This document shows positions 1-64,000 of a stretch of DNA of 64,000 bases, piece after piece. The stretch comes from Selenobaculum gibii (GTDB lineage: Bacteria > Bacillota > Negativicutes > ICN-92133), in NCBI RefSeq assembly GCF_030273445.1, contig NZ_CP120678.1:149501-213500 (forward strand), given 5' to 3'. Below the pieces are notes generated by a model. The model worked only from the letters and a program-made list of their open reading frames with translations, was not told the origin of the DNA and ran no database searches. The position numbers and the translations under genes were made by a program. Within the stretch, counting starts at the first letter, position 1. Each line of letters opens with the position of its first letter.

Positions 1-337
1 GTGCGGGATCAATATAACGCGTCCAATTGATTTGAATTTTATGAGGGATTAGCTGGCTTAAATATTCACCTAGCGCACCTGCAATACATAGACGACCACA
101 AAAAAATGGACCAAGGAAAAATGCGGAAGAGATAAATAAAAACATTGTAATTGTTTCTATTGTAAACTGTTCAAAAATTCGGCCGCGCCAAATATGTTCA
201 AGGGGAATACGCAAACAAAAATCATGAATATCCGCATAATTTGTTTTACCCAATAGATAAAATAAAAATTTTTGATAAAGTGCAAACGGAGCATAAAAAA
301 GAACGAGTCCAATTAGATAGCCGATAAACCTTTTCAT
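1..337 (-). CDS. Polyferredoxin-like 4Fe-4S membrane protein (partial)
   Basis: This is the N-terminal 112 residues of a protein whose gene continues beyond the left edge. It starts MKRFIGYLIGLVLFYAPFAL, giving one membrane segment near residues 5-25. A second hydrophobic segment (about 62-80) leads into FCGRLCIAGALGEY, which resembles the FCGxxCxxGAxxE signature of NapH/NosR-type membrane polyferredoxins. Those proteins pass electrons across the membrane through 4Fe-4S centres. The visible part supplies only the first cysteines of that region, so the cluster content is unknown. The start lies 25 bp downstream of the TonB receptor stop on the same strand, so the two probably share the cobalamin-riboswitch transcript. 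A role in reducing the imported ligand is possible but is inference from position only. Confidence 0.6.
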   Translation of the reverse strand, partial: MKRFIGYLIGLVLFYAPFALYQKFLFYLLGKTNYADIHDFCLRIPLEHIWRGRIFEQFTIETITMFLFISSAFFLGPFFCGRLCIAGALGEYLSQLIPHKIQINWTRYIDPA

Positions 338-361
338 TTCAAATATCACTATCCTTTTATA

Positions 362-2512
362 TTAGAAGGAATAGTTGACGCTCAACGTATAGGTTCTTCC
401 GCTTGTTGCTTCGCTTGCATAGAATTTACGGTCTAATAAATTTTGAATTCCAAACTGTAAATCGATTTGATCTGTTGCTTTGTAGTTTAGATAAGTATTC
501 ATTAGGAAGAAGGCATCTTCTGAACCATATTCCCCTGTATCAGCATCGGGGCTTTGTCTTTCACTGACATATTGTGCATCGAGTCCCCAATTTGCTTTCC
601 CATAAGTATAATCTATTCCTGTATGCAATAAATGTCTTGGGATATCCCAATTGCGGGTCGTTTGGTCGTTAGATTCGTTTTCGCCGCGTTCGTAAGTGTA
701 ATTAAAATAAGAAGACCAATTGTCATTTAGTTTATGTTTTAATTCAAGTTCAACACCTTTGGCTGTGGCGTTATCAAGATTATAATAAGCTTTGACACCA
801 TTTTTTGTAGCTAAGGCAATTTTATCTTTAGTTTTTACATGGAAGAGTGTAATTCCCAAGGAAGTATTATCGTCTAAGTCTCGTTTCATGCCAAGTTCAA
901 AGGTATTTGAAGTTTCTGGCTCTAAATCTGGGTTTGCTTGTACGCTTGACATTGAAGTGCCGGCGCGGCGATATAGTTTGTAAATGCTTGGTGGGTTGAA
1001 GGAATGTCCATAGCTTGTGAAATAAGTGGTTCTATCGTCAGCCGTGTATTCAAAAGCAATTTTCGGACTTACTTCACTAAATGATTTACTAGGGAAATCC
1101 TGCCTACTATTGCCTGAAGCAAGATAAGAGTAGCCCCCTTCTTTTTTATATTGATCAAAACGCACGCCCGTATATACTTTCCACTGCTCAGACAAAGTGT
1201 ATTGATCTTGGGCGAAAAGAGCAAGGGTATGGGTCGAGCCACTATTGATGCTGTTAAGCGAAGAAATAGAATTCCAATCGTTCCAATTGGTCAAGCCGTA
1301 AGAGGTATAAGTCATTTTTTCTTTCATCCAAGCGAAGCCGGCAATCACATTATGTTTATCAAATTCCCATGTTTTTTGGAAATCAAAATTATAATTTTTG
1401 CTTGGATAACTTGCCAAACTACCTTTCCCATCCCAATCAGTAGAGGTGGCGGATGAATCGGCAGAGCTATAGCCTTCTTTCTTCAAATCAGTCATACCAA
1501 TGCCAATTTTAATTTGATTTTCATCATCACGGTAGTTTATTTTATGTATATCTTGTTCGCGTTCACCAATATAACCAAGGTAGTCGGAAGGCTTAATGGT
1601 TACATAGTTGCCATCTTGTGTAAGGATCGTTCCTTTGAATATCTGATTCCCAGCGCTATCGTAAATATAGCTAAAAGGATTGTTATAAGCGTAATTATAA
1701 TTATTGTGTGTATAAGAGTATTTTACTGAACGATTATCGTCAATATCGTAGGTGAAGTCGACAAAATAATCTTCACTGATTTTCGATTTTTCACCGCGAC
1801 CGCCAATCACATATTGTCCGCTTCCTAACGTTGGAAGGTCAGCGGTTGAAGAGGAAGAACCAGTAGTCTTTCCAGAGGCCGTTTTATAATAGCCGCGATA
1901 TCCTTGCGTAGAGCGTTTTTGATAACCGATGTTAAAAGAAAGATCGTCATTGACTGCACCATCTATGTTTATGCCGCGCTTCCATGTATTGTTACTGCCA
2001 TAAGATACGTTCATATCAACATTCGTTTCGCCAGTGGATTCTTTGGGAATAATATTGATAACACCGGCAACAGCATGACCACCATAGAGTGATGATCCGG
2101 CACCTCTAACGATTTCGATGCGTTCGATTTTATTTAGCGGAATGGAATCCCAGGCGATACTACCGTCAAAAGCGGAGTTAATTTGTTGACCGTCATATAA
2201 AACAAGAATATCTTGACCGCTAAATCCACGCAGTGATAAGCCGTTTTTCGTTTCCGCCGTTGGTGATAAATAAAAACCAACTTCGTTTTGCAGTGCCTCG
2301 CGTGCGCTAAAAATTTGTTTCTTTTCTAAATCTTTGGTAGTGATTACAGTAACATTTGCCGGAACATTTTTTATGCTTTCACTTGTTCGTGTTGCTGTAA
2401 CAATCACAGTATCTAATGAATATTCATCCAATTCCTCCGTTGGTGCAGCTTGAACTGTCGTAGATAATGTAAGTGCTGTTAAAATCATAATCGCTATGTT
2501 TTTCTTTCTCAT
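362..2512 (-). CDS. btuB: TonB-dependent outer-membrane receptor, probable cobalamin receptor (BtuB-like)
   Basis: This 716-residue outer-membrane protein has a signal peptide (residues 1-22, cut near VQA). A TonB-box-like segment DTVIVTATRT follows at about 34-43. The plug domain spans about 45-160, with the characteristic LRGFSGQDILVLYDGQQIN and the IERIEIVRGAGSSLYGGHAV stretch. A 22-strand beta-barrel follows and ends in a terminal phenylalanine (SVNYSF), as outer-membrane proteins do. The receptor takes up a scarce ligand using TonB-ExbBD energy. The sequence alone does not separate cobalamin from siderophore receptors. The cobalamin riboswitch and terminator directly upstream on the same strand make vitamin B12 or another corrinoid the likely ligand (inference). 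No btuFCD or tonB genes are visible in the window. Confidence 0.85.
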   Translation of the reverse strand: MRKKNIAIMILTALTLSTTVQAAPTEELDEYSLDTVIVTATRTSESIKNVPANVTVITTKDLEKKQIFSAREALQNEVGFYLSPTAETKNGLSLRGFSGQDILVLYDGQQINSAFDGSIAWDSIPLNKIERIEIVRGAGSSLYGGHAVAGVINIIPKESTGETNVDMNVSYGSNNTWKRGINIDGAVNDDLSFNIGYQKRSTQGYRGYYKTASGKTTGSSSSTADLPTLGSGQYVIGGRGEKSKISEDYFVDFTYDIDDNRSVKYSYTHNNYNYAYNNPFSYIYDSAGNQIFKGTILTQDGNYVTIKPSDYLGYIGEREQDIHKINYRDDENQIKIGIGMTDLKKEGYSSADSSATSTDWDGKGSLASYPSKNYNFDFQKTWEFDKHNVIAGFAWMKEKMTYTSYGLTNWNDWNSISSLNSINSGSTHTLALFAQDQYTLSEQWKVYTGVRFDQYKKEGGYSYLASGNSRQDFPSKSFSEVSPKIAFEYTADDRTTYFTSYGHSFNPPSIYKLYRRAGTSMSSVQANPDLEPETSNTFELGMKRDLDDNTSLGITLFHVKTKDKIALATKNGVKAYYNLDNATAKGVELELKHKLNDNWSSYFNYTYERGENESNDQTTRNWDIPRHLLHTGIDYTYGKANWGLDAQYVSERQSPDADTGEYGSEDAFFLMNTYLNYKATDQIDLQFGIQNLLDRKFYASEATSGRTYTLSVNYSF

Positions 2513-2609
2513 TTGGAAATCTCCTTGTGTTGTTAATTTTGCCTCTTACCGTAGAAAAATAACGAAATATTAAGAGGGCAAAACAGCGAAAAAATAGATG
2601 CTAATGAAT

Positions 2610-2647
2610 AAAAAAACTTCTTCTGCGTAAAACCACAGAAGAAGTTA
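2610..2647 (-). terminator. Riboswitch expression-platform terminator
   Basis: On the minus strand an 11-bp perfect stem (arms 2616-2626 and 2637-2647) is followed by seven U residues. It lies between the cobalamin aptamer and the receptor start, where a ligand-controlled transcription attenuator is expected. Confidence 0.85.
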
Positions 2648-2689
2648 TATTTTTAAACAGAAAAAATACTGCCCTAAAAATTCCCTCCC

Positions 2690-2900
2690 TATCGCTCGTA
2701 GGTCAACGGTAATTGTTAAGCAGGCAGTTCTCCTGGCTCTAGTTCATCGCTTATCCAAGCCTTCCCAAAGCATACGCTTCAGTGACATCATATGGATTTG
2801 CTCCCTATTACAGTGGCGGGACCGCATCGGTATTGCACCGATTTCCCTATTAAGCCCTAAACGGGCACCTTGCTCCTAAATATTCGATTGCTAAATACAA
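2690..2900 (-). promoter_or_regulatory. Cobalamin (adenosylcobalamin-class) riboswitch
   Basis: Read on the minus strand, the leader contains the B12-box core gcggtcccgccactgta (near 2803-2822), the upstream GGTGCC and GGGAAxCGGTGC elements, and the later GGGAAGGC and GCCAGGAGA elements. These occur in the order known for cobalamin riboswitches. It is followed by the intrinsic terminator at 2610-2647 and then the TonB receptor. Cobalamin binding would therefore be expected to reduce transcription of the receptor and the polyferredoxin-like gene behind it. Confidence 0.93.
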
Positions 2901-2906
2901 TTGCAT

Positions 2907-2934
2907 ATTATATCATAAATAATCATAATGTCTA
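2907..2934 (-). promoter_or_regulatory. Sigma-70-type promoter of the cobalamin leader
   Basis: On the minus strand a perfect TATAAT (2907-2912) is preceded after 16 bp by TAGACA (2929-2934), one mismatch from TTGACA. The predicted start near 2900 fits the 5' end of the riboswitch. Confidence 0.65.
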
Positions 2935-3002
2935 GTAAAAAATAGAATTTTTATATTTTATGTAGTAATCTATAGGCATAAAAAATGCTTGGAGGGGTAT
3001 AG

Positions 3003-3133
3003 ATGAAAAATCTTTTTTGCTAAAAGTTGTAGTAGATATTTGTATGTTTACTGTGTTTCCGATAACGGCGTATGCGGGAATAATGATTGAGATTGATGGT
3101 ATTAAAGCGTATTTGCCAAGCGATGTATTGTAA
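3003..3133 (+). pseudogene. Remnant of a short exported protein
   Basis: A GGAGGGG ribosome site (2991-2997) precedes ATG at 3003, which encodes only MKNLFC before a stop. Shifting frame within the adjacent run of T gives LLKVVVDICMFTVFPITAYAG, shaped like the rest of a signal peptide. It continues IMIEIDGIKAYLPSDVL to a stop at 3131-3133. This looks like a frameshifted or decayed short secreted protein. The mature part is too short to assign to a family. Confidence 0.35.
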
Positions 3134-3301
3134 TAACTTTGCGATTTTATCAGCTTGGGAGCAGGGAAAAGCAAAGGTTGCATAAGAGAGATGAATTTTC
3201 ACTGTGGAAATAAATGTTTAGTAAATAAATTCTAGAGGAAAATAGTTAGGGAAGAACGAAGTGTAATTAAAGTAGCAAAATTTATTTTAATGGAGGATTC
3301 G

Positions 3302-3580
3302 ATGTCAGAACGATTGACTTTGCATGATGTACTTAGGGAATATGGAGTTCCTTTGATTCGCTTGGATGTGACTGCGGGCCAAGAGGAAACGTTGGCGCTA
3401 AGAGAACGATTAATGGCGATTCGTAATGTGAGTGGAGGAAAAGAACAAGGATACTTGGAAGTGAACTGTTCTTTTTATATTGATGTTCACGATATTGATC
3501 GTTATTTGTCAGGTGAATTACCAACATTATCAGAAATTTATGCATTTCCAGAAGATATTAAAGCGCATCAGGAGGAATAA
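3302..3580 (+). CDS. Hypothetical protein, 92 aa
   Basis: The start is set at 3302 because GGAGG (3292-3296) sits 5 bp upstream; an earlier in-frame ATG at 3290 would have no ribosome site. The product (MSERLTLHDVLREYGVPLIRLD...) is a small, acidic, soluble protein with no signal peptide, membrane segment or recognisable motif. It is followed after one base by the next gene, so the two are probably co-transcribed and translationally coupled. I do not recognise the family. Confidence 0.7.
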   Translation: MSERLTLHDVLREYGVPLIRLDVTAGQEETLALRERLMAIRNVSGGKEQGYLEVNCSFYIDVHDIDRYLSGELPTLSEIYAFPEDIKAHQEE

Positions 3581-3581
3581 G

Positions 3582-4067
3582 ATGAAATTTTGTAGAGTAT
3601 TTGCTATTTTGTTGTTATGTTTTTTTAGTGTTTATACAGTGAGTTATGCAGCGATTGGTGGGAGTAAAATAAAAATGTCTGCACCAAAAACTACGCAAAA
3701 AGCACCAGTGAATAAAACTCAGCCACAAAAGGATGGCTATAAAGAATCAGCGCCAGCAAACAGTTATAGTGATAAAGCACCTGCGGCAAACTCGAAAGCG
3801 CAAAGCAGTGCAGTAAATAGCGCTGCAACGAAATCAGCTTCACCATTTGGTGGAATGATGCGTAATATAGGGATATTCGCTGGTGGTATGATGCTTGGCA
3901 GCATGTTAGGAAGCATGTTTGGCATGAATGGTTTTATGTCAGATATTATGGGCTTGATGCTTAATGTACTTATTTTTGGTGGCGTAATTTTGTTAGGAAA
4001 AACACTTTGGGATAAGTTTAAAAGCAGAAAAAATGAAGACGAGAATGTATATAATCGTCGTCGTTAA
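3582..4067 (+). CDS. Exported membrane-anchored protein with Tim44-like N-terminal architecture
   Basis: The start at 3582 follows GGAGG at 3571-3575. The 161-residue product begins with a signal peptide (MKFCRVFAILLLCFFSVYTVSYA). A low-complexity Ala/Lys/Ser/Pro segment (about 30-88) follows. Next comes a Gly/Met-rich stretch GGMMLGSMLGSMFGMNGF (about 102-120), a hydrophobic helix (about 122-142) and a short basic tail. The Gly/Met-rich turn before a membrane helix resembles the N-terminal half of bacterial Tim44-like lipid-binding proteins. The Tim44 domain itself is absent, so the resemblance is only architectural. It pairs with the 92-aa gene upstream and ends at a strong terminator. Confidence 0.7.
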   Translation: MKFCRVFAILLLCFFSVYTVSYAAIGGSKIKMSAPKTTQKAPVNKTQPQKDGYKESAPANSYSDKAPAANSKAQSSAVNSAATKSASPFGGMMRNIGIFAGGMMLGSMLGSMFGMNGFMSDIMGLMLNVLIFGGVILLGKTLWDKFKSRKNEDENVYNRRR

Positions 4068-4074
4068 AAAATAA

Positions 4075-4127
4075 GATAAGGGCTGTTGCCTGCGAAAAAT
4101 TTCGCTAGTGCAACAGCCCTTTTATCT
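4075..4127. terminator. Bidirectional terminator
   Basis: A long inverted repeat (agataagggctgttgc with its complement gcaacagcccttttatct) separates the converging genes ending at 4067 and 4131. T-runs on both sides suit termination in both directions. Confidence 0.85.
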
Positions 4128-4130
4128 ATT

Positions 4131-4739
4131 TTATTTTGCCTGTTGCATTAAATTTTTTAGGGGAAGCAGTTTCAATAAAATTAAAGTAATGATAAGCTCT
4201 GGGAATAGATAGCTGGCATTAAAAATAAAAGCGTAAAAATAGGGGGAAGTTCCTTCGGGCGCATAAGAGGCAAAAAAGACAATACCAGAGATGAAATGAC
4301 AAATAAACCGACCTATAATAGCAAGCGTAGTACTGAGAAAAAGGCGATTAGGGAAGTATCCTGCAAGGCCAATTGCCATATAAGGAAGCGGATAGTCAAA
4401 TAATACTTGTACAGGATGTAAAATATAAGGGTTAAAGAGAAGGTTGATTACGCCATAAAGGAATCCTGCGAGGAATCCAATTCCTGGACCATAGCAAAAT
4501 GCGAGAAATAGAAGTGGAACCATTGAGCCAAGCGTAATACTTCCTCCTTGTGGCATATGATAAATTCGAATTTGATGCAAAATAAAGGCGAGAGAAATCA
4601 TAAGGCCCATATGGGTAATTAATTTTGGCGTTAATTGTATCTTTTTTATGCGAAAAAGAGCAAAAAGTAATATGGCAATGCCTAACAAGGCGAAAATACT
4701 CGTTGGATGGGAAGCAAGCTCCAAAAAATTTTTAAACAA
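4131..4739 (-). CDS. thiT: Thiamine transporter S-component, ECF type
   Basis: This 202-residue integral membrane protein has six predicted helices. It contains YHMPQGGSITLGSMVPLLFL and a later YGPGIGFLAGFLYGVINLLF, followed by HPVQVLFDYPLPY. These match the substrate-binding signature of ThiT, the thiamine-specific S-component of energy-coupling-factor transporters. It would bind thiamine in the cytoplasmic membrane and use a shared EcfA/A'/T module, which is not in the window. The start is TTG at 4739 with AAGGAG 8 bp upstream. Family members are about 180-200 residues; the extra N-terminal helix here adds length. I looked for a TPP riboswitch in the 210 bp upstream and did not find one. 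Confidence 0.85.
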   Translation of the reverse strand: MFKNFLELASHPTSIFALLGIAILLFALFRIKKIQLTPKLITHMGLMISLAFILHQIRIYHMPQGGSITLGSMVPLLFLAFCYGPGIGFLAGFLYGVINLLFNPYILHPVQVLFDYPLPYMAIGLAGYFPNRLFLSTTLAIIGRFICHFISGIVFFASYAPEGTSPYFYAFIFNASYLFPELIITLILLKLLPLKNLMQQAK

Positions 4740-4953
4740 AAGAACATCTCCTTACATTTCAAATATAAAGCAATCGTTGAGTTCAGAATCAACTAGTATC
4801 TAGCATACTACGGGGGAAATTTTTTTGCAATTTAGCATAAAAATTACCGGTTATGCTGTTGTTTTTAAAGAAAGGATTGAATTGGGATTAAATAGGTGTT
4901 ATGCTGGAATGGAGTAAAGTGACGTTTATATAATTAATAGGGAGAGATCGTAG

Positions 4954-5862
4954 ATGAAAAAAATAATTTTTGGAATTTTTATTGTTCTTGGGTTATTGCT
5001 TAATTTTTCAACTGAACGGGAAGTTTTTGCGGCGCAGCAACCAAATAATATGGATGCGAAGCAATACCTAATGGATTTACATAAGGATTTTTATGCTGAA
5101 AATTTAACCGCGCATATTTTAATTAATGCAGAGACTCCAATGGGAAATCTGAATCTTGATATGAATGTTATTGGAAAGAGCTCGGAACCAATTGTATATA
5201 AAGTTACGAATAAAATGACATTTCAAATGCTTGGTCAAACAGCAAATGAAGTTCAGGTGATGCAGTATGCTCAACAAAAGGGAAATGACCTGGAAGTGTA
5301 TACGTTAGACAATAAAAAATGGTACAAACAAAAATTTAAAAATTTTAAAGGAACGTCATCGGAAAAAGAGCTTATGGAGATGCAACTGGCTCTAATTAAA
5401 TCAGTATCGATTCAATATGAAACGGAAGATTCGTTAGATGCCGAATATATTTTCGATTTTTCCCCAATTGGTGAATTCATTGAAAGTTCATTATCAGAGG
5501 ATAAGGACGTATTTAAAAATGAAGCAGATAAAAAACAATTTATTAGTGTTTGTAAAACCGTAATGAATCAAATAGGTGAAATGCCATATAAGGAGCACCT
5601 TGATAAAAAGAACAAATCTATTACTACAACGTTAGATTTTTCTGACACAGTAAGAAGATCGGCAGATGCAATTATGGATCAGTTCCCAGAAATGAAATTA
5701 AGGGACAGAGTTGCAGTTAAACAATTTTTAGATGCCTCTACAATCACAATGAATACTGAAATAAAACCTATGGATGGTAATGAAGAAATAAAAGTACCTG
5801 AAGAAGCGATAAAAAATGCAGAAGAGATGAAACTCGATAAATCAGGTAAAGTAAAAAAATAA
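4954..5862 (+). CDS. Exported protein, DUF6612-like
   Basis: This 302-residue secreted protein has a cleavable signal peptide (about residues 1-27, ending VFAA) and no lipobox cysteine. The mature part has the repeated beta-rich pattern seen in DUF6612/LppX-like exported proteins of Firmicutes (NLTAHILINAETPMGNLNLDMNVIGK, then VYTLDNKKWYKQKFKNF). It ends with a Lys-rich tail. Such proteins are thought to sit in the periplasm or on the cell surface and may bind lipid, but their function is not established. GGGAGAG lies about 8 bp before the start. It is a single-gene unit bounded by its own terminator. Confidence 0.65.
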   Translation: MKKIIFGIFIVLGLLLNFSTEREVFAAQQPNNMDAKQYLMDLHKDFYAENLTAHILINAETPMGNLNLDMNVIGKSSEPIVYKVTNKMTFQMLGQTANEVQVMQYAQQKGNDLEVYTLDNKKWYKQKFKNFKGTSSEKELMEMQLALIKSVSIQYETEDSLDAEYIFDFSPIGEFIESSLSEDKDVFKNEADKKQFISVCKTVMNQIGEMPYKEHLDKKNKSITTTLDFSDTVRRSADAIMDQFPEMKLRDRVAVKQFLDASTITMNTEIKPMDGNEEIKVPEEAIKNAEEMKLDKSGKVKK

Positions 5863-5879
5863 AAAGAGAATAAAACGAT

Positions 5880-5930
5880 AAGGCTACCTCAAAAGGAAAT
5901 ATTTCCATCTGAGGTAGTCTTCTTTTTTTA
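5880..5930 (+). terminator. Intrinsic terminator
   Basis: The inverted repeat aaggctacctca / tgaggtagtctt with a 19-base loop is followed by a run of T (cttttttta), just after the gene ending at 5862. Confidence 0.85.
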
Positions 5931-6075
5931 TTAGATCAAGACGGATTACTTGGAAAGTAAAAGAGTACGGTCGAACAAAAATAAAAGAGGTATATTAACT
6001 AGGAGTTAATATAAAATAATATAATGAAAGGTGTTACTTTATATTTGGGCGTAAACGAAAGAATGAGGTAGAAAG

Positions 6076-7554
6076 ATGAAAAAGTTTATACAGTTGATAT
6101 TAATTAGCTTAGTAATAATCGTCGCTACACAGATGATCGGATGTGCAAAAGAAGAAGTTAATCGAAATGCTGCTAAGCGTGATATAAGAGCAGTTTGGAT
6201 TAGCACGGTTTTTAATTTGGATTGGCCGTCAACGAAAGGGGATATAAATGCGCAAAAAGAAGAATTTATAAAGATTCTGGATGATGTTAGTTCACTTGGA
6301 TTTAATACGGTGATTGTACAAGTAAGACCAAAAGGAGATGCGTTATATCAATCGAAGATAAATCCATGGTCAGAGGTTCTCACTGGTATACAGGGACAAG
6401 ACCCGGGGTATGATCCGCTAGAATTTATGATAAAAGAAGCGCATCAAAGAAATCTTGAAATTCATGCGTGGCTAAATCCCTATCGAGTGACGAGTTTGCC
6501 CGCGGAAAATGATCAATTAGCACCTAATAACTTTGCTGTGCAGCATCCACAATGGGTAATTGAATACGATAATAAACTCTACTATAATCCTGGAATTCCT
6601 GAAGTAAGACATTATATTGTAGATACTGTAAAAGAAATTGTAGAAAACTATGATATAGATGGTATACATTTTGATGATTATTTTTATCCAAAAAAAAATA
6701 TTGATGATAAGATTGCCTATGAGCAGTATGGCGAAGGAAAATCATTGGAAGCTTTTCGTATAGACAGTGTTAATCAATTAGTTGCAGAAGTAAGTCAAGC
6801 GATAAAACAAATAAAGCCTGAGGTTAAATTTGGTATTAGCCCGGCAGGAATATGGAAAAATAAAAGCAATGACGAAACTGGATCGGATACGGAAGGATAT
6901 GAAAGCTATTATGAAATTTTTTGTGACACGCGAACATGGATACAGAATGAATGGATTGATTATGTAGTACCTCAGGTATATTGGACAACCGATAATAAAA
7001 ACTCCAATTATGTTACCGTTGTAGAATGGTGGAACAATGAAGTAGCAGGAAAGAAAACACAGTTATACATTGGTGAAGGTATTTATAAGGATGAAATTGT
7101 CGCAGAACTTGCAGAGCAAATAAAGGTAAATGAAAAATATGACAACGTAAAGGGAAGTGTATATTTTACTTATAGTGATATAAGTAATAATAGAAATGGA
7201 GTTAGAGAAACATTAAAAGAACTCTATCGCCTTCCGGCAATTCCTTATTCTATGCCGTGGCTTAATGATAAAAAACCAAAGCCTGTGGAAGTAGCAATAA
7301 ACGATAATGGGACAAGTAAAGCAATTACTATCTTTAATAATTATCAAGATGCAAAATATTATTTAATTTATCGATTTAATCAAGGGGAAAAGATGGACTT
7401 AACGAATCCTGCGAAAATAATTGCAAAGGTAAGAAACAATGAAGGGGAGTATGAAGAATATGTAGATAATAAAGACGGGGATTTTTATTATGCAATAACA
7501 GCTTTAAATAGAAATCATATTGAAAGCAACCCAACGGTTAAGTTAAAAAAATAA
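6076..7554 (+). CDS. Glycosyl hydrolase-like lipoprotein (GHL10 / YngK family)
   Basis: This 492-residue lipoprotein has a signal ending in the lipobox MIGC (Cys23), so it should be anchored to a membrane. The TIM-barrel GHL10 domain spans about 35-375, with RAVWISTVFNLDWPS, GFNTVIVQVRPKGDALY, HAWLNPYR and DGIHFDDYFYP. Two acidic residues in the last motif are placed where family members carry probable catalytic carboxylates. The C-terminal 90 residues look like a fibronectin-III-type beta domain. The family (formerly DUF187) is inferred to act on surface or peptidoglycan-linked glycans, but the substrate is not established. It is a monocistronic unit with its own terminator. Confidence 0.85.
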   Translation: MKKFIQLILISLVIIVATQMIGCAKEEVNRNAAKRDIRAVWISTVFNLDWPSTKGDINAQKEEFIKILDDVSSLGFNTVIVQVRPKGDALYQSKINPWSEVLTGIQGQDPGYDPLEFMIKEAHQRNLEIHAWLNPYRVTSLPAENDQLAPNNFAVQHPQWVIEYDNKLYYNPGIPEVRHYIVDTVKEIVENYDIDGIHFDDYFYPKKNIDDKIAYEQYGEGKSLEAFRIDSVNQLVAEVSQAIKQIKPEVKFGISPAGIWKNKSNDETGSDTEGYESYYEIFCDTRTWIQNEWIDYVVPQVYWTTDNKNSNYVTVVEWWNNEVAGKKTQLYIGEGIYKDEIVAELAEQIKVNEKYDNVKGSVYFTYSDISNNRNGVRETLKELYRLPAIPYSMPWLNDKKPKPVEVAINDNGTSKAITIFNNYQDAKYYLIYRFNQGEKMDLTNPAKIIAKVRNNEGEYEEYVDNKDGDFYYAITALNRNHIESNPTVKLKK

Positions 7555-7570
7555 TAGAAAAGTTACAGGA

Positions 7571-7613
7571 GAAGAGGACATTGCATTAATTAAGTCGCGT
7601 GATGTCCTCTTTT
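7571..7613 (+). terminator. Intrinsic terminator
   Basis: The stem aagaggacat / atgtcctctt is followed by TTT, directly after the GHL10 gene. Confidence 0.8.
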
Positions 7614-7737
7614 CGCTTAAAATTTATTTTTAGTTTAGATTTTTGGAGCTTTTAGTTTGTTTTTTACATAATGTCTAACGCAAAGGCGAACTTTTGTGGT
7701 AATCTATAATTATATGGATATAGGGAGAGATGAATGG

Positions 7738-8409
7738 ATGTCTATTGGTTATACATATGTAAGTGAGGAAGAATGTCCGATTTGTTGTTATTCTATGCCT
7801 GTAACGAAGTTACGCTCTAGAATGATAAAAATAAAACAAGATAGCGATTTTTGTGCGTATTATAAGGATTTTAATCCTTATTATTATACGATTTGGATTT
7901 GTCCGCATTGTGGTTATGCATCAGATACTAATCATTTTAAAGAGATAAAAGAGCGGGAAAAAGATAGAGTTGCCGAATTTTTAATGGCGCGCCAGATTCG
8001 CATTCCGCATACTGAGTTCAGAACGCGGGAACAGGCGATCACCGCTTTTAAATTGGCGATTTATATAGCGGATTTAGCAAAAGCTCCGGCGAGCCGAATG
8101 GCTGGGTTATATTTAAAATTGGCATGGCTCTATCGAGAGGTTGAAGATAAAGAAAATGAAAATCAATTGTTAGAATTAGCATTAAAAGCCTATGATCGTG
8201 CCTTAATTACAGAGCGTTTTCCTATTGGAAGTTTGACGGATAATGCGGTAATTTACCTTATTGGCGATTTGCATAGAAGACTTGGTGAAATCGAGAAGGC
8301 TACGCAGTATCTAAGCAGGATTATTGGAGACAAAACAGCCCGCAGTGAATATAAGATTTATAAACTGGCGCGTGATGTTTGGCAGGATATGAGAGACGAA
8401 AAGGGATAG
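7738..8409 (+). CDS. DUF2225 family protein
   Basis: The start is placed at 7738 (MSIGYTYVSEEEC), 9 bp after GGGAGA; in-frame ATGs at 7696 and 7714 have no ribosome site. The 223-residue cytoplasmic protein has two zinc-binding-type cysteine pairs, CPICC near residue 11 and CPHC near residue 51. TPR-like helices follow to the C-terminus. Cysteine pairs followed by TPR-like helices are the layout of DUF2225 proteins, common in Clostridia and Negativicutes and without an assigned role. The next gene starts 97 bp later with its own promoter-like AT-rich region. Confidence 0.75.
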   Translation: MSIGYTYVSEEECPICCYSMPVTKLRSRMIKIKQDSDFCAYYKDFNPYYYTIWICPHCGYASDTNHFKEIKEREKDRVAEFLMARQIRIPHTEFRTREQAITAFKLAIYIADLAKAPASRMAGLYLKLAWLYREVEDKENENQLLELALKAYDRALITERFPIGSLTDNAVIYLIGDLHRRLGEIEKATQYLSRIIGDKTARSEYKIYKLARDVWQDMRDEKG

Positions 8410-8506
8410 AGTATTAACCAAAATAAGTAAATGGAATAAAAAGTATGATTGCGGTATAATATAGTGTACGTTTAATCATTACACTATAAATATAGAGGTG
8501 AAGAAG

Positions 8507-9181
8507 ATGGATATGCCAGTTGATTTACCTTCATCATGGATAAGTCAAATTGATTTAAGTGCTATATCAGGTAAAGTAGCTGATTTTACACCCGTAATTA
8601 AGGTAATAAAAGATACTTGGAATAAACAAACTTTAGAAGGACTAAGGGAAGGAAAAGTAGCTGTATCAGATGAATTGCTCAATGAATCTCTAGCTCGAAG
8701 TATTGAAAATAATGAAAATATATCCGATTTGCAAGTGACTTCCATTGGCGATAAAAAAATAAAAATTAAGGCGAATACTGCTCATCTCGGCAGAGTCGAA
8801 ATGACATGCCGCATTGATCGATTTGAACATAATAAAGATAATTCAACTGTCCAATTTACAGTGGTGAAAAAGAAATTACCCGATAAGGGATTTTTATCAT
8901 TTTTTGTCTCGCAGTTTAGTTTATCTATGATGGAGAATTTTGTTGGGAAAATGGATTTGGGAGAAGAAATCCCGATGCAGATAAAAGGCAATACGGTAAC
9001 GCTTGATTTAAAGAATGTATTGGCTGGGTCTGACTTTGGGAAAAGCGAACTATATGGGTACAAGCTGATTGATACGATAGAAATTCAAGAAGCCGTGCCC
9101 CAAGACGGTTATATAGAATTTAAGACTTCTCTAAATATGCCTGAATCTGTAGAAAATGCAATAAAGAATATTTTAAAATAA
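8507..9181 (+). CDS. Hypothetical protein, 224 aa
   Basis: The start at 8507 (MDMPVDLPSSWISQIDL) is preferred because GAGGTGAAG lies just upstream; an in-frame GTG at 8498 overlaps that site. The product has no signal peptide or membrane helix. It alternates helices (about 20-70) with beta-rich segments (VQFTVVKKKLPDKGFLSFF, MQIKGNTVTLDLKNVL). The layout recalls small lipid- or ligand-binding barrels, but I do not recognise a family. It lies 20 bp upstream of the DUF4127 gene on the same strand, so the two probably form an operon. Confidence 0.65.
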   Translation: MDMPVDLPSSWISQIDLSAISGKVADFTPVIKVIKDTWNKQTLEGLREGKVAVSDELLNESLARSIENNENISDLQVTSIGDKKIKIKANTAHLGRVEMTCRIDRFEHNKDNSTVQFTVVKKKLPDKGFLSFFVSQFSLSMMENFVGKMDLGEEIPMQIKGNTVTLDLKNVLAGSDFGKSELYGYKLIDTIEIQEAVPQDGYIEFKTSLNMPESVENAIKNILK

Positions 9182-9201
9182 TGCAATAAGGAGGGATTTT
9201 T

Positions 9202-10761
9202 TTGAGGAAAAGCTTTACAAAAATCTTAATGGTGGCTGCCTGTTGTTTAGGCATCATGATGCCAGATGCACTTGCAAACGGGAAAATTCTTTTTGTACCA
9301 CACGATAATCGTCCGATTTCATTTGAGCAAACATCTGATACTGTAAAAATGACGGAGATAGAAATCGTAAATGCACCAAATGAATTTGTCGGTAATCGCG
9401 AAATGCTGGGTAAGCCAGATGAATTATGGCAATGGGTTTTTGCAAATGCTAAAGGTGCCGATGCAGTTGTGTTATCTTCGGATGCATTACTCTATGGGAG
9501 TTTAGTCGGTTCGAGAAAACATAATATCGACGAAACTGTGATTTTAAATCGAGTAGATAATTTCATAAAATTGAAACAAGAAAATCCGAATCTTGAGATT
9601 TATGCTTTTGGATCCATTATGCGTACGCCACGTGCATCTGGCAGTGAAGAGCCAGAATATTATGCGAAGTATGGACCCAGCATTTTTCAATACACGGCAT
9701 TGCTAGATAAAAAAGAATGTGTAGGGTTATCTCGTAAAGAAACGAAAGAACTGGCTAAATTAGAAAAATCTATTCCACAAGATGCTATAGAGGATTGGAT
9801 GGCAAGACGTTCTAAAAACTTTGCCGCTAACTCAAAAATGATACATTTAACAAAAGATGGTGTTTTTCGCTACTTAGCACTAGGAAGAGATGATAATGCA
9901 CCGTTTTCACAAACCCATAAAGAAAGTCGTCAATTAGATGCATTAGCACAAGGCTTGTCTATTAGTCAATTTCAAACTTTATCGGGTATTGATGAAATGG
10001 CAATGGTTATGTTGACGAGAGCGATTAATGATGAAACCTGGAATGTTCCATTGGTAGCTGTTCGTTACGCAGATGGTGTAGGAGGAGCGACTATACCAAC
10101 TTATTCTGATGAAGCAATTGAGACTTCTATTCATTCACATTTATTCGCTGCAGGAGCGATTCCGGTCTTAACGCCTGATCGCGCCGATTTAGTCTTAATG
10201 GTGAACACCAATGTAGATGGCAAAACAGGAGAAGCGAATTTCCCAACGAATACTGTACAGCCAAAATCAAATACAGAAAGCTTTGTTCAAGAGGTGAAAG
10301 AGTATTTGAGTGCAGGTTATCCAGTGGCAATCGCAGATATTGCCTATGCAAACGGTGCGGATAATTCTTTGATGGCAGCGCTTGAAAAAGAAGAACTACT
10401 CGATAAAATTGTTGCATATTCAGGTTGGAATACAGCAAATAACAGTGCAGGGTTTGTGATTGGGCAAGGGATTCTCAGTGATAAAATGACACTTGAGGGA
10501 CGCCATCGCTTATTGGCTGTTCGTCTACTTGATGACTGGGCATATCAAGCGAATATAAGACAAGTCCTTGCAGGAGAAATTGCGACTATGCAAGGTGGCA
10601 ATTATAGCAATTTGGACGAACTTCAAGGCTTTGTAACAAAGCGTGCAGATGAAGAAATGAACGTATTTGCGAAAGAGCATTTAAAAGATTTCTCAATAAA
10701 AAAAGTAAATGTCGATTTCCCTTGGAATCGCATGTTTGAAGCAGGGGTAGAAGTACAATAA
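9202..10761 (+). CDS. DUF4127 family exported protein
   Basis: This 519-residue protein starts at TTG (9202), 8 bp after a strong AAGGAGG. A signal peptide ends near MPDALA (residues 20-25). The mature sequence opens GKILFVPHDNRPISFEQT, then ADAVVLSSDALLYGSLVGSR and IYAFGSIMRTPRASGSEEPE, which are hallmarks of DUF4127. The family occurs in Firmicutes, is predicted to be exported, and has no demonstrated activity. Conserved Asp/Asn/Arg residues in those motifs suggest an enzyme. It probably shares a transcript with the 224-aa gene upstream and ends at a clean terminator. Confidence 0.85.
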   Translation: MRKSFTKILMVAACCLGIMMPDALANGKILFVPHDNRPISFEQTSDTVKMTEIEIVNAPNEFVGNREMLGKPDELWQWVFANAKGADAVVLSSDALLYGSLVGSRKHNIDETVILNRVDNFIKLKQENPNLEIYAFGSIMRTPRASGSEEPEYYAKYGPSIFQYTALLDKKECVGLSRKETKELAKLEKSIPQDAIEDWMARRSKNFAANSKMIHLTKDGVFRYLALGRDDNAPFSQTHKESRQLDALAQGLSISQFQTLSGIDEMAMVMLTRAINDETWNVPLVAVRYADGVGGATIPTYSDEAIETSIHSHLFAAGAIPVLTPDRADLVLMVNTNVDGKTGEANFPTNTVQPKSNTESFVQEVKEYLSAGYPVAIADIAYANGADNSLMAALEKEELLDKIVAYSGWNTANNSAGFVIGQGILSDKMTLEGRHRLLAVRLLDDWAYQANIRQVLAGEIATMQGGNYSNLDELQGFVTKRADEEMNVFAKEHLKDFSIKKVNVDFPWNRMFEAGVEVQ

Positions 10762-10772
10762 AACATCTGAAA

Positions 10773-10806
10773 AAAATGGTGTTGCTGAAAGAGCAACACC
10801 ATTTTT
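10773..10806 (+). terminator. Intrinsic terminator
   Basis: The perfect stem aaatggtgttgct / agcaacaccattt around a GAAAG loop is followed by TTT, 12 bp after the DUF4127 stop. Confidence 0.9.
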
Positions 10807-10830
10807 GTATTATAAGAAAATTAATTAAAA

Positions 10831-11316
10831 TTATGCTGCGATATCAACGTTTTTGCCAAGACCGGAGTCCGAATCAAGCTGGCTGTCAATATATCCGTGT
10901 CCGCATACTGGGCAGACGGCACTATAGATACGAATACTTTTTCTCACAAGCTCGGTACCTTTAGTCGTTTTTACTTCATCCTCAACGCGATAATTATCAG
11001 CAGTAGGATCAATCGGTGTAGAAGTCTGATTAAATCCGATCGGTTTTATTGGTGAAGCCGTAGCTAAAGTCTGATTGGATACACCATGAAATTTACGGGC
11101 ATTACAGGCCAAACAATCTTCTGTGACATTGGATTTTTTAGGCGCAATCATTGGAATCGGGAGTTCTTTATCAGCGGTTTCATTATTAAAACGATTTGAA
11201 AATTCCACGGTATAAGCTGGCCCAAAAGAAGGCACAGAATCGCCTGAGCCTAAATTTTCAGCAATAGGAATGATATAAGGAACGCTACCAGAACTTGCTA
11301 TACTTGATATTTTCAT
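10831..11316 (-). CDS. Hypothetical protein with two CxxC pairs
   Basis: This 161-residue protein (MKISSIASSGSVPYIIPIAE...) has AAGGAGTGG just upstream of its ATG. It has no signal peptide. The sequence is largely extended and low in hydrophobic helices. It carries CLACNARKF (about residues 68-76) and CPVCGHGY (about 134-141), which together could bind one zinc ion. The first pair recalls the CxxCxxRK segment of the SprA-related metalloprotease-like proteins of Firmicutes, but the HExxH motif of that family is missing. Function is unknown. Confidence 0.65.
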   Translation of the reverse strand: MKISSIASSGSVPYIIPIAENLGSGDSVPSFGPAYTVEFSNRFNNETADKELPIPMIAPKKSNVTEDCLACNARKFHGVSNQTLATASPIKPIGFNQTSTPIDPTADNYRVEDEVKTTKGTELVRKSIRIYSAVCPVCGHGYIDSQLDSDSGLGKNVDIAA

Positions 11317-11490
11317 AAGAATCCACTCCTTCTTACATGTTGGTAATGAATTTTAGAAAACGCACGCACAATTGTTATATTTACCTAATTTTATTTTAAC
11401 AATTTATGCAAGACAAGTCGATAAAAAATTGTGTGGTGAAGGGATTTTTGTGAAAGAAATGTACTGATATAATACACGCGACTATAAATA

Positions 11491-11535
11491 GTATATATAA
11501 ATAAAAAGATATTGGTTATTTTTATTTATATATAC
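11491..11535. repeat. Perfect 17-bp inverted repeat upstream of tpsB
   Basis: In the 358-bp gene-free stretch 11317-11674, the arm at 11491-11507 (gtatatataaataaaaa) is exactly complementary to 11519-11535, with an 11-base spacer. There is no T-run, and the repeat lies about 140 bp before the tpsB start. It could be an operator or a 5'-UTR hairpin. Nothing else recognisable lies in this stretch apart from very AT-rich sequence. Confidence 0.6.
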
Positions 11536-11674
11536 CATTTATTTAAACATGAATAAATAAAAATAAGATAAAAAATTAGTACATTAGTCCTTTTTAGACA
11601 AAATTTTCAATATAGAAACTATATAATGACTAAGGGAATATAAGCCGATTTATCATATAGAAGGGATTTTGGTA

Positions 11675-13378
11675 ATGAAAAATAAAATCTGTAGAATTTT
11701 GGCGATTGGTGTGCCAAGTTTGCTATTGGCGAATGTGGTGTTGGCGGGACCATCATCAGAAATGGAAGCAAAACAAGCAGCGGTGCTAAAACAGCAAGAA
11801 AACCGGATGTCAGAAAAACAAGCGCAAGCTGATGCTCAAAATCGTACCTCGAAGGATTTTATCAGCTTACAAGAGGGGCAAGAAAATCTAGCGAAAATTC
11901 AATTGCCAGAAGAAACGCCAAGTTTTTTTATTGAGCATATGGAACTAAAAGGAGAATATGCTGAAAAATTCTATTGGGCACAAGAATATCTCAATCAATA
12001 CGCAAATCAACGCATTGGCGTACAAGGGATCAATTTACTTATTGCGAAACTAAATGAAGCTTTTGTGGATAAAGGATATGTTACTACAAGGGTATTTGTC
12101 TCAGAACAGGATTTATCTACAGGAAAGCTTACCTTATCTTTGCAAGCAGGAACCATTGGGAAAATTTATTTTAAACCTGGGACTTGGGGAACCTGGGTCA
12201 ACGCTTTTCCGGTTCATCATGGAGATGTACTCAACATTCGAGATATCGAACAAGGGTTAGAACAAATGAAGCGACTAGCTTCTCAAGATGTTGATATCAG
12301 TATTGAACCAGGCGAAAAGGATGGCGAAAGCAATATCGCCTTAAAAGTTTCGCGCAGTAAAAACTGGCACGGCGTTTTATCCTTTGACGACTCAGGAGCA
12401 AAGGAAACAGGAAAGCTACAAGCGACTACCTCTTTATCATTAGATAATATATTTTCAATCAATGACCTATTTTATCTGTCCTTTGGCAAAGATGCCAATT
12501 CAGAAGATACGAGAAAAGGAACAAAATCACATAACTTATATTACTCACTTCCGTTAGGAAAAGAGACGCTTACACTGAGTCAATCGGATTATGAATATCA
12601 TCAAACAGTAGAAACCACTTTACTTCCCTTTTTATCTTCGGGGAAGATGACCAATACGCAGATTCGGTTAAATCATAATTATTATCGTGATCAGACACGA
12701 AAAAGCGATATTGAAATTGGCGTTGTACAGAAAAAACGGCGAAGCTATATCGACGGAACAGAAATTGGTGTGCAACGTCAAAAGACGACAGCGCTAGAGC
12801 TTGGGGTTTTGCAAAGGCAATACTTTGGTGAAAGTGTAATGGACTTTGCAATGTACTATCGAAAAGGCGTGCCGTGGTTTAGTGCACAGCCAGGTATTAC
12901 TGATGGGATGTACGAACAGCCAACAACACGATACAGCATGTATACGATGGATTTTAATTTTGCTACACCATTAAAATTTGGCAATGCAAAAGGCAAATAT
13001 AATCTTAACATTCGTGGACAAAGCACGAAAGATTATTTATACAGTTCAGAATTTTTTAGCATTGGTGGACGTTATAGCGTTCGCGGTTTTGATGGCGAAC
13101 AATCTTTATCAGCAGAAAATGGGATGGTGATTCGCAATGAATTCGTATTTCCTATTGCAGCCAAACATAATTTTTATGCTGCCATAGATTATGGGAAAGT
13201 GCAGGGGCCATCTGCTGAGTATCTTACTGGTAGTGAACTGGCTGGTGGAGCGATTGGCTTTAGAGGGGAGGCTGAGAATATAAAATATGATGTGTTTGTC
13301 GGTTGGCCAATAAAAAAACCAGATGGATTTACGACCGCACCAAAAACCTACGGTTTTCAAATAGTACATCAGTTTTAG
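11675..13378 (+). CDS. Two-partner secretion outer-membrane transporter, TpsB (FhaC/ShlB/CdiB family)
   Basis: The start at 11675 has AAGGGA 9 bp upstream and opens a signal peptide (MKNKICRILAIGVPSLLLANVVLAG). A Gln/Lys/Glu-rich helix follows. A POTRA-2 domain spans about residues 85-165 (IEHMELKGEYAEKFYWAQEY ... AFVDKGYVTTRVFVSEQDLS). The ShlB-type barrel extends from about 200 to the terminal phenylalanine (FQIVHQF). SIGGRYSVRGFDGE (about 465-478) matches the conserved VRGY/F tip of the L6 loop in Omp85/TpsB proteins. TpsB exports its TpsA partner across the outer membrane, and the tpsA gene starts 16 bp later on the same strand. At 567 aa it has the usual family length. Confidence 0.93.
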   Translation: MKNKICRILAIGVPSLLLANVVLAGPSSEMEAKQAAVLKQQENRMSEKQAQADAQNRTSKDFISLQEGQENLAKIQLPEETPSFFIEHMELKGEYAEKFYWAQEYLNQYANQRIGVQGINLLIAKLNEAFVDKGYVTTRVFVSEQDLSTGKLTLSLQAGTIGKIYFKPGTWGTWVNAFPVHHGDVLNIRDIEQGLEQMKRLASQDVDISIEPGEKDGESNIALKVSRSKNWHGVLSFDDSGAKETGKLQATTSLSLDNIFSINDLFYLSFGKDANSEDTRKGTKSHNLYYSLPLGKETLTLSQSDYEYHQTVETTLLPFLSSGKMTNTQIRLNHNYYRDQTRKSDIEIGVVQKKRRSYIDGTEIGVQRQKTTALELGVLQRQYFGESVMDFAMYYRKGVPWFSAQPGITDGMYEQPTTRYSMYTMDFNFATPLKFGNAKGKYNLNIRGQSTKDYLYSSEFFSIGGRYSVRGFDGEQSLSAENGMVIRNEFVFPIAAKHNFYAAIDYGKVQGPSAEYLTGSELAGGAIGFRGEAENIKYDVFVGWPIKKPDGFTTAPKTYGFQIVHQF

Positions 13379-13393
13379 GAGTGAGAAAAAGTA

Positions 13394-16300
13394 GTGAAAA
13401 AATACCAGGAGAGTCTAAAAAAGTTTATCGTCTACACGGTGATCTTATCACTGAACCTTTCAAACCTATGTTATGCAGCGGACATTGCAGTAGACCCCGA
13501 GTCAACGCATCAGACAAACGTAACAGAAGTTAATTCGACGCCAGTGATTAATATCGCAAAACCAAATGAAAATGGAGTATCACATAATCAATATTTAGAT
13601 TTTAACATCGGTGCAAATGGACTTATTTTAAATAATAATGCAGCAAATACAGCATATAATTCACAACTTGCTGGGTTAATTAATCAAAATCCAAATTTAA
13701 ATGGAAGTTCAGCATCCATTATATTAAATGAAATTACGGGAAATCACATATCGAATTTACAAGGCATGCTAGAGATTGCCGGAACTAAAGCCAATGTCAT
13801 TATTGCAAATCCAAATGGCATTATGGGGAATGGTTTCGGCTTTATTAATGCCGATAGGGCAACACTCGTTACAGGGACGCCTAATATAGTCAATGGAAAT
13901 CTAGAAAGCTTTACTGTAGCAGGTGGCAATGTAACGATCGCAGGACAAGGGACTGGAAATCATTTGGATGCTGATGGCAGACAAATGTATGAACCAGTTT
14001 CAAAATTAGATATACTTACGCGTGCAGCGAATATCAATGCTGAAATTTGGGCAAAGGATGAAATCAATGTAGTTACAGGAACCAACCAGATTGACTATGA
14101 CGATTTAACTGCAAAACCGTTAACTTCAGAAGGTGATAAGCCGGCAATTGCATTAGATATTGCCGCTGTAGGTGGGATGTATGCGAACAAAATTAAGCTC
14201 ATCGGAACAGAAAAAGGGCTTGGATATCATATTGGCGGCGATGTTCATAGCGGACAGAGCCTTTATATAAATAATGAAGGAAAAATTGCCTTTGTTAAAA
14301 ATCAAAATGAAATAACGAATGCTGAAGGGGAACAAGAGAAATCTATCACTACGATAGATTCCGAAGGAACTATCGACATTCACAGCAAAGATGAAATCAC
14401 TAACAATACAATGATTTTAGCACGTGACCAGTTTACGATGAATGCTGACAAGGATATTTCAAATAGTGGAATACTTCAAGCTGGCGCGCCATATCAAGAA
14501 GACGAGGAAGATGATGAATCTCCTCAGCTTGTCAATCAAGCAGATTTAATGATAACAAGTGGCGAAAATATTACGACGATAGGAACCATGGAGGCTAGTA
14601 GGAATGTAAAACTAAAAGGGAAGACAGTCACCTATAATGAGTTTAATGTTCAAGGCGTTAATGTAGAGGTTATTGAAACTGAACCCAAAACTCCTGAGCC
14701 AGGGCATGAATTAGAGCCAAAGCCTAAACCAGATCCAGAGAAAAATATCGTTGAAATTACGCAGCCAGACCTGCCGGATTTATCTGCAATAAGTACGCCG
14801 ATAAAACCAGCGGAAACGGTAGAAGTTCCCAAAATGGACAATCTACCACTAACTGCGGATGCAAGTGCCAGTGTACTTTATCGCCCTATTCTTGATACTG
14901 CACCAAATGGCATTCCTTTGGTACAGATTGCTGAGGTAAATCAAAACGGTGTATCACGCAATCTTTATACCGATTTTAATATTAATCAGCAGGGGCTTAT
15001 CTTAAACAATGCAACTAAATATGAATTGACACAACTCGGTGGCTATATAGATAGAAATGGCCGACTTGCCGGTAATGGCGCAAGAATTATTCTCAATGAA
15101 GTTACAACAACAAAGCCGACTTCCCTAAATGGTTTCCTTGAAGTAGCCGGAAATCGTGCAAGTGTAGTGATTGCCAATCCCAATGGGATTACAGTAAATG
15201 GCTTTGGCTGTATCAATACTGCAAATGCAACCCTAGCCTCGGCAAATGTGATGAATTGGCAAAATGGCAACATTACCTTTGCCGTGCCTCGTAATTACTT
15301 TACGGTTGAAGGACAGGGCATTAATGCTGGAGCAAATACGAATTTATCCATCATTGGTGATAATTTAAATGTAAACCAATCTGAAATTTGGGCAAATAAA
15401 ATACAGCTTTCAGCAGATGGACGAATCACCAATACAGGAAAAATTTCTGCAAATGATGATGTAGAAATCAAGGCAGAGAATTTGCTCAACCATGAAAATG
15501 GCTTTATTACAGCACAAAAAGATATACAGGTTGAGGTAAAGGAAGATGTAAATCAAAACCAAGCAAGTTTGAATGCCACGGGTAATCTGACGATACATGC
15601 TACGAATTTGGCGAACCAAGCCAATAGTATGATGAGCAGTGGCAAGGATATGTCGCTTTCTTTAAACAACGCGATTGAAAATAATCAATCTACGATTAAA
15701 AGCGATCAAGATATTGATGTACATACAAAATTTATGGTGAATAAAGCAGGTGCGTTGCAATCTGCAAATAAAGATTTGACCATTAAGTCCGATAAAATAA
15801 ATAACAGTCAATCTGCGATTCTAGCCAATCAAGCAATGACGATTACTGCTAGCGAACTCAAAAACCAAACCAATGGCTATATCGCAAGTGATGGGAATCT
15901 AGAGATTGATGCAAAAAATGTGACCAATCAGACTGCCACGATAAAAACGAAAGCAGATTTATCGCTTGTGGGAGATATGGTAGATAATAAAACGCATGCA
16001 TTGATTTACGCAGACGGTTCTTCCGACTATACGCTTCAAAATAGCTTGACAAATACTGAATCTGCAATAAGCAGTAAAGAAAATCTTAACTTCAAAGCAG
16101 CCAATATTACCAATCAAAGTCAAGCAATGCTGGAAAGTGGTAAAAATTTAACTCTTTCGGCAGAGCAGACGGTAATCAACGATGCAGCTGCGATGACAAG
16201 TGCGGCAAAGACAGAGATTTCGGCACAAAATATTTATCATAGGAATCAAAGCGGAATCTACGCGGATGGTCTAAAACTGACAGCGAAGGAAGATATTCAA

Positions 16301-19300
16301 AATACAGATTCCTTGCTGGTTAGCAACCAAGAGGCAGAGTTAACGGCAAAAAATATCAGCAATACAGAGGATGCGGTGCTTTTTGCCAATGGAGATATTC
16401 ATCTAACAGCTGAGCAAAATATCTTAAATCAATCCTCTGATATAGAAAGCAAAAAAGATATTACGATTCAAGCGCAGCAATTAACCAATGAAAAAAAGGT
16501 CTTTGAAACGGATTGGGATGTCACCAATCAAATCATTTCCTATGGAATTCCACATTGGGGAGGAGACTACTACAACGCGATTCGAACCTTTAACCGCAAC
16601 ATTCATACAGGCGTAATTAAAGCTGAAACCGCAGAAGGCAATATTTTAGCAGATGGCAATATTAATATTCAATCAAATGTGATCAACCATTATAGCAAAG
16701 TTGTTGCTGGACAAGACCTCAATATAAGCGGAAATCACGTAGAAAACTATGGGTATCAAGGAACGATCGTCATTGCTGACCGCGGAAACGACGTGCAATA
16801 CTGGAGATATAAGCATCATGGGAAACATCATATTCACTGTCACATGGTATATGGAAGTACAACTATTCCATATAGCTATGATGAAATACAAGAAGAACCA
16901 ATTGCCAGACTTGGCATACTTGGGGGAAATAACAAAGTAACGATTCAGGCAAATACAATTGACAATAAAACGTATAATGCCGGCAAAGAAGAAATTACTT
17001 ATAAAACCACCGAAAAAAATCCGCTCAATATTTCCTCCGTTACCCTAACCGATGGAACAACAAAATTAAAGTTAAATACCGATATCATCAAACTGACACA
17101 AGGGCAAAATGCAGTCAATCAAATGCAAGACCTTGTACTCAATACAAAAATCTTTACTATCAATGAAGATCCAAGTGCAAAATACCTCATTGAAACCAAT
17201 GAGAAATTTGCCAACTATCAAAAATTCCTCTCCAGTGACTATCTACTGAACCGAGTAAAAAGTGACCCGGCAAAAGTTGCAAAACGATTAGGCGATGGTT
17301 ACTATGAACAAACACTCGTCACCGAACAAATTACGAACTTGACAGGTAGAAAATATCTTAGCGGTTATACCAGTGACCTAGAACAATACAAAGCCCTGAT
17401 GGAAAACGGTGCAGTTGCAGCGGAAAAACTCAATTTAACGATTGGGATAGCACTAACGCCAGAGCAAGTTGCAGCCCTTACCAGTGATATGGTATGGCTA
17501 GTTGAAACAGAGGTAAATGGACAAACCGTATTAGTGCCGCAAATCTATCTAGCAAGTATAAAAGCGCAAGATTTAACAAAAGACGGCGCATTAATCACCG
17601 GCGGAGAAATTGAGCTCTATGCAAAAGATACTTTAACGAATATCGGAACAATTCAAGCCGATAAAACCACGTTAATCAAAGCCGGTAACCTTACGAATCA
17701 GACAGGACAAATCAAAGGACAAGACATCAACCTAGAAATTGACGATACCTTTGCTAACTTAAGCGGAAACGTAGTAGCAAAAGACAATATCAAAATAACG
17801 GCAAAAGATATCATCAACCAAACGCAAACAAAAGAAACGAACTACCGAGAACTAAATCAAACAGAGTTAAGCGAAACAGCGACGATTACCGCACAAACAG
17901 GCAATGTAGAATTAATTGCCACAAACGATATCAAGAACCAAAGCGGCAAGCTAAGTGCAGGCAAAGACCTAAGCTTAAGTGCAGGCAATAACGTAGAAAT
18001 GACAGCCGTAGCAAAAGAAAAACACGTTGCAGTCGTCTATGACAAATCCAGTGCACAAATCGACGAAATAAATCACCTGCAAAGTCAATTAAATGCTGAA
18101 AACATCAATATCCAGGCAGGCAAAGATATAAAACTAAACGCTGTAGACGCAAACGCCCAGCAAAATATTACGACGACTGCCAGGAACAATATTGAAATTA
18201 CAGCGGCAAAAGACCTGAATATCCTAGACGTAGACGCAGGAAATAAAGGCGAACACTATACGCGTGACCGAGCGGTAGATGAAACAGTGAAAGGCAGTAA
18301 CTTTGACGCAGGACAAAATATTCAAATTACAGCAGGACAAGACGTAAGCATCAAAGGCAGCCAAATCACCAGTGAACAAGGAAAAACAAAAATCCAAGCG
18401 CAAAATGATGTCACGATAGAAAATGAAACCGAATACCATGAAAAACTACACGAAGAACATAGAACAAAAGTTGGCGTACTTGCAACTACCACAACAAAAA
18501 TCTACGACTACCAAAACATCAACCAAGTCAAAGAAAGCTATGTAAACGGCAACGAAGTAGAAATTCAAACAGGTAAAGATACAAATATCACAGCATCTAT
18601 CGTAGCAGCAGACAAAGAGATCAACGTAAAAGCCGGCGAAAATATCAATATCAATTCTGCTAGCGAAACAAGCCAAAGTGAATACAAAAAAGAAGTGAAA
18701 AAATCGGGAATCTTTGGCAGTGGTGGACTTGGCTTTACGATTGGCAGTCAAAAACAAAAAGACTCCTATGACAATCAAGCAGTAGAACAAGTTGGCTCAA
18801 CCATTGGTAGCATCGGAGGTAACGTAAACCTAGAAAGCGGCAAAGATGTAGATATCAAAGCCAGCGAAGTAATCGCCGGTAAAGACATCAACATCACCGG
18901 AGAAAACGTAACCATCGAAAATGGTGACAATGACTACAATGCACAAGAAAAACACGAATTCAAACAAAGCGGATTGACGGTATCACTAGAAAGTAGCACG
19001 CTTAATACCTATAAAGGCGTTGTAAACTCAATAGATCGAGCAACTAAAGTAGAAGACGATCGACTAAAAGCCCTTTATGTATACAAAGCAAAACGAGATT
19101 ATGATGAAATAAAAGAAAAGCAAAAAGTAGAAACAGCACAACAAGAGAAACAAGCTGAACAAGCAGAAAAAGATAAACAAAATCAAGCAAAACAAGGAAC
19201 CGAAGTAAACGATCAAACGCAAACTACCAATAATAATCCTACGGCTACGGGAGGAGAAGCGAATGAAGCGAAAAAGCCACCAGAAAAAAGTGACTTATCA

Positions 19301-21652
19301 ATTAATATCAGCCTAGGAACAAGTAAATCCGAAAGCCAATCACAAAGTCATACAACACTAGCACAAGCAAGCACAATATCAGCAGGAGAAAACGTAAATA
19401 TAAAAGCTACAGCTGGAGATATCAAAGTTAAAGGAAGCGAAATAACAGGAGAAAATATAACCCTAGAAGCAAAAGGCAACCTAGATATCCAAGCAAGTGC
19501 AAACAAAAATACCAGCAATACCGACAGTAAAAGCAGTTCAGCTAGTATAGGCGTAAGTATAAACCTAGGTGATGGAAGTATTGGAGCTATAGGTGTAAGT
19601 GCAAGCAAAGCAACAGGGAAAATCAAAGAAAACGCCGAAACCTATAACCAAAGTACAATCACAGCCCAAGACACACTCACCACAAAATCCGGACAAGACA
19701 CCAATATTATAGGAAGTAAACTTGAAGGCGAAACCATAAAAATGGAAGTCGGCAAAGATTTAAACATCGAAAGCCTTCAAGAAAAAGAAACCTATGATGA
19801 AAAGAACAAATCAGCAAGCATCAGCATAAGTGCAGGAAGCATAAATGGCTCAGCAAGCCAAGGCAAAACCAACTCCAACTACGAAAGTGTAACAGACCAA
19901 GCCGGTATCCACGCAGGACAAGGTGGATTTGACATCGAAGTAGGCAAAAACACCGACCTAAAAGGAGCGGTAATAGCAAGTGAAGCTACGCCAGATAAAA
20001 ATAAATTATCAACAGATACGCTAACCTACTCAGATATAGAAAATAAAGCAGAATATAGTGCAAATAGTATAGGGGTTAATATAAATACAGACAAAAATGC
20101 AAAACTAAACGAAAAAGGAATCACCCCAAATATAGGAACACCAGCCAAAGGAGAAGCAGAATCCACAACAAAATCCGCAATAGCAGAAGGAACAATAGAA
20201 ATAAGGAGCAATCCAAACCAAGACCTAAGTGGATTAAGCAGAGACACCCAAAATGCACTAAACGAACTAGGAAAGATATTTGACAAGAAAAAAGTAGAAG
20301 AACAACAAGAACTAGCAAACCTATTTGGGCAAATTGCATTTGAAGCAGTAGGAGACCTAGCTAGAAAAAAACAAGATGAAGCTGAGCTGACAAAAATATT
20401 AGCAGAAAAATATAAAGAATTAGCAGAAAAAGACCATGTTGCAGGAAACATAGAAAAAGCAGAAAAAGAAGAAAAATTAGCACAACAATATAAGCAAAAA
20501 AATGAGCAATTAGCCTCATGGTGTGAAGGCGGAGTGAATATTACAGCGATTCATGCTTTAGTAGGAGGATTAGCAGCCCAATTAGGAGGCGGTTCATTTA
20601 CCACAGGTGCAACTGGAGCAACAAGTGCAGAAATCAGTAGAAATTTAGTAAAAGATTTATCTCCAGATGCGCAACAATGGGCAAGTGTAATTATTGGAGG
20701 AGCAGCCGCAAAAGTTGTAGGAAGCAATGCTCAAGTTGGAGCATCTACGGCACTATCGGGAACAGTAAATAACGACCTAGCCCATAAGATAACTGGAATT
20801 ACAAAAGGCATATTAAATGGAGTAGAAGAAGATGCAAAAGGGCTAATTGATTTTGTAACTAATTATCAAAAAACAATAGAAAATTTAAAAGATACAGCAA
20901 ATGCAATATATGATTTAGGGAAAGAGCAAGGATTTAGGGCAGTATTTGCAGAAATAGGTAATGCAATAAGTGGAGACTGGGTAAATAAATACGATACTAT
21001 TGAAAATGAATATATCAATGGAATGATAGATGAAAACACCTATGACTATCGAATTGGTATGTTAGCAGGAGAAGTAACCTATTTTATTGCGAGTACAGTA
21101 GCAGAACCAGAAAAACTAGCGGTAAATCCAAAAATATTAACAAAAGTAGCAAAACTAAGTAAAGTACAAAAATTATCAGAATTTACTTTAGACCCAGTAA
21201 TCGTAACAGCAAAAAGAATAGAGGGGTCGAGTAATGCTACTAATTTTACGAAGAATCAGGTTGATAAGCTGGTAAACGACATAGGTGGTTCAATTAAGAA
21301 TAATCCTTTGCGCCAAGAGTACGAAAATGCAGTTAATGGCCTTAAGTCTATGGAAACGGAACTTCGAAGCCAGGGACTTAGTGAGGAGAGCATTGCAAAA
21401 AGTCTGTATCAAGCACGTAGAGATTTAGGAGTTACCTATAAGGATGCAACTCCGACAGAGTTAAGACAATACATCTATGAAGTAAACACAAACAGATATG
21501 GTGATGCCCTTGGGCCATCTTTTGAATCGTTAGCAGAGAAATATAAAGGTGACTACTCGAAAATTATTGAAGCGGCACAAAGACCTAATCCCAATGTAGA
21601 TAATCTTTTAGGAGGATTTAAGGAATGGCTATTGAAGAAAAACGGACTGTAG
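13394..21652 (+). CDS. TpsA / CdiA-like filamentous haemagglutinin with two TPS domains and a polymorphic toxin tail
   Basis: This 2752-residue exoprotein starts at GTG with AGGAG upstream. A plain signal peptide (1-28, ending CYA) precedes TPS domain 1 (about 35-230, with NGVSHNQYLDFNIGANGLIL and IIANPNGI). A Pro/Glu-rich linker (about 427-475) follows. TPS domain 2 (about 490-680) repeats NGVSRNLYTDFNINQQGLIL and VIANPNGI. Haemagglutinin and FHA-type repeats run to about 2260, with charged helices near 1904-1935 and 2333-2374. A pretoxin region leads to VNND (about 2458-2461), in the place of the proteobacterial VENN border. The variable tail (about 2462-2752) contains DPVIVTAKR and ends TNRYGDALGPSFESLA...IIEAAQRP, a motif I have seen in other polymorphic toxins. 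Toxic activity is unassigned. TpsB would export it and the next gene should protect the producer. Confidence 0.92.
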   Translation: MKKYQESLKKFIVYTVILSLNLSNLCYAADIAVDPESTHQTNVTEVNSTPVINIAKPNENGVSHNQYLDFNIGANGLILNNNAANTAYNSQLAGLINQNPNLNGSSASIILNEITGNHISNLQGMLEIAGTKANVIIANPNGIMGNGFGFINADRATLVTGTPNIVNGNLESFTVAGGNVTIAGQGTGNHLDADGRQMYEPVSKLDILTRAANINAEIWAKDEINVVTGTNQIDYDDLTAKPLTSEGDKPAIALDIAAVGGMYANKIKLIGTEKGLGYHIGGDVHSGQSLYINNEGKIAFVKNQNEITNAEGEQEKSITTIDSEGTIDIHSKDEITNNTMILARDQFTMNADKDISNSGILQAGAPYQEDEEDDESPQLVNQADLMITSGENITTIGTMEASRNVKLKGKTVTYNEFNVQGVNVEVIETEPKTPEPGHELEPKPKPDPEKNIVEITQPDLPDLSAISTPIKPAETVEVPKMDNLPLTADASASVLYRPILDTAPNGIPLVQIAEVNQNGVSRNLYTDFNINQQGLILNNATKYELTQLGGYIDRNGRLAGNGARIILNEVTTTKPTSLNGFLEVAGNRASVVIANPNGITVNGFGCINTANATLASANVMNWQNGNITFAVPRNYFTVEGQGINAGANTNLSIIGDNLNVNQSEIWANKIQLSADGRITNTGKISANDDVEIKAENLLNHENGFITAQKDIQVEVKEDVNQNQASLNATGNLTIHATNLANQANSMMSSGKDMSLSLNNAIENNQSTIKSDQDIDVHTKFMVNKAGALQSANKDLTIKSDKINNSQSAILANQAMTITASELKNQTNGYIASDGNLEIDAKNVTNQTATIKTKADLSLVGDMVDNKTHALIYADGSSDYTLQNSLTNTESAISSKENLNFKAANITNQSQAMLESGKNLTLSAEQTVINDAAAMTSAAKTEISAQNIYHRNQSGIYADGLKLTAKEDIQNTDSLLVSNQEAELTAKNISNTEDAVLFANGDIHLTAEQNILNQSSDIESKKDITIQAQQLTNEKKVFETDWDVTNQIISYGIPHWGGDYYNAIRTFNRNIHTGVIKAETAEGNILADGNINIQSNVINHYSKVVAGQDLNISGNHVENYGYQGTIVIADRGNDVQYWRYKHHGKHHIHCHMVYGSTTIPYSYDEIQEEPIARLGILGGNNKVTIQANTIDNKTYNAGKEEITYKTTEKNPLNISSVTLTDGTTKLKLNTDIIKLTQGQNAVNQMQDLVLNTKIFTINEDPSAKYLIETNEKFANYQKFLSSDYLLNRVKSDPAKVAKRLGDGYYEQTLVTEQITNLTGRKYLSGYTSDLEQYKALMENGAVAAEKLNLTIGIALTPEQVAALTSDMVWLVETEVNGQTVLVPQIYLASIKAQDLTKDGALITGGEIELYAKDTLTNIGTIQADKTTLIKAGNLTNQTGQIKGQDINLEIDDTFANLSGNVVAKDNIKITAKDIINQTQTKETNYRELNQTELSETATITAQTGNVELIATNDIKNQSGKLSAGKDLSLSAGNNVEMTAVAKEKHVAVVYDKSSAQIDEINHLQSQLNAENINIQAGKDIKLNAVDANAQQNITTTARNNIEITAAKDLNILDVDAGNKGEHYTRDRAVDETVKGSNFDAGQNIQITAGQDVSIKGSQITSEQGKTKIQAQNDVTIENETEYHEKLHEEHRTKVGVLATTTTKIYDYQNINQVKESYVNGNEVEIQTGKDTNITASIVAADKEINVKAGENININSASETSQSEYKKEVKKSGIFGSGGLGFTIGSQKQKDSYDNQAVEQVGSTIGSIGGNVNLESGKDVDIKASEVIAGKDINITGENVTIENGDNDYNAQEKHEFKQSGLTVSLESSTLNTYKGVVNSIDRATKVEDDRLKALYVYKAKRDYDEIKEKQKVETAQQEKQAEQAEKDKQNQAKQGTEVNDQTQTTNNNPTATGGEANEAKKPPEKSDLSINISLGTSKSESQSQSHTTLAQASTISAGENVNIKATAGDIKVKGSEITGENITLEAKGNLDIQASANKNTSNTDSKSSSASIGVSINLGDGSIGAIGVSASKATGKIKENAETYNQSTITAQDTLTTKSGQDTNIIGSKLEGETIKMEVGKDLNIESLQEKETYDEKNKSASISISAGSINGSASQGKTNSNYESVTDQAGIHAGQGGFDIEVGKNTDLKGAVIASEATPDKNKLSTDTLTYSDIENKAEYSANSIGVNINTDKNAKLNEKGITPNIGTPAKGEAESTTKSAIAEGTIEIRSNPNQDLSGLSRDTQNALNELGKIFDKKKVEEQQELANLFGQIAFEAVGDLARKKQDEAELTKILAEKYKELAEKDHVAGNIEKAEKEEKLAQQYKQKNEQLASWCEGGVNITAIHALVGGLAAQLGGGSFTTGATGATSAEISRNLVKDLSPDAQQWASVIIGGAAAKVVGSNAQVGASTALSGTVNNDLAHKITGITKGILNGVEEDAKGLIDFVTNYQKTIENLKDTANAIYDLGKEQGFRAVFAEIGNAISGDWVNKYDTIENEYINGMIDENTYDYRIGMLAGEVTYFIASTVAEPEKLAVNPKILTKVAKLSKVQKLSEFTLDPVIVTAKRIEGSSNATNFTKNQVDKLVNDIGGSIKNNPLRQEYENAVNGLKSMETELRSQGLSEESIAKSLYQARRDLGVTYKDATPTELRQYIYEVNTNRYGDALGPSFESLAEKYKGDYSKIIEAAQRPNPNVDNLLGGFKEWLLKKNGL

Positions 21653-22080
21653 AGCCTATTTACATTAAAAATCATGATGAGTATAATTTTGTTTGTGAAT
21701 ATTTTCCGTCCCTAGGTAAGTTTGAAGAAAAAAGTCGAAATGAAATTGGTAATGTAGAATTTATTAAAGGGTACTATGTAAAAAATAAGAATGATATAAT
21801 AGGGCTGTTTTCGTCTAAAACGGGGCCGATTATATTTAGAAATTCAAAACAATATTTGCTTAAACCTGGGAAATGCAAAATGGAGATTTCTGAGCAAATC
21901 GACGATATCATGATTTTCCGCTTAGTAATCAATGGCGTAGAAGCATTTAGCGTTGAGTATGAAAAACCAAAATTCGTGAATTTTGACCCGTGGTCTGATG
22001 AGGAAATGGTCGACTTTTACCTTTGGTTAACTAATGGGCAAAGTGAAGAAAATTTCTATAATTTCTTTACGGAAAAATAG
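21625..22080 (+). CDS. cdiI: Probable immunity protein for the TpsA/CdiA toxin tail
   Basis: This 151-residue cytoplasmic protein (MAIEEKRTVEPIYIKNHDEY...) starts inside the last codons of tpsA, overlapping by 28 bp. AGGAGG at 21610-21615 lies 9 bp before the ATG. It has no signal peptide and is acidic and rich in aromatic residues (PKFVNFDPWSDEEMVDFYLW), typical of immunity proteins that bind a toxin domain. I recognise no named family. The assignment comes from position: in contact-dependent inhibition loci the gene directly after the toxin tail encodes the cognate immunity protein. Tight coupling with tpsA should keep the two matched. Confidence 0.75.
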   Translation: MAIEEKRTVEPIYIKNHDEYNFVCEYFPSLGKFEEKSRNEIGNVEFIKGYYVKNKNDIIGLFSSKTGPIIFRNSKQYLLKPGKCKMEISEQIDDIMIFRLVINGVEAFSVEYEKPKFVNFDPWSDEEMVDFYLWLTNGQSEENFYNFFTEK

Positions 22081-22359
22081 AGAGCATCAAATCGAACTTA
22101 GCTGACTACATTATTTATGTTGAACTTACTAAAAAAGAAATAAATTTTGGAGGTTTTGCAAATAAATATTGATAATAATGGAATGTCGGCAACTAAATGT
22201 ATAGAATATAGCCTGCATAATAATAGTTCTGCAGTCAGTCATCTAGGAAGCTCCTAGCGTAGTGGCAGTACCGTCGGTAGCATCAATGACGCAACGTTCC
22301 TACGAGGGAGAAACCGAACAGAAATAACGAGGTCAGTGGACGTAAGGGTCTGTTGACAA

Positions 22360-22396
22360 AAGGGTAGTAGAGAATAAAAAAATCTCTACTACCCTT
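22360..22396 (+). terminator. Terminator-like hairpin after the first immunity gene
   Basis: A perfect 14-bp stem (aagggtagtagaga / tctctactaccctt) around a nine-base A-rich loop is followed by an AT-rich but interrupted T-run. The stretch 22081-22359 before it holds no gene I can support. It contains a short open frame reading KCIEYSLHNNSSAVSHL near 22200-22250 that may be toxin debris. Confidence 0.6.
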
Positions 22397-22451
22397 AATA
22401 TTTTTATATTTAATAGTAAGTCTAAAACCAATACGGTTTATCAGAAATCAA

Positions 22452-22571
22452 TCAAAATGACTTAGACTCATTACTACCACAAAACGGACAACTACCTCCA
22501 TAACCATTGCCAGAGCAGTTGCCACAATATATCCCACCACATTCCTTACATTTTTGTAATGCTCCTAACAA
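22452..22571 (-). pseudogene. Cysteine-rich zinc-ribbon-like remnant
   Basis: A 39-codon minus-strand frame from TTG at 22571 reads LLGALQKCKECGGIYCGNCS and continues with GYGGSCPFCGSNESKSF to a stop at 22452. Three CxxC pairs in so short a stretch are unlikely by chance and look like the C-terminal metal-binding tail of a lost protein. It points against all neighbouring cassette genes. There is no ribosome site and no upstream domain, so it is probably a leftover from an earlier insertion. Confidence 0.4.
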
Positions 22572-22578
22572 ACATACA

Positions 22579-22599
22579 AGGTGACGGTTCTTTTTGTCT
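22579..22599 (+). repeat. REP-like motif, copy 1
   Basis: This copy reads ggtgacggttctttttgtct, the same motif found at several cassette borders in this array. It resembles ends seen beside RAYT genes in Firmicutes. It lies just before the duplicated TpsA fragment of the next cassette. Confidence 0.7.
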
Positions 22600-22642
22600 A
22601 AAATTTAAATTCAGTAGCACTAAATAATTCTGCAAAAACAGA

Positions 22643-22694
22643 AACAAAGGAGGTTGCGGTACGATGTTTCAATCGTTACTGACAACCTCCTTTG
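22643..22694 (+). terminator. Terminator-like hairpin before the first orphan cassette
   Basis: The outer stem acaaaggaggttg / caacctcctttgt is perfect, and inner complementary bases extend it. The T-run is poor. An open frame starting inside this hairpin at 22654 is therefore not a convincing translation start. Confidence 0.5.
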
Positions 22695-22711
22695 TGAAAA
22701 TATCAAAGCAC

Positions 22712-23478
22712 CCGGACAAGACACCAACATCATCGGCAGTAAACTCGAAGGCGAAACCATAAAAATGGAAGTCGGCAAAGATTTAAACATCGAAAGCCTT
22801 CAAGAAAAAGAAACCTATGATGAAAAGAACAAATCAGCAAGCATCAGCATAAGTGCAGGAAGCATAAATGGCTCAGCAAGCCAAGGCAAAACCAACTCCA
22901 ACTACGAAAGTGTAACAGACCAAGCCGGTATCCACGCAGGACAAGGTGGATTTGACATCGAAGTAGGCAAAAACACCGACCTAAAAGGAGCGGTAATAGC
23001 AAGTGAAGCTACGCCAGATAAAAATAAATTATCAACAGATACGCTAACCTACTCAGATATAGAAAATAAAGCAGAATATAGTGCAAATAGTATAGGGGTT
23101 AATATAAATACAGACAAAAATGCAAAACTAAACGAAAAAGGAATCACCCCAAATATAGGAACACCAGCCAAAGGAGAAGCAGAATCCACAACAAAATCCG
23201 CAATAGCAGAAGGAACAATAGAAATAAGGAGCAATCCAAACCAAGACCTAAGTGGACTAAGCAGAGACACCCAAAATGCACTAAACGAACTAGGAAAAAT
23301 CTTCGACAAGAAAAAAGTAGAAGAACAACAAGAGCTAGCAAACCTATTTGGGCAAATTGCATTTGAAGAAGTACATAAAATCTCATATAGAGCCAAAGAC
23401 GCAGCACAAAAAGAATTAGACAAAGCAAAAGACATAGGGGACGGTTCTTTTTGTCTTGAAAAAGCTGTTTTGGTATGA
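22712..23478 (+). pseudogene. Orphan TpsA fragment, cassette 2 (toxin tail lost)
   Basis: Positions 22712-23368 duplicate 19689-20345 of tpsA without indels and with about ten mismatches in 657 bp; 510 bp in the middle are identical. The copy has no credible start and no promoter of its own. After IAFEE it diverges into VHKISYRAKDAAQKELDKAK, a short piece of a different pretoxin or toxin region. It then runs into the REP-like motif in front of the RAYT gene and stops. It is best read as a cassette whose toxin was cut by the RAYT insertion, leaving the homology arm intact. Confidence 0.8.
23437..23456 (+). repeat. REP-like motif, copy 2 (left end of the RAYT element)
   Basis: ggggacggttctttttgtct lies 51 bp before the RAYT start. 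The inverted partner agacaaaaagaaccgtaacc occurs at 29031-29050 after a RAYT C-terminal remnant. The pair is consistent with inverted element ends. Confidence 0.7.
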
Positions 23479-23507
23479 TAATCTAAAAGAAAAAGGAGAG
23501 GATAATT

Positions 23508-24269
23508 ATGCCAAGACAGCAAAGAGATAGAAGTAATACAGGATATTATCACATAATGATAAGAGGCAATGACAAAAAAGATATATTCATAGATGAACAA
23601 GATAAAATCTACTTTATAGAAATACTAAAAACTAAAAAAGAAGAAAATAGATACGGACTAATAGCCTTTTGTATAATGGATAATCATGCCCATTTAATAC
23701 TACAAGAAAAAGAAGAAGACATAGCTAATATTATGAAACGAATAAATATTAGCTATGTCTTTTACTTTAATAAAAAATATAAAAGAATAGGACACCTATT
23801 TCAAGATAGATATAAAAGTCAAAAAATAGAAGAAGATAGTTACTTATTAATGGCAACAAGATACATACATCAAAACCCCGTTAAAGCAGGAATAGTAAAT
23901 AAAGCCGAACAATATAAATGGAGCAGTTATAAAGCATATATAGGAAAAGATGAAGACTTGGCAAAAGAAATAGATAAAGGGCTAGTATTAGGAATACTAG
24001 CAGAAAATAAAAGCGAGGCAATAAAAGAATTAGAAAAATTCACAAATATGGATGGAAATGATATATTTATTGATATAGATGTAAAGGCAAATAGGATGGA
24101 AGAAAATCAAGCAATGAAATTATGGGATGAGCTTAATGAAAAAGAAAACCCATTAGAAGAAAAGTTAAAAACATTTAGAGCAGAAACAAATTTGCCACTA
24201 AGAAAATTAGCAGAAATAACAGGTATTAATGATGAAGTAACTATGCGTATGATTCCGCCCAAAAGATAG
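23508..24269 (+). CDS. REP-associated tyrosine transposase (RAYT, Y1/IS200-like), C-terminus replaced
   Basis: This 253-residue product has the Y1_Tnp HUH fold: NTGYYHIMIRGNDKKDIF near the start, FCIMDNHAHLIL supplying the metal-binding histidines (HAH, the HUH variant), and ATRYIHQNPVKAG with the likely catalytic tyrosine. These identify a RAYT, a single-strand DNA transposase that moves REP-type palindromes. AGGAGAGG lies about 9 bp upstream. The normal C-terminus survives at 28960-29028 as LRKLAEITGINKDKINILTK. Here it is identical up to GIN and then switches to DEVTMRMIPPKR. I infer that recombination joined the RAYT to the last codons of a toxin gene, because an immunity gene follows 11 bp later. 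Activity may be impaired. Confidence 0.88.
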   Translation: MPRQQRDRSNTGYYHIMIRGNDKKDIFIDEQDKIYFIEILKTKKEENRYGLIAFCIMDNHAHLILQEKEEDIANIMKRINISYVFYFNKKYKRIGHLFQDRYKSQKIEEDSYLLMATRYIHQNPVKAGIVNKAEQYKWSSYKAYIGKDEDLAKEIDKGLVLGILAENKSEAIKELEKFTNMDGNDIFIDIDVKANRMEENQAMKLWDELNEKENPLEEKLKTFRAETNLPLRKLAEITGINDEVTMRMIPPKR

Positions 24270-24280
24270 GAGGAATATAG

Positions 24281-24727
24281 ATGGACTATAAAAAAGTTTT
24301 TAGTTGCAAATTTAAAGGTATTATTGAAAAATACGCTATGAAATGTGAATTTCTAGATGAAAATCAGTTTGCGATTATAGGAAAAGAATTTGCTCTAATA
24401 TTTACGATACACTTAGGAAGGGTTTTTGTTCGCTATATCATGCCCGGTAAGGGAGGAGAACTTGAAGTGTATAATTTTGATTTATTTATAACTGAAAAAT
24501 TTGGTGATGATGATAGAGCCGGCATACAAAAGGCAACAACACCTGAAGAAATGGTATTAAATGAAATAACGGTTCTAACTAGGGGATTAATAAATCATTG
24601 GAATGACCTATTAGAGGGAAAGAAAAATTGGATAGAGGAATATTACTTAAGATTTGGTGTTAGTGGAGAGCCATATAAAGCTCATAAAACAATTGCTGGG
24701 AAAATAGGTCACTTAATACAAAGGTGA
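24281..24727 (+). CDS. Probable orphan immunity protein, cassette 2
   Basis: This 148-residue cytoplasmic protein (MDYKKVFSCKFKGIIEKYAM...) starts 11 bp after the RAYT/toxin-tail fusion, with AGGAGG just before the ATG. It has no signal peptide. The mixed alpha/beta composition and a Trp-rich middle (LINHWNDLLEGKKNWIEEYY) suit a toxin-binding protein. I recognise no family. Its place, directly after a toxin-tail relic and before a REP-like motif plus terminator, is the same as for the other immunity genes here. The toxin it countered has been almost entirely lost. Confidence 0.6.
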   Translation: MDYKKVFSCKFKGIIEKYAMKCEFLDENQFAIIGKEFALIFTIHLGRVFVRYIMPGKGGELEVYNFDLFITEKFGDDDRAGIQKATTPEEMVLNEITVLTRGLINHWNDLLEGKKNWIEEYYLRFGVSGEPYKAHKTIAGKIGHLIQR

Positions 24728-24742
24728 CAGTACTCTTTATCT
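24722..24742 (+). repeat. REP-like motif, copy 3 (degenerate)
   Basis: ggtgacagtactctttatct overlaps the end of the preceding immunity gene and is followed by the common aacttaatagctaaatgaaa segment and a terminator. Confidence 0.65.
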
Positions 24743-24762
24743 AAAAACTTAATAGCTAAATG

Positions 24763-24803
24763 AAAAATCAGAGGAGATAGGAATCTATTTTCTCTGATTT
24801 TTT
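24763..24803 (+). terminator. Cassette terminator A
   Basis: The stem aaaatcagagga / tctctgatttttt with T-run follows the REP-like motif. The same unit recurs at 24977-25018, 26029-26066 and 28479-28520. Confidence 0.8.
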
Positions 24804-24821
24804 AAAACAGTTCTGCAACCC

Positions 24822-24929
24822 TAAAAGCGCAAGATTTAACAAAAGACGGCGCATTAATCACCGGCGGAGAAATTGAACTCTATGCAAAAGATACTTTAAG
24901 GAATATCGGAACAATTCAAGCCGATAAAA
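24822..24929 (+). pseudogene. 108-bp fragment copied from mid-tpsA
   Basis: It matches 17559-17666 of tpsA with two mismatches (coding KAQDLTKDGALITGGEIELY). It therefore comes from about 2 kb further upstream in tpsA than the other fragments. It is cut off immediately before the next REP-like motif and codes for nothing complete. Confidence 0.85.
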
Positions 24930-24936
24930 AAGACAT

Positions 24937-24957
24937 AGGTGACGGTTCTTTTTGTCT
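24937..24957 (+). repeat. REP-like motif, copy 4
   Basis: An exact ggtgacggttctttttgtct, followed by the shared aatagttaaatgaaaaatca segment and terminator. Confidence 0.7.
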
Positions 24958-24976
24958 CGAATTTAATAGTTAAATG

Positions 24977-25018
24977 AAAAATCAGAGGAGATAGAGTACT
25001 ATTTCCTCTGATTTTTTC
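24977..25018 (+). terminator. Cassette terminator B
   Basis: The stem aaaaatcagaggag / cctctgatttttt with a T-run is near-identical to the other cassette terminators. Confidence 0.8.
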
Positions 25019-25032
25019 AAACTGTTCTATAA

Positions 25033-25207
25033 GGATCGGAATAGGTGGAATAAGTGGAATCAATGCAGGCTATAACAAAGCCAACGGCGAAGTAAAAGAA
25101 AACGCAGAAACACACGTAGCAAGCACAATCACAGCAAAAGATACACTTGCCACAAAATCCGGACAAGACACCAACATCATCGGCAGTAAACTCGAAGGCG
25201 AAACCAT
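25033..25207 (+). pseudogene. TpsA homology fragment, cassette 3
   Basis: The frame encodes IGIGGISGINAGYNKANGEV and then ETHVASTITAKDTLATKSGQ, closely matching 26084-26240 and more distantly matching tpsA near 19580-19735. It has no start codon. It ends abruptly at GGET and is joined out of frame to a toxin tail at 25208. It would serve only as a recombination arm. Confidence 0.8.
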
Positions 25208-25423
25208 GCATATAATTTAGTACCTATGAATTCTACGCTAAATAGGAGTGAATATAAATCGCTGGAAAATACTTGGAAGAGTGCCTTGCAGGAAGGAAAA
25301 GATGTTACAGTTGAAGTGAAACCAATATATGATGGAGCTTCTGTTCGACCTTCGCAATTCGGGGTTGATTATACTATTAATGGTGAAAAGTTTAGAGTTG
25401 AGTTAACTAATTACAAGGAGTAA
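25208..25423 (+). pseudogene. C-terminal remnant of a DNA/RNA non-specific endonuclease toxin, cassette 3
   Basis: Read from 25208, the frame gives AYNLVPMNSTLNRSEYKSLE and then NTWKSALQEGKDVTVEVKPI, ending with GVDYTINGEKFRVELTN. The NLVPMN...LNR.EYK..EN.W..AL..GK pattern is that of the C-terminal half of DNA/RNA non-specific endonuclease toxin domains. The catalytic upstream part is missing, and the junction with the TpsA fragment is out of frame, so this copy cannot make an active toxin. AAGGAG for the next gene overlaps its stop codon. Confidence 0.75.
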
Positions 25424-25427
25424 AAAT

Positions 25428-25841
25428 ATGAAAACTGAAAGAATGGAAGAGTTATACCGTGAAATAGCTAATATTTTAAATAATATGGTACCCGAAGAAT
25501 GGCAAAAAATACATGTGTATGCAGAGGTAAGGGAAGGTTATGCCAGTGTGTTCTTTTACTACTATCCAATTGGGGTTAATACTCCAATGTATTCTTTAGA
25601 TATAACAGATAGATTTATTGTCAACGATGAATATTTTTCGGGTCTTGATCATCAACTTTATGATGCCTTTAGAAAACTTCTATCAGAATTTAAATTGCAA
25701 GAGCAACAAGCATGGACCAATTTAACATTAACATTGTATTCTGATGGGAACTTTAAAATTAACTATGAATATGATGACGTTGCGCAAATAAGTCCTGTAG
25801 AAAAAAAAGAAAAATGGAAAATTAAATATTTGAATTTGTAA
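25428..25841 (+). CDS. yezG: YezG-family immunity protein
   Basis: This 137-residue protein closely follows the YezG (DUF600) pattern. It has MEELYREIANILNNMVPEEW at the N-terminus, then VYAEVREGYASVFFYYYP and LYDAFRKLLSEFKLQEQQAW, and a C-terminal YEYDDVAQISPVEKKEKWKI. In Bacillus, YezG neutralises the nuclease tail of the LXG toxin YeeF. Here it lies 4 bp after an endonuclease-type toxin tail, which fits that role. The gene looks intact with a good AAGGAG site. With its toxin truncated, it may survive as protection against neighbours that carry the full toxin (inference). Confidence 0.88.
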   Translation: MKTERMEELYREIANILNNMVPEEWQKIHVYAEVREGYASVFFYYYPIGVNTPMYSLDITDRFIVNDEYFSGLDHQLYDAFRKLLSEFKLQEQQAWTNLTLTLYSDGNFKINYEYDDVAQISPVEKKEKWKIKYLNL

Positions 25842-25847
25842 TAGGTA

Positions 25848-26011
25848 AGGTGACGGTTATTGTGAAAATAACACCGGAAAAAGGGAACAAAAAAGTAACC
25901 TAACGAAAAATAGGCAAAAATTAAGTATATGTTATTGAGCTATATTAAAATTAGCTATTATTTAGTGGTGGCGATGATTACAAAATACAAAGGTGACGGT
26001 ACTCTTTGTCT
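25848..26011 (+). repeat. REP-like motifs, copies 5 (25848-25860) and 6 (25991-26011)
   Basis: A truncated copy (aggtgacggttat) directly follows the YezG gene. A fuller copy (ggtgacggtactctttgtct) lies 140 bp later. The sequence between them has no open frame of note and looks like the remains of another deleted cassette. Confidence 0.6.
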
Positions 26012-26028
26012 AAAACTTAATAGCTAAA

Positions 26029-26066
26029 TGAAAAATCAGAGGAAGCCCTATTTCCTCTGATTTTTT
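26029..26066 (+). terminator. Cassette terminator C
   Basis: The stem aaaaatcagagga / tcctctgatttttt is the same unit as the other cassette terminators. It should block read-through from upstream into the next cassette. Confidence 0.8.
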
Positions 26067-26260
26067 CAAATAGTTCCGTAAGCATCGGAATAGGTGGAAT
26101 AACCGGAATCAATGCAGGCTATAACAAAGCAAACGGCGAAGTAAAAGAAAACGCAGAAACACACATAGCAAGCACAATCACAGCAAAAGACACACTCACC
26201 ACAAAATCCGGACAAGACACCAACATCATAGGCAGCAAACTTGAAGGCAATACCGTAAAA

Positions 26261-28096
26261 ATGGAAGTTGGTAAAGACCTAAATATCGAAAGCCTTCAAG
26301 ATAAAGAAACCTATGACGAAAAGAATAATAGCAGTGGCTTTAATTTTAGCGTAGAGGTATCACAGCCAAAAGGAAAGCCAGCTACCTATGAAAATGCAGG
26401 AATCACAGGCGGTAAAAATAAAGGCAAGACAAACTCCACCTACGAAAGCGTAACCGACCAAGCCGGCATCTACGCAGGTAAAGGTGGCTTCGATATTGAA
26501 GTTGGCAAAAATACTGACTTAAAAGGTGCAGTCATTGCAAGTGAAGCGGATGCGAGTAAAAATAAACTTAGCACGGATACGCTGACTTATTCTGATATAG
26601 AAAATAAGGCGGAATATAGTTCAAGTAGTAGTGGATTTAACTTTGATTCAAAAGGTGAAATTCCAATCACCCCTAGCCAAGGAATGCCTGCAAATGGAGA
26701 AGCAGAATCAACAACAAAATCTGCAATAGCCGAAGGAACAATCGAAATACGAAGCAACGAAAATCAAAATATTAGTGATTTAAGCAGAAATACACAAGAA
26801 GCACTTAATAAACTAGAAAAAATCTTTGACGCAAAAACAGTAAAAGAACAGCAAGAACTAGCAGATTTATTTGGTGAAGTCGCATTTAAAGCAGTAGGAG
26901 ATATCGCAGATAGAAATTGGAAAAATGCAAAAACACCAGAAGAAAAAGCGAAATGGGCAGAAGGCGGGGAATACAAAATCCTCCTACATACACTTGTAGG
27001 AAGAATGATGTCTGAATTTGCTGGGAATGGATTTAAGTCTGGAGCAATAAGTGCAGGAATAAGCCAAGCATTGCAAAACCAACTATCTAAAATAGAAGAT
27101 AAAGGTCTTAGGCTAATTGCAGGAGGTCTAGTCGCAGGAACGGTCAATAAGGTACTAGGATTAAAACCGGAAGTTGGGTCAAGTATAGCGATAAGTGGCA
27201 TAAAAAATAATGATTATTGCCATAGACCAACAACAGAAGGGTCATATATATTTGTAGAAGGACAAGGATATTTTATAATAGAAAATGGTATAGATGTATA
27301 TATGCAAGGGGATGTTCCGCCAGCAGGAGCAGTTGTTTGGTATCAAGACTATGACAATCAAGACTATGGAAATGAGTTTATAAAAGGTGATGGAGGAATA
27401 AATCTTAGCGACACATATTTTCAATGGGAAGAAAGAACAATAATTGCCGGAGCAGGAATGGCACAACAATATGTAAAAATACATGTTGCTGTAGATGATA
27501 ACGAAAATGATATTTCGGTAAATGGTATGCCACTAATAAGTCCAGATGATTATGGGGAATATCAAAGAGCTTTAGATTTATACAATTACTATGGTGGAAC
27601 AAGTATGGATGCTAAGGCAGGTATGATACTTCTTGAGGGCGGTGCTAGTTTAACTGGAAATGGAACAAAAGTAATTGATGGAATGAGAATTATTGAGGGA
27701 AAAGTAGGAGGAAAAATACCCTTAGATGATTTCATAAAAATTAGAAGTCAATCAATTCATAATGGAGAGGCTGAATTAATGACTCTTGGTAAGTATACAA
27801 ATGGAACAGATTCATATATATCGGTAGCAGGAGAAAATTCAACATATTTTGATTTGGGAACTAAATGGGAAAACGTAAGAAATAGATATAACCTAACGAA
27901 TAATGAAATGTTTGAATATTTTAATAAGCCTGCACTTGATGACGCAATTAGTAATGGTAAGGTAATTCAATTTTCTCATAATCCAGAATTACCAGCATAT
28001 GAGAATAGTTTCTTGGCACAAGAGTGGAAATATTTAAAAGATAAATATGGTTATCAATCTTTAAAAAAAGAAGGAGATGTGTGGATTGCAAGATAA
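26261..28096 (+). CDS. Orphan CdiA C-terminal cassette with intact toxin tail, cassette 4
   Basis: An open frame of 611 codons can start at ATG 26261, but the same frame extends back to about 26081 without a start or ribosome site. This is a 5'-truncated tpsA copy. It covers the last haemagglutinin repeats (MEVGKDLNIESLQDKETYDE, AEGTIEIRS), the pretoxin region (EYKILLHTLVGRMMSEFAGN) and a KNND border near residue 314. A new tail then diverges completely from the main TpsA. It ends with ELMTLGKYTNGTDSYISVAG, FDLGTKWENV, FNKPALDDAI and IQFSHNPELPAYENSF, a C-terminal module I associate with polymorphic toxins but cannot assign an activity. It is probably silent unless recombined onto full-length tpsA. 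Confidence 0.8.
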   Translation: MEVGKDLNIESLQDKETYDEKNNSSGFNFSVEVSQPKGKPATYENAGITGGKNKGKTNSTYESVTDQAGIYAGKGGFDIEVGKNTDLKGAVIASEADASKNKLSTDTLTYSDIENKAEYSSSSSGFNFDSKGEIPITPSQGMPANGEAESTTKSAIAEGTIEIRSNENQNISDLSRNTQEALNKLEKIFDAKTVKEQQELADLFGEVAFKAVGDIADRNWKNAKTPEEKAKWAEGGEYKILLHTLVGRMMSEFAGNGFKSGAISAGISQALQNQLSKIEDKGLRLIAGGLVAGTVNKVLGLKPEVGSSIAISGIKNNDYCHRPTTEGSYIFVEGQGYFIIENGIDVYMQGDVPPAGAVVWYQDYDNQDYGNEFIKGDGGINLSDTYFQWEERTIIAGAGMAQQYVKIHVAVDDNENDISVNGMPLISPDDYGEYQRALDLYNYYGGTSMDAKAGMILLEGGASLTGNGTKVIDGMRIIEGKVGGKIPLDDFIKIRSQSIHNGEAELMTLGKYTNGTDSYISVAGENSTYFDLGTKWENVRNRYNLTNNEMFEYFNKPALDDAISNGKVIQFSHNPELPAYENSFLAQEWKYLKDKYGYQSLKKEGDVWIAR

Positions 28097-28427
28097 AAAA
28101 AGTATAATGATTGCAGATTCTATAATGAATATATTGAAAAACTATTTCAGAGAGAAAATTGATGGTTTTGTGATTTCTGATGCAACGGATATTCCGTATA
28201 ACATGTTTAGCATAGAATTTAGATTATATAATTATTTTCCGATTATATTAAACTATGATAGAGGAAGTTTTGGTTGTGCAATTTCTTATGGAGAGCAAGG
28301 GATTGCTTTAGAAAATAGCCAAAGGTGGTATGATGAAGCTGATATGAATGTATTTGTTAAGGAATTAGATGAACAAATAAAATTAAGAATTCCAGATAAA
28401 TTTTTGGATTATTATGGATGGAAATAG
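28086..28427 (+). CDS. Probable orphan immunity protein, cassette 4
   Basis: The start is most likely TTG at 28086, 9 bp after AAGGAG (28071-28076). ATG 28077 touches the ribosome site, and ATG 28107 has none. The gene overlaps the last codons of the toxin frame, as in the main toxin/immunity pair. The product of about 113 residues is cytoplasmic and mixed alpha/beta (MIADSIMNILKNYFREKIDG ... QRWYDEADMNVFVKELDEQI). I recognise no family; the call rests on overlap and position. A degenerate REP-like motif and the shared terminator follow. Confidence 0.7.
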   Translation: MQDKKSIMIADSIMNILKNYFREKIDGFVISDATDIPYNMFSIEFRLYNYFPIILNYDRGSFGCAISYGEQGIALENSQRWYDEADMNVFVKELDEQIKLRIPDKFLDYYGWK

Positions 28428-28478
28428 AGGATAGATAAAGGAAGAAATGGTTTTTCTGTCTCAAACTTAATAGCTAAA

Positions 28479-28520
28479 TAAAAAAACAGAGGAGATAGAG
28501 CATTATTTCCTCTGTTTTTT
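28479..28520 (+). terminator. Cassette terminator D
   Basis: The stem aaaaacagagga / tcctctgttttttt is preceded by the common acttaatagctaaata segment and a degraded REP-like motif near 28436-28461. Confidence 0.75.
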
Positions 28521-28523
28521 TAG

Positions 28524-28560
28524 TTCCGCAAGTATCGGAATAGGTGGAATAACCGGAATT
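28524..28560 (+). pseudogene. Stub of a further TpsA fragment
   Basis: About 35 bp (gcaagtatcggaataggtgg and onward) match the start of the TpsA arms at 25033 and 26084. IS3-derived sequence then interrupts the match. This shows that at least one more cassette once followed. Confidence 0.7.
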
Positions 28561-28640
28561 GCAGCCTTCTCGGTTTAATGGACACGAAAAACAATAAAAA
28601 AACTAAAAGAATCTTAGGATAGCTTTAAAATAGAAAATTA

Positions 28641-28950
28641 TCAAGCTACTGAGTTTGATAAGATAAATTTTTCGAAATCATTTGGAGATATCCAACCTAT
28701 ACCACTATGAGAACGAACAGAATTATAGTACGTTTCAATATATCGAAAAATAGCTGTCTGCTCAGCTTGACGAGTAGAAAAACGCTGCAAATAAACAAAT
28801 TCACATTTTAAGCAATTAAAGAAATTCTCAGCAACAGCATTATTATAAGGATTACCACGCCTAGACATGCTTTGTTGAATATGATGATGCTTTAAAAGGT
28901 CTCTATAAGCATAACAAGCATACTTTTGTGTCCACCAAATCGAGAAAGGG
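28641..28950 (-). pseudogene. IS3-family transposase OrfB, C-terminal fragment
   Basis: The minus-strand frame encodes YACYAYRDLLKHHHIQQSMS, RRGNPYNNAVAENFFNCLKC and EFVYLQRFSTRQAEQTAIFR, ending with YYNSVRSHSGIGWISPNDFE. This is the last third of an IS3-type DDE integrase with its final catalytic Glu (AENFF). The motif expected just upstream (HSDRGxQYA) is garbled to SIWWTQKYA, showing frame damage. The rest of the IS is absent and is replaced by RAYT-derived sequence. It is non-functional. Confidence 0.88.
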
Positions 28951-28959
28951 CGCACAATT

Positions 28960-29028
28960 ATACCACTAAGAAAATTAGCAGAAATAACAGGTATTAATAA
29001 AGATAAAATAAATATATTAACAAAATAA
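28960..29028 (+). pseudogene. RAYT C-terminal remnant
   Basis: The frame IPLRKLAEITGINKDKINIL-TK-stop shares 36 identical bases with the RAYT gene (24195-24230). It preserves the normal RAYT C-terminus that the other copy has lost. The inverted REP-like motif follows 2 bp later. Confidence 0.8.
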
Positions 29029-29030
29029 TT

Positions 29031-29051
29031 AGACAAAAAGAACCGTAACCT
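29031..29051 (-). repeat. Inverted REP-like motif (right end of a RAYT element)
   Basis: agacaaaaagaaccgtaacc is the reverse complement of the left-end motif with one change. It marks the right border of the toxin-cassette array. Confidence 0.75.
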
Positions 29052-29097
29052 TTGTACTCCTTTATCTTTTTTGTTAAATTAGAGCCTTTATTATGAA

Positions 29098-29466
29098 TTA
29101 GTTATCAGATAGATTAGTTTTTTGGGGTGCATTGCTAAGATTAAGTGAAGGGGTAGGTTCTGCACAGACAATACTATTTTGAATAAGGTACGATTTGGTT
29201 GCTTCATCTGAGTAAGAATATCCTTTTTCAATCATTGATTTAATAAAAATCTTATTATAAAAATATGCAAAAATTGGGCCGACAAATAGAGCGCCAAATC
29301 CTGCCGTGCATAATGCTGTAAATAAAGAAATCAAAAATAAAATTGCTGCCCATTTGATATCTCCACGAATTAATGGGACGAAGATTCCGAATAAAAAGGT
29401 TGTCCAAGAGTATCCTGTAGGACATTGTTTTACAAGTCCAGTACTTTGATTTTTTAAAGTAATCAT
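29098..29466 (-). CDS. Small membrane protein, HrgC/DUF2628-like
   Basis: The start at 29466 (MITLKNQSTGLVKQCPTGYSW) is preferred; the upstream ATG at 29478 directly abuts the AGAGG site. The 122-residue product has a short N-terminal beta region, GYSWTTFLFGIFVPLIRGDI, two membrane helices (about 35-75) and a helix KSMIEKGYSYSDEAT. This resembles small host-range-type membrane proteins whose function is not established. It is just outside the toxin array and converges with it. Confidence 0.65.
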   Translation of the reverse strand: MITLKNQSTGLVKQCPTGYSWTTFLFGIFVPLIRGDIKWAAILFLISLFTALCTAGFGALFVGPIFAYFYNKIFIKSMIEKGYSYSDEATKSYLIQNSIVCAEPTPSLNLSNAPQKTNLSDN

Positions 29467-29647
29467 AAAAAAACACATCCTCTATAAAAATATTAACTCC
29501 ATGATAATTACAATAATACCATATTATAACATAAAATTAAAGGGAAAATATTTTAAAAAAGTAAATTTAATTATATTTATGGACTTTTTTGTAAATTCAT
29601 GATATGGTCAATAATGATATGTTTTTCAATAAAATGGATTTGGAGTG

Positions 29648-31255
29648 ATGGGGTTGTTATTTTGGAATCAGGGGATTAGGTTTTTATTAGGTGTTGTTGC
29701 ATTAGGCTGTTTAATGTTTTATCCAGAAGTTAGCTTTGCAGCTGAGAATGGAGAAAATATAGTTCAGCAGTCAACTAATAATGAAATTTTCCTTGCAAAA
29801 GTTAAGGAAAATGGTAAATGGGGCTACATTGACCAAACGGGAAGGTCCATTATCCCAATTGTTTTTAATGATGTGGGTGATTTTTCATCTGGAATAGCAA
29901 AAGTTAAATTGAACGGTAAGTATGGATATTATAATAAGACAGGAAAAGAAATTATTCCAGCAATTTACGATGAGTTGGGTGATATAGAGGGAGGAATGAT
30001 TTGGGCAAAACTCAAAGGAAAATACGGTTATTTTGATACGCTGGGACAGCTAGTAATTCCTTTTGAATTTGATGATTTTGTAGGTTTTAACGATGACCTA
30101 TTTCTTTTAAAGAAAAATAAAGATTGGCAGTATTATAATAAAACTGGTCAAAAAGCTTTTGAGGGAACATATAAGAATGCTTCTTTTTTTTATAATGGTT
30201 TAGCGTCGGTTTCACAAGATGATAAATATGGCTACATAAATAAAAAAGGTGAAATAGTCATTCCTTATCAATATAAGTCCGCGAATCGTTTTAGTGAAGG
30301 GCTAGCAGCTGTTAGAGAAAATGGTAAGTGGGGTGTTATTAATAAAGAGGGTAAAATGGTAATAAAACCACAATTCAGTGCATGGATTTATAACTTTGAA
30401 GATGGGATTGCAACGATAAAAGATGGTGGAAAATATAAATATATAGATAAAAAAGGTGAACTGCTTTGCGAGGCAGATTTTGATGAAGTATATCCTTTTA
30501 ATGGTGAAATTGCTGAGGTTAGGAAAAAGGTAAGCAAGTTTTGTTGGGGCGGTTTTTTACTGACTGTAGCAATGGGAAGTATCGTTGATCATCCAGCACC
30601 TAATACTAGCGTAAGAAGAATTGAAATTGACCAAAATGATTTAACAACGCAGAAACAAAAACGCGGGTATATAGATAAAAAAGGTGATTTTGTTATATCA
30701 ACAAAGAATGATCAGGTGGATAAATTTCATGAGGGTATAGTGCGAGTAGTTACTGATGGAAAAAGTGGCTATATGAATATAAAAGGAGAATATATAATTC
30801 CTGCCCAATATGATGCGATATTAGGGTTTTCCGAGGGTGTAGTAGGGGCAAGTAAGGATAAAAAATGGGGATATGTAGACTTAAAGGGAAATGAAGTAAT
30901 TCCTTTTAAATATGATATGGTTTCTGATTTTAGTGAAGGGCTTGCAGCAGTTAAGGTACTGGACAAATGGGCATGTATTAATAAAGAGGGAACTCAGATT
31001 GTTCGTTTAAAATACAATGCCATTAATGGATTTTCTGAAGGGGTGACTACTGCAAAGATAAATAATGCTTGGGTTATTCTTGATACAGCAGGTAATATAA
31101 TAATGTCAGAAAATGCAGCGATTGAAGATATGACATATTCTAAAAATGGTTTGATTCAATTTAAAGAAAATAAAAAATGGGGTTATATGAATTATCAAGG
31201 CGACAAGGTAATTGAAGCAAAATATGATTCTGTTACAGATTTCTTGAAAAGTTAA
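29648..31255 (+). CDS. Exported WG-repeat protein
   Basis: The start is ATG at 29648; TTG at 29654 is better spaced from GGAG (29642-29645) and may be the true start. A signal peptide (about 1-33, ending FAA) precedes roughly ten WG/KWGYI-type repeats of about 45-50 residues (NGKWGYIDQTGRSIIPIVFN, DKYGYINKKGEIVIPYQYKS, KKWGYVDLKGNEVIPFKYDM). An irregular insert lies near residues 285-330. WG repeats form beta-rich surface-binding arrays. In other bacteria they occur on exported or envelope proteins, usually with unknown partners. A strong terminator follows. Confidence 0.8.
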   Translation: MGLLFWNQGIRFLLGVVALGCLMFYPEVSFAAENGENIVQQSTNNEIFLAKVKENGKWGYIDQTGRSIIPIVFNDVGDFSSGIAKVKLNGKYGYYNKTGKEIIPAIYDELGDIEGGMIWAKLKGKYGYFDTLGQLVIPFEFDDFVGFNDDLFLLKKNKDWQYYNKTGQKAFEGTYKNASFFYNGLASVSQDDKYGYINKKGEIVIPYQYKSANRFSEGLAAVRENGKWGVINKEGKMVIKPQFSAWIYNFEDGIATIKDGGKYKYIDKKGELLCEADFDEVYPFNGEIAEVRKKVSKFCWGGFLLTVAMGSIVDHPAPNTSVRRIEIDQNDLTTQKQKRGYIDKKGDFVISTKNDQVDKFHEGIVRVVTDGKSGYMNIKGEYIIPAQYDAILGFSEGVVGASKDKKWGYVDLKGNEVIPFKYDMVSDFSEGLAAVKVLDKWACINKEGTQIVRLKYNAINGFSEGVTTAKINNAWVILDTAGNIIMSENAAIEDMTYSKNGLIQFKENKKWGYMNYQGDKVIEAKYDSVTDFLKS

Positions 31256-31262
31256 AACGACG

Positions 31263-31312
31263 AAAAGAGGTTATGATTAGCGAGTTTAATCGCTAATCAT
31301 AACCTCTTTTTA
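31263..31312. terminator. Bidirectional terminator
   Basis: A near-perfect stem of about 20 bp (aaaagaggttatgattagcg with its complement) around a short loop has A/T runs on both sides. It lies between the converging WG and Lrp genes. Confidence 0.9.
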
Positions 31313-31334
31313 TAAGATTAAATACAAATTACAG

Positions 31335-31766
31335 TTATTTAATTTTACTAATAGAAATATTAAGTTGATACGTCCCATAAAGGGAAAGTTGATCTAGTAG
31401 GGCATTGAGTTCCTCTTGGTTTTTTGCATGTACTTTTAATAGATAGCAGCCATGACCACTTATTTTATGGGCTTCTTTTATTGTGTAATGGGATTTGATT
31501 AGTTTTTGCAAGCCAAGGTGGTCGAGGTTTTTCATAAAGAGAATAATAAAACATTGTATTGAATTATTTAGTTTTGATTCATCAATCTCAATAGTAAAAT
31601 GTTTGATGACGCCAGTTGATTCTAGTTTATCAATTCTAGCTGCTACCGCGGGAGCGGATAGATGAACTAGCTCTGAAATGTCTTTTAATTGCATTCTAGA
31701 ATTCATTTTTAGGCAATCAATGATTTGGATATCCGTAGAATCTAAGTTTATGGTTTTATCATTCAT
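31335..31766 (-). CDS. Lrp/AsnC-family transcriptional regulator
   Basis: The 143-residue product (from ATG 31766; TTG 31778 is possible) begins with the AsnC winged-helix domain: LDSTDIQIIDCLKMNSRMQL, then DISELVHLSAPAVAARIDKL and ESTGVIKHF (residues 8-65). The C-terminal RAM/ligand-binding domain follows (about 70-143, with AHKISGHGCYLLKVHAKNQE). Such regulators sense amino acids or related small molecules and form octamers. It is transcribed away from the isochorismatase-like gene 280 bp upstream, so control of that gene is plausible. Confidence 0.9.
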   Translation of the reverse strand: MNDKTINLDSTDIQIIDCLKMNSRMQLKDISELVHLSAPAVAARIDKLESTGVIKHFTIEIDESKLNNSIQCFIILFMKNLDHLGLQKLIKSHYTIKEAHKISGHGCYLLKVHAKNQEELNALLDQLSLYGTYQLNISISKIK

Positions 31767-32047
31767 CTTTATCCACAACCTTTTTAAATTATTTTTTTTC
31801 CTTAAAAACTTTAATAAATAAAGGATTATCCTAGATAATCTTTCTCTAAAAAAATAGCAAAATGCTAAACTTTAGATGTGATCACAATTTAGTTATGAAC
31901 TAAGATTTAGATAGGGTTAAAAATGCATTTGAATCAAGCCATGCCTTATCTATATAAAATCATAAGAGTTTTTAGCTCTTTTTGCAATGTTGATGTATCT
32001 TTATATAAATAAATTTAGAGGTATATTTTGAAAGGGGATTTATTATT

Positions 32048-32587
32048 ATGGATAATAATGTTTTATTGCTTATTGATTTTCAAAGAGAATATAATACCAA
32101 AGGACGCCCGTTCTATATCAAAGAGATTGAGGAAAGTTTAAAAAATGCACAAAGTGTTTTACATTACGCTAGGAAAAATAAATGGACGATTATTCACGTA
32201 AAACATTATAATGATTTAGAATTCAAAAATACAGAAGTTTTTTTAAAAGGGAATAAGTATGCAGAATATATAGATGAATTTATTCCCTTGAAAACAGAAG
32301 CTGAATTTGGAAAAAATAATTATTCTTGTTTTTCAAATGAAGAGTTTACGGGGTTTCTAGAAAAATATAAATCGGCAAAAATTTTTGTTGTTGGTTACAA
32401 TTCAAGAATGTGTGTGCTTTCAACAATTATAGAAGGGTATCATAAAGGGTATAAGTTCTATTTGGTGCATGATAGTTCAAATGCAAAGGCGGATATGATA
32501 TATACAGAAAAAGAAATACATGGAGTAATGACTTCTGTATTAGCTACTTTTTCGCAGGTTGTTTCAACAAAAGAAATAGTAAAATAG
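32048..32587 (+). CDS. Isochorismatase-like cysteine hydrolase
   Basis: This 179-residue cytoplasmic enzyme has the Asp-Lys-Cys triad of the family: Asp10 in LLLIDFQ, Lys near 83 in EAEFGKNNYS, and Cys near 120 in YNSRMCVLST. The Cys motif position and overall length match nicotinamidase/isochorismatase-superfamily hydrolases. The substrate cannot be told from sequence. GAAAGGGGA lies about 8 bp upstream of the ATG. The divergent Lrp-type regulator suggests induction by an amide or amino-acid derivative. A terminator-like hairpin downstream belongs to an opposing RNA gene. Confidence 0.85.
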   Translation: MDNNVLLLIDFQREYNTKGRPFYIKEIEESLKNAQSVLHYARKNKWTIIHVKHYNDLEFKNTEVFLKGNKYAEYIDEFIPLKTEAEFGKNNYSCFSNEEFTGFLEKYKSAKIFVVGYNSRMCVLSTIIEGYHKGYKFYLVHDSSNAKADMIYTEKEIHGVMTSVLATFSQVVSTKEIVK

Positions 32588-32638
32588 GTATTCTTTAAAA
32601 GTGCATTATAATAAAATATTTTTTAAAACATAAATAAA

Positions 32639-32689
32639 ACAGCTAGAGGACTAAAACATCACTACTTTCGATGTTTGCCCTCTAGCTGT
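32639..32689 (-). terminator. Terminator of the candidate RNA gene
   Basis: On the minus strand acagctagagg pairs with cctctagctgt, with an inner stem aaacatc/gatgttt. A T-rich tract (ttttatttatgtttt) follows. Confidence 0.8.
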
Positions 32690-33209
32690 ACCTATAGTTT
32701 GACATTGGGTTACTATACCTCATTCATTATTTTGTTGTCCGATATTCACTTGTCTGGACTCCTTTTCATCAGAGACCTCATACTGTTTATTTCTATAGCT
32801 AGCCTAACTAAAAAATATTATTTACAGGCGCGATCGCACGGCAGATGAGCCATTGTCGCTAACTAAACTATATAGAGAAACATACAAGTAAAATCTAAAT
32901 GGGTAGCCATTCATGTCATGACATTCAGAACAGGAATCTTTGTTGCGCATTGTTGCAATCAATGCGTTCTTCTAGGGGTAAACGGATTCACCTTACACGA
33001 ATACTTACCGTCCTCTTCTGTGCCGTATCAGTATCTTCTCTCACCAAGAGTATACATCCGTCGGGATTGCATCTCTACATAGGTAACGAGTAAGATCTTT
33101 CAAACAATTTATTTGCACCGTGACGTTAAGCTTATGTTGGGATGACTTGTTCGGTCATGTCTTCGATAAACCTCACTTCCCTTCTGTATGAAGATTTCCT
33201 ATTCCTTAT
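32639..33209 (-). ncRNA. Candidate large structured non-coding RNA (~570 nt), unassigned
   Basis: This minus-strand unit is defined by a consensus promoter (33216-33244) and an intrinsic terminator (32639-32689). No credible gene lies between them: the 64-codon frame at 32899-33093 has no ribosome site and no protein-like pattern. The sequence is visibly richer in G+C and in mixed composition than the surrounding intergenic DNA. It contains many local inverted repeats, e.g. ttgttgcgcattgttgcaatcaa near 32940 and cgcgatcgcacggcagatgagc near 32828. It is not RNase P, tmRNA, SRP or 6S by the signatures I know. The length fits the large ornate classes such as ROOL or OLE, but I cannot confirm membership. 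Confidence 0.6.
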
Positions 33210-33215
33210 GGCTTT

Positions 33216-33244
33216 ATTATAGCATAACCAAAAATTTATTTCAA
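33216..33244 (-). promoter_or_regulatory. Consensus promoter of the candidate RNA gene
   Basis: On the minus strand TTGAAA (33239-33244) is followed by exactly 17 bp and then TATAAT (33216-33221). This is among the best sigma-70/sigma-A matches in the window. Confidence 0.8.
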
Positions 33245-33425
33245 TATTCAGATTATTTAAAATTTATAAATATTTTCGCTGATTTTCGATTGAATTTGCT
33301 AATTTAATTGGAGAAGGAAGAAGAGGTACTTTCTAAAATTATTTTTATATTTTAGGGCTAGGATACTTAGGTTAGGGGACAAATTACATCTTGAAACATA
33401 TTATGTAATATAGGAGGTGAACGAT

Positions 33426-33647
33426 ATGTCTGATATGGAGCGTTCTAAAATAGAAGAAATTGTTCGATTTACAATTGATGAATATTGTGATAATTGGATT
33501 TTGTGGGTTGTGGTTTTACTATTAGCTTTTGTTCTTTTGATGGGAAATACTTTTTCGTTTTGGCTTGGGGTATTAGTGGGTTTGGCAATTCCATACTATA
33601 TCATTCCACACTATTTCCCTAACAAGTGTGAAACCGTTGCTGAATAG
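33426..33647 (+). CDS. Small membrane protein, 73 aa
   Basis: The start at 33426 (MSDMERSKIEEIVRFTIDEY) has AGGAGG 8 bp upstream. The product has an acidic N-terminal helix and two membrane segments (about 28-45 and 49-62: WILWVVVLLLAFVLLMG, FWLGVLVGLAIPYYI). Its family is not recognised. A terminator shared with the converging glucosaminidase gene follows. Confidence 0.65.
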   Translation: MSDMERSKIEEIVRFTIDEYCDNWILWVVVLLLAFVLLMGNTFSFWLGVLVGLAIPYYIIPHYFPNKCETVAE

Positions 33648-33656
33648 ATTCTATGG

Positions 33657-33700
33657 CTACATTCAGTGGTGATAGAAAATCCGCTGGATGTAGTTTTTTA
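33657..33700. terminator. Terminator between converging genes
   Basis: The stem ctacattcagtgg / ccgctggatgtag is followed by TTTTTTA. It can serve the 73-aa gene and possibly the opposing gene. Confidence 0.75.
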
Positions 33701-34537
33701 TATAGTTGAGAAATCGTTATTTTGCAATATTTCATCTATTTTTTGCATTGTAGAAAATATTTGAATTGACCAGTTTTTATCAGCGGCGTAAAGTTCATTA
33801 ACATCACGAATCGTGTGACCACGATAGTAGTCTCCGTCGATATAATGTGTGCGTAGAAATTGTGCGACATAAGCAATAGCATCTGCTTTAGAGGCAAATG
33901 CGATTGCATTTTCAGAAGTACTTGTATAAGCTGCAAAGCCAAATAAATTATTACGCTCTGTTGCTAGTGTGGATTTTCCCCAGTTTGATTCGTGAATTGC
34001 AATTGCAGCTAAGAAAACAGCATTGATTCCCGTATCTAATTCGGCATTAATAAACGACTCTCCTAATCCTTGCATAGGAGTATTTTTCAAAACATAGTTT
34101 AATTCAAATGCGGTTATTGCTGAGAGGGAAGTAATATCAAAGGTTTCTGGTGAGTAACGTTGGTAGTTTCGACTAGTTTTTGGCTTAGCACGATAGATTT
34201 TTGAGTTCAATTCAGCATCACAAAATCGAAGACGTGTGCTTTCAGGGGTGACGATTGTCTGGATAGTCAGCTTGCCGCGCGCACAAAAAAAATCTACGTA
34301 TAAATTGGTCAGAGAATTTTTCTTTTTTTGGACTTGCTTTGCTAAACTTCTAAGTTCAACGGTAAGAGTCGCGATTTTATTATTTGTAATTTCAAGGTTT
34401 TCTTTTACTGAGGTTATACCTATATAAGGCGATGAAACAATGGCATAAAAAAATATACTAAATATAAATAAAATTACTAGGCATAATGATATTATGTAAA
34501 GTAAATAATTTTTAAATAGTATGTATAGTATGTTCAT
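33698..34537 (-). CDS. Membrane-anchored glucosaminidase (GH73-like)
   Basis: The 279-residue product (ATG 34537; GTG 34546 possible) has one N-terminal membrane segment (about 8-32) and a short coiled coil (about 42-75). A C-terminal N-acetylglucosaminidase domain follows (about 150-270). AIHESNWGKSTLATERNNLF carries the expected catalytic Glu, and SKADAIAYVAQFLRTHYIDG follows. Enzymes of this kind cut the glycan backbone of peptidoglycan and act in the periplasm during growth or division. A signal-anchor rather than a cleaved signal peptide is predicted. It is a single-gene unit. Confidence 0.8.
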   Translation of the reverse strand: MNILYILFKNYLLYIISLCLVILFIFSIFFYAIVSSPYIGITSVKENLEITNNKIATLTVELRSLAKQVQKKKNSLTNLYVDFFCARGKLTIQTIVTPESTRLRFCDAELNSKIYRAKPKTSRNYQRYSPETFDITSLSAITAFELNYVLKNTPMQGLGESFINAELDTGINAVFLAAIAIHESNWGKSTLATERNNLFGFAAYTSTSENAIAFASKADAIAYVAQFLRTHYIDGDYYRGHTIRDVNELYAADKNWSIQIFSTMQKIDEILQNNDFSTI

Positions 34538-34644
34538 GGTGATCACCGCCTTATCTTTTAAGTTTAAGGATTAGGTGTAATCGGGATATGAAAAAGAGTA
34601 TTTTAAATTAATTATACAAAAAATAGCAAATAAACCCGAATAAA

Positions 34645-34693
34645 AAGACATCTAGGCAGGAAAAAAGAGATTTCAAACTTGCTTAGATGTCTA
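34645..34693 (-). terminator. Terminator after serC
   Basis: The minus-strand stem agacatctaagcaag / ctaggcagg...agatgtct region is followed by TTTTTATT, 28 bp after the serC stop. Confidence 0.7.
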
Positions 34694-34720
34694 ATATATT
34701 TTTAGTAATGTAATGATTAA

Positions 34721-35809
34721 TTAGCTGTTTTTACGCTGAAATTCTACCATGAAATCAGCTAATGCTTGACAGCCGGCTTTTGGCATTGCGTTGTAAATAG
34801 AAGCGCGAAGTCCGCCTACGGAACGATGACCTTTCAAACCGCCTAGACCTTTTTCAGTCGCTTCGGTAATAAATTGTTTTTCTAATTCTTCCGTTGGTAA
34901 GCGGAAGGTAGCATTCATGAAAGAGCGGCTCTCTTTTTGCGCATGTCCGCGATAGAACCCATTACTGTTATCGATAGCATCGTAAATAATAGCAGCTTTT
35001 TCTGCATTGCGTTTTGCCATAACTTCAAGGCCGCCGTTGTTTTTAATCCAGCGAACTACTTTGCCAAGCATATAGATACCAAATGCTGGGGGTGTGTTAT
35101 AAAGGGAATTATTTTTTGCATAAGTATCATAACGAAGCATTGCTGCAATATTTTCTGGCAAGTTTTCAATCATTGATTTACGAATTACAACTAAACAAAC
35201 ACCGGAAGGCCCAAGATTTTTTTGTGCGCCAGCATAAATCATGGAGAATTTTGAAAAATCAACCGGACGAGAAAGCATATCAGAGGACATATCTGCAATT
35301 AATGGAACACCGTTTGTTTCAGGAACGTATTTCCATTCCGTACCAAAAATTGTATTGTTATAGCAGATATGAAGATAAGCTGCGTTATCGCTTAATTTGA
35401 TATCTTCTTGTTTTGGAATATAAGTGAAGTTTGATTCTTCACTGGAAGCGGCAATGTGTGTTGCACCAAAAAGTTTTCCTTCTTTCAAGGCTTTTTTGGC
35501 AAAGGAGCCGGAAACTACGTAGTTCCCAATTTTTCCTGCTGTTAAAAAGTTCATTGGAATCATATCAAATTGCATACTTGCGCCGCCTTGGATGAATAAC
35601 ACTTCGTAGTCATCACCAAGTTTCATCAATTCTTTGATATCGGCAATTGCTTGATTATGTACAGCTTCATATGGTTTGGAACGGTGACTGATTTCCATAA
35701 TGGACATGCCTGTATTTTGAAAGTTTAATAATTCAGCCTGTGCCTCTTGAAGAACTTCAAGCGGTAGAACTGCTGGACCAGCGTTGAAATTAAAAATACG
35801 ATTATTCAA
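34721..35809 (-). CDS. serC: Phosphoserine aminotransferase
   Basis: This 362-residue PLP enzyme converts 3-phosphohydroxypyruvate and glutamate to phosphoserine, the second step of serine synthesis. Family features include FNAGPAVLPLEVL at the N-terminus, VLFIQGGASMQFDMIPMN, and the PLP-lysine segment MIYAGAQKNLGPSGVCLVVI with Lys near 196. A C-terminal GLKGHRSVGGLRASIYNAMP also matches. Length is typical. The start is TTG at 35809 with GAGGAGGT 9 bp upstream. It is divergent from serA, the first-step enzyme, across a 490-bp region that holds the serA T-box. Confidence 0.97.
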   Translation of the reverse strand: MNNRIFNFNAGPAVLPLEVLQEAQAELLNFQNTGMSIMEISHRSKPYEAVHNQAIADIKELMKLGDDYEVLFIQGGASMQFDMIPMNFLTAGKIGNYVVSGSFAKKALKEGKLFGATHIAASSEESNFTYIPKQEDIKLSDNAAYLHICYNNTIFGTEWKYVPETNGVPLIADMSSDMLSRPVDFSKFSMIYAGAQKNLGPSGVCLVVIRKSMIENLPENIAAMLRYDTYAKNNSLYNTPPAFGIYMLGKVVRWIKNNGGLEVMAKRNAEKAAIIYDAIDNSNGFYRGHAQKESRSFMNATFRLPTEELEKQFITEATEKGLGGLKGHRSVGGLRASIYNAMPKAGCQALADFMVEFQRKNS

Positions 35810-35916
35810 ATCAGGATACCTCCTCAGGTAACTTGTTTATTTTTTTGTTATATTCTAACGCTATTTTTACAAAATCGTCAAGGAAAAAATAAAAAATGTT
35901 TTTTTGAAAAATACAC

Positions 35917-35945
35917 TTGACGTTTGACGGAGGATAAAATATAAT
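35917..35945 (+). promoter_or_regulatory. Promoter of the serA T-box leader
   Basis: TTGACG (35917-35922), 17 bp, then TATAAT (35940-35945). It predicts a transcript start near 35952, just before the T-box. Confidence 0.75.
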
Positions 35946-35951
35946 TTAATA

Positions 35952-36213
35952 CATGATAAAAAAATAAAACAGTCATTTTATTGACTATTTGTAAATGCGA
36001 TGATGGGGAAGCGATTTAGCGATTACTTTTCAGAGAACCGGTGTTTGGTGAAAATCGGTAAGTGGTGTAGATTGTTCCGCCCCAGAGTATCTAATGATGA
36101 ATTAAGACGGGTTTCGCCCGATATAGCGGACTAGAGGAAGCATATTATGCTAACTTGGGTGGTACCGCGGAATATTAAAGTTTCGCCCCAATTGATTTGG
36201 GGCGAAACTTTTT
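35952..36213 (+). promoter_or_regulatory. T-box leader controlling serA
   Basis: The leader has the conserved T-box core aacttgggtggtaccgcgg (36151-36169). An antiterminator and terminator follow, with the stem gtttcgccccaattgatttggggcgaaac and a T-run ending near 36213. Stem-I elements AGAGAACCGG and GGTGAAAATCGG are also visible. The likely specifier is UCC within gttccgcccc near 36077, a serine codon followed by a purine, in keeping with the serA target. Uncharged tRNA-Ser would stabilise the antiterminator and switch serA on. Confidence 0.93.
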
Positions 36214-36296
36214 TGTATATATGCCAGATTCCGACTGTGCCAGCAAAGGAATCTATGGAATTTGATTTTAAGATAAGAAAAGGAGAGTTTTGTAAC

Positions 36297-37883
36297 ATGA
36301 TGAAAGTTTTAGTTGCCGATGGAGTTTCTCAAAAAGGGATAGACATTTTAAGTAAAGAGTTTGAAGTTGTAGAAAAACCAAAATTGACTGCGGAAGAATT
36401 ACTGGAAATGATTCCTGAATTTGATGCGTTAATCGTGCGTAGCGCATCTAAAGTAACAAAAGAAGTATTTGCAGCAGCAAAGAATCTTAAAGTTGTTGGT
36501 CGTGCTGGTGTTGGTGTAGATAACATTAACATCGAGGCTGCTACAGCGAAAGGTGTTATTGTTCTCAATGCGCCAGAAGGTAATACAATTGCAGCTACAG
36601 AACATACGATGGCAATGATGCTTTCAATGGCGAGAAATATTCCAATTGCCAATGAAACAACACAAAAAGGTGAATGGAATCGTAAAAAATATGTCGGTGT
36701 TGAACTTCGTGGAAAAACATTAGGTGTGATTGGTTTAGGCCGTATCGGTAGCGGTGTTGCAAAACGCGCCTTGGCTTTTGATATGGATGTTATTGGTTAC
36801 GATCCATATGTTAATGAAGAAAGAGCGCAAAACATGGGCATTGAACTCGGTACATTAGATGATATCTATACAAAAGCAGATTTCATTACAGTACATATGC
36901 CGCTTACAGCACAAACAAAGCATATGATAGGTAAAGAAACTTTTGCAAAAATGAAAAAAGGCGTTCGTTTAGTAAATTGTGCACGTGGTGGAATCATTGA
37001 AGAAGCTGCATTAGCTGAAGCTGTAAAAGACGGTATTGTAGCTGGTGCCGCAATTGACGTTTTTGAGAGTGAACCTATGGGCGAAAATCATCCATTACAA
37101 GGGCTAGAAAAAGTTGTACTTACACCTCACCTTGGTGCATCTACGGTAGAAGCGCAAATCGGGGTTGCAGTTGACGTTGCTTATGGGGTAGCAGCAGCAC
37201 TTCGCGGCGAACCTGTTTCAACTGCGGTAAATATGGCACCTGTTTCGGCTCAAGTAATGAAAACAATCAGACCTTACTTTGACTTGGCAGAACGTATGGG
37301 ATGTACAGTTCGTTCTTTAGCAGAAGGTGCAATTTCTGAAGTAGAAGTAGAATACAATGGTGAAATTACAAAAGTAGATACAAAAATGATTACAACTGCA
37401 GTTGTTAAAGGAATGTTAAACCCAATATTGCAGGATGCAGTAAACTATGTAAATGCGCCTGGTATTGCGAAAGAGCGCAATATTAAAGTGAAATCCGTTA
37501 AGAATGCAGAGGCAGATAATTTTGCAAATCTAATTACGGTACGTGTAAAAGCTGCGAAAAATGCGGTGGAAGTACAAGGGACATTATTCGGTGAAGAGGC
37601 TCGCATTGTTACAATTAATAAACATCGTGTAGATGTTGATCCCCATGCGAGAATCTTAATTTGCCCTCATATCAATTGCCCAGGTGTTATTGGTAAAGTT
37701 GGTTCTATTATGGGTGCTGCGGGTATTAATATTTCTGGTATGCAAGTGGGTAAAACAGATATTAAAGGAACAAATATTATGGTACTTACTATTGATAATG
37801 AAATTTCAGCGGATGTTCTTGCTGAGGTTGTTAGCGTACAAGGAATTTTTGATGCAAAATTAGTCAACTTTGACGTAGTTTGA
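36297..37883 (+). CDS. serA: D-3-phosphoglycerate dehydrogenase
   Basis: The start at 36297 (MMKVLVADGVSQKGIDIL) follows AGGAG; an open frame reaching back to 36147 merely crosses the T-box. The 528-residue enzyme catalyses the first step of serine synthesis. It has the N-terminal substrate half, the NAD-binding motif GLGRIGSGVAKRA (near 147-159), the catalytic His segment LTPHLGASTVEAQ (near 279-291), an intervening ASB domain, and a C-terminal ACT domain (ICPHINCPGVIGKVGSIMGA, about 455-528). This is the long form with allosteric feedback by serine. Expression is set by the T-box upstream. Confidence 0.97.
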   Translation: MMKVLVADGVSQKGIDILSKEFEVVEKPKLTAEELLEMIPEFDALIVRSASKVTKEVFAAAKNLKVVGRAGVGVDNINIEAATAKGVIVLNAPEGNTIAATEHTMAMMLSMARNIPIANETTQKGEWNRKKYVGVELRGKTLGVIGLGRIGSGVAKRALAFDMDVIGYDPYVNEERAQNMGIELGTLDDIYTKADFITVHMPLTAQTKHMIGKETFAKMKKGVRLVNCARGGIIEEAALAEAVKDGIVAGAAIDVFESEPMGENHPLQGLEKVVLTPHLGASTVEAQIGVAVDVAYGVAAALRGEPVSTAVNMAPVSAQVMKTIRPYFDLAERMGCTVRSLAEGAISEVEVEYNGEITKVDTKMITTAVVKGMLNPILQDAVNYVNAPGIAKERNIKVKSVKNAEADNFANLITVRVKAAKNAVEVQGTLFGEEARIVTINKHRVDVDPHARILICPHINCPGVIGKVGSIMGAAGINISGMQVGKTDIKGTNIMVLTIDNEISADVLAEVVSVQGIFDAKLVNFDVV

Positions 37884-37938
37884 GGAAGATTTTCTTCCTA
37901 TATAATATAGGAATAGATGAATAGTAAAATTAAGAGAT

Positions 37939-37979
37939 AAAAAATACAAGTCTTCAAAATAAAGACTTGTATTTTTTAT
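37939..37979 (+). terminator. Terminator after serA
   Basis: The perfect stem aaaaatacaagtctt / aagacttgtattttt is followed by TT. It can also work on the opposite strand. Confidence 0.85.
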
Positions 37980-38049
37980 CTCCATCTTTCATAGATTTTA
38001 TCATATGAGGTATAATGAAAATAATGAATTTTATTAATGAGGAAATAGA

Positions 38050-39294
38050 ATGAAAGAAATAGAGTTTTGTGAAAAAGTTCATCTACTTGGGGGAAAACTT
38101 TATATTGTCGGCGGCTGGGTGAGAGATTTATTAAGGGGGGTAGCTGCACACGATAAAGATTATGCTTTATGTGGAGTTTGTGAAGAGTCTTTTGTACAGA
38201 CATTCCCACAGGCAGTTCGTATAGGAAAAGCTTTTCCTGTGTATTTACTTACTGTTGATGAGAAAAAATGTGAAGTTGCTTTTGCGCGAAGTGAAATAAA
38301 ATCTGGTGATGGATATCGAGGGTTTTCTATTGTATTTGATTCTAAAATTACAATAGAAGAAGATTTGTATCGTAGGGATTCTACGATGAATAGTATTGCC
38401 TATGATGTAATGACAGAAGAGATTATTGATCCATATCATGGTGCAGAGGATATCAAAGCGAAACGAATTCGGGCTGTTTCTAAGCATTTTACCGATGATC
38501 CCGTAAGAGCGCTTCGGGCTGCGCGCCAAGCGGCGCAATTTGGTTTCGCTATTGATGATGTAACGATAGAGTATATGAAACAATGCCGTAGGGAGATCCA
38601 ACTGGAAGCAAAAGAACGATTGGTAGGAGAGTTGGAAAAAGCGCTGAAAACAGATATTCCATCAAGATTTTTTTCTGCATTGCGAGATGCAGAATTATTG
38701 GATGTGACATTTCCACATATTTATGCGCTTATTGGCAAAACGCAACCGAAGAAATATCATCCAGAGGGAGATGCGTTTGTGCATAGTATGCAAGTCTTAG
38801 ATAGAGTTGCCATGGAAAACAACCGTGTAGAGGTTCGTTTTGCCGCATTAGCACATGATATTGGAAAAGGGGTAACGCCAGCGGTCATGTTGCCACATCA
38901 TTATGGACATGAAAAAAAAGGCATAAAAGTTTTAAGTGAGTGGAATTTTCTAATGACATTACCGCGTCTATGGATAAAATGTGCGGATTTTGTGATTAAA
39001 GAGCATATGCGTGTCAATGTCATGAAACATGATGGGAAAATTGTTGATTTTATTATTGCGTTAGGGAAAAATCCGATTGGTGCAGATGGTTTTTCGGCCG
39101 TAATTCGGGCGGATAATGGAAGCTTACCAGAGTTTTTAATTCATTACGAATTTTATTTAGGTAAGTTAAGTCGGGTATGTGGGCATTCGGCACCACAAGG
39201 GTTGTCGGGAAATCAAATTGGTGCATGGGTTCGTAATGAACGTTTACGTCTTTATCAACAGCTCAGAACTCAGGTTGAAAATAATTGTGTGTGA
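38050..39294 (+). CDS. cca: CCA tRNA nucleotidyltransferase with HD domain
   Basis: This 414-residue enzyme adds or repairs the 3' CCA of tRNA. The class-II nucleotidyltransferase head has LYIVGGWVRDLLRGV and the DxD-type HDKDYAL. Further motifs are RRDSTMNSIAYD and DDPVRALRAARQAAQFGF. An HD phosphohydrolase domain (FAALAHDIGKG, near 250-260) follows, as in E. coli-type Cca. GAGGAAATAG precedes the ATG. It is flanked by terminators on both sides and so is probably monocistronic. Confidence 0.92.
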   Translation: MKEIEFCEKVHLLGGKLYIVGGWVRDLLRGVAAHDKDYALCGVCEESFVQTFPQAVRIGKAFPVYLLTVDEKKCEVAFARSEIKSGDGYRGFSIVFDSKITIEEDLYRRDSTMNSIAYDVMTEEIIDPYHGAEDIKAKRIRAVSKHFTDDPVRALRAARQAAQFGFAIDDVTIEYMKQCRREIQLEAKERLVGELEKALKTDIPSRFFSALRDAELLDVTFPHIYALIGKTQPKKYHPEGDAFVHSMQVLDRVAMENNRVEVRFAALAHDIGKGVTPAVMLPHHYGHEKKGIKVLSEWNFLMTLPRLWIKCADFVIKEHMRVNVMKHDGKIVDFIIALGKNPIGADGFSAVIRADNGSLPEFLIHYEFYLGKLSRVCGHSAPQGLSGNQIGAWVRNERLRLYQQLRTQVENNCV

Positions 39295-39322
39295 AAATTG
39301 CTGAAAAAATCAATAAATTATA

Positions 39323-39360
39323 TAAAAACGTTGAATTTCATTTGAAATTCAACGTTTTTA
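39323..39360. terminator. Bidirectional terminator overlapping a stop codon
   Basis: The stem aaaaacgttgaatttca / tgaaattcaacgttttt separates cca from the converging HAD gene. The last HAD codons and stop (39338) lie inside the stem. Confidence 0.88.
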
Positions 39361-39997
39361 TATATTCAAGAATATTGATTTCATGAATCGAAGAAATGAT
39401 TTTATCTGCTTGACTTAAATCTTGTTTCCCAGAGTTTGGGTTGGCAAATCCAACGCATTTCATTGCTGCAGCTTTTGCAGCGATTGTGCCACTTTTTGAA
39501 TCTTCAATGACAAGGCAATTTGCTGGTTCAACGCATAATAGGTGAGCAGCTTTGAGAAATATATCAGGTGCAGGTTTACTATTTTCAATATCGTCTCCGC
39601 TGACAATTACATCGAAATAATCGTGTAGCCCAAATTTATCAACAACAGTATTAATAAATAATCGCTCTGATGATGAAGCAATCGCTGTTTTTATTTTATG
39701 TTTTTTTAAACTTGCTAATAATTCTCGAATGCCGGTGATTGGTTCATCATCTAGTTTTTTTATTTCTCGAATAATAATATCGCGTTGATAGGCTGCTATT
39801 TCAGCTATGGTCTGCTTTAATTGATATAATTCTCTTGTCTTGGTAAATACGGACATACTTGTCATTCCGGTATAGTCTTCGGGACAATCGAGAAATTCTG
39901 TTATACCAAATTCTCGTAACATATCTGCATGAATTTTATTGTAGATTGGTTCGCTGTCGATAATGACTCCGTCCATATCAAAAATAACAGCTTTCAT
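39338..39997 (-). CDS. HAD-superfamily phosphatase / beta-phosphoglucomutase-like
   Basis: The 219-residue protein has all HAD motifs: FDMDGVIIDSEP (nucleophile Asp and acid/base Asp near residues 8-10), IASSSER (motif II), Lys in SGDDIENSKPAPDIF (motif III) and VIEDSKSGTIAAKAA (motif IV). The small helical cap between motifs I and II places it with the beta-phosphoglucomutase/phosphatase-like subgroup. The substrate cannot be told. Stacked regulatory features are absent. GAGGATATTTT precedes the ATG, and the gene ends inside a terminator shared with cca. Confidence 0.85.
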   Translation of the reverse strand: MKAVIFDMDGVIIDSEPIYNKIHADMLREFGITEFLDCPEDYTGMTSMSVFTKTRELYQLKQTIAEIAAYQRDIIIREIKKLDDEPITGIRELLASLKKHKIKTAIASSSERLFINTVVDKFGLHDYFDVIVSGDDIENSKPAPDIFLKAAHLLCVEPANCLVIEDSKSGTIAAKAAAMKCVGFANPNSGKQDLSQADKIISSIHEINILEYIKTLNFK

Positions 39998-40124
39998 AAA
40001 ATATCCTCCTCAAAATGTTTACTATATCTCTATTATATATGATTTTGTAAAGTGTTGTTCCAATTTTTTCAAAAACTTCCTAGGATGCTATATTCTTATG
40101 ACTTTTGTCGGATTTTATAATATA

Positions 40125-42230
40125 ATGATAGCAAAAGGTGGTGATACCATTAGAATATGCAGAGTAATAAAAATTATTATATTGTTTTTATCATTAATGA
40201 TACTCGTTCAGCCAGTCAATGGCTATACTGAGGAGGAAAAAGAATTAATACGCGTTGGATATTTTTTATTTGATGGATATAACGATATTTATGGTATAGA
40301 TCAAAAAGATGGTTATGGGTATGAATATTTACAAAAAATTACAGAGTTCACCAATTGGAAATATGAATATGTTTCAGGAACATGGCAAGAACAATTAGCT
40401 ATGTTAGAAAAAGGTGAAATTGATATATTAGGTGCAGCACAATATACAGATGAAAGAGCACGAATTTTTGATTATCCAAATTTTGAAAGTGGTATGAGCG
40501 CTACAGGGATTTATGTGAGACAGGACAATGAAAATTTTGAATATGGCGAAGTTGAAAAATTAGATGGATTAACTGTTGGTCTTATGGCAGGCAGTGATGA
40601 CAACCACGTATTTGAAAATTTTTGCAAAGCAAAGAATATTCATACAAAAAATATTTATTTTGGCAGTCAGCAGGATATAGTGACTGCGTTAAATGAAGGT
40701 AGAATTGATGCTTTTGTTTCGGATAATCTTAGAAATTTAAAAACAGAGAAGTTATTAATGAGTTTTGAACCAGTCAAGTCCTATTTTATTACGACAAAAG
40801 GGAATAAACACATTTTGGATAAGCTTAATTTTGCTCTCGCTGAAATAAAAAAAGAAAATCCTGATTATGATAAGGAGCTATTTGCTAAGTATTACGGGAA
40901 AATTGATACAAAGATGCATGTCTATACGAAAGAGGAGAGGGCATATATTAGGGAACATCCTATCCTTAAAGTAGGTTATGTTGTTAATGATTATCCAATG
41001 GAGTACTTTGATGAAAAAGATAAAAAGCCTAAAGGGATAATGATAGATATTATGGATTTGATTGCAGAATATAGTGGAATTAAGTTTGAATATGTAGGCT
41101 ATAAGGGATATATAGATTTATTAGAAGGACTAAAAAAAGAAGAAATTAATATAGCTAGTCAGTTTCCCAACAATGTTGCTCTAGTTGAGAAGTACCAAGC
41201 GTTGTTAACAAAACCTTATATGCATATTTTTCAAACGTTGCTTTCTATAGATGATAGACCATTAAAAATGGACACGACTATTGCTATTCCGGAAGATCGA
41301 ATTGATTTAATTTATTATATTGAAAGACTTTATCCCGAGGTAAATATTATACGGTCAAGAAATTATGATGATTCTGTTAGCAGAGTTGAACGCGGAGAAG
41401 CTGACTTTGCTTTACAGAATTTATATATGATGGAAGATATTATGCGGAATCGCGGGCAGATAAAGAACTTTGAAAAGAAGATTTTGACCGATGAAAAGTT
41501 GCTTCCTTGTTTAGCGGTGAATCGTGAAAATGGAAATATATTACCGCGTATTCTTAATAAAAGTATCGCTCGCATTAGTTTTGTTGATATTGATACTATC
41601 ATATTGGGAAATACAAGGATAAAACAAGATTCCTTGCAAAATTTTTTTTTGCAGTGTTATTATCAAGGGATTGCTGTTACATTATTTGGAGTTATTGCAA
41701 TTTTAATTACAATTATTTTAGCCAAAAATCGTAAAGTGATAAAATTGCAAAGATTGGCGGAAACTGATGGGTTAAGTGATATGTATAATCGTGACGGGAT
41801 AAAAAAAGAGATAAATAAGTTGCTTCGTAGTGGAATATCTTATCGTAGAGTGTTATTTATTATTGATATTGACCATTTTAAGGCGTTGAATGATACGTAT
41901 GGACATCCTTTTGGCGATGAAATTATTCAATTGGTATCGAAATGTTTGAAGGAGCAATTTGAAGGAAGAGGAATTTTTGGCAGATTAGGAGGAGATGAAT
42001 TTGTCGTATTCCTCAATGTTATTGAGAAAGAAGAAGATATTGCAAAAGAAGCGATGCGGTTAAACAGAGCCTTTCGTAATATACAAAATAGTAAATCATG
42101 CAAGTTAACTTGTAGTATTGGAATTGCTAAGTTCCCTGAAAGTGGCTATAATTTTGATACTTTATATGAGTCGGCAGATAAAGCTTTATATTATGCAAAA
42201 CAACAGGGGCGGAATACGTATAGTTTTTAA
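40125..42230 (+). CDS. Diguanylate cyclase with tandem periplasmic SBP-type sensor domains
   Basis: The ~700-residue membrane protein starts with a signal-anchor segment. Two bacterial solute-binding domains of family 3 follow (about 45-260, LIRVGYFLFDGYNDIYGIDQ; and about 275-500, LKVGYVVNDYPMEYFDEKDK). Then come a membrane helix (GIAVTLFGVIAILITIILA) and a GGDEF domain (about 545-700). The catalytic LGGDEFVVF is intact; RxxD for product inhibition is not obvious. It should make cyclic-di-GMP in response to an amino acid-like ligand outside. The start is uncertain: ATG 40125 has no ribosome site, whereas AAGGTGGTGAT (40136-40146) lies 2-3 bp before an in-frame ATT at 40149. Confidence 0.88.
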   Translation: MIAKGGDTIRICRVIKIIILFLSLMILVQPVNGYTEEEKELIRVGYFLFDGYNDIYGIDQKDGYGYEYLQKITEFTNWKYEYVSGTWQEQLAMLEKGEIDILGAAQYTDERARIFDYPNFESGMSATGIYVRQDNENFEYGEVEKLDGLTVGLMAGSDDNHVFENFCKAKNIHTKNIYFGSQQDIVTALNEGRIDAFVSDNLRNLKTEKLLMSFEPVKSYFITTKGNKHILDKLNFALAEIKKENPDYDKELFAKYYGKIDTKMHVYTKEERAYIREHPILKVGYVVNDYPMEYFDEKDKKPKGIMIDIMDLIAEYSGIKFEYVGYKGYIDLLEGLKKEEINIASQFPNNVALVEKYQALLTKPYMHIFQTLLSIDDRPLKMDTTIAIPEDRIDLIYYIERLYPEVNIIRSRNYDDSVSRVERGEADFALQNLYMMEDIMRNRGQIKNFEKKILTDEKLLPCLAVNRENGNILPRILNKSIARISFVDIDTIILGNTRIKQDSLQNFFLQCYYQGIAVTLFGVIAILITIILAKNRKVIKLQRLAETDGLSDMYNRDGIKKEINKLLRSGISYRRVLFIIDIDHFKALNDTYGHPFGDEIIQLVSKCLKEQFEGRGIFGRLGGDEFVVFLNVIEKEEDIAKEAMRLNRAFRNIQNSKSCKLTCSIGIAKFPESGYNFDTLYESADKALYYAKQQGRNTYSF

Positions 42231-42231
42231 A

Positions 42232-42276
42232 AAAGAAAAAAACCAAACTTTAAAATATTTTAGAGTTTGGTTTTTT
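42232..42276. terminator. Bidirectional terminator
   Basis: The stem aaaccaaactttaaaat / attttagagtttggttt (one mismatch) has A and T runs on both flanks. The last codons of the converging DMT gene lie within it. Confidence 0.88.
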
Positions 42277-43209
42277 CGTAATCAGCTGATTTTGCCAAAG
42301 ATTAAATGTTCTTTCTAAATTAATTATTAGAATTGCGCTAATAATAATACTGCCGCCTAATAATTGAATAGGTAAAACTGTTTCGCCCAGAATCAGTGAA
42401 CCCGCAATAACGCCAACGATTGGAACGAGGCTTAGATAAATCGTTGTAATTGTAACGTCAAGGATTTTTAGTGCGTAAACGTAAAGATAATTTCCTAGTG
42501 CGGAACAGAACACAGCAAGAAAAATGACTTGCGCTAATGCAAGGGGGGAGAAAGGTTGCCATTTTTGATATTCAAAGCAGGCGAGCGGTAATAGTGTAAT
42601 TGTAGCAAAAATAGTTTGGTAAGTTACAATGCAAAGGCTGCTATATTTATGTTGTATTTTTTTACTGAGTAGAGTGAAAACTGCCCAAGAAAACATTGCA
42701 CCGATCATAAGCATATTCCCTTTAAAATTATTTGAATCTAAAGATAAATCTCCGTTAGCGGTAATTGTAAGGTAGGCTCCGATTAAACCGACGGCAGAAC
42801 CGATAAATTCTAATCCTGATAAACGTGCTTTGAAAAAGATTACGTTAAGTGCAATCGCCATAATTGGAGTTAGGCAAGAGATTAAAGAAGCATTGGACGC
42901 ACTTGTTAAACTAAGCGCAGTATTTTCAAAACAGAAATAGCTGGTGATGCCAACAAATCCTGCAATTGCTAGGGGTAAGTAATCCGATTTGGATATCTTT
43001 GTTTGTGGTGCGTTAATTTTTAAGCCACAGTAAAGGATAATTGAAGTGATAAAAAAGCGAATAAAAGCGAGTGTAATCGGTGGGATTTCATGAACGGCTA
43101 TCTTTATACTGATAAATGAACTGCCCCATATCAATACAATAAGGAGCATAATCAAGTTAGCAATGCATTTTAATTTGGTATCTGGTGTTTTAGTATCCTT
43201 AGGAATCAT
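42250..43209 (-). CDS. EamA-type DMT transporter
   Basis: This 319-residue integral membrane protein has ten predicted helices arranged as two EamA repeats (about 15-150 and 165-300). Typical motifs are IWGSSFISIKIAVHEIPPIT and FIRFFITSIILYCGL at the start, and ALLGNYLYVYAL-like and PIVGVIAGSLILGETVLPIQ in the second half. Members export or import metabolites such as amino acids. The substrate is not predictable. It is transcribed away from the rubredoxin-fusion gene, with 144 bp between the starts. Confidence 0.9.
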   Translation of the reverse strand: MIPKDTKTPDTKLKCIANLIMLLIVLIWGSSFISIKIAVHEIPPITLAFIRFFITSIILYCGLKINAPQTKISKSDYLPLAIAGFVGITSYFCFENTALSLTSASNASLISCLTPIMAIALNVIFFKARLSGLEFIGSAVGLIGAYLTITANGDLSLDSNNFKGNMLMIGAMFSWAVFTLLSKKIQHKYSSLCIVTYQTIFATITLLPLACFEYQKWQPFSPLALAQVIFLAVFCSALGNYLYVYALKILDVTITTIYLSLVPIVGVIAGSLILGETVLPIQLLGGSIIISAILIINLERTFNLWQNQLITKKPNSKIF

Positions 43210-43353
43210 GTAGGTTCTCCATATCTTTATATGTTTAAATGTGGCTATGAAAAAAAGGAATTCGCTAGCAAATGCCGAATACCTTTAATTTGATGATGGG
43301 CTATTAATTAATAATAATTATTTTTTTTTTTTTGAAATAGAGGAGGCTTTTTT

Positions 43354-43989
43354 ATGGATATGTCAGTTTTATGGAAACTTTCTTATGGAATGTATGCAGT
43401 CGGAACGTTAGATGAGGAGCGTCCGACAGGGTGTATTGTTAATACTGTCGTACAGATTACAAGTGAAAATCCGATTATTGCTGTGAGTATGAATAAAGAT
43501 AATTTTACTTATAACGCAATTAAAGAGTGTGGAAAGTTTAGTGTATCTATTTTATCAGAGAAGACAAGCCAGAATACAATCGCGAAACTTGGCTTTTGCT
43601 CCGGGTGCGAAGTGGACAAATTTGATGGCTTAGAATATATGTATTTGGATGGTATGCCAATAGTCAAAGAGAATGCTTGTGGATATATTGGGGCGGAAGT
43701 GATATCCATGACGGAAACCGAAACGCATTTTATTATTCTTGGGCGTGTTACGAATACGATGAAAGGTGTAAATGTTGATCCGATGACTTATAAATATTAT
43801 CATGAAGTCATTAAAGGAAAAGCACCGAAGAATGCTCCTACGTATCAAGCAGAAGCAGAAGAAACGATAAAAGATAAATATGTTTGTGATGTTTGTGGAT
43901 ATGTCTATGAAGGTGATATTCACGATGCACCAGCAGATTTTGTTTGCCCAGTTTGCAAGCAAAGTAAATCCCATTTTAAAGAGCAATAA
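43354..43989 (+). CDS. hrb: High-molecular-weight rubredoxin (flavin reductase-rubredoxin fusion)
   Basis: This 211-residue protein joins an FMN-binding flavin-reductase domain (residues 1-150; YGMYAVGTLDEERPTGCIVN) to a C-terminal rubredoxin (about 168-211). The rubredoxin cysteines are YVCDVCGYVYEG and FVCPVCKQSKSHF, giving four iron ligands. Fusions of this kind reduce flavodiiron proteins with NADH electrons to remove oxygen or nitric oxide in strict anaerobes (known for Moorella Hrb). No flavodiiron gene is adjacent here. GAGGAGG precedes the ATG. Confidence 0.93.
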   Translation: MDMSVLWKLSYGMYAVGTLDEERPTGCIVNTVVQITSENPIIAVSMNKDNFTYNAIKECGKFSVSILSEKTSQNTIAKLGFCSGCEVDKFDGLEYMYLDGMPIVKENACGYIGAEVISMTETETHFIILGRVTNTMKGVNVDPMTYKYYHEVIKGKAPKNAPTYQAEAEETIKDKYVCDVCGYVYEGDIHDAPADFVCPVCKQSKSHFKEQ

Positions 43990-44023
43990 AGTGGATTCAT
44001 TTGGGTGGAGTTTTACCTCATAT

Positions 44024-44064
44024 AAAAATCCCTATCATTTTTTACAAAATGATAGGGATTTTTG
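44024..44064. terminator. Bidirectional terminator
   Basis: The perfect stem aaaaatccctatcatttt / aaaatgatagggattttt separates the Hrb gene from the converging zinc dehydrogenase gene. Confidence 0.9.
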
Positions 44065-44071
44065 TTGAAGT

Positions 44072-45325
44072 CTATTTTGCATTAGCAAGGAGATATTTTT
44101 CGGCCTCTACATTCCAAAGACCATTGGTTTTCTTTGTTATTTCATTAAGTTTTGCAAAAAGGGGATTTGTTTTACCTAATTCAGCAAAATCCTCAATTGC
44201 AACAAGTGGAAGATTAATTCCGGTATAAATTAATTTCTTCCCAGCTGGTTTATCAGGTAGTGTAAGCACAGCTTCGGCGGCATGATCAATACCGCCAATA
44301 TGTGTTACCATAACTGCGGGATTGATTTTTCCTTCTTCAGTTAAACGAAGGGATTCAATCATATCATCTGTATTCCCACCAGTTGTTCCAATTGTATGTG
44401 TAGAAGCGTAGTGTACGTTATAGAAATTGCATTCAGCAGAGAATTTGGTATCTGTTGGGCCTGCGAAGAAGTTTAAACAACCATCGCGTCCTAAAATTTG
44501 ATCTGCTTGTTCGACTACTGCTTTTACAGGGGCAAAGGCGAATACATCATCAAATCCCGTATCGCCGCTTAATTTACGAAGATAGGAAACGGGATCTTCC
44601 ACGTTGGCTGTATTGACGAAGTGAAGTTCGATGCCGGATTTTTTCGCTTTTTCAGCGAAAATTTGTTCAGCGCGGGCAAGTCTTGATTCATTGACGTCGG
44701 TTACGACGATAAAACCAGGACGGCGATCACAGTGAAGCGCATAATCAATTGCGCCAAGGCCCATTGGACCAGCCGCCGCGATAAGCGCTAATTTTCCGCC
44801 CTCAACGATACCCATAAGGTGTTCATAACTTCCCATTTTTGTATGGAAGTTTGCATGAAAAGCGCCGATAATACAAGACATTGGTTCAGCAAGAGAAGCT
44901 TCATAGAAGGATTCACCGCTGTATTTTAATAGGCAGCCAACCTCCATAACTTCGTGTGGAAGGATGGCATGTGTTGCTGTACCTCCGCAATAGCGATATG
45001 AATATCCAGGAGAATCCATACTTCCCTTATAATTTAGTGCCGGTTGCAATGCATATTTTTCGCCGGCTTTGAATTTCCCTTGCCACTTTTGACCGACTTG
45101 AAGAATCGTTCCTGCCATTTCATGCCCAACGATAATGGGGTGCGAAGAGATGTCTGAAGGTACGCGCTTATGATCTTCGCCTAAACATGCGGCTTTATAA
45201 GTTGACATACAAACGCTATCAGTGATGATATCGACCAATATTTCATCGTTTTGTATTTCTGGAAGCTCAAATTCTTCTAAGCGTAAATCTTTTTTTCCGT
45301 ATAAACGGACTGCTTTTGTTTTCAT
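44072..45325 (-). CDS. Zinc-dependent MDR dehydrogenase, SorE / sugar-phosphate reductase-like
   Basis: This 417-residue medium-chain dehydrogenase starts MKTKAVRLYGKKDLRLEEFE. It has SVCMSTYKA (catalytic-zinc Cys), HPIIVGHEMAGTI (GHE motif) and an NAD-binding AAAGPMGLGAIDYA. The long form without the usual structural-zinc cluster resembles L-sorbose-1-phosphate reductase (SorE) and related ketose-phosphate enzymes. It lies 210 bp downstream of mtlA on the same strand, where mannitol loci normally carry mtlD (mannitol-1-phosphate dehydrogenase). I infer that it oxidises the sugar-alcohol phosphate made by the PTS. GGAGC lies about 8 bp before the ATG. Confidence 0.8.
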   Translation of the reverse strand: MKTKAVRLYGKKDLRLEEFELPEIQNDEILVDIITDSVCMSTYKAACLGEDHKRVPSDISSHPIIVGHEMAGTILQVGQKWQGKFKAGEKYALQPALNYKGSMDSPGYSYRYCGGTATHAILPHEVMEVGCLLKYSGESFYEASLAEPMSCIIGAFHANFHTKMGSYEHLMGIVEGGKLALIAAAGPMGLGAIDYALHCDRRPGFIVVTDVNESRLARAEQIFAEKAKKSGIELHFVNTANVEDPVSYLRKLSGDTGFDDVFAFAPVKAVVEQADQILGRDGCLNFFAGPTDTKFSAECNFYNVHYASTHTIGTTGGNTDDMIESLRLTEEGKINPAVMVTHIGGIDHAAEAVLTLPDKPAGKKLIYTGINLPLVAIEDFAELGKTNPLFAKLNEITKKTNGLWNVEAEKYLLANAK

Positions 45326-45429
45326 TTTTTTGCTCCTTTATCAAATTTTTTATTTTAAATACTATAGTTAGCTGTTCAAAATATTTATCTGATGACTGAT
45401 CTGCTTTAAGACTCTTAACTTTTATAAGT

Positions 45430-45521
45430 GGGAGTTACACCCATACAGGGCACAGGCGAGCAGCTATGCCCCTGGATAAGGTTGGCTAGGATTCGGATGG
45501 AGTAAAAGCTCCACCGGAATT
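45430..45521. repeat. Structured element, possibly a solo IS200/IS605 right end / omega-RNA-like scar
   Basis: Between mtlA and the dehydrogenase lie two hairpins: 45446-45475 (cagggcaca...tgcccctg with the loop gcgagcagcta) and 45491-45520 (attcggatggag / ctccaccggaat). Stem-loops with GAGCA..TAT followed by a GTTGG/GTTGA segment recall the right ends of TnpB-type IS605 elements. A similar layout occurs at 55131-55232. No transposase is present. It could equally be an mRNA processing or attenuation structure. Confidence 0.35.
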
Positions 45522-45535
45522 AAGTCTACTTTATT

Positions 45536-47404
45536 TTACATGGTGAAAATATGATAAATATCTTCTATTTTGTCTGTTTTACGAAGCTTCGCTACAATAT
45601 CTTCACCGCCGTCTTCATCGGATTCAATTGCAGTTGCGATATTTGCCAGAATATTTAAATGCTCATTGCCAAGCCCAGCAATACCAATAACGAGGTAGGC
45701 GGTATCATCGCCAAACTGTACACCGTCTGGATATTGCAGAACGACAATACCAGATTTTTTAATTTTCTCTTTAGCACTTGATACACCATGAGGAATTGCG
45801 ATACCTTTACCGATATAGGTAGTAATATCATTTTCACGTGCAATCATTGCTTCAATATAATCTTCTTCGACATACCCGCTTTTGAAAAGTAACTTTCCAG
45901 CTTCGCGAATCGCAGTTTCCTTATCGGTAGAAGGGCAGTTTAATTTAATATTCTCTTTTTTTAGCATACTGCTTGAATCAGGTTGATTTTTCGGTGTTTC
46001 TGTTTCAAGAATAGGTGCTGTTTTGACATTTGCTAAACGTTCGGATAAAATTTCAAATACATTGTTTTGGAGAAAATCTTTTACGAAGATATGCTCAGCT
46101 TGTGGGGATGCTTTCACTGCGCGTTCCGCAAGTTTTTCATGTGTAACGACAACTTGGGCATCAGCAGGAATTGCCTCGATTGCACAGTTGGTAACACTCA
46201 CATTAAAACCAGCTTTTTTAAATTTATTTCTTAGTGTACTTGCACCCATTGCACTAGAGCCCATACCAGCATCACAAGCATAAATGATTTTCTTCAAGTC
46301 GTTGCCTGCAATTGTTGTTTTGGAAACAGAAGTGTTTGGAGTTCTTTTTAAATCTCTCATCGTTTCTTGTGCTTTTGATAATTGGCTATCATCCATTCTT
46401 CCAGCTGCACGTTTTACGAAAACGGAAGCAACGAGGAAGGAGACGATTGTAGAAGTCAGAATGCCAGCAAGTACAGCAAGATGAAGTCCCTTTGGCGTCA
46501 TTGCAAGTAATGCGAAGATACTACCAGGAGAAGGTGTAGCAACCAGCCCTGCCCCGAGTAATGAAAAGACGGCTACACCGCTCATTCCGCCAGCGATTAC
46601 GGCTAAAACTAAAAGTGGATTCATTAAAACATAAGGAAAATAGATTTCATGAATACCACCGAGAAAATGGATGATTGTTGCGCCAGGGGCAGAATCTTTA
46701 GCAGTTCCTTTAGCAAACATCCAGTAGGCAAGTAAAATACCAAGTCCAGGACCAGGATTTGATTCAAGTAAAAAGAAGATGGATTTTCCGGTTGTTTGTG
46801 CTTCTTGAATACCAATTGGACCTAAGACACCATGATTGATTGCATTATTTAAGAATAGAATTTTAGCTGGTTCGATAAATATAGATGCAATTGGCAAAAT
46901 ACCAGCAGTTACAATTGTTTCTACCCCAGCGCGCAAAAAATTATTTAAAAGTAGAACAATTGGCCCGATTGCAATATAAGCTAATAAGGCAAGAATTGCA
47001 CCAATAATGCCGGCAGAAAAATTGTTAATGAGCATTTCAAACCCGGATGGGATTTTGCCATCGATGGATTCATCAAATTTTTTGATAATATAACCGCCGA
47101 GAGGTCCCATAATCATTGCACCGATAAACATTGGAATTCCAGCGCCGACGATGACGCCGCTGGTTGCGATTGCACCAAGTACACCACCTCTTGCGCCAGC
47201 TACAGCTCTACCACCAGTATAACCAATTAACAATGGTAATAAATAAGTTACCATTGGATCAACGAGCGAGGCTAATTTTTCATTTGGATACCATCCCGTA
47301 GGAATGAATAAAGCCGTAATGATGCCCCAAGCGATAAAAGCGCCAATGTTTGGCATAACCATACCACTGAGAGCACGACCAAATTTTTGAATGCTTTCTT
47401 GCAT
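45536..47404 (-). CDS. mtlA: Mannitol-specific PTS EIICBA
   Basis: This 622-residue protein imports and phosphorylates mannitol. The IIC membrane domain spans about 1-335 (MVMPNIGAFIAWGIITALFI, FLGGIHEIYFPYVLMNP). IIB spans about 370-460 with the phospho-cysteine in YACDAGMGSSAMGAS. IIA spans about 480-622 with the phospho-histidine in GKGIAIPHGV. The C-B-A fusion order and length match E. coli MtlA (637 aa). The gene begins 3 bp after the mtlR stop on the same strand, so the two are co-transcribed. The product is mannitol-1-phosphate in the cytoplasm. Confidence 0.95.
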   Translation of the reverse strand: MQESIQKFGRALSGMVMPNIGAFIAWGIITALFIPTGWYPNEKLASLVDPMVTYLLPLLIGYTGGRAVAGARGGVLGAIATSGVIVGAGIPMFIGAMIMGPLGGYIIKKFDESIDGKIPSGFEMLINNFSAGIIGAILALLAYIAIGPIVLLLNNFLRAGVETIVTAGILPIASIFIEPAKILFLNNAINHGVLGPIGIQEAQTTGKSIFFLLESNPGPGLGILLAYWMFAKGTAKDSAPGATIIHFLGGIHEIYFPYVLMNPLLVLAVIAGGMSGVAVFSLLGAGLVATPSPGSIFALLAMTPKGLHLAVLAGILTSTIVSFLVASVFVKRAAGRMDDSQLSKAQETMRDLKRTPNTSVSKTTIAGNDLKKIIYACDAGMGSSAMGASTLRNKFKKAGFNVSVTNCAIEAIPADAQVVVTHEKLAERAVKASPQAEHIFVKDFLQNNVFEILSERLANVKTAPILETETPKNQPDSSSMLKKENIKLNCPSTDKETAIREAGKLLFKSGYVEEDYIEAMIARENDITTYIGKGIAIPHGVSSAKEKIKKSGIVVLQYPDGVQFGDDTAYLVIGIAGLGNEHLNILANIATAIESDEDGGEDIVAKLRKTDKIEDIYHIFTM

Positions 47405-47406
47405 GT

Positions 47407-49542
47407 TTATCCCTCCATGAATGTTGTATTTCTCTCTTTATAAAACTCTTCCAACATATTACTGATTTCTAAACGAATGCGCTCCTGGGGGCCACTTTGT
47501 AATAAATCAAGAAACCCAAATCGTTCAAGAAACATTTTAGCGAGATAACTCATTATTTCTAATTTTGTTTTGCTGACTTCCTCAGGTGCCAGCATGACAA
47601 CTATTGTTTTCACAACTTTCATCTCATCATTTCCGTCATTCACAGTGATTTGATTTGCTAATTGAATTACTCCGAAACATAATTGCGTGATAATATCATT
47701 TCGACAGTGCAATAAAATAATTGGAGAATCAGAGATGAACGTAGTACCATAACGTTCTCTTGCTAAAAACGCTTTTTCTAGTATCTTTTGTTCGGAACCG
47801 TTAGATTTTAGGAATTTACTGATATTTATGATCACTGTTTCTAATGAATTTGCGCTAGCATCAACAGTAAGAAAAAAGTTGTTTAGCAATTCGAGAATCG
47901 CTTGTCCATAGTCTGTTAACATAGTGATCTTTTCAGAAAAAGTATAATTTTGTTCGGAAATTTTTGATAAAGTTTGGTGTGAAGTATTTAGTAAATTTAT
48001 TTGATTCTCAATCGCAAGTTTATCGACATCGAGGAGCAACGAATTTACCACTATGACAGGTAGGGTACAATTTGTTATTGGAATCGTAGAGATAACGAAG
48101 TCCACACTTGCTCTGCGTAATTCGGTTTCATCTATGCGGATTGCAGAGATAATATTGGTGATTTTGAGAGTTTCATATTCTCTTTCAATTCGTGTAGCTA
48201 ATAAGCGAGAAGATCCCATGCCAGAAGGACAGGCAATCGCTATTTTGTAAATTGGTTTAAATACTTTATGCTGGCTTTCAATTGCTGCTCCTAAATGCAT
48301 TGCAATATATGCAATTTCCGCCTCGGGCATAATGAGATCTAGCTTATCTTCTAAAGTTATCGCGCATTTTTTACTTATCCACATTAATTCTGGATAATGC
48401 TCTTTCATATCTTTTAATAAAGGATTTCTTATTTCCATATTCATTTGTAAGCGACGAATGGATGGGCCGAGATGATTAACTAACCCAATGAGTAATTTTT
48501 CGTTTTTTATTAATGGAAGCTTTATTTCTTGCTCAGCGATTTTGATCATTTGTGTTGAAAGTTGAACTAGTTTAAAGTTGTCAATCGTTTTGCCTCTATT
48601 TTCAGCAGAAAAATATTGGTTGCGTGCACCTAAAAGATGCATTGTAATATAGCCAATTTCAGCTTCAGGAACAGTTAGGTGAAATACATTGTTAATTTGG
48701 GTGGCAATTTTTTGCGCAATGCGATATTCGGCCTCTTGTTGTAGCTCAGTAAGGTGCGATTGTGTCATGGTAATCGAACCATAGGTTTGCATTCGTTTAA
48801 TTGCCAAAGCCAGGTGTACAGTTAAGCCGATATAGGCACTGTCTGAAAGCTTTTTGGACATAAACTCTTCTGTATCTTTTAAAAGGTTTGTTAGCTTTAT
48901 GATAACGCTGGGTTCAACTAGATTGAGTAATTGCCGACTCGCATCTATTGCAATGGATGAATGATTCTCTTTAGCTTTTGAAAAGTTATCGCGTAATATA
49001 CTAAGCAAAGCTGTTTCGTCAATGTTTTCATAAATATAGTGAATAATCGCTTTACGAATGTCCTGTTCGTCGCCTTGGAGATAGATGCCTAGCCCCGGTT
49101 TTCTGATGAAAGATAAATGATGTTTAGCAAACCAAGGTTCGAGCTTATCTAAATCATTGCTTATTGTGCTTTCCGTGACGTTTAGCTGCTTTGTTAACTT
49201 AAATAACTTCATTGGTTCTTGATTCGATAAAAGTTGACCTGCAATTGCAATTTGACGCTGAGTGGGGGTATAGATTTGCTGAGTCGTCTGTTCCTGAAAT
49301 AATTGGATAAGCTGATTTTTTTCCGCCGAAGAAGCGAGAAGGTGAATACCGACGCCGGTTTTTTTGTCTAACTTAAATCCATATTCGCATAATATTTTTT
49401 CAACATATGGCAAATCACGGCGAATAGTTTTAGCACTGACTTCTAAATTTTTAGCTATTTCAGAAAGTGTAATTGGAGCTGCAGCTTTAGCTAATTGAAG
49501 AAGAATTTCCTTGATCCGCGGATTGAGCTTTGCGCTGTTCAT
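47407..49542 (-). CDS. mtlR: PRD-containing activator of the mannitol operon
   Basis: This 711-residue MtlR/BglG-type regulator has two N-terminal winged helices (AKAAAPITLSEIAKNLEVSA and FKLTKQLNVTESTISNDLDK). Two PTS-regulation domains with conserved His follow (about 190-300 and 300-410: LTVHLALAIKRM, ITMHLLGARNQYF, HLGPSIRRL, AYIAMHLGAAIES). Next are an EIIB-like domain (IAIACPSGMGSSRLLATRIE) and a C-terminal EIIA-like domain. Such proteins are DNA-binding activators whose PRDs are phosphorylated by HPr and EII. AGGAGGCC precedes the ATG. It is the first gene of the mtlR-mtlA unit. Confidence 0.92.
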   Translation of the reverse strand: MNSAKLNPRIKEILLQLAKAAAPITLSEIAKNLEVSAKTIRRDLPYVEKILCEYGFKLDKKTGVGIHLLASSAEKNQLIQLFQEQTTQQIYTPTQRQIAIAGQLLSNQEPMKLFKLTKQLNVTESTISNDLDKLEPWFAKHHLSFIRKPGLGIYLQGDEQDIRKAIIHYIYENIDETALLSILRDNFSKAKENHSSIAIDASRQLLNLVEPSVIIKLTNLLKDTEEFMSKKLSDSAYIGLTVHLALAIKRMQTYGSITMTQSHLTELQQEAEYRIAQKIATQINNVFHLTVPEAEIGYITMHLLGARNQYFSAENRGKTIDNFKLVQLSTQMIKIAEQEIKLPLIKNEKLLIGLVNHLGPSIRRLQMNMEIRNPLLKDMKEHYPELMWISKKCAITLEDKLDLIMPEAEIAYIAMHLGAAIESQHKVFKPIYKIAIACPSGMGSSRLLATRIEREYETLKITNIISAIRIDETELRRASVDFVISTIPITNCTLPVIVVNSLLLDVDKLAIENQINLLNTSHQTLSKISEQNYTFSEKITMLTDYGQAILELLNNFFLTVDASANSLETVIINISKFLKSNGSEQKILEKAFLARERYGTTFISDSPIILLHCRNDIITQLCFGVIQLANQITVNDGNDEMKVVKTIVVMLAPEEVSKTKLEIMSYLAKMFLERFGFLDLLQSGPQERIRLEISNMLEEFYKERNTTFMEG

Positions 49543-49601
49543 TACAAGGCCTCCTCTGTTTATCCGATAGTATGAGTTGGCTTTATCTTAAGATTAATTT
49601 T

Positions 49602-49630
49602 ATTATACATTCAAAGTCAGTCAAACTCAA
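49602..49630 (-). promoter_or_regulatory. Promoter of mtlR-mtlA
   Basis: On the minus strand TTGAGT (49625-49630), 17 bp, then TATAAT (49602-49607), about 60 bp before the mtlR start. The spacer and flank carry repeated TTTGA/TTGA units that could be activator sites. The remaining gene-free stretch to 49949 shows no other feature I can support. Confidence 0.65.
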
Positions 49631-49949
49631 TCAAAAGAAATCATGACAAGTCCATATTTATTATGGACAAAATTAAAGATTTCAATTTACTGATGGAAAT
49701 AAAGTAGCAGGATAAGAAATTAGTCTGTGTAATAGTAAGATCTAATGAAATTTTTATATAAAGTTTTTCATTAGATAGGTAATGGAGCAACTTAAAGAAA
49801 CTGTATAAAAATGGACCAATAAAAAACATAATTAACAGTAGGAGAACAATGCTCAAGAATTTGAATGTAAAATGCACTTGTTTAAAAATTCGTAAAAAGT
49901 TAAAACCTATGTTATAGGTGTTGGGTTAAATAAAGGAGAAAAGAATAAA

Positions 49950-50072
49950 ATGAATACAGTAAGTACCTATAAGAGTTTATTTAGGGAGGAAGATTCAGAG
50001 GGAGCTAAAACACTATCTGTATCAAGGCTTATGCTATTGTCAGGGTATCATTCGGGGGGGAATTATTGTTGA
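49950..50072 (+). CDS. Short leader ORF overlapping dacF, 40 aa
   Basis: ATG at 49950 lies 11 bp after AAAGGAG (49932-49938). It opens a 40-codon frame (MNTVSTYKSLFREEDSEGAK and onward to GGNYC) whose TGA overlaps the TTG start of dacF. The poly-G ribosome site of dacF lies inside the frame. This layout suggests translational coupling. The peptide is hydrophilic and unlike any family I know. It may instead be a chance frame, since protein-level evidence is lacking. Confidence 0.45.
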   Translation: MNTVSTYKSLFREEDSEGAKTLSVSRLMLLSGYHSGGNYC

Positions 50073-51226
50073 TTTTACGTAGAGTCGTATATCTATGTCT
50101 TATAAGTTTATTTATGTTAATGAAAATATCGGTTGGGTTCGCGTCGCCGGATCTCGAAAAGCTGACAGCACAGGCTGTTATTTTAATAGAAGCAGACACG
50201 GGAAAAGTTATTTATGAAAAAAACGCCAAGGGAAAAATGTATCCGGCAAGTACGACAAAAATTATGACGACAATTCTGGCGTTAGAAAAAGGTAATTTAA
50301 ATGATGTAATTACGGTAAGTGAGAATGCCGCAGGAATAGAAGGGTCATCAATGGAATTAGTGGCTGGGGATCAACTGCCGATGCTAGATGCGTTGTATGG
50401 GATTATGATGTTATCTGGTAATGATGCATCCATTGCAGTGGCGGAACATATCTCTGGTTCTGTCGAAGACTTTGCAAAAGTGATGAATGAAAAAGCAATG
50501 CAAGTAGGGGCAATGCATACACACTTTGCAAATTCATGTGGGTTGCCAGATCCGAATCATTATACAACTGCGCATGATTTAGCCCGAATTGCCGCGTATG
50601 CATATAAAAACCCTACGTTTAAAGAGATTATCAGCACGCAATATAAAACTTTTTCTTGGCGTGAAGTCCAAGAACCAGTTTTGTTTGAAAATACAAATTT
50701 ACTATTGGGCAACTATCCTGGAATTAATGGGATGAAAACAGGCTATACGGAGGCGGCTGGAGAATGTCTTGTTGCTTCTGCCGAGCGAGATGGAGTAAAT
50801 CTAATTGCAGTAGTTCTGCACTGTGCTACGGATTATCGTTGGTATGAAGCCGCGGCATTATTAGATTATGGTTTTGAAAAAGTCAAAATGCAAACGCTGG
50901 CGACCAAGGAAGTGGCAAGGACTTCTGTACGCGTGAAGGATGGAGAATCTTATTGTGTAAAAGCAATCCCACAGGAAGATATAAGAATCGCCGTGATGAA
51001 TGATGACAGAAATCGTTATGCACTTGAGCTTGCGGTACCAGCAGTTCAAGCACCTGTAAAAAAAGGACAAGTTGTTGGTAAAATAAATATACTATATGGA
51101 GATGGAATAGAACGGCAGATTGATTTGTTGGCAGAAGAGGATGTTGAAGCGGGATTTAATATTTTTGCAAAAATCGCAGGGGGTTTTTATGATGTAATGC
51201 AATGGATAAGAAGTGTTATGGAATAG
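50066..51226 (+). CDS. dacF: D-alanyl-D-alanine carboxypeptidase (DacF-type PBP)
   Basis: This 386-residue periplasmic serine peptidase trims the terminal D-Ala from peptidoglycan stems. After a signal peptide (about 1-27) it shows the three penicillin-binding motifs: STTK in YPASTTKIMTT (near 59-66), SGN in MLSGNDASIA (near 117), and KTG in GMKTGYTEAAGE (near 226). A C-terminal beta domain (PBP5_C, about 275-370) and an amphipathic end (WIRSVME) complete the usual layout. The start is TTG (50066 or 50069), preceded by GGGGGGG. Glycerate kinase follows 12 bp later, probably in the same transcript. Confidence 0.93.
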   Translation: MLILRRVVYLCLISLFMLMKISVGFASPDLEKLTAQAVILIEADTGKVIYEKNAKGKMYPASTTKIMTTILALEKGNLNDVITVSENAAGIEGSSMELVAGDQLPMLDALYGIMMLSGNDASIAVAEHISGSVEDFAKVMNEKAMQVGAMHTHFANSCGLPDPNHYTTAHDLARIAAYAYKNPTFKEIISTQYKTFSWREVQEPVLFENTNLLLGNYPGINGMKTGYTEAAGECLVASAERDGVNLIAVVLHCATDYRWYEAAALLDYGFEKVKMQTLATKEVARTSVRVKDGESYCVKAIPQEDIRIAVMNDDRNRYALELAVPAVQAPVKKGQVVGKINILYGDGIERQIDLLAEEDVEAGFNIFAKIAGGFYDVMQWIRSVME

Positions 51227-51238
51227 GAGAGCGTTTTT

Positions 51239-52381
51239 ATGAAAATTATTATTGCGCCAGATTCATATAAGGGGAGCTTGTCAGCGATTGAGGTGGCGGA
51301 AGCGATAGAATTTGGAATGAAACGGATTTTCCCCCAAGCGGAATTTATTAAAATGCCAATTGCGGATGGTGGAGAAGGTACACTTGATACGCTTGTCTAT
51401 GCGACTGGCGGAACGTTTGAAGTGGAAAAAGTGTTGTCACCGCTGGGGGAAGAAATAGAGGCAAGATGGGGCATCTTAGGCGATGGAAAGACTGCGGTGA
51501 TTGAAATGGCACAAGCCTCTGGATTAACTTTAGTTCCACCTGAAAAGAGAGAGATTAGACAGGCGACAACCTATGGAACGGGTCAGTTGATGCGGGCGGC
51601 ACTTGATAGAAATTTACATAAAATAATTATTGCAATCGGCGGTAGTGCGACCAATGATGGTGGCGCAGGCATGGCACAAGCTTTAGGGGCAAAATTTTTT
51701 GATGCACAGGGACAAATTCTGCCGCTTGGTGGAGGTGCGCTAAAATTTCTAGCGGATGTTGATTTGAGTGAGTTTGATTACAGGATAAAACAGGCCGAAA
51801 TTATCGTTGCCTGTGATGTAGAAAATCCATTATGCGGAAAAAATGGTGCATCATCAATCTATGGCCCGCAAAAAGGTGCAACACCTAACGATGTAATAGA
51901 GCTTGATCTCGCACTAGGAAATTATGCGGATATCATGACAAAGGTTACAGGGAGAGATGTTCGTGATATTCATGGCGCAGGGTCGGCAGGTGGACTTGGT
52001 GCAGGCCTCTTATGGTTTACAGATGCAACAATGCAACGGGGAATTTCACGAGTGCTTGATACACTCAATTTTGCTGAACGCGTAAAGTCGGCAGATTTAG
52101 TTATTGTGGGGGAAGGTTGTACGGATCACCAGACACTATGCGGAAAAGCACCGATTGGCGTTGCTGAGGTTGCCAAAGCAGATCAAGTGCCTGTTGTTTG
52201 TATCTCTGGTGCGCTAGGTGAAAGCTATGAAACAATATTTCAATATGGAATTCATGGTGTACAAGCATTGCCCTACAAACCGATGAAGCTGGAAGCCTGT
52301 ATGCAAAATGCGAGAGAACTTCTTATTCGTGCCGCTGAACGTACGGCAAGATTGATAAAAATCGGGCAGAATTTGCGATAA
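51239..52381 (+). CDS. glxK: Glycerate kinase
   Basis: This 380-residue enzyme phosphorylates D-glycerate. It has the GlxK/GarK family pattern: MKIIIAPDSYKGSLSAIEVA at the start, MPIADGGEGTLDTL, IAIGGSATNDGGAGMAQALG, and GAGSAGGLGAGLLWF with VGEGCTDHQTLCGKAPIGVA near the C-terminus. Length is typical. AGGAGAG lies 7 bp upstream of the ATG. It may feed 2- or 3-phosphoglycerate into glycolysis or serine synthesis. Its terminator is the first copy of the 90-bp direct repeat. Confidence 0.95.
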   Translation: MKIIIAPDSYKGSLSAIEVAEAIEFGMKRIFPQAEFIKMPIADGGEGTLDTLVYATGGTFEVEKVLSPLGEEIEARWGILGDGKTAVIEMAQASGLTLVPPEKREIRQATTYGTGQLMRAALDRNLHKIIIAIGGSATNDGGAGMAQALGAKFFDAQGQILPLGGGALKFLADVDLSEFDYRIKQAEIIVACDVENPLCGKNGASSIYGPQKGATPNDVIELDLALGNYADIMTKVTGRDVRDIHGAGSAGGLGAGLLWFTDATMQRGISRVLDTLNFAERVKSADLVIVGEGCTDHQTLCGKAPIGVAEVAKADQVPVVCISGALGESYETIFQYGIHGVQALPYKPMKLEACMQNARELLIRAAERTARLIKIGQNLR

Positions 52382-52467
52382 CGATAAAAAACACGCAATA
52401 GGTGAAGGAAAAATATCGCCTGTTGTGTGTTTTTTTGATTTTAGGAAAACTTACTTATCAAAGTTAG
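52376..52467 (+). repeat. Direct repeat copy 1 (glxK terminator)
   Basis: Contains the terminator stem aaaaacacgcaataggtga / tcgcctgttgtgtgttttt and the following attttaggaaaactt. It is almost identical to 53437-53528, and the RelB/YafQ genes lie between the two copies. Confidence 0.85.
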
Positions 52468-52627
52468 TTTCTTGTCCTTATTCAATCGACTCAATCAAAT
52501 TTTAATGAAAGGTTAATTAGATTAGAAGAAAAAAATTAAAGTTATATAGGAAGTCAAAACATAATTTATATATACATTGTATACACTATGTATTATAATA
52601 GGGGTATAAATTATGGAGGTGATAAAT

Positions 52628-52900
52628 ATGGCAACTACAACTGTAAACGTGAGAATGGATGAAAATTTAAAAAAAGACTTTGAAAGCCTATGTAACGAGC
52701 TGGGTTTAAATATGTCGACAGCAATGAATATATTTGCAAAAATGGCTGTTAGAAAGCAAGGAATTCCATTTGAATTATCCCTTCGTATTCCGAATCGAGA
52801 AACAATAGAAGCGATAGAAGAATCTGAACGATTGTTAAATGATCCAAATGCAAAAACTTATTCTACAATTAACGAAATGATGGCTGATTTAAATGCTTAA
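52628..52900 (+). CDS. relB: RelB/DinJ-family antitoxin
   Basis: The start at 52628 (MATTTVNVRMDENLKKDFES) follows a perfect GGAGGTGAT; the earlier ATG at 52613 overlaps that site. The 90-residue protein begins with the ribbon-helix-helix DNA-binding fold typical of RelB/DinJ and ends in a toxin-neutralising tail (NDPNAKTYSTINEMMADLNA). It would repress its own promoter, where TATTATAAT and imperfect palindromic tacat...atgta sequences (52570-52596) are visible, and would bind YafQ. It overlaps the toxin gene by 8 bp. Confidence 0.9.
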   Translation: MATTTVNVRMDENLKKDFESLCNELGLNMSTAMNIFAKMAVRKQGIPFELSLRIPNRETIEAIEESERLLNDPNAKTYSTINEMMADLNA

Positions 52901-53165
52901 ATTACAATTTTCTAGCAAATATAAAAAAGATTATAAATTAATTAAAAAACGTGGATATGATGAAAGTAAATTAATAGAAGTAATTAAGATATTACAACAA
53001 GAAAAAACATTAGACGTAAAATATAAAGATCATGCATTAATTGGTGATTACGAGGGTTATAGAGAATGCCATATAGAATCTGATTGGTTATTAATTTATA
53101 AAATTGAAAATAAAAGATTAATATTAGTTTTATCTAGAACAGGAACACATAGCGATTTGTTTTAA
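52893..53165 (+). CDS. yafQ: YafQ-family mRNA interferase toxin
   Basis: This 90-residue RelE-superfamily toxin cuts mRNA on the ribosome. The pattern KYKKDYKLIKKRGYDESKLI, DHALIGDYEGYRECHIESDW, LLIYKI and LSRTGTHSDLF matches YafQ, including the histidines in DHAL and ECHIE, Asp in ESDW and the C-terminal THSDLF His. All expected catalytic residues appear intact. It overlaps relB (ATG inside the last codons), the standard antitoxin-first arrangement. Confidence 0.92.
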   Translation: MLKLQFSSKYKKDYKLIKKRGYDESKLIEVIKILQQEKTLDVKYKDHALIGDYEGYRECHIESDWLLIYKIENKRLILVLSRTGTHSDLF

Positions 53166-53289
53166 TAGATCGCTATTGGACTTAAAGGAGTAGAGACCTC
53201 GAAAAATTTTGTGTAAAATATAGACTAAGAAACATTTCAACAGGTAAGAATTGCAATATAAATTCAAATTTTATAAAGATGTTTTTTAT

Positions 53290-53388
53290 ATGGAAAACAC
53301 ATTAGAAAATCTACTAAAAGAATATGTCAAAAATCAAGGGGATTTTAACCGTGTGTTTATGATCATAAGCCAATCACTTAATAACTAA
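53290..53388 (+). CDS. Short ORF, 32 aa, doubtful
   Basis: The frame MENTLENLLKEYVKNQGDFN-RVFMIISQSLNN lies in the 495-bp gap between yafQ and the next gene. The same frame continues upstream for some 12 codons (QYKFKFYKDVFY) without a start. There is no ribosome site. It may be the end of a lost gene from the same insertion as the toxin-antitoxin pair. Confidence 0.25.
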   Translation: MENTLENLLKEYVKNQGDFNRVFMIISQSLNN

Positions 53389-53436
53389 TTTTTATTTTGT
53401 TAGGATTTCTTTTTACACAGAATTATACGAGTTCCC

Positions 53437-53528
53437 CGATAACGATAAAAAACACGCAATAGGTGAAGGTAAAATATCGCCTGTTGTGTGTTTTTTTGAT
53501 TTTAGGAAAACTTTAATTATCAAAGTTG
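53437..53528 (+). repeat. Direct repeat copy 2
   Basis: Near-identical to 52376-52467, including the full terminator hairpin and the attttaggaaaactt tail. Here it follows no gene that would need it, so this copy marks the right border of the inserted segment. Confidence 0.85.
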
Positions 53529-53660
53529 TTTTCTTTATATAGATTTTAAAATAGTTTCAGAAATATCGTTTATTAAAGGTTGCAAAGGTTGTTTTTGTTA
53601 CTCCAAAGTTTCTATGGATGCATTTGGAATTTTGCAGGTGAGGTGGTATGTGGAGTTCTC

Positions 53661-55007
53661 TTATTGAGCATTTTTCAATAGCTCATCCATAATACTTTGC
53701 AAAACATCGTTTATTCGGGTTTGAATTGGTTGTTTTTGTTGTTCAAATTTGCTTATTTTCTCAGTTTTACTTTCTTCGGGTAATTTGGTAGCTCTGATTT
53801 CCTGTATTTCCTTATCTAGCGCTGCTAGTTGTTTCTTTAAGGTGGTAAGTTGTTTTTTCTTTCTTTCTAGAGTTGATTCAGCAGCATCTCTTAAACCTAG
53901 GAAAGGATGTGTGTTTAAAGTTTTTGCTTCGGTTTTTCCATTCGTAAAGGCTTCTTTTAATTGTTCGGAAGTATAAGTGACGCTGGCATCATCGCTTCCG
54001 AAATATTTTAGCTGTAAATCTTTGAAGGCTTGTCGATTTACCGGTCCTTTATATTGATAACCTATAGTTACATCCCACAAAGCACCGTTCTCTTTTTTGA
54101 AATCAGTATCTAAGGTGAAATGATCATAAACTGTTTCAGTTGCGTTATTTTCTGAAATCTGTATTCGCTTTGCATAGTCTTTAGCGGTATCTTCATAGCC
54201 TCCGTCATGCAATGCTTGAAGTAGTTCTCTGTTATTTTTATAAGCTCCTTGTGCTAATTGCGTCCATATTTCATCTGCTTCACGATGGGATTCCATAAAG
54301 TCTAATTTATCTACGCCGATGGAGCATAATGCTCCCATATAGCTATATTTTATTTCCGAACCAGTTGCATTTTTCCAGTCAAAACTTGGTGAGACAAATA
54401 CACCAGATTTATTTTGTAAATCAGTGGCGAAAATTTTTATTTTATTGTATTGATCCTGTGTGTATATTTCTTTTTCAATGAATTTAGTCGCGTATCCGTC
54501 AGTTACTTGTACATTGGCATAAGCAGCAGTGCCCGCGAACATTAAATTATATTCAAGCATTGCTTTTTTGCCACCTTTGGCGATGTTTTCTTCCACATGA
54601 AGATACTTGTCCCAATTTTTCTTAATTTCATCTTCTTGATTAGGGATGCAGCCACTATCTAACATTCCGCGGATAAAATGAAATGTCCAAGTATTTATAT
54701 CATCGCCATTTACAGTGTCGATGTTAGGTTCTGCTTGAACAATCTTATCGGTTGCAGATGCACTAAGTTTATCAAGGTGTTCAAGATATTGTTGTTTAAA
54801 CCACTCCAATGCATCTTCAGATGTATTTTTCGTTAGCGAGACTTGGGTTTTAGCATCTTTCGATAGATTTTCGCATTGATAAAGCGATTCGATTTCTACA
54901 ATATACGCCGGCTTTTCATTAAGGTTTGATGCTGTATCTGCGCTTCTGGACTTCGTTTGCATTGCATAGGCAGGTGGAATAGTAGACGCAGAATTAATTT
55001 TAGACAT
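53661..55007 (-). CDS. Hypothetical protein, 448 aa
   Basis: The start at 55007 (MSKINSASTIPPAYAMQTKS) has AAGGAG 10 bp upstream; an in-frame extension to 55067 lacks a ribosome site. There is no signal peptide or membrane helix. The middle part is mixed alpha/beta with aromatic-rich segments (DINTWTFHFIRGMLDSGCIP, YAKRIQISENNATETVYDHF). The last 80 residues form a clear coiled coil (LERKKKQLTTLKKQLAALDK ...). The N-terminal Ser/Ala/Thr-rich, signal-less start resembles proteins exported by non-Sec routes, but that is a guess. I do not recognise the family. Confidence 0.6.
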   Translation of the reverse strand: MSKINSASTIPPAYAMQTKSRSADTASNLNEKPAYIVEIESLYQCENLSKDAKTQVSLTKNTSEDALEWFKQQYLEHLDKLSASATDKIVQAEPNIDTVNGDDINTWTFHFIRGMLDSGCIPNQEDEIKKNWDKYLHVEENIAKGGKKAMLEYNLMFAGTAAYANVQVTDGYATKFIEKEIYTQDQYNKIKIFATDLQNKSGVFVSPSFDWKNATGSEIKYSYMGALCSIGVDKLDFMESHREADEIWTQLAQGAYKNNRELLQALHDGGYEDTAKDYAKRIQISENNATETVYDHFTLDTDFKKENGALWDVTIGYQYKGPVNRQAFKDLQLKYFGSDDASVTYTSEQLKEAFTNGKTEAKTLNTHPFLGLRDAAESTLERKKKQLTTLKKQLAALDKEIQEIRATKLPEESKTEKISKFEQQKQPIQTRINDVLQSIMDELLKNAQ

Positions 55008-55130
55008 AGTGAAACAACTCCTTTTGTTTGGTAAATCTTCCATGACTTTCATAATATATATCGGCATTATTTGGGAAAAATTAAGAGGTATGTTATTTAG
55101 GTGCTTTTTATAACTCGGAAAAAGATTTTC

Positions 55131-55232
55131 CCACCTTTATAGGTGGCGGGCATGACTGTAACTAACAGGCGGTGAGCATATATCTGCCGCCTCGTTGAAA
55201 CGTTGAGTGGTAAGTTTTCCAGAGGAAAACTT
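55131..55232. repeat. Structured intergenic element, IS605 right-end / omega-RNA-like
   Basis: Three successive hairpins: ccacctttataggtgg (55131-55146), aggcggtgagcatatatctgccgcct (55168-55193) and aagttttccagaggaaaactt (55212-55232). Ctcgttgaaacg lies between the second and third. The GAGCATATAT loop and GTTGAAACG linker recall right ends of TnpB-type elements. A comparable layout occurs at 45430-45521. No tnpB is present. Confidence 0.4.
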
Positions 55233-55306
55233 TGAACAATGACGTTATAAAGGGGATGTTCGATAATTTAAATTACGGTAAATGTTACAAGTATACGATT
55301 TTTTTA

Positions 55307-55335
55307 TTGACAAGCGAATTTGTAAGTGATATCAT
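55307..55335 (+). promoter_or_regulatory. Promoter of the methionine-transport operon
   Basis: TTGACA (55307-55312), 17 bp, TATCAT (55330-55335), directly upstream of the SAM riboswitch. Confidence 0.8.
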
Positions 55336-55357
55336 CTAAACCATAATTAAATGAGAA

Positions 55358-55517
55358 GCTCTTATCAAGAGAGGTCGAGGGACTGGCCCGATGAAACCCG
55401 GCAACCGGCAGAAATGCAGTGGTGCCAAATCCAGCAGGAGTATATTTCCTGGAGATGAGAGAAAAGCAGTGTATAAATGATAGGCTCTTTTCCTCACGGA
55501 AAAGAGCTTTTTTATTT
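55358..55517 (+). promoter_or_regulatory. SAM-I riboswitch (S-box)
   Basis: The leader carries the S-box core: cttatcaagagaggtcgagg, then gactggcccgatgaaacccg and gcaaccggcag, then ggtgccaaatcc. It ends in the terminator gctcttttcctcacggaaaagagc plus T-run (about 55483-55515). SAM binding should stop transcription before metQ, coupling methionine import to the SAM level. Confidence 0.95.
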
Positions 55518-55550
55518 GCCTGGAAACAAATTCTTAGAGGGGGTATTTAC

Positions 55551-56375
55551 ATGAGAAAAAAATGGTTAGGGTTAGTTTTGGCTATGGTGGCAGCTTTGAG
55601 TATGACGGTAATCTCCGGTTGTGCTTCAAATAAAGATGCGGATGCTTCGGTAGAAAAAACATCAATAAAAGTTGGGGTAACACCAGGTCCTCATGCGGAG
55701 ATTATGGAAGTTGTGCAAAAAGTAGCGGCGAAGGATGGTCTTAACATTGAAATTATCGAGTTTAGTGATTATATTCAACCAAATGTCGCGTTAAATCAGG
55801 GTGAAATTGATGTAAATAGTTATCAGCATCAACCATTCCTTGATGCACAGGTAAAAGATCGTGGGTATAAGATAGAAACTTTGGCAAAAACGATTTTATT
55901 CCCAATGGGGGTTTATTCGAAAAATTTAACGGATATTCATCAAATTCCGGAAAATGGTGTTGTAGCAATTCCCAATGATCCAAGTAATGGTGGCAGGGCA
56001 TTAAGTATTTTAGAAAAAGCCGGGTTGATTAAATTGAAAGAAAATGCTGGACTTAGTGCAACTGCGGCGGATATTGTGAAAAATCCAAAACATATTGTTG
56101 TGAAAGAATTAGAAGCCGCACAAATTCCATTATCTTTAGGTGATGTCAGCCTTGCAGTAATTAATACGAATTATGCAGTTTCTGCAGGGTTAGTTCCAAC
56201 AAAAGACGCATTGTTTTTAGAAGATGCAAATTCACCATATGCAAATATTTTAGTCGTTCGGTCAGCGGATAAAGAGAACGTAGCTTATCAAAAATTGGTG
56301 AAGGCATATCATTCAGAGGAAGTAAAACAATTTGTCAATGAACATTTTGCTGGTTCGGGCATTGCAACTTGGTAA
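55551..56375 (+). CDS. metQ: Methionine ABC transporter substrate-binding lipoprotein (first copy)
   Basis: The start at 55551 (MRKKWLGLVLAMVAALSMTV) follows AGAGGGGG; the open frame continues upstream only through the riboswitch. The 274-residue protein has a lipobox (VISGC, Cys near 23) and the NlpA/MetQ pattern: KVGVTPGPHAEIMEVVQKVA, IEFSDYIQPNVALNQGEIDV, SYQHQPFLDAQ and IPNDPSNGGRAL, with conserved LAVINTNYAVSAGL. It would capture methionine outside the cytoplasmic membrane for MetNI. It leads the riboswitch-controlled operon metQ-metN-metI-metQ. Confidence 0.95.
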   Translation: MRKKWLGLVLAMVAALSMTVISGCASNKDADASVEKTSIKVGVTPGPHAEIMEVVQKVAAKDGLNIEIIEFSDYIQPNVALNQGEIDVNSYQHQPFLDAQVKDRGYKIETLAKTILFPMGVYSKNLTDIHQIPENGVVAIPNDPSNGGRALSILEKAGLIKLKENAGLSATAADIVKNPKHIVVKELEAAQIPLSLGDVSLAVINTNYAVSAGLVPTKDALFLEDANSPYANILVVRSADKENVAYQKLVKAYHSEEVKQFVNEHFAGSGIATW

Positions 56376-56404
56376 ATAGATTAAAAATAAGGGAGTGAAT
56401 ATCG

Positions 56405-57463
56405 TTGATTCAGCTATCGAATATAGAAAAGATTTATGATGGAGCATCGGGCCCAGTTCACGCATTAAAAGGCATTAATCTTCATATTAAGCGCGGGGAA
56501 ATTTATGGTGTTATTGGACTTAGTGGTGCCGGGAAAAGTACATTAATTCGGTGTATTAACATGTTAGAGCGTCCGACAAAAGGAAAGGTCATTGTTGATG
56601 GCGAAGATTTGACAGCGATGTCAGATAGTCAGCTTAGAAAAGCGAGAAAAAGTATCGGCATGATTTTTCAGCATTTTAATCTGCTTTCTTCAGCTACTGT
56701 CTATGAAAATGTAGCGTTTCCATTAACATTAATCGGAACAAAAAAATCGGAGATAGAAAAAAAGGTTTTACCTTTGTTAGAATTGGTAGGACTTGCAGAT
56801 AAAAAAGATCAATATCCTGCGCAACTAAGTGGTGGTCAGAAGCAAAGAGTAGGGATTGCGAGAGCTTTGGCAAGTGATCCGAAGGTGCTTTTATGCGATG
56901 AAGCAACTTCTGCGCTTGATCCACAAACAACGAAGTCTATTTTGGAATTAATCCGTGATATTAATCAAAAATTGCAATTAACTGTAGTTTTAATTACCCA
57001 TGAAATGCAGGTAATTAAAGAAATTTGTGATAATGTAGCTGTGATAGAAAATGGTGTGATTTGTGAGCAAGGGACAGTGCTTGACGTATTTACGAATCCA
57101 CAGCAGGCGATTACGAAAGAGTTTATCAGTGTAATTATCAGTCGTGATATTCCAGATGCATTTAAAGATGCCAAGATATCGCAAACGCCGATTCCAAATA
57201 GCAGTTTATTAGTACGTTTATCCTTTATCGGAAACTCAGCGGAAGAACCGGTAATATCTAGCTTGATTCGTCGCTTTGCCGTAGATACAAATATTATTTA
57301 TGGAAATGTTGATCATATCAAGAGTACACCATATGGCACTTTGGTTCTTGAGATTACAGGGGAAGATGAAGAGATTCAAAAATCATTGAATTATTTACAG
57401 GAAAGAAACTTAGGAATTGAGGTGATTGGCTATGTCGCAGGACATGATAATGCTATTAGCTAA
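56405..57463 (+). CDS. metN: Methionine ABC transporter ATPase
   Basis: The 352-residue ATPase starts at TTG (56405) with GGGAGTG upstream. It has Walker A GLSGAGKST (near 38-46), signature LSGGQKQR (near 141-148), Walker B KVLLCDEATSALDP (near 161) and the switch His in VLITHEM. A C-terminal NIL domain (about 265-345) senses methionine and inhibits transport from inside. It overlaps metI by 32 bp. Confidence 0.95.
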   Translation: MIQLSNIEKIYDGASGPVHALKGINLHIKRGEIYGVIGLSGAGKSTLIRCINMLERPTKGKVIVDGEDLTAMSDSQLRKARKSIGMIFQHFNLLSSATVYENVAFPLTLIGTKKSEIEKKVLPLLELVGLADKKDQYPAQLSGGQKQRVGIARALASDPKVLLCDEATSALDPQTTKSILELIRDINQKLQLTVVLITHEMQVIKEICDNVAVIENGVICEQGTVLDVFTNPQQAITKEFISVIISRDIPDAFKDAKISQTPIPNSSLLVRLSFIGNSAEEPVISSLIRRFAVDTNIIYGNVDHIKSTPYGTLVLEITGEDEEIQKSLNYLQERNLGIEVIGYVAGHDNAIS

Positions 57464-58085
57464 AGGGTTATGGGAAACGACGTACATGGTCTGTGTATCC
57501 TCGCTTATTTCCGCATTGATTGGAATTCCGTTAGGGGTTATTCTCGTTACTACAGATAAGGGGCATATTTTAGAAAATTTATCCTTTAATCGAATTTTAG
57601 GTGCAGTGGTAAATGCTGCACGATCAACGCCATTCATTATTTTAATGGTTGCAATTATTCCATTGACTAGAATCATTGTAGGTACTTCTATTGGTACGGA
57701 GGCGGCTATGGTTCCGCTTACGTTGGCGGCAATTCCGTTTGTGGGTCGTATTATTGAAACTTCATTAAAAGAGGTTGAACATGGATTGATTGAAGCGGCG
57801 CAATCAATGGGGGCAACACCTTATCAAATTATTACGCGGGTGATGATTCCGGAGGCAATGCCATCTATTGTTTCGGGAATTACGATTACCGTGATTAACT
57901 TGATTAACTATTCTGCGATGGCTGGTGCAATCGGCGGCGGCGGACTCGGAGATTTAGCAATTCGTTACGGCTATCAACGGTTCCGTGGAGACGTGATGTT
58001 AACTACAGTTATTATTTTGATTATTCAAGTACAGTTGGTACAATCTATTGGGGATTATGTGGCAAATAAATTAAATAAACGTTAA
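57432..58085 (+). CDS. metI: Methionine ABC transporter permease
   Basis: The start at 57432 (MSQDMIMLLAKGLWETTYMV) follows GAGGTGATT. The 217-residue membrane protein has five helices and the EAA loop that docks MetN (EVEHGLIEAAQSMGATPYQI). It forms the channel with a second MetI copy. The start lies inside metN, showing tight coupling. Confidence 0.94.
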   Translation: MSQDMIMLLAKGLWETTYMVCVSSLISALIGIPLGVILVTTDKGHILENLSFNRILGAVVNAARSTPFIILMVAIIPLTRIIVGTSIGTEAAMVPLTLAAIPFVGRIIETSLKEVEHGLIEAAQSMGATPYQIITRVMIPEAMPSIVSGITITVINLINYSAMAGAIGGGGLGDLAIRYGYQRFRGDVMLTTVIILIIQVQLVQSIGDYVANKLNKR

Positions 58086-58149
58086 GTTATTGGTATCCAC
58101 AGCAGTTTTGCTGTTAAGATATAGAATTAAAATGGAGGGGACATATAGA

Positions 58150-58968
58150 ATGAAAAAAATCACATTACTTTTGGTTTCGTTACTTATGGTTGTTATGGCT
58201 GTAGCGGGCTGTGGCACAAATGCACCTGCAGCAGATAAAGCGGCGGACAACAAGGTATTAAAAGTTGGCGCGACAGCGGTTCCGCATGCGGAAATTCTTG
58301 AGGTGGTAAAACCTATCTTAGAAAAGGAAGGCATTAAATTAGAAATCGTTGAGTTTAGCGATTATGTACAACCAAACTTAGCTGTTTCTGATAAGGAATT
58401 AGATGCAAACTTCTTCCAACATACACCTTATCTTGAAAAATTCTGTGCGGAACGCAATTTAAAATTAGTAAATGTTGCCGGTGTTCATCTTGAGCCAATG
58501 GGCATTTATTCAAAAAATATTAAAAATATTGCAGATACAAAAGATGGTGCTAAAGTAGGCATTCCAAATGACCCTACAAATGGCGGTCGTGCATTAGCAC
58601 TACTTGCTAATGCAGGTTTAATTACATTAAAAGATGGCGTTGGCATTCATGCAACTGTACCAGATATCACTGCAAATCCGAAAAACTTAAAAATCAATGA
58701 ACTTGAAGCAGCACAATTGCCTCGTTCACTTGATGATTTAGATCTTGCTGTAATCAATACAAATTATGCACTTGAAGCAAACCTTGTACCGGAAAAAGAC
58801 GCATTATTTATTGAACGAAATGATTCTCCTTATGTAAATATTTTAGTAGCACGTGCTGGGGATGAAAATCGTCCAGAAATTCAAAAGCTAGCAGCTGCTT
58901 TAAAATCCGAAGAAGTGAAAAAATTTATCAATGAAAAATATAAAGGGGCTATATTGCCTGCATTCTAA
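58150..58968 (+). CDS. metQ: Methionine-type substrate-binding lipoprotein (second copy)
   Basis: The start at 58150 has GGAGGGG upstream. The 272-residue lipoprotein (VAGC lipobox, Cys near 22) again shows the MetQ pattern: KVGATAVPHAEILEVVKPIL, VEFSDYVQPNLAVSDKELDA, QHTPYLEKFC and IPNDPTNGGRAL. It is clearly paralogous to the first MetQ but differs across the mature sequence. The two may bind different ligands, such as D- and L-methionine or methionine and a derivative (inference). It closes the operon before a terminator. Confidence 0.94.
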   Translation: MKKITLLLVSLLMVVMAVAGCGTNAPAADKAADNKVLKVGATAVPHAEILEVVKPILEKEGIKLEIVEFSDYVQPNLAVSDKELDANFFQHTPYLEKFCAERNLKLVNVAGVHLEPMGIYSKNIKNIADTKDGAKVGIPNDPTNGGRALALLANAGLITLKDGVGIHATVPDITANPKNLKINELEAAQLPRSLDDLDLAVINTNYALEANLVPEKDALFIERNDSPYVNILVARAGDENRPEIQKLAAALKSEEVKKFINEKYKGAILPAF

Positions 58969-58992
58969 ATCATAAGAAATAGATGAGGAATA

Positions 58993-59030
58993 GGGGTGAC
59001 CAAAGTTTTATTTTGGTCACCCCTTAATTT
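58993..59030 (+). terminator. Terminator of the met operon
   Basis: The stem aggggtgaccaaa / ttttggtcacccct is followed by TAATTTTTG. Confidence 0.85.
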
Positions 59031-59108
59031 TTGCAAAAAAAGAAAGCATTATAGTTATGCTTTGCATAAGATAGGGTAATATTATTACGTTGAAACGAGG
59101 TGGAGTTG

Positions 59109-59381
59109 GTGTCTGAGGAAGAGAGAAAGCTAAGGCCGGCAAAATGGCAAAAACCAGAAGTAGAAGATACACGAACAAATCAAACTGAGATGAAGAGAGA
59201 GCCAGACTGGCAAAATCGACAAGAAAATATGTGTAGACCTCAACCAAGAGGATATTGTTATCCTAGAGTTGGGGCATTGCAAGGAGGATGCTATCCAGGT
59301 AGGTATATTGGGTGGTATCATCATCATCATAAATGTCCACCGCGACATCTTTGTTATCCGCGTGCTTATTATCAATATTAA
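59109..59381 (+). CDS. Hypothetical small His/Tyr/Cys/Pro-rich protein
   Basis: The start at GTG 59109 (MSEEERKLRPAKWQKPEVED) lies 5 bp after GAGGTGG; GTG 59100 overlaps that site. The 90-residue product is charged at the N-terminus. It ends in a tail with CRPQPRGYCYPRVGALQGGC, HHHHKCPPRHLCYP and AYYQY. Such tails recall small coat- or metal-binding proteins of spore-formers. I cannot assign it, and no other spore gene is nearby. Confidence 0.55.
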   Translation: MSEEERKLRPAKWQKPEVEDTRTNQTEMKREPDWQNRQENMCRPQPRGYCYPRVGALQGGCYPGRYIGWYHHHHKCPPRHLCYPRAYYQY

Positions 59382-59399
59382 CTATTGTAGTTTATATAT

Positions 59400-59681
59400 A
59401 AAGAGGTAAAAGGTATAGTTGTCGAAGGTCTGGCCAGAGGGAATGTTAATTCGACAGTAAAGGCTGGCATCATTTGTGGGATTCCTGTTGTTCTTGCAAC
59501 GAGAGTTCATAGTGGTAGAGTACTAGACACTTATGGTTATGATAGTGGTGTAAAATCATTTAAAGACTCTGGTGTTATTTTAGCTGGAGAGTTAACTGGT
59601 CAAAAAGCACGTCTAAAGTTAATGGTTGCTTTAGGTATAACAAATGATATGAAAAAGTTGGCAAGATGTTTTGACAGCTAA
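59400..59681 (+). pseudogene. L-asparaginase C-terminal remnant
   Basis: A frame without a start codon reads VKGIVVEGLARGNVNSTVKA, IPVVLATRVHSGRVLDTYGY and SGVILAGELTGQKARLKLMV, to a stop at 59679-59681. This is the last ~93 residues of a type-I/II L-asparaginase (ansA/ansB). The N-terminal two thirds, including both catalytic threonines, are absent. The preceding sequence belongs to an unrelated small gene. The surviving frame is uninterrupted, so the truncation is probably recent. Confidence 0.88.
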
Positions 59682-59697
59682 TAAAATATTGGTTCCT

Positions 59698-59741
59698 AAA
59701 GAGGTATCGTGCTAAAAATTAGTACGATACCTCTTTTTCAT
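59698..59741 (+). terminator. Terminator (formerly of the asparaginase gene)
   Basis: The stem aaagaggtatcgtgctaa / ttagtacgatacctcttt is followed by TT, 16 bp after the remnant stop. Confidence 0.85.
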
Positions 59742-59936
59742 AAAAATAGCTCTAGACTACCGGAAATTTGAGTGTTTATTACTATATTTATGATGGTATA
59801 TTTTTTTTGCTCGTTTGCTAAAGATAATTTTTGGTAAAAAGGTTTAAAATAATAAAATATTAGCAGGATTTTCCGTGGAAAGGTGAAATAATAGTATCGT
59901 TGTATTTTAAATTTTAATTAGAGATGGGAGAGGGAT

Positions 59937-61073
59937 ATGAACAGTTTTCGACTAACTAAAAATGCCATGCACCAATTGGCAACGGAGTATACAACTCCAT
60001 TATTGGTAATATCTTTAGAGCAGATTGAGTATAATTATCGATTTTTGGCTAAATATTTGCCTCGAGTAAAAGTTTTTTATGCGGTAAAGGCAAATCCAAA
60101 TGATGATATCGTCAAGAAGGCTGCTGAATTAGGGTCTTATTTTGATGTTGCATCTGATGGAGAAATGTTGCAATTAACTAGATTAGGTATTGGTGCGAAC
60201 CGTATGGTATATGCGAATCCTTATAAGACACCAAAAGGGCTTGCAGTAGCGAATCGTACGGGAGTGAATAAATTTACGTTTGACAGTGAAAGTGAAATCT
60301 ATAAGATGGCAAAGGCAGTTCCGGGAGGAACGGTGCTTTTACGTGTCAGAGTAGATAATCCGAAAGCATTAGTCGATTTAAATAAAAAATTTGGAGCCGC
60401 GGTGGAAGATGTGCCGCGTTTATTGAGGATAGCACGCGATCAAGGTCTTGATGTTGGAGGACTTTGCTTCCATGTTGGAAGTCAATCACCAACTGCAGAA
60501 GCGCATATAGAGGCACTTCATATTGTGAGAAATTTATTTGATAATGCACAAAAGGAAGGTTTTAATCTTAGAATTCTAGACATTGGTGGAGGCCTTCCAA
60601 TTCCAACATTAGATGCAAATATAGACCTTGCTGAAATAGCGGAAGATATAAATATAGCTTTGGAAAAATTATTTCCAGATACGGAAATATGGGCTGAACC
60701 TGGTCGTTTTATTTGTGGCACAGCGGTCAACTTAATTACTAGTGTGATTGGAACGCAGGAGCGTAATCATCAGAAATGGTATTTCCTTGATGATGGTCTT
60801 TATGGTAGTTTTTCTGGTGTGATTTTTGATCATTGGGAATATGAACTAGAGCCCTTTAAAGAAGGTGAATTATATCCATCTACAGTAGCTGGTCCAAGCT
60901 GCGATTCATTGGATGTGTTATATAGGGATAGAATGATGCCTAAACTAGAAATAGGAGACTTGTTGTTAACTGCAAATTGTGGGGCATATACTTCGGCATC
61001 TGCTACAGAATTTAATGGATTTGCAAAAACTCCAATGATAATTTGGGAAGATGTTAAAAATAAAATAAAGTAA
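59937..61073 (+). CDS. Lysine/ornithine decarboxylase, group IV (Selenomonas-type)
   Basis: This 378-residue PLP enzyme of alanine-racemase fold removes the carboxyl group of lysine and/or ornithine, giving cadaverine or putrescine. Motifs: VKVFYAVKANPND with the PLP lysine (near 51), HVGSQS, DIGGGLP, WAEPGRF, and GPSCDSLDVL with the active-site Cys in the C-terminal domain. It resembles the eukaryotic-type ODC/LDC of Selenomonas ruminantium. There cadaverine is built into peptidoglycan and supports outer-membrane attachment. GGGAGAGG precedes the ATG. The cluster of DnaA boxes lies just downstream. Confidence 0.88.
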   Translation: MNSFRLTKNAMHQLATEYTTPLLVISLEQIEYNYRFLAKYLPRVKVFYAVKANPNDDIVKKAAELGSYFDVASDGEMLQLTRLGIGANRMVYANPYKTPKGLAVANRTGVNKFTFDSESEIYKMAKAVPGGTVLLRVRVDNPKALVDLNKKFGAAVEDVPRLLRIARDQGLDVGGLCFHVGSQSPTAEAHIEALHIVRNLFDNAQKEGFNLRILDIGGGLPIPTLDANIDLAEIAEDINIALEKLFPDTEIWAEPGRFICGTAVNLITSVIGTQERNHQKWYFLDDGLYGSFSGVIFDHWEYELEPFKEGELYPSTVAGPSCDSLDVLYRDRMMPKLEIGDLLLTANCGAYTSASATEFNGFAKTPMIIWEDVKNKIK

Positions 61074-61082
61074 AGTTAGTTG

Positions 61083-61130
61083 AAAAGTCTATGATAAATA
61101 GGTGGATAACTTATTTGTTATAGACTTTTT
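61083..61130 (+). terminator. Terminator after the decarboxylase
   Basis: The stem aaaagtctat / atagactttt has a long loop that contains a near-consensus DnaA box, and is followed by TCATAT. Confidence 0.6.
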
Positions 61131-61277
61131 CATATAAAAAACAATAGTTATCCACATTTTTATTCACATAGTGCATAAGTTTGTGGATAAGTTTGAGTAT
61201 AAACCATAAAATAGTTAGGTTTTTAAGAAATATCTTGTGGATAAGAAATTATCCACAAAAATAAAATATGTGAATAA
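61101..61277. promoter_or_regulatory. Cluster of DnaA boxes
   Basis: Within 177 bp of intergenic DNA there are four perfect TTATCCACA boxes: 61148-61156 (+), 61182-61190 (-), 61236-61244 (-) and 61249-61257 (+). Three one-mismatch boxes lie at 61101-61109 (-), 61160-61168 (+) and 61269-61277 (-). Such density is typical of replication origins or DnaA-titrating/regulatory clusters. The surrounding DNA is very AT-rich. Confidence 0.85.
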
Positions 61278-61376
61278 CTTATGGTTTTATGTTGATTTAT
61301 TATAGAATGATTTTTATCTTGACGTATTTTGGGGTATAATAAAAAATAATGTTTCAATTTGAAAAAGGATGATAAA

Positions 61377-62522
61377 ATGTGTGATCTGGATGAAAAAACA
61401 TTAGATAATATTATAAAAGAAACAATTCACGCAATGGAAAATGGAAAGACACAAATCTTTGAAATTTATGAAGCGGCTTGCAATGAAGTAAAAAATGTTA
61501 AAAAAGACATTGAAGAGTTAAAAAAAATGGCAGAAGAGATTATTAATAAAGTTGATGATCATGAAAAAAAAGAACGCCTTGCTAGAATGAAATTAGCACA
61601 GGTAAGCTGTAATTTTAAGCTTTATAATGAAACGGATATAAAAATATGTTATGAAGAAGCCAGACAAATTCAAATTCAGGTGGCTGTTCTACGAGAGCAA
61701 GAACAAAGTATGCGAAAAAAGCGTGATGAAATGGAAATTCGCCTTAAACAATTGATGGGAACGGTAGAAAAGGCGAAGCAGCTCGTTTCACAAGTTGGTG
61801 TGGTATTAGGATATTTAAGTGCGCAGATGGGTGCAGTTGCAACGAAAATGGAGGAAATGAATCAGGAGAAATTACTTGGTGCTACGATTATTAAAGCGCA
61901 AGAGGATGAAAGGCTGAGAATTTCGCGTGAGATTCATGATGGCCCGGCACAAATGATGGCAAACGTTGTTTATCGGACGGATATTTGTGAGCGGTTATTG
62001 GCTATGGATACAGAAAAGGTACGTGAAGAACTACATGATCTTAAGGCGCAGGTACGCAATTGCTTGACGGAAACGAGGAAGATCATTTTTGATTTACGCC
62101 CGATGGGACTGGACGATTTAGGTTTGGTAGCAACGATTTTTCACTTTTTAGAAAAGTTTGAAGAACGCAATCATCTTATTGTTGATTTTAATGTGATTGG
62201 AGAAGAGGTGCGCCTGGCAAGACATATTGAAATAGGTGTATTTCGTGTAGTTCAAGAGGGAATAAATAATATTCATAAACATGCACAAGTAGATCAAGCA
62301 AAATTGGTGGTCGAATTTCATCATGAATATTTGTCTATTACTGTTGAGGATGAAGGGATTGGTTTCAATGAAGATGATGTTGATGTGCATGAAGGAGAAT
62401 GCTATGGGTTGCTTGGTATGAAAGAGCGTATTTCTTTGCTGAAGGGCAGATTAACGATTATTTCAAAAGCATTTGAAGGAACAAAATTAAGAATTTTAAT
62501 CCCGTTGGTGGACAAAGAATAG
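61377..62522 (+). CDS. degS: DegS-type sensor histidine kinase
   Basis: The start at 61377 (MCDLDEKTLDNIIKETIHAM) has AAAGGA upstream; TTG 61359 is possible. The 381-residue cytoplasmic kinase lacks membrane segments. It has an N-terminal DegS sensor region rich in coiled coil (about 1-165), then a HisKA_3 dimerisation domain with the phospho-acceptor His in SREIHDGPAQMMANVVYR (near 190). The HATPase domain (about 275-380) contains VVQEGINNIHKHAQ and DEGIGF with GLLGMKERISLLKG. Family length is matched. In Bacillus the partner DegU lies next door; here no response regulator is adjacent. The DnaA-box cluster forms its upstream region. Confidence 0.9.
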   Translation: MCDLDEKTLDNIIKETIHAMENGKTQIFEIYEAACNEVKNVKKDIEELKKMAEEIINKVDDHEKKERLARMKLAQVSCNFKLYNETDIKICYEEARQIQIQVAVLREQEQSMRKKRDEMEIRLKQLMGTVEKAKQLVSQVGVVLGYLSAQMGAVATKMEEMNQEKLLGATIIKAQEDERLRISREIHDGPAQMMANVVYRTDICERLLAMDTEKVREELHDLKAQVRNCLTETRKIIFDLRPMGLDDLGLVATIFHFLEKFEERNHLIVDFNVIGEEVRLARHIEIGVFRVVQEGINNIHKHAQVDQAKLVVEFHHEYLSITVEDEGIGFNEDDVDVHEGECYGLLGMKERISLLKGRLTIISKAFEGTKLRILIPLVDKE

Positions 62523-62537
62523 CAAAGGAGCTTGCTG

Positions 62538-64000
62538 GTGAACGAAAAGCAGAAAACAGTGCCGATACTTACGGCAATGAAACGATATGTAGAGGATGGT
62601 GCAGTTGGATTTCATACGCCGGGGCATAAGCAGGGTAAAGGAATGGATGCGGAATTTTTTGATTTAGTTACGCCACTTGGATTAAAAACCGAAGTGTCTT
62701 TAATGGAAGAGTTGGATGATTTACATGAACCGGCGATGTGTATTAAAGAAGCACAGGATTTAGCTGCTGAGCTTTATAACGCCGACTCCAGCTATTTTGT
62801 CATCAATGGAACAACAGGCGCAATTCACGCGATGATTATGGCGGCAGTAAATCCGGGAGATAAAATTATTATTCCGCGAAATGCGCACCGGTCTGTGATT
62901 GGTGGGGTCATTTTAAGCGGAGCAGAGCCGATTTTTGTTTTACCGGAAGTGGATATAGAGCTGGGAATTGCGATGGCAGTATCACCGGAGCAAATTGAGC
63001 AGGCGATAAAAGAACATCCTGATGCAAAAGCTGTATTAGTTGTGTATCCAACTTATTATGGTGTGGCTTCTGATATAGAGAAAATTGCTTCTATTGTACA
63101 TAAAAATAAAATGCTGCTACTTGTAGATGAAGCGCATGGACCTCATTTAAAATTTAGTAATTATTTGCCGATACAGGCAATAGATGCGGGAGCTGATATT
63201 GTTGCGCAGAGCACACATAAGATTTTAGGAGCTATGACACAATGCTCAATGCTTCATGCACGCCATCATCGTATTGATGTGCAAAAATTGAAGACGATGA
63301 TTAGTTTAGTTCAATCGACGAGCCCTAATTATTTACTTTTAGCATCTTTGGATGTAGCACGGCGGCAAATGGCGGTTGAAGGAAAAGCTTTATTAAAGCG
63401 AGCGGTTGATTTATCCATTTGGCTTAGAAATGAAATCAATAAAATTGAGGGACTTTATTGCTTTGGAGAAGAAAAACTAGGTGCGCAGGGCGCATATGCA
63501 CTTGATATTACGAAGCTGACTGTCACGGTTAAGGGACTCTATATGACAGGGGCAGAGGCTGAAAAAATTTTACGCTGCAAATATAAAATCCAAGTGGAAT
63601 TATCTGATTTATACAATATTTTATTTATTCTTTCCTATGCGGATGGGCAAAGAGAAGCAGAAACATTATTAGTGGCATTGCGTAAGCTGGCTGAAGAGGT
63701 AAAACAAAATTCTACCCCAATAAATGCTTTAGCCTGTGTGATTTATCCGTATAAAATTTTAACAAAACAATCACCTCGTCAAGCATTATTTGCAGTGAAG
63801 AGAGAAATGCAATTTCACGAATCAGCTGGATGTATTTGTGGGGAAATGATTACTTTTTATCCACCGGGTATTCCACTGATATGTCCAGGCGAAGTGATTA
63901 CGCAGGAGTTAATAGACTATTGTAAAATGATGCAGCAGAGTGGATTAAAGGTAGTGGGTCCTAATGATGCATCGCTTACGACAATTCAGGTTGTTGCTGA
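62538..64000 (+). CDS. Orn/Lys/Arg decarboxylase, fold-type-I (partial)
   Basis: The start is GTG at 62538, 7 bp after AAAGGAG. It runs off the right edge after about 487 residues. Visible features: VGFHTPGHKQGKGMD, NGTTGAIHAMIMAAVNPGDK, LLLVDEAHGPHLKF, and the PLP-lysine motif QSTHKILGAMTQCSML (Lys near 227). The later part FYPPGIPLICPGE belongs to the C-terminal domain. These define the arginine/lysine/ornithine decarboxylase major domain (SpeA/YaaO type). The enzyme makes a diamine or agmatine. It follows degS after 15 bp, suggesting co-transcription. In many Firmicutes a homologous gene precedes tmk and holB. Confidence 0.93.
   Translation, partial: MNEKQKTVPILTAMKRYVEDGAVGFHTPGHKQGKGMDAEFFDLVTPLGLKTEVSLMEELDDLHEPAMCIKEAQDLAAELYNADSSYFVINGTTGAIHAMIMAAVNPGDKIIIPRNAHRSVIGGVILSGAEPIFVLPEVDIELGIAMAVSPEQIEQAIKEHPDAKAVLVVYPTYYGVASDIEKIASIVHKNKMLLLVDEAHGPHLKFSNYLPIQAIDAGADIVAQSTHKILGAMTQCSMLHARHHRIDVQKLKTMISLVQSTSPNYLLLASLDVARRQMAVEGKALLKRAVDLSIWLRNEINKIEGLYCFGEEKLGAQGAYALDITKLTVTVKGLYMTGAEAEKILRCKYKIQVELSDLYNILFILSYADGQREAETLLVALRKLAEEVKQNSTPINALACVIYPYKILTKQSPRQALFAVKREMQFHESAGCICGEMITFYPPGIPLICPGEVITQELIDYCKMMQQSGLKVVGPNDASLTTIQVVA

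Follow-up and report, generated by a model that had tools for sequence, protein, structure and literature searches.

Only a handful of classes of large structured RNA are known from bacteria, and most of them are without a known role. The gene for OLE (Ornate Large Extremophilic) RNA is accompanied by oapA, ROOL is frequent on phages and plasmids, and GOLLD is longer and often carries a tRNA. A viral point of reference is the kissing loop of the HIV-1 DIS, which presents a six-base palindrome within a nine-base loop. A cryo-EM study describes ROOL as a homo-oligomer with kissing loops and argues that OLE and GOLLD have symmetric kissing loops, since loops change in sequence and yet remain palindromic; the L9.3 loop of OLE, for example, switches between GGCC, GAUC and AGCU (PMC12286853). 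A further large orphan RNA, the smtA motif (Soda Lake RNA), exceeds 350 nt and is reported only in Thioalkalivibrio, with its role unknown (PMC11109978).

Here we describe an RNA gene within a 64,000-nucleotide stretch of the Selenobaculum gibii genome (hereafter, the window), which we consider, with a probability of about 0.88, to belong to a new structured RNA family that would add a Negativicutes member to this short list. The family resembles OLE as a large bacterial non-coding RNA of similar length with a self-complementary loop that switches palindromes, ROOL as a stand-alone large non-coding RNA of similar length, and GOLLD as a large non-coding RNA in which symmetric kissing loops have been argued (PMC12286853). 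However, the Rfam models of all three give no match to the window RNA, phage and plasmid searches were empty for its family, in contrast to ROOL, and the window as a whole, unlike many GOLLD loci, holds no tRNA. To our knowledge, no oapA-like partner gene lies beside the window RNA. The likeness to the HIV-1 DIS, seen in the UA-CUUAAG-A loop of G276 and others, is one of architecture only, the origins being unrelated, and the smtA motif, compared by description only, shares the condition of a large orphan RNA of narrow taxonomic range.

Transcription Signals and Coding Content of the Locus

The gene lies on the minus strand, from 33244 to 32639, the strand having been left unstated in the initial annotation of this region. 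Its promoter consists of TTGAAA (33244-33239), a spacer of 17 nt and TATAAT (33221-33216), with TG preceding the -10 box; this near-consensus sigma-A promoter matches at 11 of 12 positions and is the best of the 25 such sites that a 3.8-kb region around it contains. Together with its upstream region it forms AAATAATCTGAATATTGAAATAAATTTTTGGTTATGCTATAAT (33216-33258, minus strand), which is conserved in G135, G136 and G146 and in which the match is of the sigma-70 type. The RNA gene itself, about 575 nt long, occupies 32635-33212 on the same strand and has relatives of the same plan in 11 genomes; its start is approximate, set some 9 nt downstream of the first base of the -10 box. An intrinsic terminator closes it at 32635-32689 (minus strand), with a long stem at about 32639-32689 (-29.1 kcal/mol, z -8.5) and a U tract. 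The stem is followed by UUUUA, and a pattern scan did not pick out this terminator. The conserved promoter and the terminator suggest that the window RNA is transcribed from the minus strand. As a separate observation, a near-palindrome, AATAATCTGAATATT, overlaps the -35 box at 33237-33258 (minus strand) and has a perfect version, AATAATCTGATTATT, in G135; it is like a CodY box but for three mismatches, and is a possible operator.

The interval holds no open reading frame of at least 50 aa on the minus strand, and the plus-strand frames of 54-64 aa inside it are without a Pfam match. Conserved protein coding, the finding that the initial annotation had named as speaking against an RNA gene, was looked for in the family members, and no frame with a ribosome-binding site common to them was found on either strand. 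GC content is 0.38-0.41 at 32700-33149 vs 0.21-0.32 outside, and the whole transcript folds at -156 kcal/mol, whereas dinucleotide shuffles average -134.9 (sd 6.3) and none of 100 equalled it (z = -3.4). The promoter of the form TTGAAA-17-TATAAT, the strong terminator, the roughly 570 nt devoid of coding and the unusual composition that had been noticed on first reading are thus all borne out. One flank carries a gene of the isochorismatase fold, convergent with the RNA gene, and an Lrp/AsnC regulator, and the other a 76-codon frame and a glucosaminidase gene; no neighbour of the window RNA bears on its function.

Comparison With Known RNA Classes

No Rfam 15 family was recovered at the window RNA, either at gathering thresholds or at E values up to 10, permissive thresholds giving chance matches only, and searches of five further loci (L002, L065, L066, L089 and L090) at E up to 5 or 2 returned no match to ROOL, OLE or GOLLD. 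Membership in any of these three classes, for which the covariance models gave no match in the window at E up to 10, is therefore unsupported. The initial annotation had likened the RNA to ROOL or OLE; what survives of this is a loose analogy in size and possibly in self-association. 6S RNA (RF00013) sits elsewhere in all eight genomes tested, including that of the window, and RNase P RNA (RF00010) has its own gene in the latter at C1:810302-810656. BLASTn against phage and plasmid records gave no match to the window RNA, promoter and 3'-motif patterns were absent from viral contigs, and of nine viral contigs with the bare tail pattern none matches the model. Across the whole window, Rfam 15 recognised only cobalamin, T-box and SAM elements, all away from the RNA: a cobalamin riboswitch at 2706-2888 (minus strand), a T-box leader at 35991-36193 (plus strand), just 5' of the reading frame 36147-37883, and a SAM riboswitch at 55359-55461 (plus strand).

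A survey that includes Negativicutes motifs names the cis elements gltD, ldh2, ilvD and potE and not the window RNA (PMC8632094), and such surveys list over a thousand candidates in supplements that are not covered here (PMC11109978). An unnamed earlier sighting among survey candidates is possible; relative to Rfam and to the literature searched, the family is new.

Relatives in the Negativicutes

Among about 380 genomes of Negativicutes, relatives were found in 11 genomes (ten lineages) beyond the window, giving 12 genomes (11 lineages) in total; the source genome is the only one of its order in this sample. BLASTn against the 380 genomes of the class returned a single match, in G135 (60 nt, 82% identical, E 1.5e-9 in the whole genome), which covers the promoter and the first transcribed bases and is followed by about 560 gene-free nt with a terminator at their end. 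The G135 sequence, searched within its family, led to G136 (stretches of 84% and 75% identity) and to G145/G146. A sequence-only model built from four promoters gave 46-53 bits to the five genomes then known and no more than 28 to any other, and two of its weaker matches, G277 and G276, are members with the 3' hairpin and the tail of the family. G141 and G144 were added by a covariance model of the 3' 99 nt, and a refined model with looser filters added G142, G143, whose copy is interrupted by a contig end, and G098.

A promoter pattern allowing 3 mismatches found only the window and G135 in the 380 genomes, and no member outside Negativicutes appeared in an even sample of the phylum. The distribution is patchy, in about eleven lineages, and since the class-wide scans had strict filters, the true range within Negativicutes probably exceeds 12 genomes. 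Other matches to the promoter model or in BLAST (L068-L076, L087, L091, L095, L099, L106 and others) were rejected as coding, as lying upstream of an activase-like gene or as other short elements.

Models R1 to R3 include the window, so that its scores under them are not independent and are not used as evidence of its membership. When the window was left out of the profile of the 3' domain, the top match in its 64 kb still fell at 32808-32743 and on the expected strand, with E 0.014 against 1.5 for the runner-up, and this leave-one-out match recovers both the 3' domain and the tail. At the other end, the conserved promoter is matched by that of G135 (BLASTn, E 1.5e-9). The ten other lineages have an H with an outer stem and a palindromic loop, which the window lacks; as the window passes the remaining tests, we treat the palindromic H as typical of the family and not as defining it. 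Because both ends of the unit are matched, in the right order and on the right strand, the window copy is very likely a divergent member.

Family Plan and Covariation of Hairpin H

All members follow a common plan, in which a promoter precedes a non-coding RNA of 461-705 nt with a 5' GAARGGAnGUG motif, hairpin H, a AGACAAAnGAAUAAAGAGG-like tail and a terminator. From 5' to 3', the promoter is followed by a variable 5' part, GAARGGAnGUG, a weakly conserved middle region with a palindrome, site D, H, the tail and the terminator, and between the last two an AUG or UUG often opens 4-7 codons. In the window copy, the parts are laid out along the minus strand: the 5' motif GAAGGGAAGTGAGG, read in members as well, at 33171-33184; a middle palindrome, ATGTCATGACAT, at 32913-32924, perhaps the counterpart of ATGTATTGCAATACAT in G276, a tentative pairing; site D, GGCTAGCT, self-complementary with G-U pairs, at 32797-32804; the position of H at 32752-32783, with only a short stem (GGUCUC/GAGUCC) and a non-palindromic loop; the conserved tail AGACAAGTGAATA at 32743-32755, placed by the leave-one-out match and by alignment; and a speculative micro-ORF, ATG TCA AAC TAT AGG TAC AGC TAG, at 32682-32705, with similar ones in most members.

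Hairpin H covaries strongly. In a 12-row alignment (11 distinct rows), 87% of cells are paired and 7 of 10 pairs have changed on both sides, counts that are favoured by the fitting of this alignment to the structure. The covariation score is 0.611 vs 0.282 (sd 0.045) in column shuffles, and shifting the partner by 1-3 columns lowers it to 0.03-0.15 (maximum 0.147). The unaltered hairpin sequences of ten lineages do fold into the proposed form. Outside the 3' domain, RNAalifold found no stable consensus structure in subset alignments, and full-length alignments gave no global one. With relatives found across Negativicutes, a family hairpin that covaries strongly and no Rfam family to claim them, the proposal of an unassigned large structured RNA gene in the initial annotation is supported.

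Self-Complementary Loops and Predicted Self-Association

Six bases of the H loop form a palindrome, and its sequence depends on the lineage: CUUAAG in five, CUCGAG in G098 and UCGCGA in four lineages of g50. Such a palindrome occurs in about one in ten 9-mers drawn from these RNAs, a background that puts the chance of three independent palindromic states at about one in a thousand. The centre of site D lies 15-19 nt 5' of H, and the site is likewise self-complementary over at least 8 nt (G-U allowed) in 10 of 10 complete members, against a background of 27% per site, although the members are related and the count thus overstates its strength. Its sequences differ (TTAGCTAG, TCAGCTGG, TAGATCTA, GTTAGCTGAC, CTTAGCTAGG, TAGCTGGCTA, ATAGTCGACTAT and GGCTAGCT), and middle palindromes of up to 12-16 nt are present in G276, G277, G146, G142, G144 and the window. 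Counted regardless of position, palindromes per RNA are not clearly above shuffles; the argument made here uses their position-specific persistence only.

Palindromes that change and yet persist point to pairing between two copies, because adjacent bases cannot pair within one molecule. On this pattern, self-association of the family RNA is plausible, and the RNA may homodimerise, which is surer for the family than for the window copy. That the family forms homo-oligomers through two or three self-complementary loops, and does so independently of OLE, ROOL and GOLLD, is a tentative proposal to which we give somewhat less than even odds. The predicted self-pairing loops could be broken and restored by mutation, and would thereby offer a test of homo-oligomers as a general theme of large bacterial RNAs. 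In the g50 members G141 and G142 (L117, L119), the 5' part holds another long palindrome, ATATTGATCAATAT.

Proposed Mode of Action and Alternatives

We propose that the gene is a unit of its own, with a housekeeping-type promoter at one end and a terminator at the other, and yields a non-coding structured RNA about 575 nt long. This RNA would most likely act in trans as a folded molecule, because the neighbouring genes differ between lineages. The self-complementary loops would let two or more copies pair into a homodimer or a larger RNA complex, and the purine-rich conserved tail would be the part most likely to touch a further partner, for example the ribosome.

An ordinary trans-acting antisense sRNA, with loops that pair with mRNAs and palindromes that are incidental, would equally have its own promoter and terminator, a stand-alone gene and exposed loops. 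We regard this as unlikely: the RNA is far longer than usual sRNAs, and loops that vary by lineage yet stay self-complementary are not predicted by target pairing.

The tail invites a second alternative, in which a Shine-Dalgarno-like sequence and an AUG or UUG serve a micro-ORF of about 4-7 codons, so that the RNA would be translated or have a dual function, as a minigene with which ribosomes engage or the source of a tiny peptide. Most members do have a tail of GAGGGA or GAGGTA and, after 4-10 nt, an ATG or TTG whose frame stops within 4-7 codons, as in TTG AGT TAT TGC TGA (G142, G143) and TTG AAT TAT TGT TGA (G141). However, the peptides are not conserved between genera and tiny frames are frequent by chance; in G098 the frame enters the terminator, the window copy has its Shine-Dalgarno-like part out of position, and 450 nt of upstream structured RNA would be left unexplained. 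Translation as the role of this RNA therefore seems quite improbable to us.

Some promoter-model matches in other genera lie opposite small hydrophobic frames, which would suggest a type I toxin-antitoxin RNA or the remnant of a protein gene, but this is highly improbable for the family: its members share no sense or antisense frame with a ribosome-binding site, the frames in the window interval have no Pfam match, and a stem covaries. Just as remote is a cis-acting leader or 3' element of an adjacent gene: the interval is intergenic, but the window RNA is convergent with the isochorismatase gene and closed by its own terminator, and the differing neighbourhoods (dhaL adjoins five members and a radical-SAM gene three, Lrp being found in the window) make a cis role unlikely.

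Other Elements at Promoter Matches and in the Window

In L071 (G122), L070 (G129) and L075 (G134), a similar promoter drives a short element at the promoter match, present in G122 as two tandem copies 338 nt apart. On the strand opposite this element, a ribosome-binding site accompanies a tiny hydrophobic frame, MSEIGAILFLIVATGYILAI, and the arrangement looks like a type I toxin-antitoxin system. In L091 (G354), and perhaps L106 (G359), long inverted ends surround an opposite-strand frame like MTTYEKLSLLIQFSMLIVEVLRCF downstream of the promoter match; it has a strong ribosome-binding site and resembles putative holin-like type I toxins. Elsewhere in the window, the plus strand at 26261-28427 encodes the C-terminal part of a haemagglutinin-repeat protein (PF13332) followed by a small frame of 116 aa, the arrangement of contact-dependent toxins, in which the toxin tip precedes an immunity gene, and a transposase fragment with an integrase core (rve_2/rve_3) adjoins the haemagglutinin gene at 28641-29036 on the minus strand.
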